From Bacteroidota bacterium (GTDB taxonomy: Bacteria > Bacteroidota > Bacteroidia > 2-12-FULL-35-15), in NCBI GenBank assembly GCA_947469885.1, contig CANIQT010000005.1, forward strand, positions 62,001-126,000: DNA of 64,000 nt, read 5' to 3'. Shown here piece after piece: positions 1-64,000 of the stretch. Both the position numbers and the translations under genes were made by a program. The notes under the pieces are model-generated. The model did no database searches and was not told where the DNA came from. It was given only the letters and a program-made list of their open reading frames with translations. How positions within the stretch are numbered: the stretch's first letter is position 1; every line of letters starts with the position of its first letter.

Positions 1-156
1 GAGGTAAGGATTATTTTCTAAAATGCCTTTAAAGATTTTTTTTGTGACATAATGTATTTCGGTATCGGGTAGTTGTTGTTTCAGGCAGCGGATAACAGGC
101 GTGGTTAAAACAATATCGCCAATAGAACTGAAACGTATGATGAGTATTTTTTTCAA
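1..156 (-). CDS. ADP-heptose:LPS heptosyltransferase-like glycosyltransferase, N-terminal part only (runs off left edge; TTG start)
   Basis: Reverse complement of 1-156 reads (L/M)KKILIIRFSSIGDIVLTTPVIRCLKQQLPDTEIHYVTKKIFKGILENNPYL, typical heptosyltransferase N-terminus; not in the ORF track because it is truncated. Confidence 0.8.
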   Translation of the reverse strand, partial: MKKILIIRFSSIGDIVLTTPVIRCLKQQLPDTEIHYVTKKIFKGILENNPYL

Positions 157-259
157 AGCCCCTCCTAACCTCCCCGAAGGGGAGGAAATATTAGTATAAA
201 ATTGTCAATCTATTTTTTAAAGTACTCTCACCTCCCCTTCGGGGAGGCAGGGTGGGGCT

Positions 260-1267
260 TTACTTTTCTGTAAACAGAACCTCCAGCAAAAGTTGCCCTA
301 CCATTTTCAATGTGTTTTTATCTATCACATTCATGTTGTCGGAATGTGCATGATGAAAGTAAGGATAGTTATGCCGCTCCACTTCGTAATGCACAATGTC
401 AATACATTTCAGATTAGCAAGCTGATTAATATAAGTATGGTCATCAGTAGTTGGTCCTGTAACTTTGTTGGTAAAATAATTTCCATAACCCATTTGTGCC
501 GCCACTCCCCATACTTTATCCACAATACCCGAAGCATAATCTACAGAAGTTCCTTCCTTTGGAAAAACCGGATTTTTACCACCCACCATGTCCAACAAAA
601 TTCCATAGTTGGCGAAGTAGCCGGGCTTATGTGGGTTCTTAGCCCAATACTGCGAACCAAGACACCAAGTGTCTGCCTGCTCTGGCTCTGTTTGCGATGA
701 TTGTTGTCCGTAATCTTCAATGTCGAAAAAGATAATATCAATTCCTTTTTCAATTTTAGAAATGCTTAATTGCCTTGCCAGCTCCACTAACACTGCCACT
801 CCGCTACCTCCATCATTAGCTCCGTCAAAAGGTTTTGTTTTATTTACAGAATCCAAATCAGCCCAGGGGCGGGTATCCCAATGCGCAGTGAGGAGCACCC
901 TGCTTCCCAAATCAGGTTTGTATTCTGCAATAATATTTTTTAAAACAAATTGTTTGCCGTCATATGTTTTCACGGTTCCATTTTGAACAGATACTTGTAA
1001 GCCATACGATTTTAATTTACCCACCAAATAGTCAGCACACTGTGCATGGGCTTTGGTTCCAGGTATTCTTGGACCAAAATCTACTTGTGCCTTAATACAC
1101 GCAAAAGCTGAATCTGCATTAAAATCAGGAGTTGGAAGCCGAGGTGCTTCTGCAGTTGGAGGCACTTCAACAGGTTGCTTGGTTTCGTTGTTGCACGACA
1201 CAAAAGCGATAGCAGTAACAACAACAAGTGCAATTAGTTTATTCTGGAATTTCCCAAACAGGACCAT
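260..1267 (-). CDS. M28-family zinc peptidase / glutaminyl-peptide cyclotransferase-like lipoprotein
   Basis: Lipoprotein signal (AIAFVSCNN); LTAHWDTRPWAD, NDGGSGVAVLVELA, FFDIEDYG motifs. Confidence 0.85.
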   Translation of the reverse strand: MVLFGKFQNKLIALVVVTAIAFVSCNNETKQPVEVPPTAEAPRLPTPDFNADSAFACIKAQVDFGPRIPGTKAHAQCADYLVGKLKSYGLQVSVQNGTVKTYDGKQFVLKNIIAEYKPDLGSRVLLTAHWDTRPWADLDSVNKTKPFDGANDGGSGVAVLVELARQLSISKIEKGIDIIFFDIEDYGQQSSQTEPEQADTWCLGSQYWAKNPHKPGYFANYGILLDMVGGKNPVFPKEGTSVDYASGIVDKVWGVAAQMGYGNYFTNKVTGPTTDDHTYINQLANLKCIDIVHYEVERHNYPYFHHAHSDNMNVIDKNTLKMVGQLLLEVLFTEK

Positions 1268-2723
1268 CTTTTGTATCTTTAATTAGTATGTTATGTTTAT
1301 TCAAATCATCGCGCAATTTATCGGATGCTACAAAATCCTTTTTTGCTTTAATGTCATTTCTAATATTCAGAATAACTTCCATTGCTCCCTGCAATGCCTT
1401 ATCGGCAGACGAATTGGATGTTTCCGATTTTAACCCCAGCACATCAAACACAAAAGCACGCATTGCGGTTTTTAGTTTTTCTAAATCACCTGCAGTTATT
1501 GTTTCTTTTCCATCGTTCACCGAATTAATAATTCGTGCCCCTTCAAATAAATTGGCAAGTAATATAGGCGCATTAAAATCATCGTTCATTGCATTATAAA
1601 AACTACTCTCTAATTCGGTAATATCAGAAGTAGATGTGGAAGCCGGTTTTAAATTGTCTAATAATTTAACAGCCGCCATTAGCCGTGCATATCCTTTTTC
1701 GGAAGCTTGTAATGCTTCGTTCGAAAAGTCGAGTGTGCTGGTATAATGTGTCTGCATCATAAAAAACTTTACTGCCATCGGGCTGTACCCTTTTTCCAAT
1801 AACGGATGATTGCCTGTAAACAGTTCTTCGGGCGAAAACCCGTTGCCTGCGCTTTTACTCATTCGCACATTGTTTACCGTAAGCATATTGGTGTGCAACC
1901 AATAGTTGACAGGTGATGCATGATTACATGCCTGCGATTGTGCTATTTCATTGGTGTGATGTGTTGCCTGCAAATCCATTCCGCCACCGTGCAAATCAAA
2001 CGTTTCTCCTAAATATTTACTGCTCATTGCCGAACACTCAATGTGCCATCCCGGAAATCCCCAGCCCCAAGGGGCGTTCCACTTCATCAGTGTTTCGGGT
2101 TTAGCTGCAATCCACAAAGCAAAATCTAACCTTCCACGTTTTTCATCTTGTCCACTTAGTTCCCGGGTACCTTCCAACAGGTCTTCCAGCTTACGATTGG
2201 TGAGTTGTCCGTATTGAAATTCTTTATTGTATTTTTCTACATCAAAATAAACAGTGCCATTAATATCGTATGCATAACCGTTAGCAATAATTTCTTTTAT
2301 CATTTCAATCTGCTCCCCAATGTGACCTGTTGCAGTTGGCTCTATGCTTGGCGAAAGGGTATTGAACTCCCGCATTACATCGTGAAAGCCTACGGTGTAT
2401 TTTTGTACAATTTCCATGGGCTCAACTTGTTCCAGCTTTGCTTTTTTTGCAAACTTATCATCTCCTTCATCTCTATCTCCTTCCAAATGCCCGGCATCGG
2501 TTATGTTGCGCACATAACGAACTTTGTAACCTAAATGCAACAGGAAACGATATATTAAATCGAACGAAATAAAAGTGCGGCAGTTGCCCAAATGTACATC
2601 GCTATAAACGGTCGGTCCGCACACGTACATGCCCACTCTGCCGGGATGTATGGGAGTAAATTTTTCTTTGGTTCGCGTAAGAGTATTAAAAATAAATAAA
2701 TCGTTTTGCATAAGGAGGGTCAA
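1239..2723 (-). CDS. cysS: cysteinyl-tRNA synthetase
   Basis: YVCGPTVYSDVHLGNCRTFISFDLIYRFL and GWHIECSAMSSKYLG, KMSKSAGN-like RMSKSAGN. Confidence 0.95.
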   Translation of the reverse strand: MTLLMQNDLFIFNTLTRTKEKFTPIHPGRVGMYVCGPTVYSDVHLGNCRTFISFDLIYRFLLHLGYKVRYVRNITDAGHLEGDRDEGDDKFAKKAKLEQVEPMEIVQKYTVGFHDVMREFNTLSPSIEPTATGHIGEQIEMIKEIIANGYAYDINGTVYFDVEKYNKEFQYGQLTNRKLEDLLEGTRELSGQDEKRGRLDFALWIAAKPETLMKWNAPWGWGFPGWHIECSAMSSKYLGETFDLHGGGMDLQATHHTNEIAQSQACNHASPVNYWLHTNMLTVNNVRMSKSAGNGFSPEELFTGNHPLLEKGYSPMAVKFFMMQTHYTSTLDFSNEALQASEKGYARLMAAVKLLDNLKPASTSTSDITELESSFYNAMNDDFNAPILLANLFEGARIINSVNDGKETITAGDLEKLKTAMRAFVFDVLGLKSETSNSSADKALQGAMEVILNIRNDIKAKKDFVASDKLRDDLNKHNILIKDTKDGPVWEIPE

Positions 2724-2724
2724 A

Positions 2725-3609
2725 TTATTTTTCGTCTTCTATAATAGCATCACCCACATAATGGCTGCCTTTGTAAATAGCAATGCGGGTTAACAGCCCA
2801 TCTTGATTATAGAAATAAACCTTTCCTTCCACCAATTTGTAATCGTGAAACATACCATCTTTCGACACTTGCCTGTTTGCATTATACAACTTCCAAATGC
2901 CTTCGCCACTAAATGGTTTTCCCATATTATCCTTTTCTGTTTTCTGTGGAATAACTGGGGGCGACACTATTTTTTCTTCGGGAGTTTTAGCAACCACAGG
3001 CTTTTTAGGCTCATACGTTTTTGAAGTTGCGGCATCATACACACCATCATTAAAGTTTTTTTCTTCTCTTATATCACCGTTTTCGTAATATTCTTTTACA
3101 ATTCCTGCTTCTTTGCCTCCTGCCCAATTGCCTTCTATCATTATCTGTCCGCTTTCGTAATAATATTTTTGTTCGCCTTCGCGTTTGCCTCCTGCTGTAA
3201 ATTTAAACTCCTGCTGCACCTGTCCGTTTTCGTAATACAACTTGTAATCGCCCACCCACCGTGCCATTTGCCACAAGCCTTCTTCTTTTATCTTTCCGTT
3301 ATCGTGATACATAATGGCATATCCGTTTGGCCGGCCTCCTTCAAAAGTAATTTTACTTTTCAGTGCCGTGTTCGGATAATATTCTTTCCAGATGCCTGTT
3401 TTTTTTCCATCCACATACATTCCTTCTTCCACTTTCTGGTCATCGCTATAGCTGGCTTTGTGTGCCATTTTGCCAGTGATAATCCACTTGCCTTGCTTTT
3501 TATCGTTGACATCGGTTACGTTTATCGAATCGGTATCGGGCATCAAAAAAGCATAAGAACCAGCTATTTTGAAAAGAATAAATAAAGAAACTAAAACTAT
3601 TTTTTTCAT
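2725..3609 (-). CDS. MORN/YwqK-repeat protein
   Basis: Repeated G.W..YY.NG....E motifs (YYENGQVQQEFKFTAGGKREGEQKYYYESGQ). Confidence 0.75.
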   Translation of the reverse strand: MKKIVLVSLFILFKIAGSYAFLMPDTDSINVTDVNDKKQGKWIITGKMAHKASYSDDQKVEEGMYVDGKKTGIWKEYYPNTALKSKITFEGGRPNGYAIMYHDNGKIKEEGLWQMARWVGDYKLYYENGQVQQEFKFTAGGKREGEQKYYYESGQIMIEGNWAGGKEAGIVKEYYENGDIREEKNFNDGVYDAATSKTYEPKKPVVAKTPEEKIVSPPVIPQKTEKDNMGKPFSGEGIWKLYNANRQVSKDGMFHDYKLVEGKVYFYNQDGLLTRIAIYKGSHYVGDAIIEDEK

Positions 3610-3678
3610 TCAATAAAATTTAACGGGGATAAAGTTAGAATAAATTTTTCTTGTGCAAACATCCATGTTGTTTTACGG

Positions 3679-4644
3679 CTAAGATGCTGTTATGGTTTCA
3701 GCTTTTATTCTTTTCAAATTCATAAACATATCATCCGTCATTTGTTTCAAATCGTAATCAGGTTTCCAGCCCCAGTCTTTCGAAGCTTCCGAAGCATCAA
3801 TGCTTTGGGGCCAGCTATCTGCTATTTGTTGCCGACTATCAGGTTTATAACTGATACTGAAATCAGGCACATGTTTTTTTATTTCTTCTGCAATTTGTTT
3901 TGGCGAAAAACTAAATCCCGCCAGGTTATAACTCGACCGTATTTTTATTTTATCAGCATCTGCCTGCATAATGCCTATGGTTGCTTTTATAGCATCTGGC
4001 ATATACATCATAGGGAGTGTGGTGTTTTCCGACAAAAAACATTCGTACGTTCCTGTTTTCAATGCTTCGTGAAAAATATGAACAGCATAATCCGTTGTTC
4101 CTCCTCCGGGGGTACTCTGCCACCCAATTAAGCCTGGATAGCGCAAACTACGAACATCCACATTAAACTTTTTATGATAATATTCGCACCACCGCTCGCC
4201 TGCTTGTTTGCTTATGCCATATACTGTTGATGGTTCCATTATGGTAAACTGCGGTGTGTTTTCTCGTGGAGTATTAGGTCCGAAAACAGCAATAGAACTA
4301 GGCCAATAAATGCGGTCTATTATTTTTTCTTTTGCCAAATCCAATACATTAAACAAGCCCTGCATGTTGAGTTCCCATCCCAACTTAGGCATTTTTTCGG
4401 CTGTGGCAGAAAGTAATGCAGCTAACAAATACACTTGATTTATATCGTGTCGTGTTACTATTTCGCCCAGCTGGCGGGTGTTCATCACATCCATTATTTC
4501 AAAAGGTCCTTCTTTTGCCTGGTTAGCTGGGTTAATATCCGATGCTACTACATTGTCGGTTCCATAAACCGCACGCAAACTTTGAACCAGCTCAGTGCCT
4601 ATTTGCCCTGACGAGCCTATTACTAATATTTTATCTTGTTTCAT
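3679..4644 (-). CDS. NAD-dependent epimerase/dehydratase, L-threonine 3-dehydrogenase-like
   Basis: GSSGQIGTELV nucleotide-binding motif, YGISKQAGE, RYPGLIGWQSTPGGGTTDYAV. Confidence 0.8.
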   Translation of the reverse strand: MKQDKILVIGSSGQIGTELVQSLRAVYGTDNVVASDINPANQAKEGPFEIMDVMNTRQLGEIVTRHDINQVYLLAALLSATAEKMPKLGWELNMQGLFNVLDLAKEKIIDRIYWPSSIAVFGPNTPRENTPQFTIMEPSTVYGISKQAGERWCEYYHKKFNVDVRSLRYPGLIGWQSTPGGGTTDYAVHIFHEALKTGTYECFLSENTTLPMMYMPDAIKATIGIMQADADKIKIRSSYNLAGFSFSPKQIAEEIKKHVPDFSISYKPDSRQQIADSWPQSIDASEASKDWGWKPDYDLKQMTDDMFMNLKRIKAETITAS

Positions 4645-4667
4645 AAACCAAAATTACAAATTACTAA

Positions 4668-5786
4668 TTACTTTTTACTACTTACTTTAAATCCTATTTT
4701 CTGACTATTGTCTGACGAATAATTTTTTTCATCCTGATTAAATAATTCAGCGAGAATAGTAGGCGCTTCAATTTTTGTTTTGAAACCAATTGAATCCGAC
4801 AGCGCCTGTGCCTTTTTTTGTTCTAGTTCTTTAAACTCGTATTTAGCTATCAACCTGCCTTTGCGAAGCAAAGCTTTATCAATATGCGACACATCGGTGT
4901 TGAAGGAGCAGATGAGTTGTATTTTCAAACAATCAGCAAGCAAGCCATCAGTAAGGTTTAGCAAGTTGCTCATTGCCGAATCGCCTCCGCCTTTGCGCTC
5001 TTCTATCACATTTTCGGCATCTTCCAAAATAATTACCGTGTTCGGATAATTTGCCAAAATGCCCACAAAATCGGGCGAAGAAATTTTGTGCATCATGTCG
5101 GGTGATAAGAAAATCATTTTTTTATTAACCTGCGAAGTTAAATAACGGATGTAAGAAGTCTTGCCTGTTCCAGCTTTTCCATGAAGCAACACCAATCCCT
5201 TGTCGTTCTCCGTATTCAGCCGTTTAATAATCACTTCACTTACTTCTTCAAAATCATCGTTGTATTGTTTTTTGATGTCTATTTCCTGTTTTTTGATGGC
5301 AAAAGAGTTGATGTCGTAACCTCCAAATTCTTCCAATTGAAGCAAATGTATTTTGCCCATGTGACTTGTTTTGGTGTAAAACTTTTTTATCAGTTCTTCC
5401 AGTTCTTTTAGTTCACTTTCGGCAATGTCGGGTGTATAAAGTACTTCGGTGGCAGGACTGTCGTGAGTTCCCGGATTAAAAAAAACATGAAGATTTTTTT
5501 TAATCGGAATAATAACCGATTGATACTCGTATTTGTTTCCATCAAAATCCCATGTTTTGGACAGTATCAAATCGTTTTCGGTCAGTTCATATTTTTCGTA
5601 CAGCGATTTTAGTAATTCCGATTTGTCAATATTCAGAAAATTAATTTTGCTCGGCATCTCCCTGTTCAACATAAAAAACAGGTTGTACGGCTGCACAAAT
5701 CGTGCGGTGTCGTAAGTGTCGTTTGGTCCTTCGGGCGAAACCAATCTCCTGGATGCTGGTTTTACAGTGTTGTTGTTTTCTGACAT
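4668..5786 (-). CDS. AAA-family ATPase
   Basis: Walker A GKAGTGKTS, Walker B TVIILEDAE, arginine finger region LLRKGRL. Confidence 0.85.
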   Translation of the reverse strand: MSENNNTVKPASRRLVSPEGPNDTYDTARFVQPYNLFFMLNREMPSKINFLNIDKSELLKSLYEKYELTENDLILSKTWDFDGNKYEYQSVIIPIKKNLHVFFNPGTHDSPATEVLYTPDIAESELKELEELIKKFYTKTSHMGKIHLLQLEEFGGYDINSFAIKKQEIDIKKQYNDDFEEVSEVIIKRLNTENDKGLVLLHGKAGTGKTSYIRYLTSQVNKKMIFLSPDMMHKISSPDFVGILANYPNTVIILEDAENVIEERKGGGDSAMSNLLNLTDGLLADCLKIQLICSFNTDVSHIDKALLRKGRLIAKYEFKELEQKKAQALSDSIGFKTKIEAPTILAELFNQDEKNYSSDNSQKIGFKVSSKK

Positions 5787-5854
5787 AGAAATTAAATTTT
5801 TGTGAAGCGCAAAAGTAGGAAAAGAAACGGAGGGTAAATTAAATGAAATGCACT

Positions 5855-5917
5855 TTAATAAATGAACAAGTTTTCTGAGTGAGTTGATAAAAAGATGTTG
5901 GTGTCTGCCAAAATCAT
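5855..5917 (-). pseudogene. remnant of PIN-domain (VapC-like) toxin, truncated after ~20 codons
   Basis: ATG overlapping the stop of the upstream antitoxin-like gene; reads MILADTNIFLSTHSENLFIY*, with the PIN opening motif MILADTNIF. Confidence 0.5.
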
Positions 5918-6150
5918 TCTCTGGTTTTATTTATGTGATGTTGCAAACTAACACCATTAAATTCGTTTTTTAATTCTTTCAAACCACCTTCCCACGAAAA
6001 GTTTAATGATTTCTTTTTGGTGGTTTCCTCTACCGTTTTTTCTTCCCACATCACAATAACTTTTACTTCCTTGTTTTTTATTTCGGGGTTGTCTTTTGGT
6101 ATTTCTATTGTCCCATTATGGGTGGTGGTATTAAATTCTAATCTTTTCAT
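5914..6150 (-). CDS. small antitoxin-like protein (VapB-type partner of PIN toxins), probably orphan
   Basis: 78 aa with LNFSWEGGLKELKNEFNGVSLQHH, resembling Bacteroidota antitoxins paired with PIN toxins; followed by a 20-codon toxin remnant. Confidence 0.5.
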   Translation of the reverse strand: MKRLEFNTTTHNGTIEIPKDNPEIKNKEVKVIVMWEEKTVEETTKKKSLNFSWEGGLKELKNEFNGVSLQHHINKTRE

Positions 6151-6323
6151 AAGGTAATTTTTTACAAAGATACTGATTACTGTATTATTATTTTCCTCTT
6201 CACCACATTTTTCTTCTCATCCTTGTTGGTGTTCCATTTTTCTCTCTTTAAAATTTGCAGAAAGCCTGCCTTTGTTGGTGTTTTTTCACCAACAAACGCT
6301 GTAAGTTTTATTTCCATTGCTAT

Positions 6324-7748
6324 TTATTCCTTCACAAACTTCTTCCTCTTTATCCCTTTCTCTGTTTTTACCTCCACAAAATACAAACCTTTTGCCAAAT
6401 TTCCAACATCAATACCTGCACTTTTACTATTGACCAATGACCAATCACTAATGACCACCTCCCCAAGTATATTCAATATTCTTATCCCTTTAATTCCTAA
6501 TTCATCAATCCTAATTCCTAATTGCGAAGTACATGGGTTTGGGTATATATTTATTTCCTCGACCTCATTATTTATTTCCTCCACGCCTAATAATATACAT
6601 AAATTATTTACTTGCACAGGCACACTATCACACATACATCCGGCTGTGCTCCAAGTGCCATTGCCTAATTGTCCATAACCATTTCCTCCCCATGACCATA
6701 ATGTGCCATCACTTTTTAATGCTAGTGAATGCCCTGAACCGCAAGCAATAGATACAATACTTGTTAATCCTACAACTGGCACGGGATTAGGATTTAGAAA
6801 TATTGTTGTTCCATCACCTAGTACACCACTTCCTCCATATCCCCAAGCTAACACCGTGCTGTCTGCTTTAAGAGCAATAGTATTTACAGCCCCACACGCA
6901 ATTGATTTGATTCCAAAAAGTGTGTTATTCTGAGTTGGGGGAGAGCTACAATAAAAAACACTTCCTAACCCCATCTGACCTGATGTATTATCTCCTTTTC
7001 CCCATACAGTACCATCATTTTTTATTGCAAAATAATGCCTCCAACCACAAGAAATGGAAACGATATTTTGAAGAGAGGTGTCAAGCAAAGGTTCTATAAA
7101 GTTTCCACCACCGCCACCACCAATTTGACAATAATCGTCATAGCCCCAAGCCCAAACAGTTCCATCATTTTTTAATGCTATTGAAAATTCTTGCCCTGCA
7201 CCAATGGCTATAATATTTGTTAATAAATGTACCTTTGCAGGATATAAGGTGTCTTGCAGACTACCAATTCCAAGTTGACCATTATAATTTTTACCCCATG
7301 CCCATACTGTCCCATCGTTTTTTAGAGCAATTGAATGATTCAAACCAGCTGAAATGGCAATAATACCAGATAGTCCGATTATTTGTGTTGGAATATTATT
7401 ATGAAAAGTTTGAGTTCCATTTCCCAATTGACCTTTATTATTTGCGCCCCATGCCCACACAGTACCGTCATTTTTTAAAGCAAGGGTATGTGCATTCCCT
7501 CCTGAAATAGCAATAATACCAGTAATTCCATTCACCTGAACAGGAATATTTCTATTCAATGTATCTCCATTTCCTAATTGACCAGACACGTTAAGTCCCC
7601 ATGCCATTGCAGTATTATCGTTGCAAATAGAAAGAGAATGTGCCCCACCACCTGAAATTACTTGTGCTGAAATAGGGATAACAAAAAACAAAATAAGAAT
7701 TCCAGGAAGTCTTGCAATTCTTATTTTGTTAATAATGTTCTTATTCAT
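6324..7748 (-). CDS. RCC1-repeat protein with T9SS C-terminal sorting domain
   Basis: Repeated ALKNDGTVWAWG.N..GQLG; C-terminal YPNPCTSQL...GLYFVEVKTEKG. Confidence 0.9.
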   Translation of the reverse strand: MNKNIINKIRIARLPGILILFFVIPISAQVISGGGAHSLSICNDNTAMAWGLNVSGQLGNGDTLNRNIPVQVNGITGIIAISGGNAHTLALKNDGTVWAWGANNKGQLGNGTQTFHNNIPTQIIGLSGIIAISAGLNHSIALKNDGTVWAWGKNYNGQLGIGSLQDTLYPAKVHLLTNIIAIGAGQEFSIALKNDGTVWAWGYDDYCQIGGGGGGNFIEPLLDTSLQNIVSISCGWRHYFAIKNDGTVWGKGDNTSGQMGLGSVFYCSSPPTQNNTLFGIKSIACGAVNTIALKADSTVLAWGYGGSGVLGDGTTIFLNPNPVPVVGLTSIVSIACGSGHSLALKSDGTLWSWGGNGYGQLGNGTWSTAGCMCDSVPVQVNNLCILLGVEEINNEVEEINIYPNPCTSQLGIRIDELGIKGIRILNILGEVVISDWSLVNSKSAGIDVGNLAKGLYFVEVKTEKGIKRKKFVKE

Positions 7749-10700
7749 TTTTTATAAATTTTACAGATGAATTTGTTTTTCCATCACTCACTTCCAGAAA
7801 ATACAAGCCCGAAGTTAAGGATTCCAAATCAATTATTGTCGTTTCATTTAGTATTTTTCCTTTGGCTATTACTTGCCCTAAATTATTATAGACCTTATAA
7901 GTTTCATTTACTGTTACTTTATTTACTTTAATTGTCAACGAAGAAGTGGCAGGATTAGGATAAACAAAAATATCATTTCCTATGCTTCCATTATTTTTAA
8001 TTCCCATCAGTTGAACGGGAGATAAATCAAACCTGGTAATAGTTCCATCTCCAAATCCGCCACCCAAATTTCCCTGGTAATAAACAGGCGGTCCACCTCC
8101 ATTATTCAGAGGTAAAAAATCAGCACTGTTACTTTCTCCTGCCAGGTGAAGCCAATTGTGCCCATTGTTTTCATCCAATGATAGGGTTACCCAACGTCCA
8201 TTCCCTACACTCTCTAAACTTGCACCACCTACTTCGGTCGACCAGTATAAGACATCATTACCTTCTTTTGTTGCCATAACAAAATAATCTCCGTTTCCAA
8301 AAGCACCGTGACTATATGTATTTGTAGGGTTTCCACCAACTGGTGTTGGAAAATTTGTACTTGCTGTTTTACCTGCAATATAAATAAAGCCAGATGCATC
8401 CTCCTGTATATCCCAGCCTTCATCATCTCCCGAACCACCAAAATAGGTCAAATGGCGAAGTTGATTAATATTATTATACACAGCAAAAAAAGCATCATAT
8501 CCCCCGCAATAACAAGGATAATCAGTATAAAAATAAGGAGAATATCCACTTTGTAAATCATACGTACTGGTTGTTCCCGTAATGTATATATTATTATTTT
8601 TAATTCGCACAGCCCTTATATCTGTAACCCCCGTACTTCCAATGTAAGAAGACCATTTTTTTACACCAGTATTACCAAAGCGTGTTATCACCCCATTTTG
8701 TTTTATTCCGTGTTGACCATAATTTGTTGATGCAGTGCCTCCTGAACCAGTAGACGTATTGGGATAATCACTTCCTAGCGAGCGACCTACTACATATAAA
8801 TCACCATTTGCATCAATATCAAGGTTATTTAATTCATCGTTTGGAGGGTCGCTGCTTGCCCAAGTACTTGAACCTACACAGGTAGCCCATGTACGTGCGC
8901 CATTTGCATCAAAGCGTATAATATAACCATCTGACATAAAGTCAGCTCCAGCTGTATTGTTCCAAGAATGACGCCATTGAGTACCACTTGATGGAAATAC
9001 AGGAGCATCAGATGAATTGGTTGAACCAACAACAAATAAATTTCCATTAGCATCAAACTTACATTTATTCATATAATCTATGCTATTGCCCGTAATACAA
9101 TATGTTCTCCAGGGTGATGTTATTCCATTCTGTGCAAGTTGAAAAATAAACCCATCACTTAACCATCCATAAGTTACATCATATGGACCAACAAAAGTTG
9201 GATTATTATAGGCACCTGCTTTTGGTTGCATTATTATTCCATTATTTGAATTTGTATTTCCCACACAATATAAATCATTATTGCCCAGTGGCGAAACATC
9301 AAAGCCAGTAAGGTCATCATCCCAATTACTGCCAATATAAGTGGACCAGTTTTGTTCACCACTCGGAAAATATTTACTAACAAAACCATCGTAATTAGTA
9401 AGAGAAGCTATACTAAATTGGAAGGCTGTAGTTACACCTGATGCTTGCGGAAAATTCGGAGATTTTGTTTTACCTACCACAAATAAATTACTATTACCAT
9501 CCGATTTTATGTCATTGATTTGGTCCCAACCACTACCACCAACATAAGTACTCCACGTTATATTATCAGTAGAAGTAGGCATAGCAGGAGGAGGATTGCC
9601 CACCTCAATCACCAACACCTTACTATTATCATAAGTAGTCACATCAAATTGGTAAGTATCCGTAGCAACTGCTGTCCAGTCGAAAATAGAATCGGTTAAG
9701 GTTATTATGCCACCTGTAGAATTTAATTGATACGCTTTTGGTGGTTGAAACGAAATACTGCCAATACTACTGTTTACAGTAAGTACATGGGTGGTGACAT
9801 TAATAGAAGTGGAGCTTGCCCCGTCATAAAACTCTTCTATTGCTCTTGGGTCGCCTCCCGGTTTTACAACAAAATAATATTTAAAACCTGCACCGTTGCT
9901 ATAATAAATTAAATCAATATTTGGATATAAATCAGGTGTAACCAATTGCTGATTGCCATGTATTTCAGTAATTCCACTTAAATCAGGAGTTGTAAAATAA
10001 CTCAAATAGCTTGGTTGTTCCTGCATTGGATATGTTTTTGTTTTTAAGGCATTATTAAAAAAAACATCAATCCTTTGCATTGTATCCACTAATAGAGCAG
10101 TAGTATCCACATGCGCGAATACAAAACTAAAACTATTTGCCTGAATGTACAAGGCAGGAGAAGTAATATTTGTATAATACACTTGTTCGGGTACTTCAAC
10201 AGGCACACTGTCGGCACTTACCAACTGCCCCCTGTTATGGTAATACAAAAAACTTGACGATGGTGCTTCCCCATGCAAATCATCAGGAGTCACAATCATT
10301 TTTTCGACATACTGAATGGTTCGGTAATCAAATTTTAAATCTGGTCTCAGGCATTGCCCCGTTACTTCCAGGTTTTCGTCAATATCAAACGCCATGCAGG
10401 TTGCAAAATCGTCTAGATGATTGTAACTATCACCATAAATGCTCCACATTTCGTTTCCTGCATTGTCGTATTTTATGGTGTAATAGTCCTGCCCGTTGAT
10501 AGCTGTTTTGGCATTACCGGTTACATATATTTGTCCATCGCTGTTTATAATCAATGCTGTGGCTTCGTCTGTTCCGTTCAGTGTGTCGTTAAAATGTGTT
10601 GTCCATTGCAACGTGCCACTGATGTTGTACTTTTGAGTGGTGTAGTTTTTTTGTTGAGTAGCCGAAGTAGTAAAACCTGTTACATACACATTGCCCGTAT

Positions 10701-11655
10701 CGTCCACAGCCAGACTTTTTGCCACATCGTCCAAACTATCATTGGTGTTGTAATGTTTTTCCCAAACTATGTTTAGCAAACTGTCTAATTTAATTACACA
10801 ATAATCATAACCATGATTGGTTATCTGAACACCACCTGCAATGTAAATATGTTTGGTAGCATCGGTGGCTACATCGTTTACCAAATCAACATGAGAGGTG
10901 CTGGTGCTTCCACTTACCGAAGCACAGCAGTATCCACCACCTGTTGAATATTCCAGGATGGCGCACTTATATGTTGTTGTTCCGGTTTGCACTCCGCCTG
11001 TAACCCTTACTTTATGTGCTGCATCCACTATTATATTGTATCCACCATCATTCAAATGTGACGAATAATCGTAAGTATGTGCCCATTTCTTGGTACCGCT
11101 GTTGTTATATTTAATAGTTACAAAATCGGTATTAGCACTGCCATTAAGTGTAAATCCGGTTACATACACATTTCCGCTGTCCAGTGCTATAGCAGCACCT
11201 CCATCCACAAGGCTATCATTGCTGTTCCAAACTTTTGTCCAAACCAAGTTTCCTGTTGCATCGTATTTTTGTGTCAACACATTTTCGGCAGAGGTGCACC
11301 CATTTGTTATTCCTGTAATATAAACGTTTCCTGTATCATCCAGCACCATTGCTGTTGCACCATCAGTTCCGCAACCTCCATCATATTGCTGTGTCCATTG
11401 CAATTCACCTTTGCTGTTGTATTTCACTACCAATACATCGTAATCACCATTTACGTTCACGGTTGCACCCGCCACAACCACGTCTCCGTTGTTAGGGTCA
11501 GTTTTCACGATGCTTTTGTAATAAAATCCTTGGGTACCATCAGTAGCTGTCCAGTTTTCGAACACATGAAGTTGTGCAGGAATCTGCGCTGTTAATTTAA
11601 AGCTCAAGCAAATCAATGCGAGCAATGTTGTAAAAAGTTGTAATTGTTTTTTCAT
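7741..11655 (-). CDS. very large SBBP-repeat secreted protein with T9SS sorting domain
   Basis: 1304 aa, signal peptide, repeated DDTGNVYVTG / ANGDLYVVG SBBP motifs, C-terminal YPNPATSSLTI...GLYFLEVSDGK; overlaps the next gene by 8 nt. Confidence 0.9.
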   Translation of the reverse strand: MKKQLQLFTTLLALICLSFKLTAQIPAQLHVFENWTATDGTQGFYYKSIVKTDPNNGDVVVAGATVNVNGDYDVLVVKYNSKGELQWTQQYDGGCGTDGATAMVLDDTGNVYITGITNGCTSAENVLTQKYDATGNLVWTKVWNSNDSLVDGGAAIALDSGNVYVTGFTLNGSANTDFVTIKYNNSGTKKWAHTYDYSSHLNDGGYNIIVDAAHKVRVTGGVQTGTTTYKCAILEYSTGGGYCCASVSGSTSTSHVDLVNDVATDATKHIYIAGGVQITNHGYDYCVIKLDSLLNIVWEKHYNTNDSLDDVAKSLAVDDTGNVYVTGFTTSATQQKNYTTQKYNISGTLQWTTHFNDTLNGTDEATALIINSDGQIYVTGNAKTAINGQDYYTIKYDNAGNEMWSIYGDSYNHLDDFATCMAFDIDENLEVTGQCLRPDLKFDYRTIQYVEKMIVTPDDLHGEAPSSSFLYYHNRGQLVSADSVPVEVPEQVYYTNITSPALYIQANSFSFVFAHVDTTALLVDTMQRIDVFFNNALKTKTYPMQEQPSYLSYFTTPDLSGITEIHGNQQLVTPDLYPNIDLIYYSNGAGFKYYFVVKPGGDPRAIEEFYDGASSTSINVTTHVLTVNSSIGSISFQPPKAYQLNSTGGIITLTDSIFDWTAVATDTYQFDVTTYDNSKVLVIEVGNPPPAMPTSTDNITWSTYVGGSGWDQINDIKSDGNSNLFVVGKTKSPNFPQASGVTTAFQFSIASLTNYDGFVSKYFPSGEQNWSTYIGSNWDDDLTGFDVSPLGNNDLYCVGNTNSNNGIIMQPKAGAYNNPTFVGPYDVTYGWLSDGFIFQLAQNGITSPWRTYCITGNSIDYMNKCKFDANGNLFVVGSTNSSDAPVFPSSGTQWRHSWNNTAGADFMSDGYIIRFDANGARTWATCVGSSTWASSDPPNDELNNLDIDANGDLYVVGRSLGSDYPNTSTGSGGTASTNYGQHGIKQNGVITRFGNTGVKKWSSYIGSTGVTDIRAVRIKNNNIYITGTTSTYDLQSGYSPYFYTDYPCYCGGYDAFFAVYNNINQLRHLTYFGGSGDDEGWDIQEDASGFIYIAGKTASTNFPTPVGGNPTNTYSHGAFGNGDYFVMATKEGNDVLYWSTEVGGASLESVGNGRWVTLSLDENNGHNWLHLAGESNSADFLPLNNGGGPPVYYQGNLGGGFGDGTITRFDLSPVQLMGIKNNGSIGNDIFVYPNPATSSLTIKVNKVTVNETYKVYNNLGQVIAKGKILNETTIIDLESLTSGLYFLEVSDGKTNSSVKFIKNE

Positions 11656-11801
11656 TTGGGTTTTGTTTTTAGGTTAGGTTTTAAAAAATTAAGATTTGTT
11701 GATTTATTAAAAAAATTATTGGTACTTAGTTATTGGTGTAAGACACACCCCTAGCCCCTCTCAAGAGGGGAATCCCCCCTAACCCCTCTCGAGAAGGGAA
11801 T

Positions 11802-11836
11802 AAAAAAAGCCCAAACGCAAAATGCGAATGGACTTT
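11802..11836 (-). terminator. intrinsic-terminator-like hairpin
   Basis: Minus strand AAAGTCCATTCGCATTTTGCGTTTGGGCTTTTTTT: 8-bp outer stem plus CGC/GCG inner stem followed by a T run. Confidence 0.55.
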
Positions 11837-11880
11837 GAAAAAAATAAATATAGTTTACTATATGCTGCTTCTGCGCTTGT

Positions 11881-11928
11881 GTGCGGTGCGGTGCGGTGCG
11901 GTGCGGTGCGGTGCGGTGCGGTGCGGTA
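11881..11928. repeat. (GTGCG)n perfect pentanucleotide repeat, ~9.5 copies
   Basis: gtgcggtgcggtgcg... uninterrupted for 48 nt. Confidence 0.97.
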
Positions 11929-12119
11929 ATTTAATAATTACATTAAATAATTGGAGAAAAACTATATTTAATAAGAGTGAAATCATTAGGAGTAAGTGTT
12001 AACTGATTGCGAAATTATAAGTTTTATTTTATAAAACATCTTTGCAAAGGATATTTAGTTATTAACACATTTTAACAATTGCCAAAATTCAACAAACCTA
12101 CCAAAACACCTTTGATTCT

Positions 12120-12277
12120 CAACCACCAACAATTGACACCAAAGTTTGAATGTTTGCCACCAAAGTTTGGCACTTTGTCATGAAAGTTTGAAACATTGAA
12201 GCCAAAGTTTGAATGTTTGACACCAAAGTTTGGAACTTTGACATGAAAGTTTGAATGTTTGGCACCAAAGGACGTGT
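12120..12277 (+). repeat. 21-bp tandem array, locus 1 (consensus AAAGTTTGrAwsTTTGrCAcc)
   Basis: AAAGTTT at 12141, 12162, 12183, 12204, 12225, 12246 and AAAGGAC at 12267: exactly 21 bp apart each. Confidence 0.95.
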
Positions 12278-12402
12278 AATGGTTTTTTGGGGAATTTTTT
12301 TAAACTATTCTTTAAATTATGATACAATTTGTAGATTCTTCCTTGTATATTAATAAAGAGGCACTCTATTTTTTTAATCTTAGAGGTGTGTATTGAATCG
12401 GG

Positions 12403-12879
12403 TTAGTGGGTTTTAACTTTCTGTAATTTTTTTTCCAGTGTTTTTATTTTTTCTTCCAGGTCACCAATATGCTTATTTTTCAATTTTGCTAACTCGTCTG
12501 TTTTTTCTAGTTCCGATTCGAGGTGTTTAATTAACTTTTCGGAAGATTGCACTTTGTATTTCAAAAACACGATGCTCTCCGTACTTTCGGCAGGTGATAG
12601 GTTTTCGGGGTTTTCGGATGTTGGTTGTGTAACTTCTGAACTAGAAACAAACATTGGCAATTCGCCCTGCTCTATGTATTTTCTGTTCACATTATAAATA
12701 TCTATAATTTTATCAATCAGTTTTCTCCCTGCATTCGATTTGTTATTCAAAATCATATTGATTGTTGGCTGACGGTAGCCCAATTTGTCTGAAAATTGGG
12801 ATTCGTTATCAACAATTTTATTTTTTAATAGGTTTTTGTAAACCTCCGAAACCCTTTTATTTATTGATTTTTTGTCCAT
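12403..12879 (-). CDS. XRE-like HTH regulator with C-terminal coiled coil
   Basis: SQFSDKLGYRQPTINMILNNKSNAGRKLIDKIIDIYNV = HTH; C-terminal EKLIKHLESELEKTDELAKLKNKHIGDLEEKIKTLEKKL coiled coil. Confidence 0.85.
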   Translation of the reverse strand: MDKKSINKRVSEVYKNLLKNKIVDNESQFSDKLGYRQPTINMILNNKSNAGRKLIDKIIDIYNVNRKYIEQGELPMFVSSSEVTQPTSENPENLSPAESTESIVFLKYKVQSSEKLIKHLESELEKTDELAKLKNKHIGDLEEKIKTLEKKLQKVKTH

Positions 12880-12902
12880 TCATACACATGAATTTTAAAT
12901 TG

Positions 12903-12958
12903 TTAATAAATATTTATTAAATTTTTATATTCGAATATAGATTTTTATTCTACTTTTG
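12903..12958 (+). promoter_or_regulatory. two palindromes plus -7 element between divergent HTH and 13129 genes
   Basis: TTAATAAATATTTATTAA (12903-12920) and ATATTCGAATAT (12927-12938), both perfect palindromes; TACTTTTG (TAnnTTTG) at 12951-12958. Confidence 0.5.
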
Positions 12959-13128
12959 TCCCGATAAATGGTTGATATCTCGGAATGAATTGCAAAGTAA
13001 CCAAAAAAAAAACAATAAACCAAAAGAAACGTTTGTCATTAAAAACAGAACTTCATCATAGAAAAAAATAAAAATCTAAATAAAATCTATAAATAAAATC
13101 AACATAAATAATTACTAAACCAAAAGCC

Positions 13129-13800
13129 ATGATTAACTATTCCAAAACCATCGTATTTTACAACATCTATCTTACATTAATGATTCCTTATGCTATTGTG
13201 GCTGCAACCGCCACTCGGCTTGGATTAACAGCACAACAGGTTACCGATTTAACAGCGTTTCAAACCGCATGGGGTCCAACAATGCTGGCTTATTTATCTC
13301 CCCTTACTTACGGGCGATTGACAACGGCACAAATAAATGCACTTTATCGTGCTGTTAAATTATATTGTGACGGATTGAAACAACAGTTGAAAAACAATCC
13401 CGCGCTAACGCTTACAGAAGCGGATTACATTTATTTTGACATTCATAAAGATGTGGCACCAAGGGCTCATATTCCTGCTCCTACAGCCGAAGCTAGTGTG
13501 GTTTTAAAAGCGGCAAATCATCTTAACAATGAATATAGAGTTTCGGATATTGCTAACCCTACAAAAGCAGGAAAACCTAAAGATGTTAAAAAAGTAATTG
13601 TTTTTTTGGTTGTGTTTTCGGCATCGGCAACTCCGCCAACTCATGACGACATGAGAGAAGAAATGGAAGTAGGTTCAATGAATTTTGATATTCCATTTAC
13701 CGAAGACCAAATTGGTAAAATTGCTTATGTGTGTGTATGTTTCGCTAACGATAGCGGTCGTGGAAATATGTCTCCGATTATTGCAAGCCCGATAATATAA
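13129..13800 (+). CDS. uncharacterised ~223 aa protein (helical N-terminal region, FN3-like C-terminus); cassette 1
   Basis: Long ORF with A-rich leader and terminator; ends GNMSPIIASPII, resembling the G.(W)SP..S ending of the cassette 2 and 3 proteins. Confidence 0.7.
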   Translation: MINYSKTIVFYNIYLTLMIPYAIVAATATRLGLTAQQVTDLTAFQTAWGPTMLAYLSPLTYGRLTTAQINALYRAVKLYCDGLKQQLKNNPALTLTEADYIYFDIHKDVAPRAHIPAPTAEASVVLKAANHLNNEYRVSDIANPTKAGKPKDVKKVIVFLVVFSASATPPTHDDMREEMEVGSMNFDIPFTEDQIGKIAYVCVCFANDSGRGNMSPIIASPII

Positions 13801-13826
13801 GGGAGAATTAAGAACCAAGAGTCGAG

Positions 13827-13857
13827 AAAAGCTTCGTAGAAATACGGAGCTTTTTTT
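13827..13857 (+). terminator. intrinsic terminator, GAAA loop
   Basis: AAAAGCTTCGTA-GAAA-TACGGAGCTTTTTTT. Confidence 0.85.
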
Positions 13858-13922
13858 ATTTCATCATCAACTTAAAATCAATAACAACTATAACAGAATA
13901 ATGTAACTTTGGCAGATAAATT

Positions 13923-15359
13923 ATGCGTAACCTATTTGCCATTATTTCAGGACCCATTGCAGGCGGCATTGCCTGGTACACGTTATACATCAACGGGCAA
14001 GCCCCTTCCATTTGCAACATGGCTTTTATTACCGTATGGATGGCGGTTTGGTGGATTACCGAAGCAGTTGAAATTGGTGTCACCTCCTTGCTTCCCTTTA
14101 TCCTCATGCCATTGCTGCACATTATGAAAGCCGAAGATGTGGCAGCACATTACATGGAACAAACCATTTTTCTTTTTATTGGAGGATTTTTTATTGCTTT
14201 CGCGATGGAAAAATGGGACATACATCACCGCCTGGCTTACCGCATGATACTGCTCACCGGCAATTCTCCCGCCCGAGTGCTGGCTGGCATTATGCTTACG
14301 GCTTATCTTATTTCCATGTGGATTTCCAACACCGCCACCACACTTATGCTGGTGGCTGCTGTAGCGGCAATTGTTAATCACAAAGAACTTTTTACCGACC
14401 ACAAGCGCGAACACATTGGTGCTGCTTTTCTCATCGGCTTGGCCTATAGTGCCACCATTGGCGGAATGAGCACCCCTGTGGGCACCCCCACCAACATGAT
14501 TTTTACAGGTTATTGGGAAACCCATTATCTGCTTCGCGAGCCCATCACTTTTTTACGGTGGTGCGCCTTCGGGGTTCCTATTTCGTTGCTGTTGCTACTG
14601 GTTGGTTTTTTTATTCTCAAAAAGATGTTCCGTATCAAAAATACTTTTTCCGATAAATCATTTATCCAAAGTAAATACAAAGAGCTCGGTCCTATTACCA
14701 GAGAGCAAAAAACAGTGCTCCTTCTTTTTGCAATTACCATCGTACTTTGGTTCACCCGCACCCGGTTCAGCATTGGCTCATTAGCTATTGGAGGCTGGGA
14801 AGCATGGTTTCCGAAAGGATATATTAAAGATAGCACAGTGGCAATAGTCACCGCAGTATGCCTTTTTGTTTTTCCCTCGCGGAAAAAAGGAAAATTTATT
14901 TTGGAATGGGCGGATGTAAAAAAACTTCCGTTCAATATTCTTTTGTTATTTGGCGGAGGCTTTGCACTAGCAAGTGGTATAGAGAGTTCCGGCTTGGGCA
15001 CATATCTTGCTTCTCAATTAGAGTTCTTTAAAAATTATCCCTTGTGGATGCTCATTGCCGCACTGTCACTGCTCATCACACTGCTCAGCGAAATTGCATC
15101 CAACGTAGCCACCATCACCCTTATGCTTCCCATCCTTGGATCGCTTGCCACTGCAATAGGGGTTGACCCGTTGAGGCTTATGGTTCCAGCCACATTTGCT
15201 GCTTCATTTGGTTTTATGCTGGTGATAGCCACAGCTCCCAACACCATAGTATTTGCCGCTGGCAATTTTAAAAGCAAACAACTTTTCCGTGCCGGACTCT
15301 GGATGAACCTTGCTGGAATTACCTTGCTTACCCTTGCTATGACCTTGTTTGAATTTTGA
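13923..15359 (+). CDS. SLC13/DASS-family anion:sodium symporter
   Basis: 478 aa multi-TM; MWISNTATTLMLV, SATIGGMSTPVGTPTNMIF, LSEIASNVATITLMLP signatures. Confidence 0.9.
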   Translation: MRNLFAIISGPIAGGIAWYTLYINGQAPSICNMAFITVWMAVWWITEAVEIGVTSLLPFILMPLLHIMKAEDVAAHYMEQTIFLFIGGFFIAFAMEKWDIHHRLAYRMILLTGNSPARVLAGIMLTAYLISMWISNTATTLMLVAAVAAIVNHKELFTDHKREHIGAAFLIGLAYSATIGGMSTPVGTPTNMIFTGYWETHYLLREPITFLRWCAFGVPISLLLLLVGFFILKKMFRIKNTFSDKSFIQSKYKELGPITREQKTVLLLFAITIVLWFTRTRFSIGSLAIGGWEAWFPKGYIKDSTVAIVTAVCLFVFPSRKKGKFILEWADVKKLPFNILLLFGGGFALASGIESSGLGTYLASQLEFFKNYPLWMLIAALSLLITLLSEIASNVATITLMLPILGSLATAIGVDPLRLMVPATFAASFGFMLVIATAPNTIVFAAGNFKSKQLFRAGLWMNLAGITLLTLAMTLFEF

Positions 15360-15444
15360 TATAGCAGAAAATGTGATTAACTGAAAAAGTCCAAAGTTAC
15401 ATCGCTAACTTTCGACTTTCGACTTTTTTACTTTGTACTAATCT

Positions 15445-15819
15445 TTATTTCCCAACTCCTTTACTCAGTATTTCCCCTTGATGGTTTTGTTCCTCCAATG
15501 TCCATCCATCCGTCACGGTAGCTTCAAGCCACACCCTGCCCGACTTTCTAAATATCTGTACTGATAAACCATACACATCATTAAAATTATGTTCCAGATT
15601 TGAAACCGTCATTTGAGGAGTAATGGTAATAGTACCTGCATTGTGTATTGTCCTACATTCGTTAAGCGTTATGTTGTTTTGCTGAATTAATTTTTTGCCT
15701 GCTGCTCCAGCTTGTTTGTGGGGCTTTGAGTAGAATTCGATTTTAAGAAAGGGAAACAGGTGGGTAAATTCTTCCTGTATGGCAAAAATCTTTCGCTTGT
15801 CGTTAAGTATTATTTTCAT
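15445..15819 (-). CDS. conserved hypothetical protein
   Basis: Intact 124 aa ORF, no recognised domain. Confidence 0.6.
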   Translation of the reverse strand: MKIILNDKRKIFAIQEEFTHLFPFLKIEFYSKPHKQAGAAGKKLIQQNNITLNECRTIHNAGTITITPQMTVSNLEHNFNDVYGLSVQIFRKSGRVWLEATVTDGWTLEEQNHQGEILSKGVGK

Positions 15820-15988
15820 CTATGGTTGTTATTAAAAATACTCGGCAAAATTAGACTATAACAACAAAGGAAAATATGACTAATATCAGAACCCGATATG
15901 ATATTTATCAGTTAAAGACATTTACAAAGCATTTTAGGAATTGCCTCCCATATACTTATTTCAAGAAGAGGAGGTGGGGGTGAGTAAT

Positions 15989-17047
15989 TTAATTTTTCAT
16001 CTTCATCAATTTCTCCGGTTCAAGCACTTTTATACTTCCATAATTTCCCGAAATAATTCCTTCTTCTTTAAATTGATGAAGCGTGCGAATGGTGTTTTCG
16101 TATGATAGTCCGCACAAACTGGCAAGGTCTTCGCGCTCCATTTTTTTGGCATCATCGGTATTCGTTTCATTATCGTACTGATTGCTTAGCATCAAAATAG
16201 CATCCGCCACTTTTTTTCGCGATGAGTTATAAGCAAGTTTTAGCAATTGATCTTCTTTATCTTTCACATTGTCGGCAAGCATTTTAATAAATCGGTGCGC
16301 CACTTCTGCATTCAAATTAAGTATCGAAAAAAATTCATCCTTCGGAATCATACACACCACTGTTTCGTCCATTGCCCGTGCTGTTTCCGAATGTCGCTTA
16401 TCATCTATTATTTCTAAGTAACCAAAAAAGTCTCCCTTCTTGTAAAGTCCTGTTATCAATTCTTTGGAATCGTCATTTGTTTTAAATGTTTTCACTCTTC
16501 CATCCACCACAAAAAAAATGCCTTTCGGATAACTACCTTCTTTGTAAATGGTATCGTGAATTTTCAAATGTCGTAATTCTTGCAAATTCGAAAGTTTTTT
16601 CAACGGCTCAATGCCCTTAGCCGAACTCATAAAATCACTCAACCCTTCCAAATTTCTCGAAAACTCTTGTTTCATCATCTCCGACTTTTTAAATCGGGTA
16701 GTAATTGCTTTTAATAGTTCTTCAGCATCAAAAGGTTTGGTCAGATAATCATCCGCACCCATTTCCATTCCTTTGCGAAGGTCGCCTCGGTCGGCTTTTG
16801 CTGTCAAAAAAATAAAGGGTATCCCTGCTGTATCTTCTTCCAATGAAAGCGCAGAAAGTACCTCATATCCATCCATCACCGGCATCATAATATCACAAAT
16901 TATCAAATCGGGTATTAGTTTTTTTGCCATGTTTAACCCAACTTGCCCGTTGGTGGCAGTTAGCACTTTGTAATCTTCCAATTCCAGAATTTCCGCAGTG
17001 TTTTCGCGCATATCCTTGTTATCTTCAATCAATAAAATGGTTTTCAT
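15989..17047 (-). CDS. response regulator: REC + cyclic-nucleotide-binding-like + Crp-type HTH
   Basis: DNKDMRENTAEILELEDY...ICDIMMPVMDG...KPF; then cNMP-like fold (GIFFVVDGRVK) and HTH REDLASLCGLSYENTIRTLHQFKEEGII. Confidence 0.85.
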   Translation of the reverse strand: MKTILLIEDNKDMRENTAEILELEDYKVLTATNGQVGLNMAKKLIPDLIICDIMMPVMDGYEVLSALSLEEDTAGIPFIFLTAKADRGDLRKGMEMGADDYLTKPFDAEELLKAITTRFKKSEMMKQEFSRNLEGLSDFMSSAKGIEPLKKLSNLQELRHLKIHDTIYKEGSYPKGIFFVVDGRVKTFKTNDDSKELITGLYKKGDFFGYLEIIDDKRHSETARAMDETVVCMIPKDEFFSILNLNAEVAHRFIKMLADNVKDKEDQLLKLAYNSSRKKVADAILMLSNQYDNETNTDDAKKMEREDLASLCGLSYENTIRTLHQFKEEGIISGNYGSIKVLEPEKLMKMKN

Positions 17048-18249
17048 ATCGGTATAGTTATATTAAATGTTGTTCCCTCATTTTCTTTGCTTTCAAATTC
17101 AATTGTTCCTTTCATCAGCTCCACATATTTTGCAACAATATTTAGTCCCAGTCCTGTTCCTTGAATATGAGTAACATTGTTTCCTCTGAAAAACCGCTCA
17201 AACAAATGTTCTTGGTCTGCCTTCGAAATCCCTATCCCTTTATCTTCAATAGAAATTTTAATAAAAGAAGGTTCAACTTCGGTGGCAATAAGTATAGGTT
17301 TTTCTTCAAAAGAAAATTTGATAGCATTCGAAATTAAATTAAAACAAATGTTGGTTAGTAATCTTTTATCCATATTAACCTTTTTATTACCATGGTGGTT
17401 ATAAACTAGTGTTTGCCCTTGTTTGGTAAGTGGTTGCATTTCCGAAACAATGTCGGTTACATATTTAAATATATCAATCTCTTCCAACACATTGTCAACC
17501 TTTCCTTCTTCCAATTTACTCACCGACAAAAAATCATTTAAAATATCAGTCAAATTATGAATAGACGATTTTATTTTATTAATGTGAGTGTTTTGTTTTT
17601 CCTTATCATTACGGTCGCCATACGATTTTACAAGAGAAAGCGATGACATAATAGTAGCAAGTGGAGTTCGAAACTCATGCGAAGCCATCGAAACAAAACG
17701 TGATTTTAATCCGTTCAGTTCTTTTTCTTTTTCAAGAGCTTCGTTCAGTTCAGTTTTAGTTTGCTCCAATTCGCTTATTGCTTCTTCTAGTATCATTGTT
17801 CGTTTGCCCACCTGCATTTCCAATTCTTTCGAATAATTTTCCAATTTAGCTTGCGCCTGTTTTCGTATCGTAATATCAATAATAAAAGCAATCACAAATC
17901 TACCTTTGTCTGTTGAGTAAGGGCTCAAACTAATTTCAACTGGAATTTGCGTACCATCCTTTTTTAATCCAAAAAGCTCCGTGCCAATTCCCATCGAGCG
18001 GGCATGAGGCCGCTCATTAAAAGCTTTTCGATGATGTTCATGTCTGTACAAATGGTTTTGCGGAACAAGTGTTTCAATCTTTTTGCCAATCAGTTCACCA
18101 CTTTCATATCCAAACAACTTTTCACCACTTGGGTTAATATTTATTATCTCCCCTTTTTCATTCGCCACCAATATTCCTTCAGTGGCATACAGAAAAAGCG
18201 CGTCCATACCTTCTTTACTTTCCATTTTATGTTGCGTCAAATATTCCAT
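17044..18249 (-). CDS. PAS-domain sensor histidine kinase
   Basis: PAS (ATEGILVANEKGEIININPSGEKLFGY), SHEFRTPLATI H-box, GTGLGLNIV ATPase; 4-nt overlap with the regulator. Confidence 0.9.
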   Translation of the reverse strand: MEYLTQHKMESKEGMDALFLYATEGILVANEKGEIININPSGEKLFGYESGELIGKKIETLVPQNHLYRHEHHRKAFNERPHARSMGIGTELFGLKKDGTQIPVEISLSPYSTDKGRFVIAFIIDITIRKQAQAKLENYSKELEMQVGKRTMILEEAISELEQTKTELNEALEKEKELNGLKSRFVSMASHEFRTPLATIMSSLSLVKSYGDRNDKEKQNTHINKIKSSIHNLTDILNDFLSVSKLEEGKVDNVLEEIDIFKYVTDIVSEMQPLTKQGQTLVYNHHGNKKVNMDKRLLTNICFNLISNAIKFSFEEKPILIATEVEPSFIKISIEDKGIGISKADQEHLFERFFRGNNVTHIQGTGLGLNIVAKYVELMKGTIEFESKENEGTTFNITIPI

Positions 18250-18395
18250 CGCAAAGTTATTTTAATTCTCAAATGTAGTAACTATCGGTTTTCATAATTT
18301 ATGATATTTATCATATTGTATATTCAAATACTTTTATTAAAAACCTATCTTTGAAAAATAATTTCTCATATTTCGCGCTTTGCGAGAAACAAAAA

Positions 18396-19430
18396 ATGAT
18401 ATTAATAACAGGCGGAACAGGTTTAGTAGGCACGCACGTATTATACAATCTTTGCAATGCCGGCAAACCCGTGCGTGTGCTTCTGCACACCAACAGCAAT
18501 GTAAAAAATATTGAAAAAGTTTTTTCATATTACACCACTGATACCATCAAACTGATGGAAAACATAGAATGGTGTGAGGCCGATTTGCTGGATGTGTATT
18601 CGATTATGGAAGCAATGGAAGGTGTTTCGGAAGTTTATCATTGTGCAGCTATGGTTTCGTTCGAAGCCAAGGATGAAGAGGAAATGTTTAAGATAAATGT
18701 GGAAGGCACTGCCAACATGGTGAATGCAGCAAAGGAGAAAAACATAAAAAAGTTTTTGCACGTCAGTTCTATTGCCACCATTGGTCGCACCAAAAATGGA
18801 GAACCATGTACCGAAGAACTTTTTTGGAAATCATCACCCGAAAATTCAAATTATTCCATTAGCAAATATGCGGCAGAGCGAGAAGTATGGCGGGCTGCCG
18901 AAGAAGGGCTAAATGTTGTAATTGTAAATCCTTCTTTAATAATAGGTGGAGGCAATTGGCAAAAAAGCAGCGCAAACATGTTTAGCAAAGGATATAAAGG
19001 AATGAAATTTTATACCGATGGAGCAACTGGATTTGTTGATGTACGCGATGTGTCGGCATTGATGATAAAACTAATGGAAAGTGATATTGTAAACGAACGC
19101 TACATTTTAAATTCAGAAAACATAACGTATAAATATTTTTTTGATGCAATGCACGATGCATTTAACAAGCCGAAACCAAGCATAAAAGCAGGAAAAATGT
19201 TAAGTGGTTTTGCCTGGAGAGAAGAAGCCATAAGGCATTTGCTCACCGGAGCAGCACCTTTAATTACCAAAGAAACTGCCCGGTCGGCAAACCGTAGAAG
19301 CTTTTTCTCCAACGAAAAAATAAAAAAAACATTTCCTGATTATACTTTTATTCCTGTTGAACAATCAGTTAATGATACCTGTAAATTATTTCTGATACCC
19401 CAGAAGGGTAGAGGGTACAATAATAAATAA
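18396..19430 (+). CDS. NAD-dependent epimerase/dehydratase (extended SDR)
   Basis: MILITGGTGLVGTHVLYNL; YSISKYAAE. The ORF track starts at 18351, but the internal Met at 18396 is the better start. Confidence 0.85.
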   Translation: MILITGGTGLVGTHVLYNLCNAGKPVRVLLHTNSNVKNIEKVFSYYTTDTIKLMENIEWCEADLLDVYSIMEAMEGVSEVYHCAAMVSFEAKDEEEMFKINVEGTANMVNAAKEKNIKKFLHVSSIATIGRTKNGEPCTEELFWKSSPENSNYSISKYAAEREVWRAAEEGLNVVIVNPSLIIGGGNWQKSSANMFSKGYKGMKFYTDGATGFVDVRDVSALMIKLMESDIVNERYILNSENITYKYFFDAMHDAFNKPKPSIKAGKMLSGFAWREEAIRHLLTGAAPLITKETARSANRRSFFSNEKIKKTFPDYTFIPVEQSVNDTCKLFLIPQKGRGYNNK

Positions 19431-19484
19431 ACTTATTTTCGAGTGCTATCCCTCTCCTTTGGAGACGGATTAAGGGTGAGGTCT

Positions 19485-19853
19485 TTATTTTTTCTTTGAT
19501 AATTCTGCCTGCATCTTGCTCAAATCATTTAACACAAGCTGATATACCTCACTCAGCAATTGAGGATTGTTGGTATAAAATCTAAAACTGTCTTCAAACT
19601 GTACTTTAGTAATATTATTATTTTTCAAAACATTTATATCTAAAGGAATACTTTTTCCCGGAAAATCAATATCCCCATTTCGTGGACCAACACCCGTAAC
19701 ATTAATTGAAGCTTCCAGTAGGTGCAAATCCACCATCACTGCTGCCATCTTATCTTTCGGCAAAACATCATCAGGAATCGAAATTGATTTATTATCCGAA
19801 CACGATATCAGACACACCAGAAAAACACAAAACCAAAATTTATTTAACATCAT
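19485..19853 (-). CDS. DUF4296-like lipoprotein
   Basis: CFLVCLISCSDN lipobox; DVLPKDKMAAVMVDLHLLEA. Confidence 0.65.
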   Translation of the reverse strand: MMLNKFWFCVFLVCLISCSDNKSISIPDDVLPKDKMAAVMVDLHLLEASINVTGVGPRNGDIDFPGKSIPLDINVLKNNNITKVQFEDSFRFYTNNPQLLSEVYQLVLNDLSKMQAELSKKK

Positions 19854-19898
19854 TCAAAAATAATATTCGCAAAGTTAGTATAAAAATTAAAGTTACTT

Positions 19899-20705
19899 TT
19901 GCAGGCAATGGACTCGTTTAAAAATAAAGTAGTGTGGATAACCGGAGCATCATCGGGCATTGGCGAAGCACTGGTACAGGCATTTGTCAAAGAGGGCGCA
20001 ATACTTGTTTTATCATCCCGTAACGTGGTCGAGTTGAACCGAGTAAAAACCAAATTGAACCTGCAAGAACAAAGCAGTTTGATTCTTCCTCTCGACCTTG
20101 CAAACACAGCCAACAAAGACGAACTTACTAAAATTGTTATTTCTCGTTTTGGACGAATAGACATTCTAATAAATAATGGAGGCATCAGCCAACGCGCTTT
20201 AACCCTGGATACTTCTATCGAAACAGATAGGAAAATAATGGAAGTAAATTTTTTTGGAACAATAGCATTAACCAAAAGTGTTTTACCTTACATGCTGAAA
20301 CAAAAATCGGGAAATATAATTGTGATGAGTAGCATAGCAGGCAAATTTGGTTTTTATTTACGTTCATCTTATTCGGCTTCCAAACACGCACTGCATGGTT
20401 TTTTTGAATCGTTGCGTATGGAAATTTATAATGATAATGTAAAAGTTTTAATTGTTTGTCCCGGAAAAATAAAAACAAATATTTCAGTAAATGCACTGAC
20501 AGGAGATGGAAGAAAACACAACAGGATGGACCAAAATACAGACCAGGGTATAAGTGCAGAAGAATGTGCAAAACAAATATTGAATGGAATAAGAAGCAAT
20601 AAAGAAGAATTATTGATAGGTGGAAAAGAATTAAAAGCAGTTTGGGTTAAAAGATTTTTCCCAAATTTATTTTCAAAAATGATAAGGAAACAGAAAGCAG
20701 AATAG
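19899..20705 (+). CDS. short-chain dehydrogenase/reductase
   Basis: VWITGASSGIGEAL; NNGGIS; SSYSASKHAL. Confidence 0.9.
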   Translation: MQAMDSFKNKVVWITGASSGIGEALVQAFVKEGAILVLSSRNVVELNRVKTKLNLQEQSSLILPLDLANTANKDELTKIVISRFGRIDILINNGGISQRALTLDTSIETDRKIMEVNFFGTIALTKSVLPYMLKQKSGNIIVMSSIAGKFGFYLRSSYSASKHALHGFFESLRMEIYNDNVKVLIVCPGKIKTNISVNALTGDGRKHNRMDQNTDQGISAEECAKQILNGIRSNKEELLIGGKELKAVWVKRFFPNLFSKMIRKQKAE

Positions 20706-20784
20706 TTTGATGTGCTGATTTACCAATGAGATGATGTGCTGATGACAGGCAACTATTGACTAATGAACAAAAACCAATGAACTA

Positions 20785-21849
20785 ATGACAAATACACCAA
20801 CCATAGCAGGAATACAACAGATAGGAATTGGAATTCCGAACGTACACGAAGCATTTAAATGGTACCGTCAGCACTTTGGAATGGACATTCCCGTTTTTGA
20901 AGAAGCTGCCGAAGCCAATTTAATGTTGCCATACACAGGAGGCATGCCACATCAGCGACATGCTATCTTAGCAATAAACATGGCAGGTGGCGGAGGTTTC
21001 GAAATATGGCAATATACCAGCCGAACACCTGAGCCTTGTAAGTTTGAAATACAGTTAGGCGATTTAGGGATTCTCTGTACTCGAATGAAATCAATAGATG
21101 TAAAAGGCTCGTATGAGTTTTTAAAATCAAAAAAGGCAAATCTCGTTACCGAATTAACCAAGGAAGCGGGAGGAAATGATACGTTTTATTTGCGCGACCC
21201 TTGGAATAACTTATTTCAGATAGTAAATAGTGATTCATGGTTTGGTGCAGGAATGAAATCAACAGGAGGACCTGCAGGATGCATGATTGGTGTGAGTGAT
21301 ATGGAGCGCTCTATGAAATTTTATGCTGATATATTAGGTTATGATACTATTATATATGATAAAGATGGAGTGTTCGAAGATTTTAAAAACCTGCCAGGAG
21401 GAACTCATAAAGTGCGGAGAGTACTATTAACACATAGCAAACCAAGAGTAGGGGCATTCTCAAAATTATTGGGAGCAAGCGAAATAGAATTGGTAAAAGT
21501 AATTGACGGAACACCTCGTAAAATATTTGAAAATCGTTTTTGGGGCGACCAGGGCTTCATTCACTTGTGTTTTGATATTACCAATCAAAATGCAATGAAG
21601 CAACTTTGTGCTGAAAAAGGATATCCTTTCACCGTTGACAGTGGAGAAAAATTTGACATGGGCGAGGCAGCTGGTCACTTTAGTTATATAGAGGACCCCG
21701 ATGGTGCATTGATAGAATTTGTGGAGACAAAGAAAATTCCCATATTGAAAAAACTCGGTTGGTACTTGGATTTAAGAAAGAGAGATGCTTCTCAACCCTT
21801 GCCCGACTGGATGTTGAAATCAATGAGATTTAATAGGGTGAAAAATTAA
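20785..21849 (+). CDS. VOC-family (glyoxalase/dioxygenase-like) protein
   Basis: Two VOC-like halves: QIGIGIPNVHEAFKWYRQHFG and IGVSDMERSMKFYADILGYD. Confidence 0.8.
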   Translation: MTNTPTIAGIQQIGIGIPNVHEAFKWYRQHFGMDIPVFEEAAEANLMLPYTGGMPHQRHAILAINMAGGGGFEIWQYTSRTPEPCKFEIQLGDLGILCTRMKSIDVKGSYEFLKSKKANLVTELTKEAGGNDTFYLRDPWNNLFQIVNSDSWFGAGMKSTGGPAGCMIGVSDMERSMKFYADILGYDTIIYDKDGVFEDFKNLPGGTHKVRRVLLTHSKPRVGAFSKLLGASEIELVKVIDGTPRKIFENRFWGDQGFIHLCFDITNQNAMKQLCAEKGYPFTVDSGEKFDMGEAAGHFSYIEDPDGALIEFVETKKIPILKKLGWYLDLRKRDASQPLPDWMLKSMRFNRVKN

Positions 21850-22412
21850 TGCATCTTAAGCATCCCGAACTAGTTGATTTATTAAAAAAAGCATATTCTG
21901 CTGAAAAAGCTGCTTCGTTTGCCTATCAAGGACATGCCGGGGCTGTCAAAAATCCTGAAGAGAAAAAAGCAATCAGACAAATAGAGTTGGATGAATGGAA
22001 TCACAGAGATGAAGTTTTAAAAATCATGAAACAATATGATATTCCAATTTCAAGATATTATGAAATGCGGTTTCATATCATCGGTAAAATAATTTCAGGA
22101 AGTTGTTATCTAATTGGTTGGTTCATGCCTTTTTATTTTGCAGGACGATTGGAAAGTGGCAATGTTTGTGAGTATTTCAGGATGAAACATTTTTTTAATT
22201 CACTTGGAATAAAAGAGCATGATAAGATACTTTATGAAATGGGAATTAAGGAAAAGGAACATGAGGTATATTTTCTTGCTCAAATAAAGAACAATAAATT
22301 ACTTCCTTTCTTTGAGAAAATATTTCGTTGGGGAAATAAACAGGGATTTAATAATATTGATTTAGATAAAAAATATCCTGTGGAAGAAAGTGAAGTTTAC
22401 TGCAAAAAGTGA
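21849..22412 (+). CDS. ferritin-like / demethoxyubiquinone hydroxylase-like protein
   Basis: Start overlaps the VOC stop (TAATG); AEKAASFAYQGHAG...IELDEWNHRDEV and EKEHEVYF metal-ligand-like motifs. Confidence 0.6.
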   Translation: MHLKHPELVDLLKKAYSAEKAASFAYQGHAGAVKNPEEKKAIRQIELDEWNHRDEVLKIMKQYDIPISRYYEMRFHIIGKIISGSCYLIGWFMPFYFAGRLESGNVCEYFRMKHFFNSLGIKEHDKILYEMGIKEKEHEVYFLAQIKNNKLLPFFEKIFRWGNKQGFNNIDLDKKYPVEESEVYCKK

Positions 22413-22465
22413 AGCTTAAAAAACTAAAATAAATTTAACTTTGTAAAAAAAACAACAAAAATAAT

Positions 22466-23623
22466 ATGTCAGATACAACCAACTTAGGCTTTGGAACCAA
22501 AGCAATCCATGCAGGACAAGAGCCTGACCCATCAACAGGAGCCATTATGACTCCGATTTATCAAACCTCCACTTACACTCAGGCATCACCCGGAAATCAC
22601 AAAGGATATGCCTATGCTAGAGGGAAAAATCCAACACGAACAGCATTAGAAAAATGTTTGGCAGAGTTGGAAGGAGCAAAACATTGTTTGTGTTTCAGCA
22701 GCGGAATGGGCGCTACTGATGCAGTTGCAAAGCTATTACGTCCGGGCGATGAAGTAATAACAGGTGATGATTTGTATGGGGGAACATACAGAATGTTTAC
22801 AAAAGTTTTTGCCAACTTTGGCATCAAGTTTCATTTCATTGATATGAAAGAAGTAAACAACATTAAAAAGTACATCAATAAAAACACAAAAATGATTTGG
22901 CTGGAAACTCCCACCAACCCTACTATGCAGATTATTGACATAGAAGCCTGTGCTAAACTTGCTAAAGAAAATAATTTGATTTGCGCTGTTGACAATACCT
23001 TTGCTTCTCCTTATTTACAAACGCCTTTAGCCTTAGGTGCTGATATTGTGATGCACTCGGTAACTAAATATTTGGGAGGACACAGTGATGTTATAATGGG
23101 TGCATTGTGTATGAGTAATGATGATTTATATACTCAGTTAGCTTTTATACACAACAGTTGTGGTGCTGTTCCCGGACCGATGGATAGTTTCCTTGTGTTA
23201 AGAGGAATCAAGACGTTACACATTCGTATGGAGAGACATTGTTATAATGGACGCAAGATTGCAGAGTTTTTAAAAACACATCCAAAGATTGATAAATTGT
23301 ATTGGCCCGGATTTACTGACCATCCCAACCATGACATTGCAAAAAAACAAATGCGCGACTTTGGCGGAATGATTTCGTTTTCATTAAAAGGAAACAAACA
23401 GGAAGAAGCATTTAAAATTGCATCTAGCATGAAAGTGTTTTCTTTGGCTGAATCTTTAGGGGGTGTTGAATCGTTGATTAATCACCCTGCTTCCATGACT
23501 CACGCATCTATTCCAAAAGAAGAAAGAGACAGAGCAGGAGTGGTGGAATCCATGCTACGTTTAAGTGTAGGCATCGAAGATATTGAAGACCTACTTGCTG
23601 ATTTGAAACAAGCTTTAAGTTAA
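22466..23623 (+). CDS. PLP-dependent cystathionine gamma-synthase/lyase family
   Basis: SSGMGATDAV, SVTKYLGGHSDVIMGA (PLP lysine), GGVESLINHPASMTHA. Confidence 0.93.
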   Translation: MSDTTNLGFGTKAIHAGQEPDPSTGAIMTPIYQTSTYTQASPGNHKGYAYARGKNPTRTALEKCLAELEGAKHCLCFSSGMGATDAVAKLLRPGDEVITGDDLYGGTYRMFTKVFANFGIKFHFIDMKEVNNIKKYINKNTKMIWLETPTNPTMQIIDIEACAKLAKENNLICAVDNTFASPYLQTPLALGADIVMHSVTKYLGGHSDVIMGALCMSNDDLYTQLAFIHNSCGAVPGPMDSFLVLRGIKTLHIRMERHCYNGRKIAEFLKTHPKIDKLYWPGFTDHPNHDIAKKQMRDFGGMISFSLKGNKQEEAFKIASSMKVFSLAESLGGVESLINHPASMTHASIPKEERDRAGVVESMLRLSVGIEDIEDLLADLKQALS

Positions 23624-23689
23624 TTTCAGATTTCAAATTTCGGATTAGCAGGTCACACACTGAAAATTGGAATTTGAAATAATTCTAGA

Positions 23690-24439
23690 ATAAAAGATAA
23701 ATACTATTATATAACGGGTACAAGCCGAGGAATCGGAAAAGCATTTGCAGAGTATTTGTTGGAGAACCCCACTAATTATGTTATTGGCATGTCGCGCCAA
23801 TGCAGCATTGAGCACCAAAACTACAGGCATTTTTATTTAGACCTGACAGATGTAAATGCAGTTACGGATTTCAAATTTGATTTGCATTCTCATCCTCAAA
23901 AGATTTATTTAATAAATAATGCGGGCTCTCTGGGATTTATTAAACCAATTGGAAAACGGGAAGCTTCCTCCATTATTAAAAACTATACATTAAATTTAAT
24001 TGCCCCTGCGCTTCTTACTAATGCTTTTATAAATACTTATAATACTACAGATGCAGAAAAGGTAATTGTAAACATCAGTTCGGGTGCAGCACGAACCCCA
24101 ATCGATGGCTGGGCACAATATTGTTCTTCCAAAGCAGGATTAGATATGTTTAGCAGGGTGGTTGATACAGAACAAAAAGTAAGAGCACTGCACCCTATAG
24201 ATAATATTCACAAGGGTTTCCGAATCTTTTCCATTGCCCCGGGAGTGGTGGATACCAATATGCAGGTGGGGATTAGAAGTGCTGCCAAGGAGGATTTTAG
24301 CCGCATAGAAGACTTTATTGCTTATAATGCTAACAAACAACTCGGTAACCCAAAAACAGTTGCAGAGAAGTATTTCAGGTTTTTATCCCAAATAAATGCG
24401 ACAAAAGAAGTGTCTATTTCGATTAAGGATTTCGATTAA
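23690..24439 (+). CDS. short-chain dehydrogenase; N-terminus extends upstream of the ORF-track start and lacks ATG/GTG/TTG
   Basis: In frame upstream of 23756: (ATA)KDKYYYITGTSRGIGKAFAEYLLEN, i.e. the SDR TGxxxGIG motif lies before the first ATG/GTG/TTG codon of the track. Confidence 0.7.
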   Translation: MKDKYYYITGTSRGIGKAFAEYLLENPTNYVIGMSRQCSIEHQNYRHFYLDLTDVNAVTDFKFDLHSHPQKIYLINNAGSLGFIKPIGKREASSIIKNYTLNLIAPALLTNAFINTYNTTDAEKVIVNISSGAARTPIDGWAQYCSSKAGLDMFSRVVDTEQKVRALHPIDNIHKGFRIFSIAPGVVDTNMQVGIRSAAKEDFSRIEDFIAYNANKQLGNPKTVAEKYFRFLSQINATKEVSISIKDFD

Positions 24440-24475
24440 ATTATTATCTTCGCGACTCAAAACAAAAAATATAGA

Positions 24476-26608
24476 ATGAAAAACATGCTACAAATTAGAA
24501 TTGCAATCGTTTGCACTTTACTTTCAATAGGTATATCAGTTACCTCTTCTTTTGCTCAAGACAATTATTTGCATTGCGGAACCACTGAGGCAATGAAAAA
24601 GCTATTTGAATTAAATCCAGGGTTAGAAGCTCAGTACGACAGGGATGAAAAAGTATATGCTGAGCAGGACAAACAGGCTGCAGCAAGAGGTTATGGTGAA
24701 AACAGAGATGTTATGTTAACGCTTTATACTATTCCTGTTGTGTTTCATATTCTACATCAAAACGGATCAGAAAACATTTCCGATGCACAAGTATATGATG
24801 CAGTAAGGATTTTAAATGACGATTATCGTAAATTGAATGCTGATATCGCTAATGTTGTATCTTCATTTACTTCCGTTGCTGCCGACTGCGAAATAGAATT
24901 TCGTTTGGCACAAAAGGACCCTAATGGAAACTGTACAAATGGCATTGAGCATATTTATTCAGCCCTTACGAATGCAGCCGATGATAATTCAAAAATCAGT
25001 CAATGGCCTAGAAATAAATATTTAAACATTTGGGTAGTTAAAACAATTGGCGACCCTGGTGTAGCAGGTTATGCTTATTTGCCAAGCAATCAAACTCCCG
25101 CTGCAATTGACGGAATAATTATTTTGTCCTCTTATATAGGAAGCATTGGAACAGGACACGCATCCACTTCTAGAGCATTAACGCATGAAATTGGACATTA
25201 TTTGAATTTGAAACATACATGGGGCGGCACTAATAGTCCTGGAGTTAGTTGCACAGGTAGCGATAATGTTTCTGATACTCCTACCACAAAAGGACATACC
25301 ACTTGTTCGTTAACTGATGCTACTTGTACTCCTCCAACCATAGAAAATGTTCAGAATTATATGGAATATTCTTATTGCACTAATATGTTTACTGCGGGGC
25401 AAAAAACACGTATGCGCAGTGCTTTAACAAGTGCCACTTCCCAAAGAAGTAGTTTGTGGACGGCTTCAAATTTAACTGCAACAGGCATAAGTACGGCATC
25501 CGTATTGTGTCAGGCTGATTTTGAAACAAACAGTAATTATGCTAATGTTCTTTGTGAAGGAGATAGTTTAAAATTCACCGATCTTGCTTGGAACGGAAAT
25601 CCTACATCATGGAGTTGGACATTTCCTGGAGGGACACCTGCTACATCAACCGATTCAACACCGACCATTACTTATAATACTGCGGGATTATACAATGCCT
25701 CGTTAACTGTTACAAACGGCTCTGGTTCTGTAAGTGTTACCAAAACAGGCTATGTGAGAGTAAACCATTCAACCGCAATGTATAATGGCAGTTTCTATTC
25801 TGAAGGATTTGAAACTGGAGGTGCAATTCCCAATGCAGACTGGCAAGTAAATAATTTTGCCCCAGGATTGAATACTTGGGTTCAAACAGGTGCAGCGGCT
25901 TCAACAGGCACTAAGTCTGTGATGATTACCAACTCAGCTGCTCAAAACGGGTATATAGATGAATTGATTAGCCCTTCGATTGATATGACGCAAATAACCG
26001 GAACCAATATTGGAATGTCATTCAAAGTTGCTTACGCTCAACGCACAGCTACCGATAATGATCAGCTTAAAGTATATGTTTCTACCAACTGCGGAAAAAA
26101 CTGGACCATTCGGAAGGCGTTGACTGGAGTTACTTTGGCTGCTGGAGTTTCTCCTACCACAGCTAACTTTGTTCCAACTGCAAATCAGTGGTCCACCCAA
26201 AGTTTCACTCTTTCTCAAGCACAGTTTACTGCTTCCAACGATTTATTTGTGAAATTTGAGTTTACTAGCAACGGAGGGAATAATGTTTATATAGATGATA
26301 TTAACTTAAATGGAACGGCTGCATCTGCAGGAATTGATGAATTAACAAATTCACTTAACTTTAATGTATTCCCTAACCCGGCAGACGAGAACACAATCAT
26401 CAATTTCAATTTGCTAGGGAAAGAAAAAGTGAGTATTAAAATCGTTGATGTGATAGGTCGTCAAGTAGCTGATGTATTTAAAGGAGAATTAGCTTTTGGA
26501 GAACATAAGTATTCTGTTGCCGACCATGCTAAACTTTCGGGAGGAGTTTATTTTGTTAACCTTACTGTTGGAGGACAACAGTTTGCCAGAAAACTAATTG
26601 TAAAATAA
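24476..26608 (+). CDS. M43 pappalysin-like metalloprotease with PKD domain and T9SS sorting domain
   Basis: LTHEIGHYLNLKHTWGG zinc motif, PKD LAWNGNPTSWSWTFPGGTP, C-terminal FPNPADENTIINF...GVYFVNLTVGGQQFARKLIVK. Confidence 0.92.
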   Translation: MKNMLQIRIAIVCTLLSIGISVTSSFAQDNYLHCGTTEAMKKLFELNPGLEAQYDRDEKVYAEQDKQAAARGYGENRDVMLTLYTIPVVFHILHQNGSENISDAQVYDAVRILNDDYRKLNADIANVVSSFTSVAADCEIEFRLAQKDPNGNCTNGIEHIYSALTNAADDNSKISQWPRNKYLNIWVVKTIGDPGVAGYAYLPSNQTPAAIDGIIILSSYIGSIGTGHASTSRALTHEIGHYLNLKHTWGGTNSPGVSCTGSDNVSDTPTTKGHTTCSLTDATCTPPTIENVQNYMEYSYCTNMFTAGQKTRMRSALTSATSQRSSLWTASNLTATGISTASVLCQADFETNSNYANVLCEGDSLKFTDLAWNGNPTSWSWTFPGGTPATSTDSTPTITYNTAGLYNASLTVTNGSGSVSVTKTGYVRVNHSTAMYNGSFYSEGFETGGAIPNADWQVNNFAPGLNTWVQTGAAASTGTKSVMITNSAAQNGYIDELISPSIDMTQITGTNIGMSFKVAYAQRTATDNDQLKVYVSTNCGKNWTIRKALTGVTLAAGVSPTTANFVPTANQWSTQSFTLSQAQFTASNDLFVKFEFTSNGGNNVYIDDINLNGTAASAGIDELTNSLNFNVFPNPADENTIINFNLLGKEKVSIKIVDVIGRQVADVFKGELAFGEHKYSVADHAKLSGGVYFVNLTVGGQQFARKLIVK

Positions 26609-26654
26609 GCGGTGCTTACCAACTAAGTACTTTACCGTAGTATATTGCACAAAA

Positions 26655-26692
26655 AAAATCCCTCCCGAAATGAATCAGGAGGGATTTTTTTG
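26655..26692. terminator. bidirectional hairpin terminator
   Basis: AAAAATCCCTCCCGAAATGAATCAGGAGGGATTTTTTT between convergent genes. Confidence 0.85.
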
Positions 26693-26712
26693 TTCTGTCT
26701 GAAAAGAAATAC

Positions 26713-26910
26713 TTATTTCTTTACCGAATCAGGTTGTGTGGTAGCTGTTGAATCCATAGCAGTTGTAACAGCTTGGCTTGCAGAATTGAATAAAGAATCC
26801 ATTTTTGCTTTTGCTTCCGCTTCCATTTTTGCTTTTTCTTCAGCACTTGGTCCGCACGACACGATGCTTAATGCACCTGCCACGAACAATAGGGCAACTA
26901 ATTTTCTCAT
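26713..26910 (-). CDS. small lipoprotein
   Basis: 65 aa, VAGALSIVSCGPS lipobox. Confidence 0.6.
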   Translation of the reverse strand: MRKLVALLFVAGALSIVSCGPSAEEKAKMEAEAKAKMDSLFNSASQAVTTAMDSTATTQPDSVKK

Positions 26911-27072
26911 TTTGTTTTTGTTTGTTATTAATTTATATTAGTATCTGAGGACAAATGTAAACAAAATCACTATTCGACAAAATTGATAATCAGATTTTTA
27001 AGATAATTTGGCTAACAAAATTTTGTTGAAAACCTAAAGAGTCATTGTCAAATTATATGTTTTATTAAACTC

Positions 27073-27098
27073 TTGTTCTTATAAAATAACTACTTTTG
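27073..27098 (+). promoter_or_regulatory. Bacteroidota-type promoter upstream of sod
   Basis: TTG ... TACTTTTG (TAnnTTTG) upstream of 27140; spacer somewhat short. Confidence 0.45.
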
Positions 27099-27139
27099 GG
27101 ATGTAAATTATTAATTAACAAATTAAACAACTCGAAAAT

Positions 27140-27745
27140 ATGGCATTTGAATTACCTAAATTAAAGTATGCTTACACAGCATTAGAGCCTCATATTGATG
27201 CTCGCACTATGGAAATACATCATTCCAAACACCATCAGGCTTATGTGACCAACCTAAACAACGCAATTGCAGGAACAGATGCGGAGCATCTAAGTATCGA
27301 AGAAATCTGTAAAAACATTTCGAAATACGCTATGCCTGTTCGCAACAATGGTGGTGGACATTTTAATCATTCCTTGTTTTGGAGCATACTGGGTCCAAGC
27401 ACTGGAAACGAACCGGAAGGCGAATTGTTGGCAGCTATTAATGCAGCATTCACTTCTTTAGCCGATTTCAAATCTCAATTTGCTGCTGCTGCTACAGGAA
27501 GATTTGGTTCGGGATGGGCATGGTTGGTTAAAAAAGATGGAAAACTTGTTATCTCTTCCACCCCTAATCAAGACAACCCTTTGATGGATGTTGCCGATGT
27601 AAAAGGAACTCCGATTCTTGGATTAGATGTTTGGGAACATGCTTATTACTTGCATTATCAAAACAGAAGACCCGATTACATTACTGCATTTTGGAATGTA
27701 GTAAATTGGGGTGAGGTGGCAAAACGCTTCAAGGCCTCACAATAA
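27140..27745 (+). CDS. superoxide dismutase (Fe/Mn)
   Basis: [52 protein letters not shown]. Confidence 0.96.
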
Positions 27746-27757
27746 CAAACATTTTAA

Positions 27758-27795
27758 GTTTTAATTGGGGATGTGTAACAGCATCCCCTTTTTTA
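27758..27795 (+). terminator. intrinsic terminator after sod
   Basis: GGGGATGTGTAACAGCATCCCCTTTTTT. Confidence 0.85.
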
Positions 27796-27803
27796 TTTTA
27801 TTA

Positions 27804-28205
27804 ATGAGAAAAATTTTTATTTCTGTTTTGTTTGTTTTGTTTTTTGTTTCTGCTCATGCAAACGATTTCATAGAAATAAAAATAATAACTACTGATTCTT
27901 TAATCTGTTCATCCGATTCAGCTTTGGTTCATGTTTTGCTATTGCCTGCCGATTCATCAAAACAAAAAACCAGTTCTTTAAAAAAGAAATTTGTTTCGGC
28001 AGTGTTTGCATTTCCTTTTCCTTTTGGTTTTATGGGCGCTCACAGGGTTATGCTCGGAACAAAGCCTTGGGTACCTATAATATATGCTGCTACTTTTGGT
28101 GGTTGCTTTGGGTTGCTCCCGCTTATTGATTTTTGTGTTATTGTTTTTAGCAAAGACATTGAACAATACGAAAACAATCCGAAAGTATTTATGTGGATAA
28201 AATAG
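27804..28205 (+). CDS. TM2-domain-like membrane protein
   Basis: FPFGFMGAHRVMLG...; the ORF-track start (27765) lies inside the sod terminator, so the Met at 27804 is preferred. Confidence 0.6.
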   Translation: MRKIFISVLFVLFFVSAHANDFIEIKIITTDSLICSSDSALVHVLLLPADSSKQKTSSLKKKFVSAVFAFPFPFGFMGAHRVMLGTKPWVPIIYAATFGGCFGLLPLIDFCVIVFSKDIEQYENNPKVFMWIK

Positions 28206-28296
28206 AAATTTTGAGTAGAGTTTATTTAGGATAAAGTACAAAGTAATGAGTCTAATTTGTATTCAGTATTCGTGAAAATTTGTTATTCGTAGTGTT

Positions 28297-28872
28297 ATGA
28301 AAGTAGGTTTATTTTTCGGTTCGTTCAATCCTATTCATGTAGGGCACATGGTTATTGCTAATCACATGTTGGAGTTTACCGATTTGGAAAAAATATGGTT
28401 TGTGGTTTCTCCTCAAAATCCTTTGAAGAATAAAACAAGTCTGCTTAACGAAAAACATCGGTTGCACTTAGTAACTCTTGCGATTGGCGATACCAACAAA
28501 TACAAAGCAAGTAATATCGAATTCAAATTGCCACAACCATCCTATACTATAAATACTTTAACTCATTTACAGGAAAAATTTCCTCAACATCAGTTTGCTT
28601 TAATAATGGGTACAGACAATCTTAAAAGTTTCAAGAAATGGAAAAACTATGAAGAGATTCTGAAAAACTATGAATTATATGTGTATCCAAGAATAGATGC
28701 AGATGGAGGTGAACTGAAAACACATAAAAAAGTAAAACTGGTGAATGCTCCACTGATGGAAATATCTTCGACTGCCATACGAGCGGGCATAAAAGAAAAA
28801 AAAGATATGAGGTATTTTATGCCTGACGAAGTGTGGCAGTATATTAAAGGAATGCACTTTTATGCAAAATAA
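28297..28872 (+). CDS. nadD: nicotinate-nucleotide adenylyltransferase
   Basis: GLFFGSFNPIHVGHMVIA; ISSTAIRAGI. Confidence 0.93.
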   Translation: MKVGLFFGSFNPIHVGHMVIANHMLEFTDLEKIWFVVSPQNPLKNKTSLLNEKHRLHLVTLAIGDTNKYKASNIEFKLPQPSYTINTLTHLQEKFPQHQFALIMGTDNLKSFKKWKNYEEILKNYELYVYPRIDADGGELKTHKKVKLVNAPLMEISSTAIRAGIKEKKDMRYFMPDEVWQYIKGMHFYAK

Positions 28873-28933
28873 AATTGTTAAACCTATTTTTCTGATTAAT
28901 TTTGACTTCAATAATAGTTAACATATCAAATCT

Positions 28934-29449
28934 GTGAAAATAAAATTATTTTTATACCTACTTTTTGTTGGTTTTATGATGGGGCCATGTTCCAGTTGTG
29001 TTGCACAAGCTGTTTATCTGAAAGGATATGTAATTCAGCTAACCAACGACACGCTTTGGGGAGAAATAAAAAAGAATACCAAAAGAGATTATGATAATTT
29101 TGTGAAAGTATCATATCGCAAAAATGCTGGAAATGAAATAAAAACATTTGGTCCTAAAAAAATAAGAAGCTATTGGGTTGACAGCCTTACTTTTGTTTCA
29201 AGAATGATAGACGAAGAAATGGTTTTTGTGAAAAGAATGTCGTCAGATACTTCTACCATTATTATATACGAAGCCCAAACTCAATACGACCAGATGGGAA
29301 CTATAAAAATTGGTACAGATTATTACATTGAAAAACCTACCAAAGAGTTTATTAAAGTGAAATCGAAAAAGGCATTGAGTTATATTGAAGAAACCAAAGC
29401 CAAACACAAAAAGATTGAATACGCTGATTTAGGAATTAAAGAAAAGTAA
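28934..29449 (+). CDS. hypothetical secreted protein
   Basis: Signal-peptide-like N-terminus; GTG start. Confidence 0.6.
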   Translation: MKIKLFLYLLFVGFMMGPCSSCVAQAVYLKGYVIQLTNDTLWGEIKKNTKRDYDNFVKVSYRKNAGNEIKTFGPKKIRSYWVDSLTFVSRMIDEEMVFVKRMSSDTSTIIIYEAQTQYDQMGTIKIGTDYYIEKPTKEFIKVKSKKALSYIEETKAKHKKIEYADLGIKEK

Positions 29450-29454
29450 TTCCC

Positions 29455-30177
29455 TTAATCCCACCCCGAAGCAAGTACATCGCACAGGTGCATCATTTTA
29501 ACAGGATTGTTTTTTGCTTTTGCCAAACTGTTTAGATGCATCAGGCACGAAACATCTGTAGAAATAAGATATTCGGCATTGGTGGCAGATACATTTTCTA
29601 ATTTTTGTTCTCCCATACTCACCGCAATAGGTTCAAACTTTACTGCAAAACTTCCTCCAAATCCACAACACACATCGGTGTCTTTCATTTCGCGAAGTTC
29701 TAGTCCTCGCACTTTTTCGAGAAGCACTCTTGGTTCTCTTTTTATTCCATATTCGCGCAAAGCAGAGCACGAATCGTGATAAGTAGCAATGCCTTTAAGA
29801 GTAGCACCCAAATCGGTTATCTTTAAAACATTGACCATGAAATCGGAAAACTCAAAAATGTTTTTCTGAATTTGTTTGTATTGATTATGTAACACCGAAT
29901 TATGAAACATTTCAGGATAATAATTTTTTATCATTCCTACACATGAAGCAGAAGGGCAGACAATGTAACGGTCGTTCTGAAATTCGCGGATAAACTTTTC
30001 GCCAACCTGTTTGCAATCGGCAAAGTTACCGGCATTGAAAGCAGGTTGCCCACAGCAGGTTTGCTCGGGATTATAATTTACACCACATCCCACTTTTTCT
30101 AAAATCTTTACCATATTAAATCCGGTGTCGGGATAAATCTGGTCAATAAAACAAGGAATAAAAATATCTACAATCAT
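29455..30177 (-). CDS. (Fe-S)-binding protein, LutA/YkgE-like (CCG domains)
   Basis: Two CCG motifs: EQTCCGQPAFNAG and DTDVCCGFGGSFAV. Confidence 0.88.
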   Translation of the reverse strand: MIVDIFIPCFIDQIYPDTGFNMVKILEKVGCGVNYNPEQTCCGQPAFNAGNFADCKQVGEKFIREFQNDRYIVCPSASCVGMIKNYYPEMFHNSVLHNQYKQIQKNIFEFSDFMVNVLKITDLGATLKGIATYHDSCSALREYGIKREPRVLLEKVRGLELREMKDTDVCCGFGGSFAVKFEPIAVSMGEQKLENVSATNAEYLISTDVSCLMHLNSLAKAKNNPVKMMHLCDVLASGWD

Positions 30178-30251
30178 ATTGGTTACTAATAGCGAATCAA
30201 AACTAATTTACGAATAACGTTTGTTATTGGCTGCGAAATTACGAATTAATA

Positions 30252-31541
30252 TTACTGTACATGTTTCGATTTTGGAATGGTGAGTAAAACAATAAAACCT
30301 AGAATAAAAAAAACAATTAATGCTAATAACGAATTTCTCATTCCGCCAGTAATTCCTTCTATGGCACCAAATGCAAACATCCCGATTACGATACCTATTT
30401 TTTCGCACACATCATAAAAACTAAAAAAAGAAGCATTGTCTTCGGTTTCGGGCAACAGCTTTGAATACGTGGACCGAGACAATGACTGCACTCCACCCAT
30501 AACCAAACCAACGGCACAGGCTACCACATAAAACGCATTAGGAGTATAAACAAATGCGTAAGTACCCACACAGATACCAATCCAAATAAATAAGGTAACA
30601 CCAAGTGATTTAATGTTTCCTATTAATTTGGAAAGTCTCGAAAATAGGAACGAACCAAGTATGCCTACAAACTGAATGAGCAATACACTCACAATTAAAT
30701 TACCATCATCCAATCCAACTATTTCTTTTTTTGCAAACAACACTGCCATCAGCATCACCGTTTGAACTCCCATACTGTAAATAAAAAAAGCAATCAGGTA
30801 TCTTTTCAGTTGCTTGATATGATTGAGTTGTTGCCATACTTTTTTCAATTCTCTGAATCCTTTAAAAATAATACCGCCTTCGGAAGTATTATTATTAGAG
30901 GAGTTGGGCAGGCGGGCAAATGTTATTTGTGCAAAGCCTATCCACCATAAAGCAACAGAAATAAAAGAATATTTGGCAGGCATACCAAATGCTTTTATTG
31001 CAACCAGATTAAGAATAAGTAATATAGCACTTCCGAAATACCCCATTCCAAAGCCTTTTGCACTTACTTTGTCATGATCGGCCTGCTCGGCTATTTCGGG
31101 AAGATAGGCATTGTAAAAAACAAGACTCCCCCAAAAACCTACACTGGCGCAAAGTATAGAAAGCAATCCTAATCCTAAATTATCTTTGCTGAAAAAATAA
31201 AGTGAAGCACACGACAACGAACCCAAGTAACAGAAAAACTGCATGAACCGTTTTTTGCTTCCGCTGTAATCGGCAATGCCCGAAAGGATGGGAGATGACA
31301 ATGAGACAATGATAAATGAAATAGCCACCACATACGAATACAATTCAGTGTTTTTAAATTCCATTCCGAACAAACTTACCATATCACTTATTACTTTTCC
31401 ATCCACTTTTGTGGAGGTTACGTTTTCGTAAAAGATGGGAAAAATGGCGGAGGTAATAACCAGCGGATAAGACGAATTTGCCCAATCGTAAAACGTCCAA
31501 GCATTAATTAATTTTTTATCTCCTTTTTTTAGTTGTGTCAT
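30252..31541 (-). CDS. MFS transporter, UMF1-like
   Basis: WTFYDWANSSYPLVITSAIFPIFY; GVQSLSRSTYSKLLP. Confidence 0.88.
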   Translation of the reverse strand: MTQLKKGDKKLINAWTFYDWANSSYPLVITSAIFPIFYENVTSTKVDGKVISDMVSLFGMEFKNTELYSYVVAISFIIVSLSSPILSGIADYSGSKKRFMQFFCYLGSLSCASLYFFSKDNLGLGLLSILCASVGFWGSLVFYNAYLPEIAEQADHDKVSAKGFGMGYFGSAILLILNLVAIKAFGMPAKYSFISVALWWIGFAQITFARLPNSSNNNTSEGGIIFKGFRELKKVWQQLNHIKQLKRYLIAFFIYSMGVQTVMLMAVLFAKKEIVGLDDGNLIVSVLLIQFVGILGSFLFSRLSKLIGNIKSLGVTLFIWIGICVGTYAFVYTPNAFYVVACAVGLVMGGVQSLSRSTYSKLLPETEDNASFFSFYDVCEKIGIVIGMFAFGAIEGITGGMRNSLLALIVFFILGFIVLLTIPKSKHVQ

Positions 31542-31587
31542 AATGTTGGTTTATTAGTTTATTAGTTCATTTGTAAATTGCCATTTG

Positions 31588-32748
31588 TCATTGCTTTATT
31601 ATTACCATTTCTATTCTTCGGTTCTTTGCTCTGTTCTCTTCGGTATCGTTGGGAGCAAGTGGTTTCACTCCTCCAAGCCCTTTGTAAGTTATCGGATTGG
31701 TGATGCCATCTTTTTTAAGATAGTCGTAAATGGCTTTTGCCCGCTCTTTGGATATCGCTCTGTTGGTGGCTTCGTTTCCTTTGTTGTCAGTATATCCGTT
31801 CAACTGTACTTCCATAAACGGATGATTGTTTAAAACACTTTCCAATTGGTTCAATCCTTTTTCGGATGTTATTTTTAGTTTGGCTGTTCCGGATTCGAAA
31901 TAAATATTTTTGAGCACAAACAGTTGTCCGGTTTTAAAATTGTCAGGATACGCTTTTTCTGCTTTTGGTTTATTCACCACTGTTTTAACAGGTGTTGCAG
32001 GTGTTGGTGTTGTGGCGGTATCAGCCGGAATTAATTTTTTCCGCAACGAAATATCGTCTACAAAATAATATGCCTCTTTGAAAGAAAACAAATCCCATTT
32101 ATTTTTTTTCACAAAATCATCTTTCATGTTCTGGGCAAAGTTACCAACGATTACATATTTTTCTCCTCCGTGAGAGGTGTAGTTGCCTTGTATAGGTATC
32201 CAGTCGAGTTTGCCCGAAATTCCATTTTGATAAATAGTGTCAATCAACCCCTGTTCATCAAACTTCATCCCCATTTCAAATGGTTGGTCAGAAAAATATA
32301 CACCCAACTGCCTAACGGTTACAGTACTTTCGGATAGCAGCCGGACAAACATTCTGAAAAAATAAGTTCTGTCTTTTTCCAAAGGCTCCAACAATTTCAC
32401 AAACAGGAATTCTCTGTACTCTGCCTGAAACCGAAGCCCGGCATAACAAGTTCCTTTGTGTGCGCCTTTAAATTGGGTGGTATCTGTTTTGTCGGGTTTC
32501 ATGTAAAAATCCACTGTGCCAGCACCTTTCCAAGGGATTGCATTTTTTATGTCTTTTTCCGATTTATTTTTATGGTCTTCGAAACTTGGATTTGGCACCA
32601 GGTTTTTTCCTTTGGTTTGTGCATCGGCAAAGCAATAACATAAAAGCATTGCAAAAAGTAAAATTACTTTTTCAATCAATTGCACACGCTTTGCTACTTT
32701 TATCGTCACTCTTTTTTTGTTGATTTTAAATCGGAATATAGCAAACAT
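31588..32748 (-). CDS. OmpA-family protein
   Basis: C-terminal QLNGYTDNKGNEATNRAISKERAKAIYDYL...NRRIEMVI. Confidence 0.88.
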   Translation of the reverse strand: MFAIFRFKINKKRVTIKVAKRVQLIEKVILLFAMLLCYCFADAQTKGKNLVPNPSFEDHKNKSEKDIKNAIPWKGAGTVDFYMKPDKTDTTQFKGAHKGTCYAGLRFQAEYREFLFVKLLEPLEKDRTYFFRMFVRLLSESTVTVRQLGVYFSDQPFEMGMKFDEQGLIDTIYQNGISGKLDWIPIQGNYTSHGGEKYVIVGNFAQNMKDDFVKKNKWDLFSFKEAYYFVDDISLRKKLIPADTATTPTPATPVKTVVNKPKAEKAYPDNFKTGQLFVLKNIYFESGTAKLKITSEKGLNQLESVLNNHPFMEVQLNGYTDNKGNEATNRAISKERAKAIYDYLKKDGITNPITYKGLGGVKPLAPNDTEENRAKNRRIEMVIIKQ

Positions 32749-32851
32749 GATTCCGAAAATTACTTATAGTTGTCAAAAATACGAATACAAAATGCTATTA
32801 AAAAGTAGATTGAATTAATTTATAAACTATCTTTGGGGGAAAACTTTTTAT

Positions 32852-33217
32852 ATGATACTACAAACTAATTCCGAAATTACTTTCAAATGGCTCGATGCAT
32901 TTAATGAGCACGACATTGAAAAGCTGCTTGCCTTGTACAGCGATGATGCTGACCATTACAGTCCGAAACTAAAAGTGAAACATCCCGACACCAAAGGAAT
33001 AATAAAGGGAAAAGAAGCATTACGAAATTGGTGGAGTGATGCTTTTAAACAATTGCCCGATTTGCATTACGAAATTATTTCGATGGGAGTGGACAAGGAA
33101 TATGTGATGATGAAATATAAACGAACTGTAACAGGCGAAGCAGACATGGAAGTAAACGAAATTCTTCACATCAAAGATGGTTTAATTATTTCTTCGGTAG
33201 TAATCGAAAACAAATAA
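32852..33217 (+). CDS. SnoaL/NTF2-like protein
   Basis: WLDAFNEHDIEKLLALYSDDADHYSP. Confidence 0.8.
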   Translation: MILQTNSEITFKWLDAFNEHDIEKLLALYSDDADHYSPKLKVKHPDTKGIIKGKEALRNWWSDAFKQLPDLHYEIISMGVDKEYVMMKYKRTVTGEADMEVNEILHIKDGLIISSVVIENK

Positions 33218-33439
33218 TTATTCTACTTCTGCTTTTTCGTTTTTGAATTGCACACGGTCGCCTGGGCGTAGTTTGTTTCGTTTCCGGGTTTCTATTTCTC
33301 CGTTCACTTTCACTTCTCCGTTATCAATAGCTGCATTGGCTTCTGCCCCGTTGGCAGACCAACTTAATGCTTTGAGCAATTGATTGAGGTGAATGTATTC
33401 TTCTTTTATTTTAAATGTTTGCATTGTTTGTAGGACCAC
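33218..33439 (-). CDS. S4-domain RNA-binding protein
   Basis: LNQLLKALSWSANGAEANAAIDNGEVKVNGEIETRKRNKLRPGD. Confidence 0.85.
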   Translation of the reverse strand: MVLQTMQTFKIKEEYIHLNQLLKALSWSANGAEANAAIDNGEVKVNGEIETRKRNKLRPGDRVQFKNEKAEVE

Positions 33440-33514
33440 CCCCCAGCCCCCTCCTTGAAAATAAGGAGGGGGTGACGAAGCCCGAAGTTTTTTGTAATTA
33501 TCTCTTTTTTGTTT

Positions 33515-33994
33515 TTAATAAGCCGCCCCTACCGACTGCATATATTTTTCGTCATAATTAAAATCGTCATAACTATCATTGTATATCAATCTGCCCACAG
33601 GGCGATAGTAATTAAGTATTCTGTCTTTGGGTTGTGGAAATAAATTTACTTCGCACTTAAATTTATTGAACCGTTTATTCATTCTTTCTTCGGGCACAGT
33701 AGTATCTATTTCAATTGCCTTGGTTATATAACCCTCCTTGGTGCAGGTAAAGAGGTAGTGTGTATTAAAATCGAGCAATTGTATATTCCACTTTCCATCG
33801 GTTTCGGAGTTGCTTATTTGTTTTCCGTTTTTAGTAATGTTTAATAAAGTGCCTTTGTTGTTTCCATCATGAACAATGAGTTTGAACAACATGGAATATT
33901 GTTTTGTTTCTTGGGCAAAGCCCGAAGAAGGCAGGATTGAATAAAGAAAAAGAAAAAAGAGGAGGTTTTTTTTCATTTGTAAATATTTATACAA
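33515..33994 (-). CDS. hypothetical secreted protein
   Basis: Signal peptide, 159 aa. Confidence 0.55.
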   Translation of the reverse strand: MYKYLQMKKNLLFFLFLYSILPSSGFAQETKQYSMLFKLIVHDGNNKGTLLNITKNGKQISNSETDGKWNIQLLDFNTHYLFTCTKEGYITKAIEIDTTVPEERMNKRFNKFKCEVNLFPQPKDRILNYYRPVGRLIYNDSYDDFNYDEKYMQSVGAAY

Positions 33995-34156
33995 AGATAG
34001 AAATAATAATTTGTATGCCTTTTATTACCATGTGTATCCCCAGCAACCCCTGTTATCAGCCAAGTTTATTCTCCTTAACTTTAATAAAAAGTTATGCCAC
34101 AAAATCAAATATTATTACCGTATTCTTGTTTAGTCAATATTAGAAATCCGCATAAC

Positions 34157-34564
34157 ATGCAGATTAAAACGATTACTATTATTGGAGATTCGACAAAAGA
34201 TGTGTTCAAACAATTGCGCGATGAAGCCGACAGACTTATGCAAAGTGATGCAATATTAATTGATTTTGGAATTCATATTACTCAGCCTGTAACTGCTGAT
34301 TATGCGCATTTGCAGGCGGATACTGCGCAGGATGAATTATTGAGAATTCGTTGTGTGCAAGATGGGTTGAACGAAAACCAAACTGATAAATTAAAGTTTT
34401 ATTGCAAAGGTTGGCCGCACCAAAAAATTGCTTTAAGATTTTATGTTACTCCCAAAACAATAACATCAGTTTTGAAAAGGGCTCGTAAAAAATCGGGAAG
34501 AAAAACGCTTGAAAAGCTAAAAGAGTTTTTGGTGGGGGCAGGTGGCGGAGCCAAGAATCCTTAA
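34157..34564 (+). CDS. LuxR-like HTH protein; cassette 2
   Basis: C-terminal LNENQTDKLKFYCKGWPHQKIALRFYVTPKTITSVLKRARKK; Met at 34157 (MQIKTITIIG) preferred to 34094. Confidence 0.65.
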   Translation: MQIKTITIIGDSTKDVFKQLRDEADRLMQSDAILIDFGIHITQPVTADYAHLQADTAQDELLRIRCVQDGLNENQTDKLKFYCKGWPHQKIALRFYVTPKTITSVLKRARKKSGRKTLEKLKEFLVGAGGGAKNP

Positions 34565-34689
34565 ACCATTGATATTACTGCATTGCAACGATATACTATT
34601 TTAGTAATTGCCCCTATATTTTTTTTCTAACCTTTATACGTTTTGTAATTTTGTATCCGAAATAGTTCATTAAAAAGGATGTATGTGCC

Positions 34690-35010
34690 AAAATTCGAAC
34701 ATTGTTTATCAATGTTTACAAGGGTTTTATCAAAGTTCGGGAAGATTTGATGAAAGTTCGGGACTTTTTGCCAAAAGTTCGGGAACTTTTGATAAAAGTT
34801 CGGGAACTTTTGATGAAAGTTCGGGAACAATAAAACAAAGTTCCGGAACATTAAGGCAAAGTTCGGGAACAATGGAACAAAGTTCAGGAACAATTGACAA
34901 AAGTTCGGGAACTTTTGGCTAAAAGTACCGAACAATGACGGAAACTTCCTGAACTTTGATAAAAACTTCCCGAATGATGACAAACATATTGGGAACAAAA
35001 GGGAAAACAT
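34690..35010 (+). repeat. 21-bp tandem array, locus 2 (core AAAGTTCGGGAACnnTTGAnn), ~15 units
   Basis: Unit starts at 34690, 34711, 34732, 34753, 34774, 34795, 34816, 34837, 34858, 34879, 34900, 34921, 34942, 34963, 34984: constant 21-bp phase, outer units degenerate. Confidence 0.97.
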
Positions 35011-35143
35011 AATGATTAATAAGCAAAATGTAACGAATGACGGAAAAAAAATACTGAACATTGAAAAAAAAAGAATACAAAAAGCAAAAGAATTACTGAA
35101 CAATAATAAATAAGTACCAACAAATAACTAAAACCAAATTATC

Positions 35144-35817
35144 ATGAGAGAAATCATTAATTGTAAAAGAGAATTTTCGGGACTTGCTGAAGACAAACGC
35201 CCAGCTTATTTAATAAGAATGGGAGCTGCATTAACACTTAATGCAGGTGTTTTTCCTGATATTCCGTATGCAGGAAGTGTTATCACGGCAGATGCATTAG
35301 TTTTGCTTGGTTTGCTTGGCGTTAAAGATGCAAGCGATGCAAACATGACAGCTTATAATTCCGGGCTTGCAGCAATTATAGCCAAGGTAGAGAAAACTAT
35401 GACGACATTGACCTTGTGGCGCAAGGTGATGCACTAATAGTGGCAAAAGCAGGAGTAAACGGAACGAGTGGAAACACTACCAGAACAGGGATACCCGGAG
35501 AACCTGAAAATTTAAAATTTGAATTTGCACCTGGAGCGGGTGATATATTTTTGACCCGCGAAGTAGATAAAATTGCAATGGGAAGTGTGATTGTTACGTT
35601 TACCGACCCTGATATAACAGTGGTAAAAAGCGCAAACACTCAATTAAAAATTACAACTGCTGATGGCAAATTTATTTTTGTGGATGTGGTAACGGTAATT
35701 AAGGCTCTTATCCAATCTCAACAAAAGAAAAGTGAAATAATGTCGGTGGTTGCTAATTTTAATCCTAACGGACTTTCGCCAATTGCAAGTCCTACACCAG
35801 CTGTGGTGCCGAGATAA
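35144..35817 (+). pseudogene. ~224 aa protein, cassette 2, interrupted by an apparent 1-nt deletion near 35390-35400
   Basis: Frame 1 MREIINCKREF...AAIIAKVE, then -1 frame NYDDIDLVAQGDALIVAKAGVNGTSG...GLSPIASPTPAVVPR; together they give a continuous helical + FN3-like protein. Confidence 0.7.
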
Positions 35818-35850
35818 ATAAAACAATTTGAAACATAATTTCAAATTTCA

Positions 35851-35884
35851 AAAAAGCTTTGCAGAAATGCGGAGCTTTTTTGTT
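35851..35884 (+). terminator. intrinsic terminator, GAAA loop, homologous to the one at 13827
   Basis: AAAAAGCTTTGCA-GAAA-TGCGGAGCTTTTTT. Confidence 0.85.
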
Positions 35885-36012
35885 TTAGAAAAATCTACAA
35901 AGGTAAAGCTGAAAAAAACTATTTTTAAAAAATTTGCAATGAAATCAAGTATTTCTCCGCAATGCCTATATTATACTGAATGTTTCAAAAACGAATTTTC
36001 TTTATTTTCACC

Positions 36013-36034
36013 TTTTCTCCCTATAGGGAGAAAA
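36013..36034. terminator. perfect palindrome / hairpin
   Basis: TTTTCTCCCTATAGGGAGAAAA. Confidence 0.5.
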
Positions 36035-36365
36035 AAAAATAAACCAATTGATTTTTTATTATGAATGTCCAGAATATAAGTAGTGATTTATTTTTTTTCA
36101 AATTTGACTTTCCTTTAGTAAAGCTAAAGGACAAATGAAAACTAGTGGCAGCCCTCTGATACAAAGCAAAACAGTTGTTTTTTTTGAAACAAATAAATGT
36201 AGTCGCTTTATTAAAAGGGACTACAAATAATAAATGGAAAGAGAATTATATTCCCCTTTTAAAAAAATCTCCGTGGTTCTCTGTGTCTTCTTCTGTGCAA
36301 CTCTGTGTAACAAAAAAACTTTTCTTACATAGAGCACTATAGAGGAAAATAAAAATGGAGGAATA

Positions 36366-36836
36366 TAAGGCACAAATAAGTTTGTTTTTTTTCGAATTCC
36401 ATAAGTGGGAATTTTTTTCGGTAAGTGGGAACTTTCGAAAAAAGTTGTTTTTGAAATCATGGGAATATAAGCACAAAAAGGGTGTTTTTTTTTGGAACTG
36501 GCAAATGAGCCAGTTTCAAACAGTTGCTTTTATAACGATTTATCGAATCAAATATCTGCCAGATGTATTGATAATAAAGAAAAAAAAGTAGGGTAATAGA
36601 AAATAATAATAAATAAGAGAATGCTTCCTAAAACAACATAAAAGTACACCGTTCGTTTATAAAAAGTACACCGTTCGTATAATTTATTCATCATTTGCCT
36701 ATAAAAATCATTCCGAGTTTTAGAAACTTGTTTGAGTTTTTTAAAGAAAAAGGCAAACAAGGTAAGGCACAAACAAGTTTGTTTTTTTACAAATTTGACA
36801 ACCGTATACACTTTTTGGACAACCGTGTAATTTAAA
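36366..36836. repeat. cluster of short direct repeats (paired words 20-22 bp apart and a duplicated ~25-nt head)
   Basis: aaggcacaaa(t/c)aagtttgttttttt at 36367 and 36761; AAGTGGGAA x2; AAAGTACACCGTTCGT x2; GACAACCGT x2 (36797, 36818). Confidence 0.75.
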
Positions 36837-36890
36837 AAATGAAATATGCTGTAACTTCTGCCCTTTTTAATAATGCAACTTAATTAATAC

Positions 36891-36898
36891 TATTTTTG
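36891..36898 (+). promoter_or_regulatory. -7 element upstream of tyrS
   Basis: TATTTTTG (TAnnTTTG) shortly before 36917. Confidence 0.4.
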
Positions 36899-36916
36899 TG
36901 GAAATAAAAAATACGA

Positions 36917-38200
36917 ATGACAACCAATTTTGTTGAAGAATTAAGATGGCGCGGCATGATACAAGACATCATGCCCGGAACAGAAGAACTGCTGAACAAA
37001 CAAATGACAGCCGGATACATTGGCTTTGACCCTACGGCAGATTCATTGGGCATTGGCAACTTAGTACCAGTTATGTTGTTGCTTCATTTTCAAAAAGCAG
37101 GACACAAACCCATTGCATTAGTAGGCGGTGCAACCGGCATGGTAGGCGACCCATCGGGAAAATCTGCAGAACGAAATCTGCTGGATGAAACAACATTGAA
37201 TCATAATGTAGCTTGCCAGAAAAAACAATTAGAAAAGTTTTTGGATTTCGATTGTGGAGCACAGTCGGCCGAAATAGTTAATAATTACGACTGGTTCAAA
37301 GGGTTTTCGTTTCTAGAATTTATTCGTGATGTTGGAAAACACATCAGTGTAAATTATATGATGGCAAAAGATTCGGTAAAAAGTCGTTTGGAAAACGGAA
37401 TGAGTTTTACTGAATTTAGTTACCAGTTGGTGCAAGGTTACGACTTCTATTATTTATGGAAAAATAAAAACATTCAACTGCAAATGGGCGGCTCCGACCA
37501 GTGGGGAAACATTGTAACCGGCACCGAACTCATCAGACGAAAAGCAGGAGGAGAAGCCTTTGCACTTACAACTCCCTTAATTAAAAAAGCAGACGGAACT
37601 AAATTTGGAAAAACAGAAAGTGGAAATATTTGGTTAGATAAAGCAAAAACATCACCTTACAAATTTTATCAATTTTGGTTGAACGCAAGTGATGAAGATG
37701 TAAAATCATTCATTCGTATTTTTACTTTATTCACAAAAGCAGAAATAGAAACACTGGAAGTCGAACATGCCGCAGCACCACATTTGAGAGTGTTACAAAA
37801 AGCTTTGGCAAAAGATATTACCATTAGAGTTCATTCGGAAGCAGATTATACTGCAGCAGTGGAAGCTTCGGAAATATTATTTGGAAAAGGTACAGCGGAG
37901 AGTTTACAAAAACTTTCGGAAGAAGATTTTCTGTCAATATTTGAAGGTGTGGAACAATATGAAATTGTAAAATCAGATTTGGAAACAGGAATCGATGTTG
38001 TAGAATTTGTAACCGAAAAAACAAAAATATTTCCATCCAAAGGCGAAGCCCGCAAAATGATTCAGGGAGGTGGAGTTTCAGTAAACAAAACTAAAGTGGA
38101 AAGCGTTGAACTGAAAATCAATTCAGAACATTTGATTAATAATAAATATATTCTTGTTCAGAAAGGGAAGAAAAATTATTATGTGATAAAAGTAAGTTGA
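36917..38200 (+). CDS. tyrS: tyrosyl-tRNA synthetase
   Basis: [51 protein letters not shown]-terminal S4-like domain. Confidence 0.96.
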
Positions 38201-38216
38201 TTGTAGTTTTGCTGCC

Positions 38217-38240
38217 GTTGTTGGTGTTTCCATCAACAAC
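38217..38240. repeat. dispersed GTTGGTG...CACCAAC palindrome family copy
   Basis: GTTGTTGGTGTTTCCATCAACAAC; other copies at 6271-6296, 38319-38342, 63593-63616. Confidence 0.8.
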
Positions 38241-39302
38241 TTATTCAACTAAAAGATTACATCCTCTAATATCGCTGTTATCAAAGCGTCCAAGCACTTC
38301 AAAAGAATTACAAAAGCCATTGTTGGTGTTATCACCAACAATTCTTCCTAAATCCTGAGTAGCAATAAACGAGCAGGAATTAATATTTGCTAAGTCAATT
38401 ACGTTAATTCCTCCTGTTCTATTTGGAGGAAGAAAAGAAAACGGGTCGTTGGTATCTCTTATCAATACCTGCATCCAAGGCGGGCAAGAAAATATTCCGC
38501 TTCCTTTTGAATATCCTTGTGATAAAAGCTCAGTCATTCCATATTCGCTATGAATAGCATTCACACCAAAACCCTTGCACAAAATATCATGAAGTTCTTC
38601 TCTCACCATTTCCTTTCTTTTGCCTTTCATACCACCTGTTTCCATAATGATTAGTTGGTTAGACACACCCCTTAATCCCCTCTCGAGAGGGGAGAGTTTC
38701 TCAATTAAATCTAACAACGCATACGTTACACCAATCAAAATAGTTTTCTGATTTTGCTGTTCAAGTTTATTAATTTTAAAAATCAATTCGTCATAATTAT
38801 TAAGGAAGAAGCCACTTTCAGGATGATTACTTTTTTTAATTAAATCATCCACCATATAAATTAAAGAAGAACCATCGCGTTCGAGATAGGAGGGAAGCAA
38901 TGCAAGAATACAATATTCATTTATGTTTCCATAAAACAATTCAAATGCTTTCAAATAACTTTTTTCATAAATAGAAACATCAGCAACATAATGTTTGCTT
39001 TGGACGCTGCCACTGCTAGTAAATAGTTGTTGGTTGTTAGTTGTTGGTTGCTGGTTCTGGTTTCCTGATTCTTGATTCTTAACACTTGATTCTGTAACAA
39101 TTGTATGACTTTTAAAAAACTCAATTGGCAAAAAAGGAATTTGTTTTATCTCTTTAATGCTGTTTGTTTCTATTTTCAAAGCAGTGATGTATTGATTATA
39201 TACTTCGTTTTCCTTTACCTGAAAATTAAAAATATCCAATGCCATCTGATTAAATTCAGAAGCGGAAGCAATGGCAAATATGTTATTTATGTTGGGTTTC
39301 AC
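38241..39302 (-). CDS. LuxE/PaaK-like acyl-protein synthetase, with inserted repeat-derived peptides
   Basis: FTSSGSVQSKHYV, HSEYGMTELLSQGYS, DLANINSCSFIATQDLGRI; insertions described in findings. Confidence 0.8.
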   Translation of the reverse strand: MKPNINNIFAIASASEFNQMALDIFNFQVKENEVYNQYITALKIETNSIKEIKQIPFLPIEFFKSHTIVTESSVKNQESGNQNQQPTTNNQQLFTSSGSVQSKHYVADVSIYEKSYLKAFELFYGNINEYCILALLPSYLERDGSSLIYMVDDLIKKSNHPESGFFLNNYDELIFKINKLEQQNQKTILIGVTYALLDLIEKLSPLERGLRGVSNQLIIMETGGMKGKRKEMVREELHDILCKGFGVNAIHSEYGMTELLSQGYSKGSGIFSCPPWMQVLIRDTNDPFSFLPPNRTGGINVIDLANINSCSFIATQDLGRIVGDNTNNGFCNSFEVLGRFDNSDIRGCNLLVE

Positions 39303-39394
39303 TTTGTTTTTACAAACCTAACAAAAAACTTACTTCAACATTATTTATTTTAAAATAAAAATAATTACTACCTTTATATTCCAATTTTAGATAG

Positions 39395-39964
39395 ATGAAA
39401 CGGTTTATTTATTTTTTATTTTTTCTTGCCCTCATTACCACAACTTTTGTTTCGTGTGTAAAGGAAAAATTATTTCCGGTGGAGCCGTCAATTGAATACA
39501 AGCAATTTAATTCTTATTCCAATACTTATCATACTCCTAATTGGCAAGGCGGAGATTCAATATATAAAGTTTTTGATAGAGCCGAGTGTATTATTAAGTT
39601 TAAAGATGGTGATGGAGATATTGGTGGAGATTCGATAAGCACTCCCGATTTGAAATTGATTTATCTTGATGATTATGTTCACGATTATTCGAGTCTTTAT
39701 TGGAGTCATATCACAGGCAATTATGTTCCTTACGACCAAAATACCACTGCCGGTTTCGACACCTTAATTTATACCTATCGTGTTCCCGACATCACTCCAA
39801 ATGGCCAGTACAAAGCAATTGAAGGTGAAATATTAATTAAACTAGCCGCTCCTTTTGCAGCACCCAATGCACCCTTTTTTAAATATCAAATTACCTTGCG
39901 CGACAGAGCAGGTCATCAAAGTAATACTATTATTACCGATTCTATTTCTAACACACCATTATAG
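39395..39964 (+). CDS. hypothetical lipoprotein
   Basis: TTFVSCVKEK lipobox. Confidence 0.6.
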   Translation: MKRFIYFLFFLALITTTFVSCVKEKLFPVEPSIEYKQFNSYSNTYHTPNWQGGDSIYKVFDRAECIIKFKDGDGDIGGDSISTPDLKLIYLDDYVHDYSSLYWSHITGNYVPYDQNTTAGFDTLIYTYRVPDITPNGQYKAIEGEILIKLAAPFAAPNAPFFKYQITLRDRAGHQSNTIITDSISNTPL

Positions 39965-40013
39965 CGGCAGGTTTCTTTTTGTTTTTAATCTGCTTTTTTA
40001 ATTTTCAATAAAA

Positions 40014-40289
40014 ATGAATAGGGACGAACAATTTAATCAACTTCGCGAACGATTAAACAAAGAAGGTAATTGGCCCAAGCTGTATATGTTTAAGTTTATT
40101 ATTCCTGCCGAAAACAAACAAATTGCACTAGTGGAATCTAAATTTTCGGACGAAGCAACCATTACTCAAAAACAATCTTTCAACGGAAAATACATAAGTA
40201 TTACTATTAAAGAAGTAATGCTGGATGCAAATTCGATTATTGAAAAGTACAAAGAAATGGACGGCATTGACGGCTTGATGGCATTTTAA
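40014..40289 (+). CDS. DUF493-family protein
   Basis: FNQLRERLNKEGNWPKLYMFKFIIPAENK...SFNGKYISITIKEVM. Confidence 0.75.
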   Translation: MNRDEQFNQLRERLNKEGNWPKLYMFKFIIPAENKQIALVESKFSDEATITQKQSFNGKYISITIKEVMLDANSIIEKYKEMDGIDGLMAF

Positions 40290-40309
40290 AATTACAACCT
40301 AAATAACGT

Positions 40310-40831
40310 ATGGCATTAATAAAACCAGTAAAAGGAATTCACCCAACATTTGGCAACGACTGCTATCTTGCAGAAAATGCAACCATTGTTGGTGATGTAA
40401 TGATGGGCAACCAATGCAGTGTTTGGTTCAATGCAGTGGTGAGGGGAGATGTAAATTCAATAAGGATGGGCAACAAAGTAAATGTGCAAGATGGAGCGGT
40501 GATACATTGTACTTATCAAAAAACAAAAACAGTAATAGGTAATAACGTTTCTATTGGGCACAATGCATTGGTGCACGGTTGCACTATTCACGACAATGTG
40601 CTAATAGGCATGGGAGCAATAGTGATGGATAATTGTGAAATTGGAAGTAATACTATAATTGCTGCAGGTGCTGTGGTACTAGAAAACACAAAGGTGGAGT
40701 CAGGTGTAATTTATGCGGGAGTTCCTGCAAAAAAAGTAAAAGATATAAATCAGGAATTAATTAAAGGAGAAATAAATCGGATTGCTGATAATTATATAAT
40801 GTATAGCGGTTGGTTTAAAGAGGAGAAGTGA
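40310..40831 (+). CDS. gamma-carbonic-anhydrase-family protein
   Basis: Left-handed beta-helix hexapeptides: CSVWFNAVVRGDVNSIRMGNKVNVQDGAVIHCTY, IGHNALVHGCTIHDNVLIGMGA. Confidence 0.92.
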   Translation: MALIKPVKGIHPTFGNDCYLAENATIVGDVMMGNQCSVWFNAVVRGDVNSIRMGNKVNVQDGAVIHCTYQKTKTVIGNNVSIGHNALVHGCTIHDNVLIGMGAIVMDNCEIGSNTIIAAGAVVLENTKVESGVIYAGVPAKKVKDINQELIKGEINRIADNYIMYSGWFKEEK

Positions 40832-40867
40832 ATCTGAAAATGTGACGATTTGAAAATTTTAAAATTG

Positions 40868-41698
40868 TTATATACCCAAATGCTCTGACTTTACTTCTTT
40901 CCCAAAAAATAAAGTTGCAGCCTTATCAAAGTTCACTGTTGAATCTGTGGTATAGAATTTAATTTCCCCTCCCTTACTGCATTGTTCTTCCATTTCAGGA
41001 TGACGTTTTAAATAATCAACCAAACTATTTGCTACAATTTCTCCTTGCGAAAGAAGAGTAATTTCGGAAGGGACATGTTTTCTTATCTGATTAATCAATA
41101 AAGGATAATGTGTACACCCAAGAATGATGGTATCAATTTTTTTATCTTTAGATAAAAGAGAAACCAAGTTTTTCTGAATAAAATAATCAGCTCCTTCTGT
41201 TTCCATTTCATTGTTCTCTACCAACGGAACCCACATGGGGCAGGCTTCCTGGTGAACAGTTAAGTGAGGATACAATTTTTCGATTTCAATCGGATACGAA
41301 TTGGAAGTAACAGTTCCGGTTGTTCCTAATACTCCAACATGTCCTGTTTTACTATACTTTCCAACTACTTCTGTTGTAGGACGAATAACACCAAGCACTC
41401 TTTTGTTTGGAGCAATGGTTGGTAAATCTTTTTGCTGGATGTTTCTCAATGCTTTTGCTGAAGCAGTGTTGCAAGCCAATATCACCAATTCGCATCCCAG
41501 CGAAAATAATTGTTGCACACATTCCAGTGTATATTCATACACCGTTTCAAAGGAGCGGGTGCCATAAGGAGCGCGGGCATTATCGCCTAAATAGATATAA
41601 TCATATTCGGGCAATTGTTTTACAATTTCTTTTAAAACAGTTAACCCTCCGTAACCGGAATCGAATACACCTATTGGTTTTTTAATTTGAGAAGACAC
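40868..41698 (-). CDS. murI: glutamate racemase
   Basis: IGVFDSGYGGLTVLKEI; LACNTASA; ILGCTHYPLL. Confidence 0.95.
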   Translation of the reverse strand: MSSQIKKPIGVFDSGYGGLTVLKEIVKQLPEYDYIYLGDNARAPYGTRSFETVYEYTLECVQQLFSLGCELVILACNTASAKALRNIQQKDLPTIAPNKRVLGVIRPTTEVVGKYSKTGHVGVLGTTGTVTSNSYPIEIEKLYPHLTVHQEACPMWVPLVENNEMETEGADYFIQKNLVSLLSKDKKIDTIILGCTHYPLLINQIRKHVPSEITLLSQGEIVANSLVDYLKRHPEMEEQCSKGGEIKFYTTDSTVNFDKAATLFFGKEVKSEHLGI

Positions 41699-41745
41699 TT
41701 AAATTATTTTAGTGCAAGTTATAAAATTTATTTGTCCAAAATAAA

Positions 41746-41780
41746 AGTCCTGTTTTGATGGTTCAAAACAGGACTTTAAA
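41746..41780 (-). terminator. hairpin terminator
   Basis: AAAGTCCTGTTTTGATGGTTCAAAACAGGACTTT. Confidence 0.8.
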
Positions 41781-41795
41781 ATTTTTAAATAAAAA

Positions 41796-42371
41796 TTATT
41801 TTTTAACAGGAGGTGGTGGCGTTCCGCCTTTAGGTGCAAGAGGAGCAACTGGCGTTGCACCTGGAGTAATTCCTAATTTTTTAATTACCAAACTAATGAT
41901 GTCATCAGCAGGTTCGTTATAAATAACAAGACCAGTACTAGTATCTAACACATATTTAAAACCATTTTCTTTTGCAACGGCATCTACTGCTTTCTTTGCT
42001 TTTTCATAAACAGGTTTAGATAGTTCACCACTTTTCTTTTGATAATCAGCTTGTGCCTGTTGTTGAAAATCTTGCAAACGTTGATTCAAGTCATTCAATT
42101 CTTTTTCTTTTGATGCGCGCACCACTTCTGCCATATCTTTTGATTTTAGCGTATAGTCGTCATACTTTGTTTTTAATTCCGACTGCATCATCGTTACTTG
42201 CTCCTCTAATTGTTTTGCATAATCTTGAACCGACTGTTGTGCGGTTTTCGATTCTGGCATAATGCTGATTAAGGAATCTAAATTTATGTGAGCAATTTTT
42301 TGTGCGGACGCAGCAAATGAACTAACAACTAAGGCAACTCCTGCTAATGAAATTCTAACAATTTTCTTCAT
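41796..42371 (-). CDS. OmpH/Skp-family periplasmic chaperone
   Basis: AQKIAHINLDSLISIMPESKTAQQSVQDYAKQLEEQ. Confidence 0.85.
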   Translation of the reverse strand: MKKIVRISLAGVALVVSSFAASAQKIAHINLDSLISIMPESKTAQQSVQDYAKQLEEQVTMMQSELKTKYDDYTLKSKDMAEVVRASKEKELNDLNQRLQDFQQQAQADYQKKSGELSKPVYEKAKKAVDAVAKENGFKYVLDTSTGLVIYNEPADDIISLVIKKLGITPGATPVAPLAPKGGTPPPPVKK

Positions 42372-42413
42372 GTTTTTTTGTTTTTTGTTTTTTAGATTAT
42401 TATTTATTTTTAT

Positions 42414-43043
42414 TTATCTTGGTTTTTGTGGCTCTGATGTGTTTGTCTTATTGTTTTGTGGACCATCTTTTGAAGGAGCTTCCAAAGCTTTTTCTTTTTC
42501 ATACTTATCTATATTTTTACCCTTGTTGCCTCCTTTATAACCTAACAAATTAAGTACATCATCACTTTTATCCAATTTAGGGCTTGTATATAACATAGTT
42601 AAATCGCTTGCTTTATCAAACATAATGGAGTAACCACCTTTTTCAGAAATTGTTTTTACAGCATTGTACACCTTATCTTGAATTGGTTTTACCAACTCTT
42701 GACGTTTTTTAAATAATTCTCCATCCACCCCAAAACGTTGTTTTTGCAAATCTTTTGCATCTTTTTCTTTTGCAACAATATCCGATTCCCGTTTTTTCTT
42801 CATGTCGTCAGTCAACAAAATTTGTTCTGCCTGATAAGCTTTGTACATTTTGTCAATCTCTGCATATTTTGCTTCTACTTCTTTCTGCCATCCAGTTGAA
42901 GTTTTATCCAATTCAGATTGAGCTGCTTTATATTCAGGTATATTACTTAAAATATATTCACTGTCTATATAGGCAATTTTTTGTGCCACAGAAACTACAC
43001 TTGTTGCAATAACCACAGTTATTGCTAAAACTATTTTTTTCAT
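42414..43043 (-). CDS. OmpH/Skp-family periplasmic chaperone (paralogue)
   Basis: AQKIAYIDSEYILSNIPEYKAAQSELDKTSTGWQKEVE. Confidence 0.85.
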   Translation of the reverse strand: MKKIVLAITVVIATSVVSVAQKIAYIDSEYILSNIPEYKAAQSELDKTSTGWQKEVEAKYAEIDKMYKAYQAEQILLTDDMKKKRESDIVAKEKDAKDLQKQRFGVDGELFKKRQELVKPIQDKVYNAVKTISEKGGYSIMFDKASDLTMLYTSPKLDKSDDVLNLLGYKGGNKGKNIDKYEKEKALEAPSKDGPQNNKTNTSEPQKPR

Positions 43044-43100
43044 TTTTGGTTGTTTTTATATTAATAAACCCGTCAATGACGGTGCGAATTTAACAATTTA

Positions 43101-45725
43101 TTATAACTCTCCAATTGCTGCACCAATTGTAAAATGGAATTGCCCTTTTTGCATTCCTCTATTACTAGGCACATCATCCAACCTCCATCCATAATCAAAT
43201 CCAAGTAATCCAAACATAGGTAAAAATACTCTGATACCTACACCTGCTGAACGATACACTTTGAAAGGGTCAAAATCTTGTCTTGCTGCCCAAGAGTTTC
43301 CTGCTTCTGCAAAACCAAGCATATAAATAGTTGCTTGTGGATTTAATGTTATCGGAAAACGCAACTCTGCCGAATATTTTGTAATAAACGACCCTCCTGT
43401 GCTTGGCGATAAAGACTGATCGTCATACCCTCTCAAAGCTATTATTTCTCTTCCGTCCAATGCGTATCCGGTTAAACCACTTCCTCCTAAATAGAACCTT
43501 TCGAATGGTGATTGGCCTACTTTACTATTATATGAACTTAAGAATCCAAATCCAAGTGATGTGCGCAATATCAAATTGCGTGCCTCTTTGCCATCTGGTC
43601 CGCGCTTGTTGGTGATAGGGGTAAAGAAGTGTGCTGTGAATTTATATTTTTGGTACTCCACAAATTTGTAACGGTCCTGGTCCGATAAAGTTGGGCTTCC
43701 GTAATCTACATTATTAAATAATGAGTATGGAGGTGTCCACTGTCCTGTTAATGCAAGCTGTGAACCACGTGTTTCAAAAATAGGTTTATCAACAGAGTTA
43801 CGTTGAATAGCTGCCTTGTAATAAATGTTATTTGCATAACCATTGCTAAATGTAAAAATTGAACTAAAATTTTTAAGTGTGTAATATTGATAGTCCACCT
43901 CCTGATACAAAGTGAAATAATCATCGGGCCATTTTAACCGTTTGCCCAGCCCAACCGAAACACCAAAGATATTGAGGGAGGCACGCAAAGGGTTCGATAT
44001 TTTTTCTCCGATTTCGTTAGTTATATTTTTTGTCTGACCATTTGTTTGAACCGAATAATAAGCAGTAACACTTAATGAATTTGGTTTTTTGCCACCTAAC
44101 CAAGGCTCTGTAAACGAAATGTTATAGGATTGAAAATACAAACCATTCGATTGTGCACGGACACTTAATTTTTGCCCATCACCCGAAGGTAAAGGTCTCC
44201 AGGCATCTTTTTTGAAAAAATTTCTTCCAGAAAAATTATTAAACGTTACACCCAGCGTCCCTACAATTCTACCTGCACCATATCCACCAGATAATTCAAT
44301 TTGATCAGAAGGTTTTTCTTCAACAGTATATTCAATATCCACAGTACCTGTGGCCTGATTCGGGGTTGGAACCGGAACTATTTTTTCGGGATCGAAATAG
44401 CCTAACTGTGATAACTCTCTAACCGTACGGATAATATCTGACCTTCTGAAAAGCTGTCCCGGCCTGGTTCTTATCTCCCTCATAATAACGTGGTCGTTGG
44501 TTTTGGTATTACCTACCACAGTTACTTTATTAATCATAGCTTGTTTCCCTTCGTATATTCTCATTTCAAGGTCAATGGAATCGCCCGATACCATTGTTTC
44601 AACAGGAGTAATATTAAAAAACAAATATCCTTCGTCCATGTATAAAGAACTGATATCGCTGCCATTTGGGTTGCTGAATAGTTTCGCATCCATATTTGCT
44701 TGGTCGTAAACATCTCCTTTTTTTATTCCAAAAACACTGACCAAATCTTTGGTAGCATATTTACTGTTTCCAATCCAACTTACATTTCGGAAATAGTATT
44801 TGTGTCCTTCTTCCAACACAATGTCGATACCTAAATGTTTGGTGGCATCAATGGTGTCGTAAACCATTGCAAAGGCATTGAAACTTTTTTTAAGATTAAA
44901 TTTATGTTTTATTTTTTTTATCTGATAAACCGAATCATGAACAATCTTGGCATCACGAAACCCTTTTTCATTATACTTTGCAATTACAGCTTTTTTATCT
45001 TTATCATAATTATCTTCATCAAATTTTCCGGAATTAAAATTCCAGTGAAATCTTCTTTTTGTTTCTTTAAACTTTCTTCTGATTTTCCACAATTTCAAAT
45101 TGTCGTTGCCCACAATATTAATTTCCTTAATCCTAACTTTGTTTCCTTTGGTTACATTAATTTGTAAAACAACACTGTTATCAAGTTGTTCGTCTTTTAG
45201 TTTCTGAATGTTTACTTTTACATTCATATAACTTTTATCAATAAAAAAATCTTTTACTTTTTGTTCGGTACTGGCAATCAAACCATCGGTTACAACTTTT
45301 CCTTTTATCAGTTTAATTTTTTCGCGCACATCGTCTGCCTCGCTTTTTGTCATTCCTTTCAAAGCAAATTTTGACATACGGGGTCGTTCCTGAACTTCAA
45401 TGTTGATGAATATGTTTTTGCCTTGAATTTTATTTGCGGTAATTTTTATATCTTCAAATAGCCCTTGTTTCCATAGGTTTTCGATGGCGGATGTAAATTT
45501 ATCGCCTGGCACTTGCACTTTATCTCCAACGGATAATCCTGATAATAAAATCAGCACATTTTGGTCCATGTGGCTGGCACCGGTAATGGTGATGCCTCCT
45601 ATTTCGTATTCTTTAGGAGTGGAGAGATCTATTGTTGTGGAATCCGTTCCTCCAAGATTTAATTGTGCTTGAACTGAAAATGTAAGTATTGAAAGACAAA
45701 TGAGCGTGTAAAGTTTTTTGTACAT
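43101..45725 (-). CDS. bamA: outer-membrane protein assembly factor BamA
   Basis: POTRA domains and barrel; FERFYLGGSGLTGYALDGREIIALRGYDD. Confidence 0.93.
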   Translation of the reverse strand: MYKKLYTLICLSILTFSVQAQLNLGGTDSTTIDLSTPKEYEIGGITITGASHMDQNVLILLSGLSVGDKVQVPGDKFTSAIENLWKQGLFEDIKITANKIQGKNIFINIEVQERPRMSKFALKGMTKSEADDVREKIKLIKGKVVTDGLIASTEQKVKDFFIDKSYMNVKVNIQKLKDEQLDNSVVLQINVTKGNKVRIKEINIVGNDNLKLWKIRRKFKETKRRFHWNFNSGKFDEDNYDKDKKAVIAKYNEKGFRDAKIVHDSVYQIKKIKHKFNLKKSFNAFAMVYDTIDATKHLGIDIVLEEGHKYYFRNVSWIGNSKYATKDLVSVFGIKKGDVYDQANMDAKLFSNPNGSDISSLYMDEGYLFFNITPVETMVSGDSIDLEMRIYEGKQAMINKVTVVGNTKTNDHVIMREIRTRPGQLFRRSDIIRTVRELSQLGYFDPEKIVPVPTPNQATGTVDIEYTVEEKPSDQIELSGGYGAGRIVGTLGVTFNNFSGRNFFKKDAWRPLPSGDGQKLSVRAQSNGLYFQSYNISFTEPWLGGKKPNSLSVTAYYSVQTNGQTKNITNEIGEKISNPLRASLNIFGVSVGLGKRLKWPDDYFTLYQEVDYQYYTLKNFSSIFTFSNGYANNIYYKAAIQRNSVDKPIFETRGSQLALTGQWTPPYSLFNNVDYGSPTLSDQDRYKFVEYQKYKFTAHFFTPITNKRGPDGKEARNLILRTSLGFGFLSSYNSKVGQSPFERFYLGGSGLTGYALDGREIIALRGYDDQSLSPSTGGSFITKYSAELRFPITLNPQATIYMLGFAEAGNSWAARQDFDPFKVYRSAGVGIRVFLPMFGLLGFDYGWRLDDVPSNRGMQKGQFHFTIGAAIGEL

Positions 45726-45731
45726 CTATGT

Positions 45732-46475
45732 TTATGAAATTAATTGCTCGCTCGTCTTTCCAAATCTGCGTTCACGGGTTTGATAATCTAAAATGGCTTC
45801 GTAAAAATTTTCTTTTCTAAAATCTGGCCAAAGCGTTTCGGTAAAATAAAGTTCGGCATAAGCCAACTGCCAAAGTAAAAAATTGCTGATGCGATGTTCA
45901 CCACTGGTGCGTATCATCAGTTCTGGCTCAGGAATATTGGCAGTGCATAAAAACGAATTGATTACTTCTTCATTTATTTCGTTCGAAGAAAGTGCTTTAT
46001 TTTCTATTTGTTCTGCTATTTGTTTTATGGCATTTGTAATTTCCCAACGGGAGCTGTAACTAAGGGCTAGAACCAAAGTGGTACGTGTATTGTTTTTTGT
46101 TTTTTCAATCGCTTCCTGCAATTCGTTGTAGCAATCAGCTGGCAAACTTTTTAAATCGCCAATTGCCATTAGGCGAATATTATTTTTATTTAAAGTTGGT
46201 GTTTCGGCATTGATGGTATGAACAAGCAACGACATTAGTGCCATCACTTCTTCATGGGGGCGGTTCCAATTTTCTGTAGAAAAAGCATAAAGTGTAAGGT
46301 ATTTAATTCCTATTTCGGCAGCAGCTTCCACTGTTTCGCGAACAGATACCACTCCGTTTTCGTGACCATAGATACGCTCTGCTCCTTTTTGTTTTGCCCA
46401 CCTTCCGTTGCCATCCATGATGATGGCAATGTGTTGTGGTAATTTATCAGGATTAATTTTTTCTTTTAAACTCAT
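45732..46475 (-). CDS. uppS: isoprenyl (undecaprenyl diphosphate) synthase
   Basis: [50 protein letters not shown]. Confidence 0.95.
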
Positions 46476-46542
46476 TATTAAATAAAATCGTTCTACTTTG
46501 TAGAACGATTTGCATCATCATTTTGTTACAATTTTAGCAATT

Positions 46543-47388
46543 TTAATCCACAGTAGGGCATTTTTCTTTCGTTGAAGTTAACTTAAACGATAAAACAATG
46601 CCGGCAAATGAATACCAGTCCTGGTTGGTTGAATTTCCTCTTTGCTTGCCAACGTTAGTGTAATTAGGGTCTGTGCCTTTGCTTGGGTCAGACAGGTATG
46701 CTGCGTTTTCGCCTGATAATAATCCAGGACTGTAATATCTTCCGCTTACATCGTCCAAATAATCGGTAAATGTTTTTCGCATTCCCCATTCAATACCTAT
46801 TCCTATTTTGCGAGTCAAATTAGCTTTGAAACCTATTCCGAAAGGAATTGAAACTTGAATAAGTTTATAAGGTTTGTTTTTTGAACCGCCTTCCATGCCT
46901 TCGCCTTCGGTGCGCAATGGTTGAAGCGACACCCAATAATTTCCGTTTTTAAGTTGCCCTTTTGGATTAAACGAAAAAACACCAATGCCCCAGAAAATAT
47001 AAGGAGAGAACCGTTCTTTATCTATTCCAATTCGGTAATTATTAAAATTAAATTCCATCTGAACCGAAATTTCGTTGATTTGAGATTTGAAACTCAGGTT
47101 TCGTTGTTTTTGTGCTGCATCGGATGAATAAGAATCGTGACCTTCTACACTACCAACCATAATAGAAGCCCTGTAGGCTATCCGTGGACTTTGATTATAA
47201 CGAAGGGCAATGCCTGCGGCTGGCTTGGTAAACAAAAATTGTTTGGTTTGATTTAAATCGCCAATGTAATACGAACCACCCAAAAACACACACAAATCGG
47301 TGCTTTTTTTGTTTTTGGCATAGAACTGCGCATTGCCCGAAATGGCAACTAGTAAAATGCAAAAAAGGAGGAAAAAATGTTTTTTCAT
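46543..47388 (-). CDS. outer-membrane beta-barrel protein (DUF6089-like)
   Basis: Signal peptide; DLCVFLGGSYYIGDLNQTKQF. Confidence 0.75.
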   Translation of the reverse strand: MKKHFFLLFCILLVAISGNAQFYAKNKKSTDLCVFLGGSYYIGDLNQTKQFLFTKPAAGIALRYNQSPRIAYRASIMVGSVEGHDSYSSDAAQKQRNLSFKSQINEISVQMEFNFNNYRIGIDKERFSPYIFWGIGVFSFNPKGQLKNGNYWVSLQPLRTEGEGMEGGSKNKPYKLIQVSIPFGIGFKANLTRKIGIGIEWGMRKTFTDYLDDVSGRYYSPGLLSGENAAYLSDPSKGTDPNYTNVGKQRGNSTNQDWYSFAGIVLSFKLTSTKEKCPTVD

Positions 47389-47482
47389 AAACAGTAAACG
47401 AAAAAAAGTGCTTTTTATTGTGTTACAATCAAAAAAAAGTAAACAAATATAGAAGAATTTTGCCTAAGGCTTGGTGTTAAAG

Positions 47483-48538
47483 TTAGTTAATAGGGTTTCT
47501 CTTGGCCAAAACATCTCTCAAATTTGGTCGTAATCTGCTTTTATAAACCGACAGACTATCTTCTTTTTTTCTTCCCTTTCTCAACATTCTTTGTTCTTCA
47601 ACTGGCAACGATGCAATGTGCATACATTCGGGAGTGCAGCAGCCGTGCATCTTTTCGGCACATTGCTCACATTGAATAAAAAGTAAATGACAATCATCGT
47701 TTGCACAGTTTACGTGTGTATCGCATTTGGCGCCACATTGGTGACATTCTGAAATAATATCATCTGTTATCCTCTCTCCTACTCTTTCGTCAAACACAAA
47801 GTTCTTGCCAATAAATTTGGTGGACAATCCTTCTGCTTTTATTTGTCGAACATAATCTATAATGCCACCGTGCAATTGGTTCACGTCCGTAAATCCGTGG
47901 TGTTTGAGGTAAGCACTTGCTTTTTCGCAACGCACTCCTCCGGTGCAATACATGATTATTTTTTTATCTTTTTTGTCTTTCAACTCATCAATCACAATGG
48001 GTAACTCTTCGCGAAACGTATCCGCATCGGGGGTTATAGCGCCTACAAATTTTCCTACTTCGCTTTCGTAATGATTGCGCATGTCCACAATAATGGTTTC
48101 GGGCAGTTCCATGGCTTCGTTAAATTGCTTTGCCGTAAGGTGATTACCTACATTGGTGACATCAAATGCATTATCGTCCAAACCATCGGCTACTATTTTT
48201 GGGCGCACTTTGATAGTGAGTTTGTAAAACGATTTGCCATTGTCTTCCACAGCAATTTTTAACGGAACATCTTTAAATCGAACATCGCTGTAAAGCTGCT
48301 CGATAAAGGTGTCCCAGTTATCTTCGGGCACACACATCTGGGCATTGATGCCTTCGCGTGCCACATAAATACGACCAAGAATGTTTAAGGATTGCCATTT
48401 TTCAAACAAACTGTCGCGAAGTTCGGTTGGGTTTTCAATAATGACGTAGCGGTAAAACGAAACGGTTCTGCGTTTTAAGGTTTCTTCCTGTATTCGTTTT
48501 TTAAGCTCCTTTTTGTTAACTCTGTTTTGCAGTAACAT
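47483..48538 (-). CDS. trhO: rhodanese-domain tRNA uridine hydroxylase (TrhO/YceA-like)
   Basis: YCTGGVRCEKASAYLKHHGF; REGINAQM; cysteine-rich C-terminus. Confidence 0.9.
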   Translation of the reverse strand: MLLQNRVNKKELKKRIQEETLKRRTVSFYRYVIIENPTELRDSLFEKWQSLNILGRIYVAREGINAQMCVPEDNWDTFIEQLYSDVRFKDVPLKIAVEDNGKSFYKLTIKVRPKIVADGLDDNAFDVTNVGNHLTAKQFNEAMELPETIIVDMRNHYESEVGKFVGAITPDADTFREELPIVIDELKDKKDKKIIMYCTGGVRCEKASAYLKHHGFTDVNQLHGGIIDYVRQIKAEGLSTKFIGKNFVFDERVGERITDDIISECHQCGAKCDTHVNCANDDCHLLFIQCEQCAEKMHGCCTPECMHIASLPVEEQRMLRKGRKKEDSLSVYKSRLRPNLRDVLAKRNPIN

Positions 48539-48663
48539 AGTTTCAGGGATTTAAAAGTTTATTTTGCAAAGATAAGATTAATTCTTTTTTGTTACACAGA
48601 GTTAAACAGAGAAGACACAGAACTGCACAGAGAAAAATGCCACAGATTCACAGATTTTTTGTT

Positions 48664-49416
48664 TTAGAAATTATAAACGAGTTGGATGTTAAATGGTGAA
48701 ATTTCCCAAAAAGAATAATCAGTAATTGTGTTGTGTTGTTTATACATCATGGGTGAATTTATGGACATGTAATAAATTATTCCCAACCTTTTTTCAAATA
48801 ACCAAGCTACTCCTCCAACATTTACATTGGGAGATATACCTCTAAATTTAATTTGATTATCTAGAGTATCAACATCACGATAGGTCACATTGTAACCCGA
48901 AGAGGATAATGGGTTTTGAGTATAAACTGGATTGTTTTCGCCATACAGGTGTTCATAATAAATAAAATTACATTTTACTCCAACATTTAAATAAAGCGAA
49001 CTCTGTTCGGTTGATGTGTAAGTTATAGAAATTGGCAATTGAAAGTATTTACTTTTGTACCACAAAAAAACTGTCCTTCTACCAACACGCAAGCCTGAAT
49101 CATCATGGTCTCCCAAATCATGAATATATTGTTCACTAAAATTTCCTCCTGTTTGAAAATAAATATTATCCTTAATTCTAACACCCAATGTAAAACCAAT
49201 CGGATTTAAAATAGTAGTAGTTACCTGAAATGTTGATTTTTTGGAATAAGGTTCTATCATTAGATTATTTAATTTTGTCCAATAATCGAAAGAAACTGAA
49301 CAAGCAGAAACACCAACTCTAAATCTATAATCACAGTATGAATATGGAAATGGACTAAAAGCCAACGCCTCATCAACTCCTACAAAAAATAAAAAAACCA
49401 TCAAAATCCTTTTCAT
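48664..49416 (-). CDS. hypothetical secreted/outer-membrane protein
   Basis: 250 aa, signal peptide. Confidence 0.55.
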   Translation of the reverse strand: MKRILMVFLFFVGVDEALAFSPFPYSYCDYRFRVGVSACSVSFDYWTKLNNLMIEPYSKKSTFQVTTTILNPIGFTLGVRIKDNIYFQTGGNFSEQYIHDLGDHDDSGLRVGRRTVFLWYKSKYFQLPISITYTSTEQSSLYLNVGVKCNFIYYEHLYGENNPVYTQNPLSSSGYNVTYRDVDTLDNQIKFRGISPNVNVGGVAWLFEKRLGIIYYMSINSPMMYKQHNTITDYSFWEISPFNIQLVYNF

Positions 49417-49450
49417 CCAACAAAGATAGATTTAATTAAATAAACAAAAA

Positions 49451-49481
49451 AAATCCCGCTCTTTTTTCAAGAACGGGATTT
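49451..49481 (-). terminator. intrinsic terminator, GAAA loop; cassette 3
   Basis: Minus strand AAATCCCGTTCTT-GAAA-AAGAGCGGGATTTTTTTT. Confidence 0.85.
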
Positions 49482-49502
49482 GAAATTTGAAATTTGAAAT
49501 TT

Positions 49503-50198
49503 CTACACTGTACCGGTAACAGTTATACTTTGTTCTTCGCTCCAAAGTCCCACTACCACATCTTTGTAAATATAAATCATTTTGTATTTCCATACTTTTG
49601 AAACTCCTGATGCAGGAAGAGTGGTAGTATCAATATATTCAGGACTAAATACTTTGTCATGTTTTTTCCATCCTGCACCGTCTCCGCTGTCTTTCCATAT
49701 TTCCACTCCCTGATATTCGCCTTTTACCCACACTAATTTCGGATGATTTTCTCTTCCTGTCGAAACTTTGAATGTTGGAGTTCCTTCATCGGGGTTGAAA
49801 CTACCTGGTACTTTGAGCACTCCCAATGCACGGGCAGCATCGGTATTAAAATTTCTGCTGCGTTTTGCATCCTGAATAATTTCAGCAAGTAAACCAGCCA
49901 CATCCGGGTTGTCGGGCTGGTCGGGCACTGTGCCCAATGCCGGCAACGGAGGAAAAGGTGTTAACACCTCTGTTCCGTTACCTATTACTATATCTTTGTG
50001 TTCTGTCAACGATTTGGCATAATCGTGATAAATCACATTTTTGTTGAACACAAAACTATAATAAGTACTTCCTTTTTTAATTTGTTCAATTTTTCCTGCA
50101 TTCAAGCTAAGCGAACTTGAATAACTATCAATATTGGAACAAAAAGTTTCTAATTGTGTTTTAAGACCGGAGTCTGTACTAGCGATAAATGTCTCCAT
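49503..50198 (-). CDS. uncharacterised ~231 aa protein, FN3-like C-terminus; cassette 3
   Basis: Helical N-terminus; C-terminal YQGVEIWKDSGDGAGWKKHDKVFSPEYIDTTTL...YKMIYIYKDVVVGLWSEEQSITVTG resembles FN3-type folds. Confidence 0.75.
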   Translation of the reverse strand: METFIASTDSGLKTQLETFCSNIDSYSSSLSLNAGKIEQIKKGSTYYSFVFNKNVIYHDYAKSLTEHKDIVIGNGTEVLTPFPPLPALGTVPDQPDNPDVAGLLAEIIQDAKRSRNFNTDAARALGVLKVPGSFNPDEGTPTFKVSTGRENHPKLVWVKGEYQGVEIWKDSGDGAGWKKHDKVFSPEYIDTTTLPASGVSKVWKYKMIYIYKDVVVGLWSEEQSITVTGTV

Positions 50199-50269
50199 TG
50201 TTTTTAGATTTTATTGTTTGTTATTGTTATTATTTGTTGATTATTAGACTTTTATATAATTTATACCAA

Positions 50270-50530
50270 CTTGGGGAACTTTCCCTGAACCTTCTAGAAC
50301 TTTCCCCGAAGCTTTGGGAACTTTCCGCGAACCTTCAGCAACTTTCCCCGAACCTTCGGGAACTTTCCGCGAACCTTCGGGGAACTTTCCGCGAACCTTC
50401 AGCAACTTTCCCCGAACCTTCAGCAACTTTCCGCGAACTTGGAAAAAGCTGAAAAATGAGTTTGGGAACTTTCCCTGAACCTTCAGGAACTTTCCAATAA
50501 GTCAACAAAACAACTTGCCGAACTCCCATA
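50270..50530 (-). repeat. 21-bp tandem array, locus 3 (minus-strand consensus AAAGTTCCCGAAGGTTCGsGG), ~11 units
   Basis: AACTTTCC at 50277, 50298, 50319, 50340, 50361, 50383, 50404, 50425, 50467, 50488 (degenerate unit at 50446): 21-bp steps with one 22-bp step. Confidence 0.96.
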
Positions 50531-50671
50531 TTGGTAAATGTCCACTTTTTCTTCTTTCTATAATTTCAACGAGCGATTCGGGCACGAAGTAACAAAACAG
50601 TTTTTACATTTCTGCAAAATTAGCTTCACTAAAAACTGGACTTTTTTAATCCATTTGTTCCCTTTTTTATT

Positions 50672-51118
50672 TTAAAACAAATTTTCTCCTTTTCTTTTTC
50701 CGGTAATGATAAAACGTGCGTCATCAGTAAATTCTACGCCCAACAGCTTTCTCATTTTGCGGAGGTGTTTGTTTGCAGTGTTTAGTTTTATTCCCAATTC
50801 GCTTTCAATGTTTTTTAGCTGAATTCCCCTCTCTAGAGCCAACATTACGTTGGTTGCCATCATGGGGACTTTTTTAATCCAACATAGTTTTATGAAGTAG
50901 TCTGTTTGCACCCATTTTAGGTAATCTGCCTCCGAAGGCAAATCAGGAATGAGCATGCAATACGCTCCGTTGTCCCACAATTTTTTGTCAGGAGCGGTGG
51001 TGTTTAGCGCATCTTCTGCATTTTTCCATTTGATGTCGTCTTTTTTGCCCTTCATTTTTCGAATGCCAGTCATGTACATTTTGTTGTTAAACACAATAAT
51101 TAGTTTTGGTTTTTTCAT
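50672..51118 (-). CDS. HTH (LuxR-like) DNA-binding protein; cassette 3
   Basis: ALERGIQLKNIESELGIKLNTANKHLRKMRKLLGV. Confidence 0.65.
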   Translation of the reverse strand: MKKPKLIIVFNNKMYMTGIRKMKGKKDDIKWKNAEDALNTTAPDKKLWDNGAYCMLIPDLPSEADYLKWVQTDYFIKLCWIKKVPMMATNVMLALERGIQLKNIESELGIKLNTANKHLRKMRKLLGVEFTDDARFIITGKRKGENLF

Positions 51119-51450
51119 TTTCTTATTTTTTTTAGATGAATAATAATTTCATCCTAAAAATAAAAAAAGGTAGAAAAATGAAAACACAAAAAAATGAGTA
51201 TCCTACAATTGACCCAAAAACCCTTTTCCCTTCACCTTTTTCTGAAAAATTGAAAAAACCTCCATAGGTATTTTCAAAATCCAATCTTAGTTTTATATTA
51301 TCCCACCCAAAATCCCCACTTGTTTTATCCCATTTTTTGCAATTGGAGTTATTAACATTTGATAGGCATAACCATATTGGGATTTAAAAAATTCGAATTA
51401 ATTACCCAAAGCATTGATTTTATTAGATTATATATGTTTTCCGTTTTTTA

Positions 51451-51490
51451 AAAAGTTTACAAAAGTTTACAAAAGTTTACAAAAGTTTAC
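51451..51490. repeat. 10-bp tandem array (AAAAGTTTAC)x4
   Basis: Four perfect head-to-tail copies. Confidence 0.97.
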
Positions 51491-51575
51491 TCGTTAAAAA
51501 ACCCTCTAAAAACCTTCATTTTATTCACTTATTTGATTTTTTTCTTTAAAAAAAGCTGCCTCATAGGCAACAAAG

Positions 51576-51858
51576 AAAGTGGACAAAAAAGTGCGTGACG
51601 GACAAAGGAAAAAGCGAAACAGCAAACCACCGCTCCAAAGCATTGATTTTACACGTTTTTTTGTATTTTCAATTTATTAAAAGTGGACAAAAAAGACAAA
51701 AAAGTGGACAAAATGTCCAAAGCAAAAAAATCCTTCGAAAAGGCTTGATATTATTGATTTGTTTTAATTATTTGCTCATAATAAAGGTTACCCAGATTGG
51801 GGGACTAAGCAGAAAAAAGCAAAAGATAAAAAGTGGACAAAAAAGTGCGTGACGGACA
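51576..51858 (+). repeat. 29-bp direct repeat pair plus internal AAAGTGGAC words
   Basis: AAAGTGGACAAAAAAGTGCGTGACGGACA at 51576-51604 and 51830-51858; AAAGTGGACAAAA at 51680 and 51701 (21 bp apart). Confidence 0.9.
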
Positions 51859-52073
51859 GCGGGACAGTAAACTACCCGGAAAGGGTTAAATTTGTTGAGT
51901 TTTATTGCTTTTTATTTTTTAATAACGACATATATATCGTGTTGTATATTAAACAAATAATTGACCTGAACCCCTTTGTTTTATTAATGAGAAAGGTTTT
52001 TTTGATAAAATTCCCTTATCCCCATTTGGGGATATGTGGGGTATTTTATCTAACTTATTTTATTAGACTGCAA

Positions 52074-52113
52074 AACAAAAAAAACACCCACCAGCTTCCT
52101 GATGGGTGTTTTT
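52074..52113. terminator. hairpin terminator
   Basis: AAAAAACACCCACCAGCTTCCTGATGGGTGTTTTT. Confidence 0.85.
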
Positions 52114-52136
52114 ACAAATGACCAATGAACTTATGG

Positions 52137-55100
52137 CTAATGACTAATCACCAACTTCTTCACAGCAGTATCTTTGCCATTGCTTATCTGTAGATAATAA
52201 ATTCCTTTTGCAAGGCTGCTTACATCTATTGTTGATTGTTGGTTGATGATGGTTGATTGAAATACAATTTGCCCAATTACGTTCTCAACAACTAATGACC
52301 AATGACCAATGACCAATGAACTATTAATACCAATAGTAAACTGTCCGTTGGTCGGGTTCGGGTAAATGCTGATGTTATCCCCAAAACCATATTCCTCCAC
52401 CCCTGCACAGCTGTTCACCGTTACCGATTGTGTAGCAGTATTGGAGCAGGTATTTGCATCAGTAAAAGTATAAGTAACAACATGCGCTCCCACACCAGCC
52501 ACCGAAGGCGTAAACAATGTACCTGCTACTCCCGCTCCGCTGTAGGTACCTCCCGTTGGCGAGCCCGATGGCAAGGTAAATGCTGCCCAGTTGGCACAAA
52601 CCGATGGAGGATTAAAAGCAGTCATGGTTACCGTTGGTAGTGGATTTACAATTACTATGGCCAACCCTATGTTGCTGCAAGTGCCTGTAGTTCCGGTTAC
52701 GGTGTAAGTAGTAGTACTGGTCGGGCTGGCAGTAGCAGTGTTCACCCCTGTAGGCGTTGCACCGGTACTCCATGTGTAAGTGGTAGCACCCAAAGCAGTG
52801 AGCGTAGCGGTATCACCCAAGCAAATGGTGGCCGAATTTACATTGATAAGAAACACGGGGTTCACAGTTAAAAAAGTGGTTACGGTGCTATCGCAACCGC
52901 TGGCAGCTATCAACACATCGTTAAATGTTCCGGTGGTGTTGTGCACAGTGGTGCCTACAATTATCGAATCGCCACCGCAAATGGTTAACGTTTGACTTCC
53001 TGTAACAGGTGCACTCACTGTTAAGTTAGTAGTCACTGTACTGTCGCATCCTCCAAGGGCAGTTAAAATATCGGTATAAGTACCATCGGTGCTATAGGTA
53101 TTTGTACCTACGGTGATGGAAGCACCCGCACAAATTACAGGGTTTTGAGTAATGGCAATGGAAGAAGAAATGTTAAGGTTAGTAGTTACCGTGCTGTCGC
53201 AACCCTCCACAGAGGCCCCTACCAATACATCGGTATAAACTCCTGTAGCAGTGTAAGTGTTACCACCCACTGTTACCGACCCTCCAGGACACATGTTGTA
53301 AGTCTGACTTCCGGTAATGGCATTCAACACTGTTAAGTTAGTGGTTACGGTACTGTCGCAACCACTTGCCGCGCCACCAATCAGCACATCCGAATAAACC
53401 CCTGTGCTCATGTACATCGAAGTTCCAACCATCACCATACCCCCTGCACATACCGTTGGCGATTGGCTTCCCACAACAGCAGCACTCACCGTTAGGTTGG
53501 TGGTTACAGTACTATCGCACCCGTTGGCAGCACCGTTAGCAAACACATCGGTATAAACCCCTGTTGCATTGTAAGTAGATGAACCCACCGTAACCGATGC
53601 CCCAGAGCATATGGTTAACGATTGTGAGCCAGTAATGGCAGCATCTACCGTTAAGCTGGTAACCACAGTGCTGTCGCAACCATTGGCAGCACCTGCAACT
53701 AATAAATCGGTATAAACCCCGGTGGTGGTATACGTGTTTCCGCCAATGGTAATGCTTCCTCCGGCACAAACCGAAAGGCTTTGATTGGTAATGATGGCGG
53801 CATCCACATTAAGGGTAGTTACCACCGTACTATCGCAGCCGCTGGCAGCTGCACCCGCAAGCACATCGGTATAAACTCCGGTGGTGGTATGCGTTACACC
53901 GCCTACTGTTGCTGAGCCTCCTGCACATACACCAATGGTTTGAGCGCCCATGATAGCAGCACTCACGGTTAGATTAGTGGTCAATGTGCTGTCGCAACCA
54001 TTGGCTCCTGTAAATATATCACTGTAAACTCCGGTTGCATTGTAAGTAGATGTGCCCACAATAACCGATGTGCCAGCACAAATGGTCAAGGATTGGGTGG
54101 CAGTGGACAATGGTTTAACCGTTACCGTTACAGATGAAGTGCCTTCGCAACCATTGCCATCCGTGCCTGTTACGTTATACGTTGTTGTTGCTGAGGAAGC
54201 AAAAGGGGTGTTGTCAAACACACCATTGTCCCACACATAACTAACAGCACCTCCACCATTCAGCGTTTCCATGCTCCCTAAACATATCGGGTCCACCATG
54301 GCACTTGCAGTTACTATGGGCAAAGCATTTGGGGTGATGACGATGGAAGCAGTATTCATACATCCAAAATTATCTACACCCGTTACGATGTAAGTATTAG
54401 TAGTATTTACCGGAAAAGCCACATTGTCGGTCACTCCATTGTCCCACATATATATATTCGCGCCACCGCCAGTTAAGGTTACATCGGCATCCATACAAGG
54501 AGTAGTTGTACTTGCATTGGCAGTTACAGCGGGCAACGGATGAATGGTTACCAATACAGTATCAGTAGCCACACAACCCACCAAATCAACAACTGTCATG
54601 GTATAAGTAGTGGTGGAAGGAGGAGTAGCCAGCGGAAACTGGGAAGAAGCGGAAGAAAGTCCTGTGCTTGGCGACCAAGTATAACTTACAATACCAATTC
54701 CCGAAGTACCCATTGCCGACATTCCGGTTGACCCTCCATCGCACATAGCCACAGTGTTAGCCGAGGCTACCACTGTTGGGTTTGCACTTTTTGTATAAGT
54801 ATTCGTATGGGCATCGTTACCTGCAGTTGCATCTCCCGAAACAGAAGTGGAGGTGGTAAATACATACGTGCCCGTTGCCGACATATTATAGGTAGTGGAA
54901 ATGGATACCGATACCCCTGTACCAGGATTGATGATTCCTGTGTTTAATATTACAGGAGTAAATGTAAGCGGGTTAGGTCCGGTTACCGAGCAGTTCACTG
55001 TTACGGGATGAATGGTTAAATCAATCATTCCTGTTCCAAAGTTTCTAACCGTTGCAGTCACAAATTCGGTGGTGGTGTAGCAAGCAGAAGCTACTGGTGC

Positions 55101-56444
55101 GGTTAAGGTCTGAACTCCCATATCATACACTCCAGGAATAATATTAACTGTATAATCTTCCGTTTCGCCATAACTATACGTATTAGAGCAAGCACTGTTG
55201 CTGGCTACCACCGCATTGTAGCTCGAACGAACACGCATTCTTGTATTGCCCGATAGGGCCGTAATAGGTATGGTGGCAGTTCCGGAGCAAGTCCAGTCGG
55301 TAGTCAAAACACCTGTCAGAGAAATGTATTCGCTCACATCAAAAGTTCCGCTATGGTCGTAATCAATCCATGCTCCTGCATATTCAGTACCTCCGTTATT
55401 AACGTGAACAGTAATAGGGTAGCTCAACCCCACAGTTGCACTTGCAGCAGCCATGCCGGTGTAATCGGAATATGAATTGACAAGGCAAGTGCCGGTTGTG
55501 TTGTTGATGCCTGCAAAAGTAACATTGGTAATATGGTCGCCCAACAAACAGCCGTTGATGGTAGTTGGAGTACAATAGCATGTGGTAAAGGCATTCATAG
55601 TAACTTGTACAGGTGTTGATGTTGCCGAATTAGGTCCGGTAGTACAAGTTACTATACATTGATAAAAAGTAGCACTTGTTTGCGTTGCAGAATAGGTAGA
55701 GCCAGTTGCCCCTGCAATGTTGGTATAAATGGCCCCCGTAGGTGACGACTGCCATTGGTATGTAACCCCACTGCCCATTGTTGAGTTCTGTAAACTTAAC
55801 GTAAAAGGTACATTAGGGCAAACAGAAACAACAGAAAGCGTGTTGCCAGGAGCAGGTATCCCTGCGCATGGAGCTGGAGCAATAACATTTACTGCATAAT
55901 CTTCTGTTTCGCCATAGTAAGCACTTTCGTTATCGCAAGCTGTAGTCGGTATTGGTGCACCAATGCCTCTGCATAATATACGCATTCGGGTGGTACCCAC
56001 CGCAGCACCTCCCGGCACATTAATAGTAAAATTGGTAGCAGCATTAGCGGTGTTGATGGCTCCGTTATTAATTACCATTTCTCCGGCAGAAAAAGTAAAA
56101 TCCTGGTTCCAATCCACCCACACAAAATAGTAGGTAATGTTACATGTTCCAGCTGCCTGACAAGTAAGTGTGAACGAGGCACCTTGGTTTTGAGAAATAA
56201 CTGGACTGCTGAAATAAGAATATCCTGCATTGTTGTAGCCCGCATCCACCGGCACTGTAATGTTGGTTAATGCCCCTGTGGTGGTTACACTATTCAGATA
56301 ATTGCACGGGTTGGTAGCATACATGGTCGGGTTGCAATACTGTGCCATTGCATTAGTAAATGTAAGCGCTGTAAAAGTAAGCGCAATGACAAACATTTGG
56401 AATAGTTGGCGAAATGTTAGTTTGGTGGTAGTCGTTTTTTTCAT
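52137..56444 (-). CDS. giant GEVED-domain secreted protein with internal repeats and T9SS sorting domain
   Basis: 1435 aa; GETEDYAVNV / YGETEDYTVNI (GEVED), 8 repeats ending GCDSTVTTNLTV, C-terminal YPNPTNGQFTI...GIYYLQISNGKDTAVKKLVI. Confidence 0.9.
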   Translation of the reverse strand: MKKTTTTKLTFRQLFQMFVIALTFTALTFTNAMAQYCNPTMYATNPCNYLNSVTTTGALTNITVPVDAGYNNAGYSYFSSPVISQNQGASFTLTCQAAGTCNITYYFVWVDWNQDFTFSAGEMVINNGAINTANAATNFTINVPGGAAVGTTRMRILCRGIGAPIPTTACDNESAYYGETEDYAVNVIAPAPCAGIPAPGNTLSVVSVCPNVPFTLSLQNSTMGSGVTYQWQSSPTGAIYTNIAGATGSTYSATQTSATFYQCIVTCTTGPNSATSTPVQVTMNAFTTCYCTPTTINGCLLGDHITNVTFAGINNTTGTCLVNSYSDYTGMAAASATVGLSYPITVHVNNGGTEYAGAWIDYDHSGTFDVSEYISLTGVLTTDWTCSGTATIPITALSGNTRMRVRSSYNAVVASNSACSNTYSYGETEDYTVNIIPGVYDMGVQTLTAPVASACYTTTEFVTATVRNFGTGMIDLTIHPVTVNCSVTGPNPLTFTPVILNTGIINPGTGVSVSISTTYNMSATGTYVFTTSTSVSGDATAGNDAHTNTYTKSANPTVVASANTVAMCDGGSTGMSAMGTSGIGIVSYTWSPSTGLSSASSQFPLATPPSTTTYTMTVVDLVGCVATDTVLVTIHPLPAVTANASTTTPCMDADVTLTGGGANIYMWDNGVTDNVAFPVNTTNTYIVTGVDNFGCMNTASIVITPNALPIVTASAMVDPICLGSMETLNGGGAVSYVWDNGVFDNTPFASSATTTYNVTGTDGNGCEGTSSVTVTVKPLSTATQSLTICAGTSVIVGTSTYNATGVYSDIFTGANGCDSTLTTNLTVSAAIMGAQTIGVCAGGSATVGGVTHTTTGVYTDVLAGAAASGCDSTVVTTLNVDAAIITNQSLSVCAGGSITIGGNTYTTTGVYTDLLVAGAANGCDSTVVTSLTVDAAITGSQSLTICSGASVTVGSSTYNATGVYTDVFANGAANGCDSTVTTNLTVSAAVVGSQSPTVCAGGMVMVGTSMYMSTGVYSDVLIGGAASGCDSTVTTNLTVLNAITGSQTYNMCPGGSVTVGGNTYTATGVYTDVLVGASVEGCDSTVTTNLNISSSIAITQNPVICAGASITVGTNTYSTDGTYTDILTALGGCDSTVTTNLTVSAPVTGSQTLTICGGDSIIVGTTVHNTTGTFNDVLIAASGCDSTVTTFLTVNPVFLINVNSATICLGDTATLTALGATTYTWSTGATPTGVNTATASPTSTTTYTVTGTTGTCSNIGLAIVIVNPLPTVTMTAFNPPSVCANWAAFTLPSGSPTGGTYSGAGVAGTLFTPSVAGVGAHVVTYTFTDANTCSNTATQSVTVNSCAGVEEYGFGDNISIYPNPTNGQFTIGINSSLVIGHWSLVVENVIGQIVFQSTIINQQSTIDVSSLAKGIYYLQISNGKDTAVKKLVISH

Positions 56445-56464
56445 TTGTTTAGTTTTAGTTTGGT

Positions 56465-57202
56465 TTATTGAATTATTATTTTTTTAGGTGTTTTGTTGTC
56501 GTCTGATAAATGAAGGAAATAAACACCTGCTTTCATTTCTCCTTTTTCAAGCACATATTCTTTTCCTGAAAAGAGAATGGTTTTTATTTCTTTTCCTAAA
56601 ACATTGGTGATGGATATTAAAGTGTTTTTTTGCACCTTACTAAAGATAATAGTAGTTTGTTCTGTAAATGGGTTAGGGTAAATTCCTAATTCATTATTCT
56701 CAATTCCTAATTCTTCTTCCCCAACACTGCCGCAATCGGAAACACAAATGGTGAAATTATACCCCGGAGTAGGTACAGGATTAGCATCATACACTCTTAT
56801 CCAATAAGTGGTACCTACAGTAAGACCGCTCAGGCAAACATTTTCTGTTCCTCCTGCACCGTTAGCATTAGTACAACCAAATGACATTCCTCCACAAGAA
56901 ATGGCGAAAGGCTCGATAACTGCATCAAAAATACTGAGCCCGACTACTTTTATATTTTGCGAAGTGGACGTTGCAGTAAACATATACCATACATCATCTT
57001 CGGCAAAGCCGGCACAAACCGGAAACCCTGAAGCAGTTGCTCCGTTAACCAAACCAGCAGTTGGAACACAGGTAACATTTGGCATCAATGTTATTGCCCC
57101 AGCACAGTTATCGTTTGAGGGGGGCTGGGCAAAAGTACTAATGGTTAAGACAGCAAAAAATAGGATTAGAAAGTAATTGAGAAGAGTAGTTTTTATATTC
57201 AT
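56465..57202 (-). CDS. secreted protein with T9SS sorting domain
   Basis: Signal peptide; PSNDNCAGAITL; C-terminal YPNPFTEQTTIIF...AGVYFLHLSDDNKTPKKIIIQ. Confidence 0.88.
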   Translation of the reverse strand: MNIKTTLLNYFLILFFAVLTISTFAQPPSNDNCAGAITLMPNVTCVPTAGLVNGATASGFPVCAGFAEDDVWYMFTATSTSQNIKVVGLSIFDAVIEPFAISCGGMSFGCTNANGAGGTENVCLSGLTVGTTYWIRVYDANPVPTPGYNFTICVSDCGSVGEEELGIENNELGIYPNPFTEQTTIIFSKVQKNTLISITNVLGKEIKTILFSGKEYVLEKGEMKAGVYFLHLSDDNKTPKKIIIQ

Positions 57203-57273
57203 AGCTGAAAAGATAAAAATTTGATTCCAAAAGTAAGGTATTATTTTTGGGAATCATATTTATCTCTAACAAT

Positions 57274-58086
57274 TTATTCCTCCTCCACTTTCCTGAAACA
57301 ACGCAACGCAAATGTTTGCAATTCATCAACACTTTCTTTCGGTGCTTCATAAAATGCCATGTGGGCAGCATCTTCGAGCATTAACACTGATGGATATTTA
57401 CACAAACCCATTTGAGGGTAAAGGGTTTCGTAATTAATTACTGTATCTTTTTTACCAATAATAAAAAGTACAGGATAAGGAGCAAACTTTAAAATTAAAT
57501 CGCGGCTTTTGCGCTCTTTCATTCCTTCCAGGCTATTAATTATAGATTGCACTGAAGTTTTTTGGGCAATACGTTTTGCTTTTGCAACTTCTTTTTTCAA
57601 CTTCGTTACATTTTCGGGAGCAAATAAAGAAGTGATTACTTCTAATACAAAATGGCGGTGTTCCTTTTTTACAAGGTTAATTACTCGTTGCCGGTCTTTT
57701 TTCTTATCATCACTGTCGGCATAAGAAGTAGAATTAACTAAACACAATCCACTTACGTTCTCGGGATACAATTCAGCAAAAGCCAATGCAGCATAGCCAC
57801 CCATGGAATGTCCTGCAATAACATACCGTCTTACTCCAGCTTTGTCCAACACAGCTTTTGCACTTTGCGCCAATAATTCCATGCTATGATAATAACCAAT
57901 TGAAGGGGTTTCCCCATGTCCTGGGAGGTCGATGGCAATAACACGAAATTTTTTGGAAAGCTTTTTTATAAAGGCATCCCACAATTCGTGCGAACCTAAA
58001 AAGCCATGCAACAAAACTATTACACGTCCTTTACCGGTATCACTGTACCGTACTTTTATCTTTTTGAATTCAGCGGATTTTAACAT
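57274..58086 (-). CDS. alpha/beta hydrolase
   Basis: VIVLLHGFLGSHELWD; VIAGHSMGGYAALA. Confidence 0.92.
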   Translation of the reverse strand: MLKSAEFKKIKVRYSDTGKGRVIVLLHGFLGSHELWDAFIKKLSKKFRVIAIDLPGHGETPSIGYYHSMELLAQSAKAVLDKAGVRRYVIAGHSMGGYAALAFAELYPENVSGLCLVNSTSYADSDDKKKDRQRVINLVKKEHRHFVLEVITSLFAPENVTKLKKEVAKAKRIAQKTSVQSIINSLEGMKERKSRDLILKFAPYPVLFIIGKKDTVINYETLYPQMGLCKYPSVLMLEDAAHMAFYEAPKESVDELQTFALRCFRKVEEE

Positions 58087-58087
58087 T

Positions 58088-58235
58088 CAATTTGATTTAT
58101 TGATTTACCGATGTACCAATTTACCGATTTTGTAGCTTCGAAAATAGCACACAAATAAATTGGCACATCGGTAAATCTAATAATTGGTAAATCATTTCAT
58201 CGGTACATCGGTATATCATCACATCGGTAAATCAA
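58088..58235. repeat. intergenic imperfect inverted/tandem repeat of ATTTACCGATG words
   Basis: gatttattgatttaccgatgtaccaatttaccgattt versus cacatcggtaaatc...catcggtacatcggtatatcatcacatcggtaaatcaat. Confidence 0.8.
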
Positions 58236-58237
58236 TT

Positions 58238-59524
58238 TCAATTCATTAACTCCTCTATCTCCTCTGCTTCCAAAGGAATATTTTTCATCAAATCTTTTGG
58301 TCCATCTTTAGTTACCAAAATATTATTTTCTAAACGAATACCTAAACTTTCTTCTGGAATATATATTCCGGGCTCGCAGGTAAACACCATACCTGCTTCC
58401 AGTTTACGGTTAAAATCACCAATATCATGAACATCTAAACCTAAAAAATGAGAAGTGCCGTGCATAAAATATTTTTTATACGCAGGCATTTCAGGGTTTT
58501 GATTTTTGATTTGGTCCATGGTTAATAAACCTAAATCAACCAATTCTTTCTCCATCAATAAACCAACTGCTTTATGATATTCAGGAATTAAATTACCAAT
58601 TGTAAGCATGGCTGTTGCTGCTTTCATAACACGAAGCACAGCATTGTAAACATCTTTTTGTCGTTTGGTAAATTTACCATTCACAGGCAAACAGCGGGTT
58701 AAATCGCTTGCATAATTTCCATACTCTGCCGCCACATCCAAAAGTATTACATCTCCATCTTTGCATTCTTTATTGTTATCCACATAATGTAACACACAAG
58801 CACTTCCACCCGATGCAACTATGGGTCCGTATGCCCAACCTTTGGAACGATTGCGAAGAAATTCATGAATTAATTCTGCCTCAATTTCATATTCCATAAC
58901 CCCTGGTTTTACAAATTTCAACAACCTGCGAAATCCCTTTTCAGTAATATCACAAGCTTGTTGAATCAAGTCGATTTCAAACGAAGATTTAATTGCTCGC
59001 AGCGAGTGCATAATTGGAGCAGACCTTTCAACCTTGTGCAAAGGATACCTCTCAGTAATTATTTTGTTGAAGCGCATTTGGGCAGTTTCCACATCAATAT
59101 ATCTGCGGGTATGCTCATTACTATTTAAATAAATATTCTCAGCCTGAAAAATTATTGGCTGCAAAACTGCTTCAAATTGATGAAACCAATTAACGGTTTT
59201 AATACCAGAAACTTGAGTAGCTTCCACTTTATTTAGCTTTGCTCCTTCCCAAATAGCAATAGTTTCACTTGTTTCGCGAACAAACAAAATTTCTTTCTGC
59301 GCTCCTGAAATGGCATCGGGATAAATCAGCAAAATAGTTTGTTCCTGGTCAACGCCCGTCAGATAAAACAAATCAGAGTTTTGCGTGAACCCCATTGCAC
59401 CATCAGCATTGGTAGGCATTATATCGTTGCTTACAAATAAAGCAACGGACTTCGGTTTTAGTTTCGCAGCAAATCGTTTGCGGTTTTCGATAAATAAATT
59501 CGAATCAATTGGTGTATATTTCAT
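58238..59524 (-). CDS. Xaa-Pro aminopeptidase (aminopeptidase P)
   Basis: LLDVAAEYGNYASDLTRCLPVNG; HGTSHFLGLDVHD; CEPGIYIPEE. Confidence 0.93.
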   Translation of the reverse strand: MKYTPIDSNLFIENRKRFAAKLKPKSVALFVSNDIMPTNADGAMGFTQNSDLFYLTGVDQEQTILLIYPDAISGAQKEILFVRETSETIAIWEGAKLNKVEATQVSGIKTVNWFHQFEAVLQPIIFQAENIYLNSNEHTRRYIDVETAQMRFNKIITERYPLHKVERSAPIMHSLRAIKSSFEIDLIQQACDITEKGFRRLLKFVKPGVMEYEIEAELIHEFLRNRSKGWAYGPIVASGGSACVLHYVDNNKECKDGDVILLDVAAEYGNYASDLTRCLPVNGKFTKRQKDVYNAVLRVMKAATAMLTIGNLIPEYHKAVGLLMEKELVDLGLLTMDQIKNQNPEMPAYKKYFMHGTSHFLGLDVHDIGDFNRKLEAGMVFTCEPGIYIPEESLGIRLENNILVTKDGPKDLMKNIPLEAEEIEELMN

Positions 59525-59596
59525 AGTTTTAAAATTTAGAAGTTCAAAAGTGCAAATAATATTTATACTAACTCACAAACAATAATAATTATTTCC

Positions 59597-59627
59597 TTGT
59601 CAGAATTCAATTTGAATTATACATTTG
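59597..59627 (+). promoter_or_regulatory. Bacteroidota-type promoter of the sdh operon
   Basis: TTG-N20-TACATTTG upstream of 59672. Confidence 0.55.
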
Positions 59628-59671
59628 TATCGAAAAATTAAAATTTCTGAATCAACATATAACTATTCATT

Positions 59672-60355
59672 ATGAGTACTACCTCGGGTAAATTTTTACA
59701 ATCATCGCTCGGCAAGAAGCTATTAATGGGCTTAACAGGCTTATTCCTTATTTCGTTTCTTGTTGTTCACTGCTTCCTCAACGCCTTTATTTTCTTTAAC
59801 GATGGGGGGTTATTATTCAACGAAGGAGCTAAATTTATGGCTACAAATCCTATTATTAAAGTGATGGAGTACGTTTTATTTGCAGGACTTATCCTCCACA
59901 TGATTCAGGCATTAATTCTTACGATGCAAAATAACAAAGCCCGTCCGGTAAAATATGCAATGAATAACGGTGGGGCAAACAGTAAATGGTATTCGCGCTC
60001 CATGGGAATTTTAGGCAGTTTATTATTACTGTTCTTAATTATACACCTTGCCCACTTCTGGGTTAAATCACGATTCACAGGGCTTCCAGGCACCGACTCC
60101 AACGGAAATGAAAACCTGTATGCAGTGATGCAAGAGGTGTTTCATATCTGGTGGGTGGTTGTAATTTATGTTCTTGGAGTAATTTCATTATGCTACCATT
60201 TGCTTCATGGCTTTCAATCATCTTTTCAAACATTGGGTTTAAATCATCCTAAATATACTCCGGTTATAAAAGCAGTTGGATTTTGGTTTTCAATAATCAT
60301 CTCCCTCATTTTTGCAGCCATGCCAATCTCTATATTGGTAGGCATTATAAAGTAA
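59672..60355 (+). CDS. sdhC: succinate dehydrogenase cytochrome b subunit
   Basis: GKKLLMGLTGLFLISFLVVHC; YHLLHGFQSSFQTLG. Confidence 0.93.
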   Translation: MSTTSGKFLQSSLGKKLLMGLTGLFLISFLVVHCFLNAFIFFNDGGLLFNEGAKFMATNPIIKVMEYVLFAGLILHMIQALILTMQNNKARPVKYAMNNGGANSKWYSRSMGILGSLLLLFLIIHLAHFWVKSRFTGLPGTDSNGNENLYAVMQEVFHIWWVVVIYVLGVISLCYHLLHGFQSSFQTLGLNHPKYTPVIKAVGFWFSIIISLIFAAMPISILVGIIK

Positions 60356-60388
60356 TTAGTTAATAACGAATTTTAGAATATATAAGAT

Positions 60389-62368
60389 ATGTCAAAATTA
60401 GATAGTAAAATACCTGAAGGGAAACTGGAAGAAAAGTGGGAGAAGTATAAATCCACAGTTGCATTGGTTAATCCTGCCAACAAGCGTAGCTTAGAGGTTA
60501 TTGTGGTAGGTTCAGGACTTGCAGGAGCTTCTGCCGCTGCGTCATTAGCCGAAATGGGTTATAAAGTAAAATGTTTTTGTTTTCAGGATTCTGCCCGCAG
60601 GGCACATTCCATTGCAGCGCAAGGTGGAATAAATGCTGCCAAAAATTATCAGAACGATGGGGACAGCACCTACCGTTTATTTTATGATACTGTGAAAGGT
60701 GGCGATTATAGGGCAAGAGAAGCAAATGTGTATCGTCTGGCATCAGTAAGCGCAAACATTATTGACCAATGTGTGGCACAGGGGGTGCCTCTTGCAAGAG
60801 AATATGGCGGAATGTTAAGCAACCGTTCTTTTGGTGGAACACAGGTACAACGTACGTTTTATGCAGCGGGACAAACAGGACAACAATTATTATTAGGAGC
60901 TTATAGTGCATTACAACGCCAAGTTGGTTTGGGAACAATTGAAATGTTGCCCCGCCACGAAATGCTGGAAGTGGTTACTATCGAAGGAAAAGCGCGAGGT
61001 GTTATAGCCAGAGACCTTATATCTGGAAAATTAGAACGTCATTTCGGACATGCAGTATTATTATGTACGGGAGGATATGGAAATGTGTTTTATCTTTCTA
61101 CTAACGCAATGGGAGCTAATGTTACAGCAGCATGGAAAGCACATAAACAAGGAGCATTCTTTGGAAATCCATGTTTTACTCAAATTCATCCAACTTGTAT
61201 TCCTGTGTCCGGTGACCATCAATCTAAATTAACATTGATGAGTGAATCGTTACGTAATGATGGAAGAATATGGGTGCCGAAAAAGCAAGGTGATACACGC
61301 AAAGCAAACGAAATTCCGGAAGAAGAAAGAGATTATTATTTAGAAAGAAGATACCCTGCTTTTGGGAATTTAGTTCCAAGAGATGTTGCTTCACGTGCTG
61401 CAAAAGAAAGATGTGATGCAGGTTTTGGAGTAGGCACTTCAAAGATGGCAGTATATCTCGATTTCAAAGCTGCCATTGCACGATACGGACATACGCATGC
61501 TATTAAATTAGGCACTAACAATCCTACAGCAGAACAATTAAAAAAGTTTGGTAAAGAAGTAGTGGAAGAAAAGTATGGTAACCTATTTGAAATGTATGAG
61601 CAAATAACAGGAGAAAACCCTTACGAATTACCAATGCGTATTTACCCAGCTGTGCATTATACAATGGGCGGCTTATGGGTAGATTATAATTTGATGACTA
61701 CTGTTCCGGGCTTATATGCATTAGGCGAAGCCAACTTCTCCGACCATGGTGCTAATCGCCTTGGAGCATCTGCATTGATGCAAGGATTAGCTGATGGTTA
61801 TTTTGTTATTCCTTATACATTGGGTGCTTATTTATCAAAAGAAATAAGTGTGAAAGCAATTCCAACTACTCACGAAGCATTTGTGGAAGCAGAGAAAAAT
61901 GCACTGGCAATCATTGATAAATTATTTGCTATTAAAGGAACTAAATCGGTTGACCATTTTCATAAAGCATTAGGAAAAATAATGTGGAACAAGTGCGGAA
62001 TGGCAAGAAATTCAACGGGTTTGAAAGAAGCTATACAAGAGATAAAAGTATTACGTGAAGAGTTTTGGAAAGATGTTCTTGTACCAGGTTCGGCAAATGA
62101 ATTAAATCCTGAGTTAGAGAAAGCTGGCAGAGTGGCGGATTTCCTTGAGTTAGGAGAATTGATGTGCATGGATGCTTTGAACAGAAATGAAAGTTGTGGA
62201 GGGCATTTCCGCGAAGAATCGCAAACAGAAGATGGTGAGGCGAAACGTGATGATGACAACTATTCTTATGTTGCCGCCTGGGAAAATAAAGGAAATAATA
62301 ATTATGAATTACATAAGGAAGAACTCGTATTTGATGTTGTTCATCCGAGTCAACGTTCGTACAAGTAA
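60389..62368 (+). CDS. sdhA: succinate dehydrogenase/fumarate reductase flavoprotein subunit
   Basis: [48 protein letters not shown]. Confidence 0.96.
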
Positions 62369-62825
62369 TTTGATGATTTGATAATTTGGCGATTTGATAA
62401 TTGATTTAGTATTGCAAACAAATAAAGAAAATTTAATAGTAAAATTAACATTTGAATTTTCTTTGCTGATTATTAATTTTACAGAGCATTTGCAATCACA
62501 GAAAAAATTCAATCTTGCAAATCAACTTTTTCGTTCTGGTACATCAATAGGTGCCAATGTTAGAGAAGCGCAAAATGCGGAAAGCAAAGCCGACTTTATC
62601 CATAAAATGAAAATTGCTGCAAAAGAAGCAGACGAAACTGAATACTGGTTGCTGTTATGTAGAGAGTCAAAAAATTATGACGACCCTGGAATATTACTAG
62701 AAAAAATAGATTCTATTAACAAAATATTATCAAAGATAGTAGCAACATCAAAAGTTTATACAAATAAAATTTAAAATAGCTTTGGTAATCATCAAATTAT
62801 CAAATCAACAAATTATCAAATCACA
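62368..62825. mobile_element. putative IVS-type insertion: four-helix-bundle gene flanked by inverted repeats
   Basis: Left atttgatgatttgataatttggcgatttgataattgattt; right reverse complement gtgatttgataatttgttgatttgataatttgatga. Confidence 0.5.
62394..62774 (+). CDS. four-helix-bundle protein (23S rRNA intervening-sequence protein family)
   Basis: NLANQLFRSGTSIGANVREAQNAESKADFIHKMKIAAKEADETEYWLLLCRES. Confidence 0.92.
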   Translation: MIIDLVLQTNKENLIVKLTFEFSLLIINFTEHLQSQKKFNLANQLFRSGTSIGANVREAQNAESKADFIHKMKIAAKEADETEYWLLLCRESKNYDDPGILLEKIDSINKILSKIVATSKVYTNKI

Positions 62826-62828
62826 ATT

Positions 62829-63584
62829 ATGAGTGGAAATATGAATTTAACGCTAAAAGTTTGGCGACAAAAAAATGACAAAGCAACAGGTAAACTGGTT
62901 ACTTATCCTGTAAAAGATATTTCTCCGGATATGTCGTTCCTGGAAATGTTTGATGTGCTGAACGAACAACTGATTGTAAAAGGGGAAGAGCCAATTGCTT
63001 TTGACCACGACTGCCGTGAAGGAATTTGCGGTATGTGCAGTATGTTTATTAATGGTCAACCACACGGACCAAAGAGAGGAGTTACTACCTGCCAGTTGCA
63101 CATGCGCTCGTTTAAAGATGGTGATACGATTGTGGTGGAACCTTGGAGAGCAGCGGCATTTCCGGTGATAAAAGATTTAACGGTTGACCGTACTGCATTC
63201 GACAGAATAATTTCGAAAGGTGGTTTCATATCTGTAAACACTGGCAATGCACAGGATGCTAATAATATTCCTATTCCGAAACCGGATGCAGATGCTTCGT
63301 TTAATGCTGCTGCATGTATTGGTTGCGGGGCTTGTGTGGCTACCTGCAAGAATTCTTCGGCTATGTTATTTGTATCTGCAAAAGTTTCTCAACTGGCTTT
63401 GTTGCCGCAAGGAAGAGTGGAAGCTACTGCCCGCGTTAAAAATATGGTGGCACAAATGGATGAAGAAGGTTTTGGAAATTGTTCCAATACCGGTGCATGC
63501 GAAGTGGAATGTCCGAAAGGAATTTCATTGGAAAATATTGCAAGAATGAACAGGGAATATTTTACCGCTAATATTAAAGAGTAG
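62829..63584 (+). CDS. sdhB: succinate dehydrogenase/fumarate reductase iron-sulfur subunit
   Basis: [46 protein letters not shown]. Confidence 0.96.
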
Positions 63585-63625
63585 TATTTAGGGATGTTGG
63601 TGAAAACACCAACATCGGCATCGTT

Positions 63626-63660
63626 TAAAAAACCAATCTCAAATGAGGTTGGTTTTTTTG
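63626..63660 (+). terminator. intrinsic terminator after sdhB
   Basis: AAAAAACCAATCTCAAATGAGGTTGGTTTTTTTG. Confidence 0.85.
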
Positions 63661-63698
63661 TTTACTTTTACTTCACATTTATTGAAACATTCTTCTAC

Positions 63699-64000
63699 AT
63701 GAAAAAAACAATTGTCTTTTTATTTCTGTTTCTTTTCTCTCTCCTAAATTATTCTTCTGCTCAGGAGTGGATGGGAAAAACAAATCCAACAACTTCTAAC
63801 TTTTTTGAAATTCAAAAAGCATTTTATAACTATTATTCTGAAAATAAAAGAGAAGTTGATACTGAAGAAGAAAACGATGATGAGTTCGCAAAGTTCAAAC
63901 GATGGGAATATTATTGGGAAACAAGAGTGGATGCGAATGGCAATTTTCCACCAGCTGATGTTCTTTGGAAAGAGTTGGAAAACTATACTGCTAATCAACA
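63699..64000 (+). CDS. secreted protein, N-terminal part (runs off right edge)
   Basis: MKKTIVFLFLFLFSLLNYSSAQEWMGKTNPTTSNFFEIQKAFYNYYSENKRE...; open to the end of the window. Confidence 0.8.
   Translation, partial: MKKTIVFLFLFLFSLLNYSSAQEWMGKTNPTTSNFFEIQKAFYNYYSENKREVDTEEENDDEFAKFKRWEYYWETRVDANGNFPPADVLWKELENYTANQ

Follow-up and report, generated by a model that had tools for sequence, protein, structure and literature searches.

Within the 64,000-nucleotide stretch of a Bacteroidota genome that was analysed here (contig CANIQT010000005.1 of assembly GCA_947469885.1; hereafter the window), the interval between the gene for a small HTH protein and another small gene is filled by tandem DNA repeats of 21 bp. 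The question that this locus raises is what kind of element such an array represents, and whether it is its period, its sequence, or an RNA or a peptide made from it that matters.

The 21-bp Array at Locus 2 and Similar Modules in the Window

The array at this locus (locus 2) is made up of 15 units of 21 bp, which are in register when the sequence is cut at 21-bp steps from 34690 (last row 34984–35004). The core AAAGTTCGGGAAC is common to the rows from 34732 to 34900, and the central units are near identical, whereas the outer rows are degenerate yet in register. Over 34690–35010 the sequence has a self-identity of 0.68 at a lag of 21, compared to 0.278 ± 0.025 in 1000 shuffles and 0.290 ± 0.046 in the remainder of the window, and the array is independently detected by TRF at 34725–34926. 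The original prediction for this DNA, of about 15 units in perfect register with near-identical units in the centre and degenerate but in-register units at the flanks, is thus borne out by the row alignment, the lag-21 identity and TRF. The extent that it gave (34690–35010) is also correct for these units, but the rhythm is in fact longer, as a weaker, degenerate 21-bp periodicity spans from about 34654 to about 35123 and nearly reaches the ATG at 35144. Similarly, the gene that was predicted to begin at 35144 is present, but it is not an intact single ORF, as a frameshift near 35,395 splits one gene into two. This frameshift falls in an A-rich stretch and indicates either a pseudogene or an assembly error. 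The units of locus 2 are contiguous, with no unique spacers of the CRISPR kind between the repeats.

The window carries three such modules, each consisting of a 21-bp array, an adjoining small DNA-binding gene and a gene for a protein of about 225 aa. The parts of these modules are as follows.

Locus 1, 12133–12279 (no strand): tandem array with the unit TTGACACCAAAGTTTGAAACT, about 7 copies
Locus 1, 12403–12879 (−): HTH_3-like coiled-coil protein, encoded between array and small gene
Locus 1, 13129–13800 (+): small P1-family gene (223 aa), the third part of the module
Locus 2, 34157–34564 (+): small HTH protein, upstream neighbour of the array, whose C-terminus weakly matches sigma-70 region 4
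Locus 2, 34646–34653 (+): TAATTTTG, which fits the −7 promoter element of Bacteroidetes (TAnnTTTG), shortly before the array
Locus 2, 34690–35010 (no strand): main 21-bp tandem array, 15 units with the core AAAGTTCGGGAAC
Locus 2, 35144–35817 (+): small P2-family gene, frameshifted near 35,395, seen as two overlapping ORFs (35144–35437 and 35416–35817)
Locus 3, 49503–50198 (−): small P3-family gene (231 aa), predicted to have N-terminal helices and a C-terminal Fn3 domain (AlphaFold2, mean pLDDT 92)
Locus 3, 50268–50497 (no strand): tandem array, units GGAAAGTTCCCCGAAGGTTCG-like on the gene strand
Locus 3, 50672–51118 (−): LuxR-like HTH protein, upstream of the array

Two other short repeats were observed in the window, viz. 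a perfect GTGCG pentanucleotide repeat (9.4 copies, 11881–11927) near locus 1, and a 10-bp repeat, TTTACAAAAG (4.5 copies, 51447–51490), just past the locus 3 regulator.

The Small Proteins of the Modules

The proteins encoded at 13129, 35144, and 49503 (referred to as P1, P2, and P3, respectively) had no confident match in Pfam, NCBIfam, PHROG or PADLOC. Each of them is multi-copy in the window's genome, where two intact homologues of P2 (225 and 224 aa) are found elsewhere. In the AlphaFold2 model of P3, two long N-terminal helices and some shorter ones are followed by a C-terminal beta sandwich, which in structure comparison of this predicted model matches fibronectin type III (Fn3) domains (best E 8e-5); no structural match was found for the helical part. 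The single-sequence model of P1 was unusable (pLDDT 35), and a common superfamily for P1 and P3 was rejected, as their profile comparison by hhalign was not significant. P2 and P3 are unrelated in sequence and yet they co-occur, as P2 was found in four of the 22 congeners searched and each of these four genomes was also P3-positive. A phage, plasmid or viral origin of the modules was rejected, the searches for it having given no matches. Truncated second P1-type coding copies are present directly 3′ of the full gene at L167:11547–11744 and L169:3548–3883, and a decayed module, in which a short array adjoins what is left of a P1-type gene (26 aa), is seen at L186:17610–17680 and L030.

Conservation of the Period and Variation of the Unit

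Relatives of these genes were drawn from the window's genome, its congeners and a collection that included Flavobacterium, Verrucomicrobia, Methylococcales, and Zoogloea. When lags from 9 to 40 were scanned, a lag of exactly 21 was the strongest upstream of 76 of the 92 homologues, where about three are expected by chance, the 92 loci including orthologues and recent paralogues and hence not all being independent. Arrays with diverged units are also among those led by lag 21. The same lag was leading in 9 of 12 further family genes from Verrucomicrobia, Flavobacterium and other records, and additional P2-family genes in other genomes, where the upstream sequence sufficed, also have 21-bp arrays. 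Homologous loci lacking the repeats had been named as evidence that would speak against the original prediction; homologues across phyla in fact retain the 21-bp array.

In contrast to the period, the sequence of the unit varies from locus to locus, orthologues included. For example, the units at the P2 locus of the window are AAAGTTCGGGAAC, whereas those at a P2 orthologue from another species are GTGCACCAAAAAGTG. A universal core, AAnSnTT, had in-sample support (3.71 vs. 2.78 ± 0.08 bits) and partial cross-validation, but it did not hold up in 11 arrays that had been held out (mean z 0.10 ± 0.36) and it is therefore not claimed. The in-sample signal was probably produced by shared descent. 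A division of the units into a conserved core and a spacer was also rejected, as the columns showed only a weak autocorrelation (0.08 vs. −0.04). Four loci with related small XRE regulators (L034, L041, L042, and L062) have arrays that share an AAATSATTT-like core, the remainder of the unit being different, and this likeness may come from shared descent. Additionally, in some units of the L097 and L022 arrays a segment of about 10 bp is reverse-complemented at the same register (e.g., GATAGTGGTA vs. TACCACTATC).

Distribution of the Arrays

A survey of 860 kb from the window's genome yielded 49 tandem arrays with a length of 70 bp or more. The period is a multiple of 21 in 41 of them, and all but one of these (40/41) are intergenic. 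About 30 of the 41 are not beside a recognised family gene. Many of these precede other proteins of 210–320 aa, which on visual inspection begin with helices and resemble Fn3, Ig or PEGA towards the C-terminus; others are solo, several of them being located between convergent genes. Solo arrays between convergent genes, with no adjacent family gene, are seen at L150, L160:18627, L176:15291, L177, L184, and L185 (G000). Some solo arrays are very homogeneous (e.g., L185, 93% match), and higher-order repeats of 42, 63, and 84 bp are found within arrays.

Among the relatives, the three family-bearing genomes that were sampled had 13 arrays in 318 kb, whereas no multiple-of-21 array was detected in 400 kb from four family-free genomes. 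Similarly, no arrays were found in 80 kb from one relative with few family copies. In stretches from Verrucomicrobium, Flavobacterium, and Methylobacter, four of the six multiple-of-21 arrays adjoin family genes. Several family genes are located at contig ends (L032, L040, L047, and L059); short-read assemblies are therefore probably interrupted at the arrays, so that too few copies are counted. The number of such arrays in a genome may be well above 100.

Dyad Symmetry of the Units

The dyad that was predicted in the core of locus 2 is supported by an axis score greater than that of column-permuted units (p = 0.015, against a null that is inflated by AA/TT richness). As column permutation inflates dyads through this richness, it was replaced by dinucleotide-preserving shuffles, beyond which 19 of the 55 arrays have significant dyad symmetry (p < 0.05; Fisher 9e-20). 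The dyads replicate in held-out family arrays (Fisher 8e-4) and they are weaker in non-family arrays (Fisher 0.018). The top covariation axis is also the static pairing axis in 13 of the 55 arrays, where 2.6 are expected. Within the dyad pairs there is no excess of G-U over A-C (107 vs. 130), and the RNA folding bias is equal on both strands. With no preference for a strand or for G-U, the symmetry is more readily explained by a dimer-binding site in DNA than by an RNA hairpin.

Adjoining Regulators and Position of the Promoter Motif

In 15 of 42 loci, the far-side gene, i.e., the nearest one beyond the array, encodes a protein with a DNA-binding or sigma domain; this unbiased count leaves out three hand-added proteins from a regulator set of 45. 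Most of these regulators belong to the XRE class and the others are of the LuxR, LytTR, TetR, AraC, and ECF sigma classes. No regulator family was present among the matches listed for 38 length-matched control ORFs. The linkage is strongly enriched but not universal, as most loci are without a recognisable regulator adjoining the array. The LuxR-like gene of locus 3 has a single homologue in 36 related genomes, which is found next to the orthologues of the array and the small gene (L061/L228). This regulator is found in only 2 of 37 genomes, each time together with its array and small gene. The suggestion that the array has a neighbouring HTH protein as its partner is thus partly supported, as far-side regulators are frequent, but it does not apply to all loci, and the HTH protein of locus 2 itself (34157–34564) had no convincing relative among 36 related genomes.

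The full Bacteroidetes promoter motif has eight matches in 8.1 kb of sequence just upstream of the arrays, and none in either 12.6 kb of arrays or the 5.2 kb between arrays and start codons. The presence of this motif upstream (at locus 2, TAATTTTG at 34646–34653) suggests that the array may be transcribed within the leader. For an array behind the promoter, repression or a roadblock would be more likely than activation.

Possible Functions of the Arrays

A length of 21 bp corresponds to two helical turns of DNA. The simplest account of the period, the dyads, the strand neutrality and the linked regulators is that each array would be a locus-private operator array, composed of dimer sites on the same face of the DNA, which would control the adjoining helical-Fn3 gene. 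Judged from the sequences, we put this somewhat below an even chance. Each dyad-symmetric unit of 21 bp would be bound by a dimeric protein, in many cases the regulator across the array, and the two-turn spacing would stack 8–20 such dimers along one face of the DNA. Due to this stacking, binding could be cooperative even to degenerate units, and the bound dimers would switch the neighbouring small gene. As the gain or loss of whole units keeps the phase, an array could grow, shrink and drift in sequence with its period retained. Same-face sites at two-turn spacing were part of the original prediction; the dyads and the 21-bp period are kept in homologues, and this pattern extends far beyond the one locus that was described there. 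Several observations count against an operator. The array may lie in the leader, which is unusual for an activator's operator, and a 10–20-fold operator exceeds what regulation needs. The loci without a regulator, the roughly 30 of 41 arrays away from family genes, the failure of AAnSnTT and the weak core and spacer blocking are also against it.

It is also conceivable, but unlikely, that the 21-bp rhythm alone matters. Any two-turn repeat would then give phased, curved DNA that serves to organise or mark loci, and its binder would be either a nucleoid-type protein of general function or the helical-Fn3 protein. The retention of the period while the sequence is free, the existence of solo arrays without genes, and the co-presence or co-absence of arrays and protein family in the sampled relatives are consistent with this explanation. 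In addition, by the wedge model the periodic 21-bp sequences are more curved than aperiodic ones for all 55 arrays. However, permuting the columns of the units did not significantly lower the curvature, and selection for extra curvature was thus rejected. Further, curvature alone cannot account for the dyad symmetry, and the N-terminal domain of P3 is without a solved DNA-binding relative.

A module that acts at the RNA level, in which a transcribed repeat RNA controls or neutralises the downstream small protein in the manner of type III toxin–antitoxin systems, is distinctly unlikely. The order of the parts is alike (a promoter-like motif, private tandem repeats, and a small gene) and the palindromic units fold better as RNA than column-permuted units. 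However, an array of RNA hairpins is disfavoured by the G-U and A-C counts and by the strand neutrality described above. Additionally, no terminator-like site was found between array and gene at locus 2 (34500–35200), the window had no Rfam match, the predicted fold of P3 (helices and Fn3) is not that of an endoribonuclease, no PADLOC match was obtained, and solo arrays occur.

The possibility that the arrays are functionless but persistent by-products of slippage or unequal crossover, perhaps because palindromic units slip easily, is highly doubtful. Slippage can be promoted by inverted repeats, and both the higher-order repeats of 42, 63, and 84 bp and the homogeneous solo arrays in the window's genome are in accordance with such an origin. 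However, slippage would not fix one period over several phyla, and degenerate old arrays keep 21. Outside the window's class, moreover, the sampled arrays mostly adjoin family genes, and the sampled sister genomes are without arrays. Lastly, it is hardly credible that the unit encodes a repeat peptide of seven residues: although 21 bp make seven codons, and ORFs at 34683–34922 (+) and 34627–35103 (−) cross the locus 2 array, in 29 of 66 arrays all six frames are closed, and no strand is preferred.

Comparison with Known Systems and Significance

At the ptx and fha promoters of Bordetella, dimers of the LuxR-family protein BvgA bind head-to-head sites with a spacing of 22 bp on one face of the DNA, weak and degenerate sites are tolerated, and one regulator serves many promoters with 3–6 sites (PMC7250471). 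The arrays described here resemble those of BvgA in having dyad-symmetric sites at two-turn spacing, as read from sequence, but they differ in their 8–20 near-tandem sites, locus-private units, many regulator classes and many paralogous modules per genome. In the type III toxin–antitoxin systems (ToxIN, CptIN, and TenpIN), the antitoxin repeats act as RNA pseudoknots, a Rho-independent terminator separates them from the gene, and this gene encodes an endoribonuclease (PMC5086642). In both cases a small gene is directly preceded by tandem repeats specific to the locus, whereas the strand-neutral symmetry, the lack of a terminator at locus 2, and the predicted helical and Fn3 structure of P3, which is not a ToxN/AbiQ fold, set the present modules apart.

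Archaeal Borg elements contain many rapidly evolving tandem repeats, which are perfect, of variable unit length and about half of them in genes (PMC9879509). The arrays studied here are similarly numerous per genome, rapidly evolving and, like part of the Borg repeats, intergenic, but they have a fixed period of 21, imperfect units and an almost entirely intergenic location (40/41). Intergenic tandem arrays are also described from environmental genomes of lake Planctomycetota, with no fixed period or linked gene family mentioned in the part of that account considered here (PMC9426551). A search of the open-access literature found no description of fixed-period, locus-private arrays tied to gene families such as these. 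The likely mechanism is one of a known sort, but the system as a whole could not be placed in a known kind. We consider the chances to be even that it represents an undescribed, horizontally spread, many-copy module, comprised of a helical-Fn3-type protein and a private array of two-turn period, often with its own regulator.

It is unusual for a DNA element to keep its period, and not its sequence, across phyla. Such an element provides a natural test of the constraint that helical phasing places on regulatory DNA and of the divergence of operator–regulator pairs, and an unnamed group of proteins with up to tens of copies per genome gains an experimental handle. Should each array have a binder of its own, the arrays would also amount to a ready-made collection of orthogonal operators with cooperative binding.

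Follow-up and report, generated by a model that had tools for sequence, protein, structure and literature searches.

The focal array of 21-bp units lies in the window, i.e. the whole stretch of 64,000 nucleotides that was analysed, and it is one of a class of tandem arrays, each with a unit sequence private to it. A family of small FN3-like (FN3L) proteins is tied to these private arrays in at least three phyla (Bacteroidota, Ignavibacteria, and one Verrucomicrobia MAG). The reading favoured here, to which about an even chance is given, is that they are helically phased operator arrays with private specificity, which would be bound by locus-specific proteins and would control the FN3L genes. 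The features of the window are listed in Table 1.

Table 1. Features of the three array loci in the window (positions in the window, 5' to 3' of the forward strand; locus 3 is the focal locus)
Feature	Positions	Strand	Remarks
Locus 1, paralogous array	12133..12270	plus	unit CACCAAAGTTTGGAACTTTGA
Locus 1, XRE-type HTH gene	12403..12879	minus	HTH_3, E 9.5e-5
Locus 1, FN3L family B gene, 223 aa	13129..13800	plus	relatives in the same genome
Locus 2, HTH gene	34094..34564	plus	weak sigma-70 region 4 match
Locus 2, paralogous array	34725..34980	plus	unit TTTGATGAAAGTTCGGGAACA
Locus 2, FN3L-type gene (family C)	35144..35817	plus	split by a frameshift near 35400-35416
Locus 3, intrinsic-terminator-like hairpin	49451..49481	minus	directly 3' of the FN3L gene
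Locus 3, FN3-like gene, FN3L family A, 231 aa	49503..50198	minus	hairpin and FN3-type beta domain
Locus 3, AT-rich interval from array to start codon	50199..50261	minus	presumed core promoter and leader
Locus 3, focal tandem array	50262..50500	minus	ten AAAGTT units and one degenerate unit
Locus 3, gene of a small DNA-binding protein, 148 aa	50672..51118	minus	LuxR/GerE-like C-terminal HTH (predicted structure)

The focal array has the ten clear units and the one degenerate unit that the initial annotation had described. Its unit consensus is CCCGAAGGTTCGsGGAAAGTT, repeated in 21-bp steps with a single 22-bp step. On the minus strand, the first bases of the AAAGTT word lie at 50493, 50472, 50430, 50409, 50388, 50366, 50345, 50324, 50303, and 50282, i.e. 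at steps of 21, 42 (across the degenerate unit), 21, 21, 22, 21, 21, 21, and 21 bp. The best lag-21 identity over 84 bp is 0.83; when the 510 bp around it were dinucleotide-shuffled 500 times, the mean was 0.38 (sd 0.04, maximum 0.52). The 22-bp step reported earlier is real, but its coordinates depend on the phase in which the unit is read, and by AAAGTT it runs from 50388 to 50366. The alternation of half-repeats 10 and 11 bp apart was found as well, with GAA[AG]GTT steps of 10, 11, 42, 10, 11, 10, 11, 11, 11, 10, 11, 10, 11, 21, 10, and 11 bp. The unit family of the focal array also includes locus 2, another LuxR-like module, and five more arrays. Between the focal array and its FN3L gene no terminator-like hairpin was found.

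Locus 2 has the same HTH - array - FN3-like order and orientation as locus 3, as had been noticed. A relative of its split family C gene, 224 aa long and with an open frame, is present in the same genome (L243:3961-4632). Locus 1 departs from this order: its array comes first, followed by a divergent HTH gene and then the FN3-like gene. At window positions 11881-11927, 200 bp from the locus 1 array, the 5-bp word GTGCG is repeated perfectly in tandem (9.4 copies).

The link between FN3L genes and arrays is established in this genome and in its relatives. When periods of 5-60 were scanned in the 450 bp upstream of the gene, the best period was 21 or 42 in 45 of 54 distinct FN3L loci, which represent several families across the phylum. 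In the half of this genome that was compared, 14 of the 19 FN3L A/B genes have an array in the 350 bp upstream, as have 84 of the 1558 genes of other kinds (odds ratio 49, p 5e-14); none of the 19 has one within 350 bp downstream. A typical FN3L array contains 11 units, and 74 bp separate its end from the ATG (both values are medians). Nearly every FN3L gene in related genomes has a 21-bp array with a sequence of its own just upstream. All 16 named loci from Ignavibacteria, Chitinophagaceae, and the Verrucomicrobia MAG have 21, 42, or 63 as their best period, four of them with weak scores (0.51-0.55). At L329:1758-2309 of the Verrucomicrobia MAG, a G+C-rich 21-bp array with the unit TCACTGCGGGCAAGCCTGCGG stands upstream of a FN3L gene.

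Within the genus, genomes with several FN3L genes have many matches of AAAGTT, or of its reversed control, at the period (for example 73 in G004, 64 in G005, and 39 in G014), and genomes without FN3L have few, except for three with simple heptamer runs. AAAGTT was rejected as a universal box; it is present in some arrays and absent from most. The Bacteroidota box TAnnTTTG occurs between array and gene in 7 of 54 loci, against 3.6 by shuffling, and no conserved promoter box was seen there, a point against the operator reading.

The FN3L proteins are about 230 aa long and form a family without annotated function; the focal member has no Pfam or NCBIfam match. Its structure, modelled from an alignment of 29 sequences, is predicted to comprise a helical hairpin (residues 9-72) and a FN3-type beta domain (about 143-229), with a mean pLDDT of 93. 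Fold searches returned mainly FN3 domains, and the PDB and viral matches are generic FN3 and tail-fibre FN3 domains, which point to no function. At least eight relatives of type A and at least nine of type B, the latter seeded with the locus 1 protein, are present in this genome. Other genes of 190-260 aa just 3' of arrays were grouped as types C, D, and E and singletons by position, size, and weak fn3 signals only; two of them have weak fn3 matches, and no sequence link to type A was found here. Two type E genes are near-identical, with near-identical flanks (L237:133-726 and L216:6-392), and solo arrays with a unit similar to theirs occur at three other places. No phage relative was found in viral contigs searched with the A2 profile, and no plasmid relative of the locus 1 protein; an origin from phage or plasmid was therefore rejected. 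Pattern scans could not be based on the full A1 profile because of its divergence.

Among the array steps, 93% are of 21 bp, 5% of 20 or 22 bp, and 0.6% of 18 or 24 bp. Since the 20- and 22-bp steps outnumber those of 18 and 24 bp, codons are not the constraint. The value of 21 is the smallest integer period that gives a whole number of 10.5-bp turns. The unit sequence is private to each array and turns over faster than that of the protein, with the period kept at 21. Unit similarity rises with protein identity (Mantel r 0.19, p 0.001), and in protein pairs above 60% identity recognisably similar units were found in only about one third. FN3L proteins that are 74-79% identical can carry unrelated arrays, which counts against the operator reading.

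Dyad symmetry is established for the class, where it exceeds that of column permutations (z 15.6, 96 arrays, 41 of them individually at p<0.05), and it is found in the FN3L arrays as well (z 10.3; 15 of 40 individually). The focal array alone reaches p of about 0.10 only, and this was also counted against the operator reading. The arrays are neutral with respect to strand: relative to the gene, AT skew is positive in 21 and GC skew in 20 of the 40 FN3L arrays, and two loci with 92%-identical proteins (L085 and L086) have similar units in opposite orientation. Dyad symmetry beyond chance together with the lack of strand skew places the constraint on the DNA, rather than on coding or on RNA. The initial annotation implied an operator array with one site per helical turn. 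The 10/11-bp spacing of half-repeats belongs to the focal array and not to the class, in which shift-10 self-similarity is at chance (96 arrays, z -0.9), and the half-repeat was rejected as a general feature.

The protein encoded beside the focal array is predicted to have helices at residues 86-139, with a moderate mean pLDDT of 68 (87-91 within the HTH). Its structural matches are nearly all to the LuxR family, although the best E value is a non-significant 0.03 (the C-terminal domain of VraR gives a TM of 0.71), and this suggests a LuxR-like protein. Its sole homologue among 41 genomes is in G004 (44% identity), in the same HTH - array - FN3-like order, with a FN3L protein 64% identical to the focal one and a unit related to the focal unit. 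For this pair, array, HTH gene, and presumed target gene have been inherited together.

DNA-binding genes are enriched near arrays in general. In a set of 137 small array-adjacent genes, the families HTH_3, HTH_26, LytTR, TetR, and GerE have at least two members each, and none of these reaches two members in 137 control genes. Per-protein scans of array-linked genes found XRE, LytTR, TetR, GerE, HxlR, and ArsR proteins, in many cases encoded beyond the array as seen from the FN3L gene. When the arrays linked to 20 DNA-binding genes were compared, each of the five closest pairs combined two genes of the same class; over all pairs, array similarity follows no trend with class (p 0.34). The suggestion that the array is an operator for the adjacent HTH product thus gains from the LuxR/GerE-like HTH, from the order shared with G004, from the enrichment of DNA-binding genes, from the class dyad symmetry, and from the helical period. 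As a general rule it is not supported, because the constant partner of the arrays is the FN3-like gene and not the HTH gene. Further, for over half of the arrays no DNA-binding gene can be recognised beside them, and close homologues can stand beside dissimilar arrays (a TetR pair of 56% identity; an XRE pair of 48% likewise); these points and the missing trend over all pairs count against the operator reading itself. Unit families (40 similar pairs of 5356, against 1.6 expected) join arrays of modules with solo arrays, as a regulon would.

From this evidence we infer protein binding, its cooperativity, the control of the FN3L genes, which protein is the binder, and what FN3L does. The focal array would be a tandem operator immediately 5' of the presumed FN3L promoter, with some ten sites that recur every two turns of B-DNA and share one face of the helix. 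Its units would be bound cooperatively by a DNA-binding protein specific to the locus, for which the LuxR-like product of the gene at 50672-51118 is the most likely candidate; once bound, this regulator would set how strongly the FN3L gene, and perhaps also the regulator gene itself, is transcribed. The unit sequence may drift and be homogenised within each array while the 21-bp step stays fixed, since it would be the many phased copies of the cognate site that matter. The module may then be a widespread one, composed of a DNA-binding protein of variable class that is not always adjacent, a private 21-bp array, and a FN3L protein. If the arrays are operators, they offer hundreds of natural array/regulator pairs for studying how binding specificity and sites change together, and also how helical phasing and the number of sites set expression.

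The census covered 2.04 Mb of the 4.07 Mb (50%) of one draft genome, and the genomes of relatives were covered around matches; gene calls are longest-ORF calls. With low complexity removed, 159 tandem arrays of period 10-63 were found, of which 114 have a period of 21 (88), 42 (22), or 22 (4), and every other period has at most 11 arrays. After merging, 109 arrays remain, about one per 18 kb, and by extrapolation from the 2.04 Mb the whole genome would hold roughly 200. Contig ends are often at or beside FN3L genes or arrays (L098:1-24, L061:1-19, L077:1-11, and L117:5307-5640), so it is probable that assemblies break at arrays and that the count is too low. Two arrays keep strictly to 22 bp in place of 21, at L198:19824-20000 (continuing in L199) and at L217:8194-8450, the latter array lying between a FN3L gene and a TetR gene. 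Solo arrays are found in all gene contexts, and two of them are directly upstream of guaA (L204:10252-10501) and gyrB (L212:11374-11677). Of 94 arrays, 13 lie between convergent genes, which also counts against the operator reading.

Only 6% of the gaps between arrays are shorter than 5 kb, compared with 21+-4% under random intergenic placement (minimum of 1000 trials 7%), and the coefficient of variation of the gaps is 0.71 against 0.89+-0.08 in the intergenic null, with a median gap of 15.5 kb. The arrays are therefore over-dispersed along the chromosome, and the operator model does not explain this even spacing.

One alternative is that the arrays are by-products of duplication or slippage in 21-bp steps, or passengers of a mobile FN3L cassette, without a function of their own. 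Towards the edges of an array the units become more degenerate (0.79, against 0.88 inside), as is expected from unequal exchange, and some arrays are flanked by dispersed repeats. Gain and loss are also fast: an array upstream of guaA is present in 3 of 30 genomes (G000, G004, and G035) and absent from G005, where GuaA is 93% identical, which fits turnover, and a conserved position at orthologous sites was rejected. However, placement is both one-sided and near-universal, upstream of genes for very divergent FN3L proteins in at least three phyla, and both the dyad symmetry and the fixed distance to the gene start need selection or a very peculiar mechanism. A by-product origin is possible for the solo arrays but hard to square with the FN3L link, and overall it appears rather unlikely. 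A dispersed repeat of about 200 bp (78-84% identity) was observed distal to some FN3L-linked and solo arrays, at approximately L244:18240-18460, L183:1500-1720, and L200:6110-6330, and beside L201:198-496.

The main rival to the operator reading is that of sequence-independent structural DNA, in which in-phase bends would form curved segments that pin supercoils or mark domains, and private sequences would avoid recombination between them. It would account for an array roughly every 18 kb in all gene contexts, for the over-dispersion with few gaps below 5 kb, and for the conservation of the period alone with the sequence left free. Predicted curvature is about double in the arrays (0.62 against 0.32-0.36 in other DNA), and 21-bp arrays of any unit sequence bend coherently. 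But compared with permutations of its own letters, a unit is not especially curved (percentile 0.51), so curvature itself is not selected, and selection for unit curvature was rejected. Neither the strong dyad symmetry nor the strict placement upstream of FN3L genes is predicted by structural DNA, which is thus considered unlikely. A similarly doubtful proposal is a chromosome-wide system that reads helical phasing only, with private, evenly spaced arrays at about one per 18 kb and FN3L proteins as dedicated partners; its candidate roles would be a supercoil pin, a domain boundary, or a scaffold for a one-face filament with a contact every two turns. If structural, the arrays would be a chromosome-wide architectural element.

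It is less probable still that the array acts at the RNA level, with transcribed repeats processed to 21-nt units that bind or neutralise FN3L as ToxI does for ToxN. As in such systems, a private repeat array immediately precedes a small gene and the arrangement recurs many times in a genome, and the focal array folds better as RNA than its shuffles (z -3.6). Against this, the arrays are not skewed by strand, units of similar sequence can face either way relative to the gene, and no terminator separates array and gene. In palindromic arrays, 139 of 315 double changes in paired columns are complementary, hardly more than the expected one third, and FN3L has a FN3 fold and not that of a ToxN-like nuclease. 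Coding of heptads (21 bp as seven residues of a coiled-coil or repeat protein) is extremely improbable: long open frames do run through several arrays, but on either strand, as is expected for any stop-free 21-mer, steps of 20 and 22 bp are about eight times as frequent as those of 18 and 24 bp, a called gene of at least 150 aa covers most of the array in just 7 of 109 cases, and for the focal array the 22-bp step refutes it.

No description of such private phased arrays was found in open-access papers in PubMed Central, and we know of no described system in which a protein family is tied to arrays that conserve spacing and not sequence. Several known systems share part of the pattern. LytTR regulators are autoregulatory and bind 9-bp direct repeats 12 bp apart, i.e. 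with a 21-bp step (PMC6193735). Their operators resemble the arrays here in this step, in the minority of 20 and 22 bp, and in their place just upstream of the promoter, which here is a presumed one (PMC6193735). The LytTR repeats are bound by the adjacent regulator (PMC6193735), and two array-linked genes here encode LytTR proteins. However, LytTR operators have one repeat pair and a consensus broadly shared in the family, whereas the arrays here have about eleven units and private sequences. The adjacent regulators here are of many classes, only two of the examined array-linked genes being LytTR, and the constant partner is FN3-like. The focal locus has a LuxR-like HTH in place of the LytTR DNA-binding protein, and in place of its partner membrane protein a FN3L protein of 231 aa without a membrane-protein family match.

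The type III toxin-antitoxin systems (ToxIN, TenpIN, and CptIN) are alike in that small genes, several per genome, are each immediately preceded by a tandem array with a sequence of its own. They have other repeat lengths, a strand-specific action of the RNA, an endoribonuclease as toxin, and a terminator between array and toxin. The arrays here differ in repeat length, in the lack of such a terminator, and in showing no one-stranded RNA array, as there is no strand skew and units are inverted in a homologous locus. FN3L proteins match FN3 folds, without a Pfam or NCBIfam match, and not the endoribonuclease fold of ToxN, CptN, and TenpN. CRISPR features are absent, since the units stand head to tail without spacers, and no cas genes were seen among the neighbours.

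Iterons and parC-type centromeres consist of direct repeats of about 20-22 bp on one helical face, beside the gene of their binder and with a sequence private to the replicon. The arrays here share the repeat length, the single face, and the private sequence. Unlike iterons and parC, they are on chromosomal contigs in the order of 100-200 arrays per genome, with no Rep, ParM, or TubZ gene seen and no plasmid match for the locus 1 protein. REP/BIME elements are alike in their many intergenic copies, palindromic units, and proposed roles in supercoiling. Their sequence is shared genome-wide, whereas here 40 of 5356 array pairs are alike and it is the period alone that is shared.
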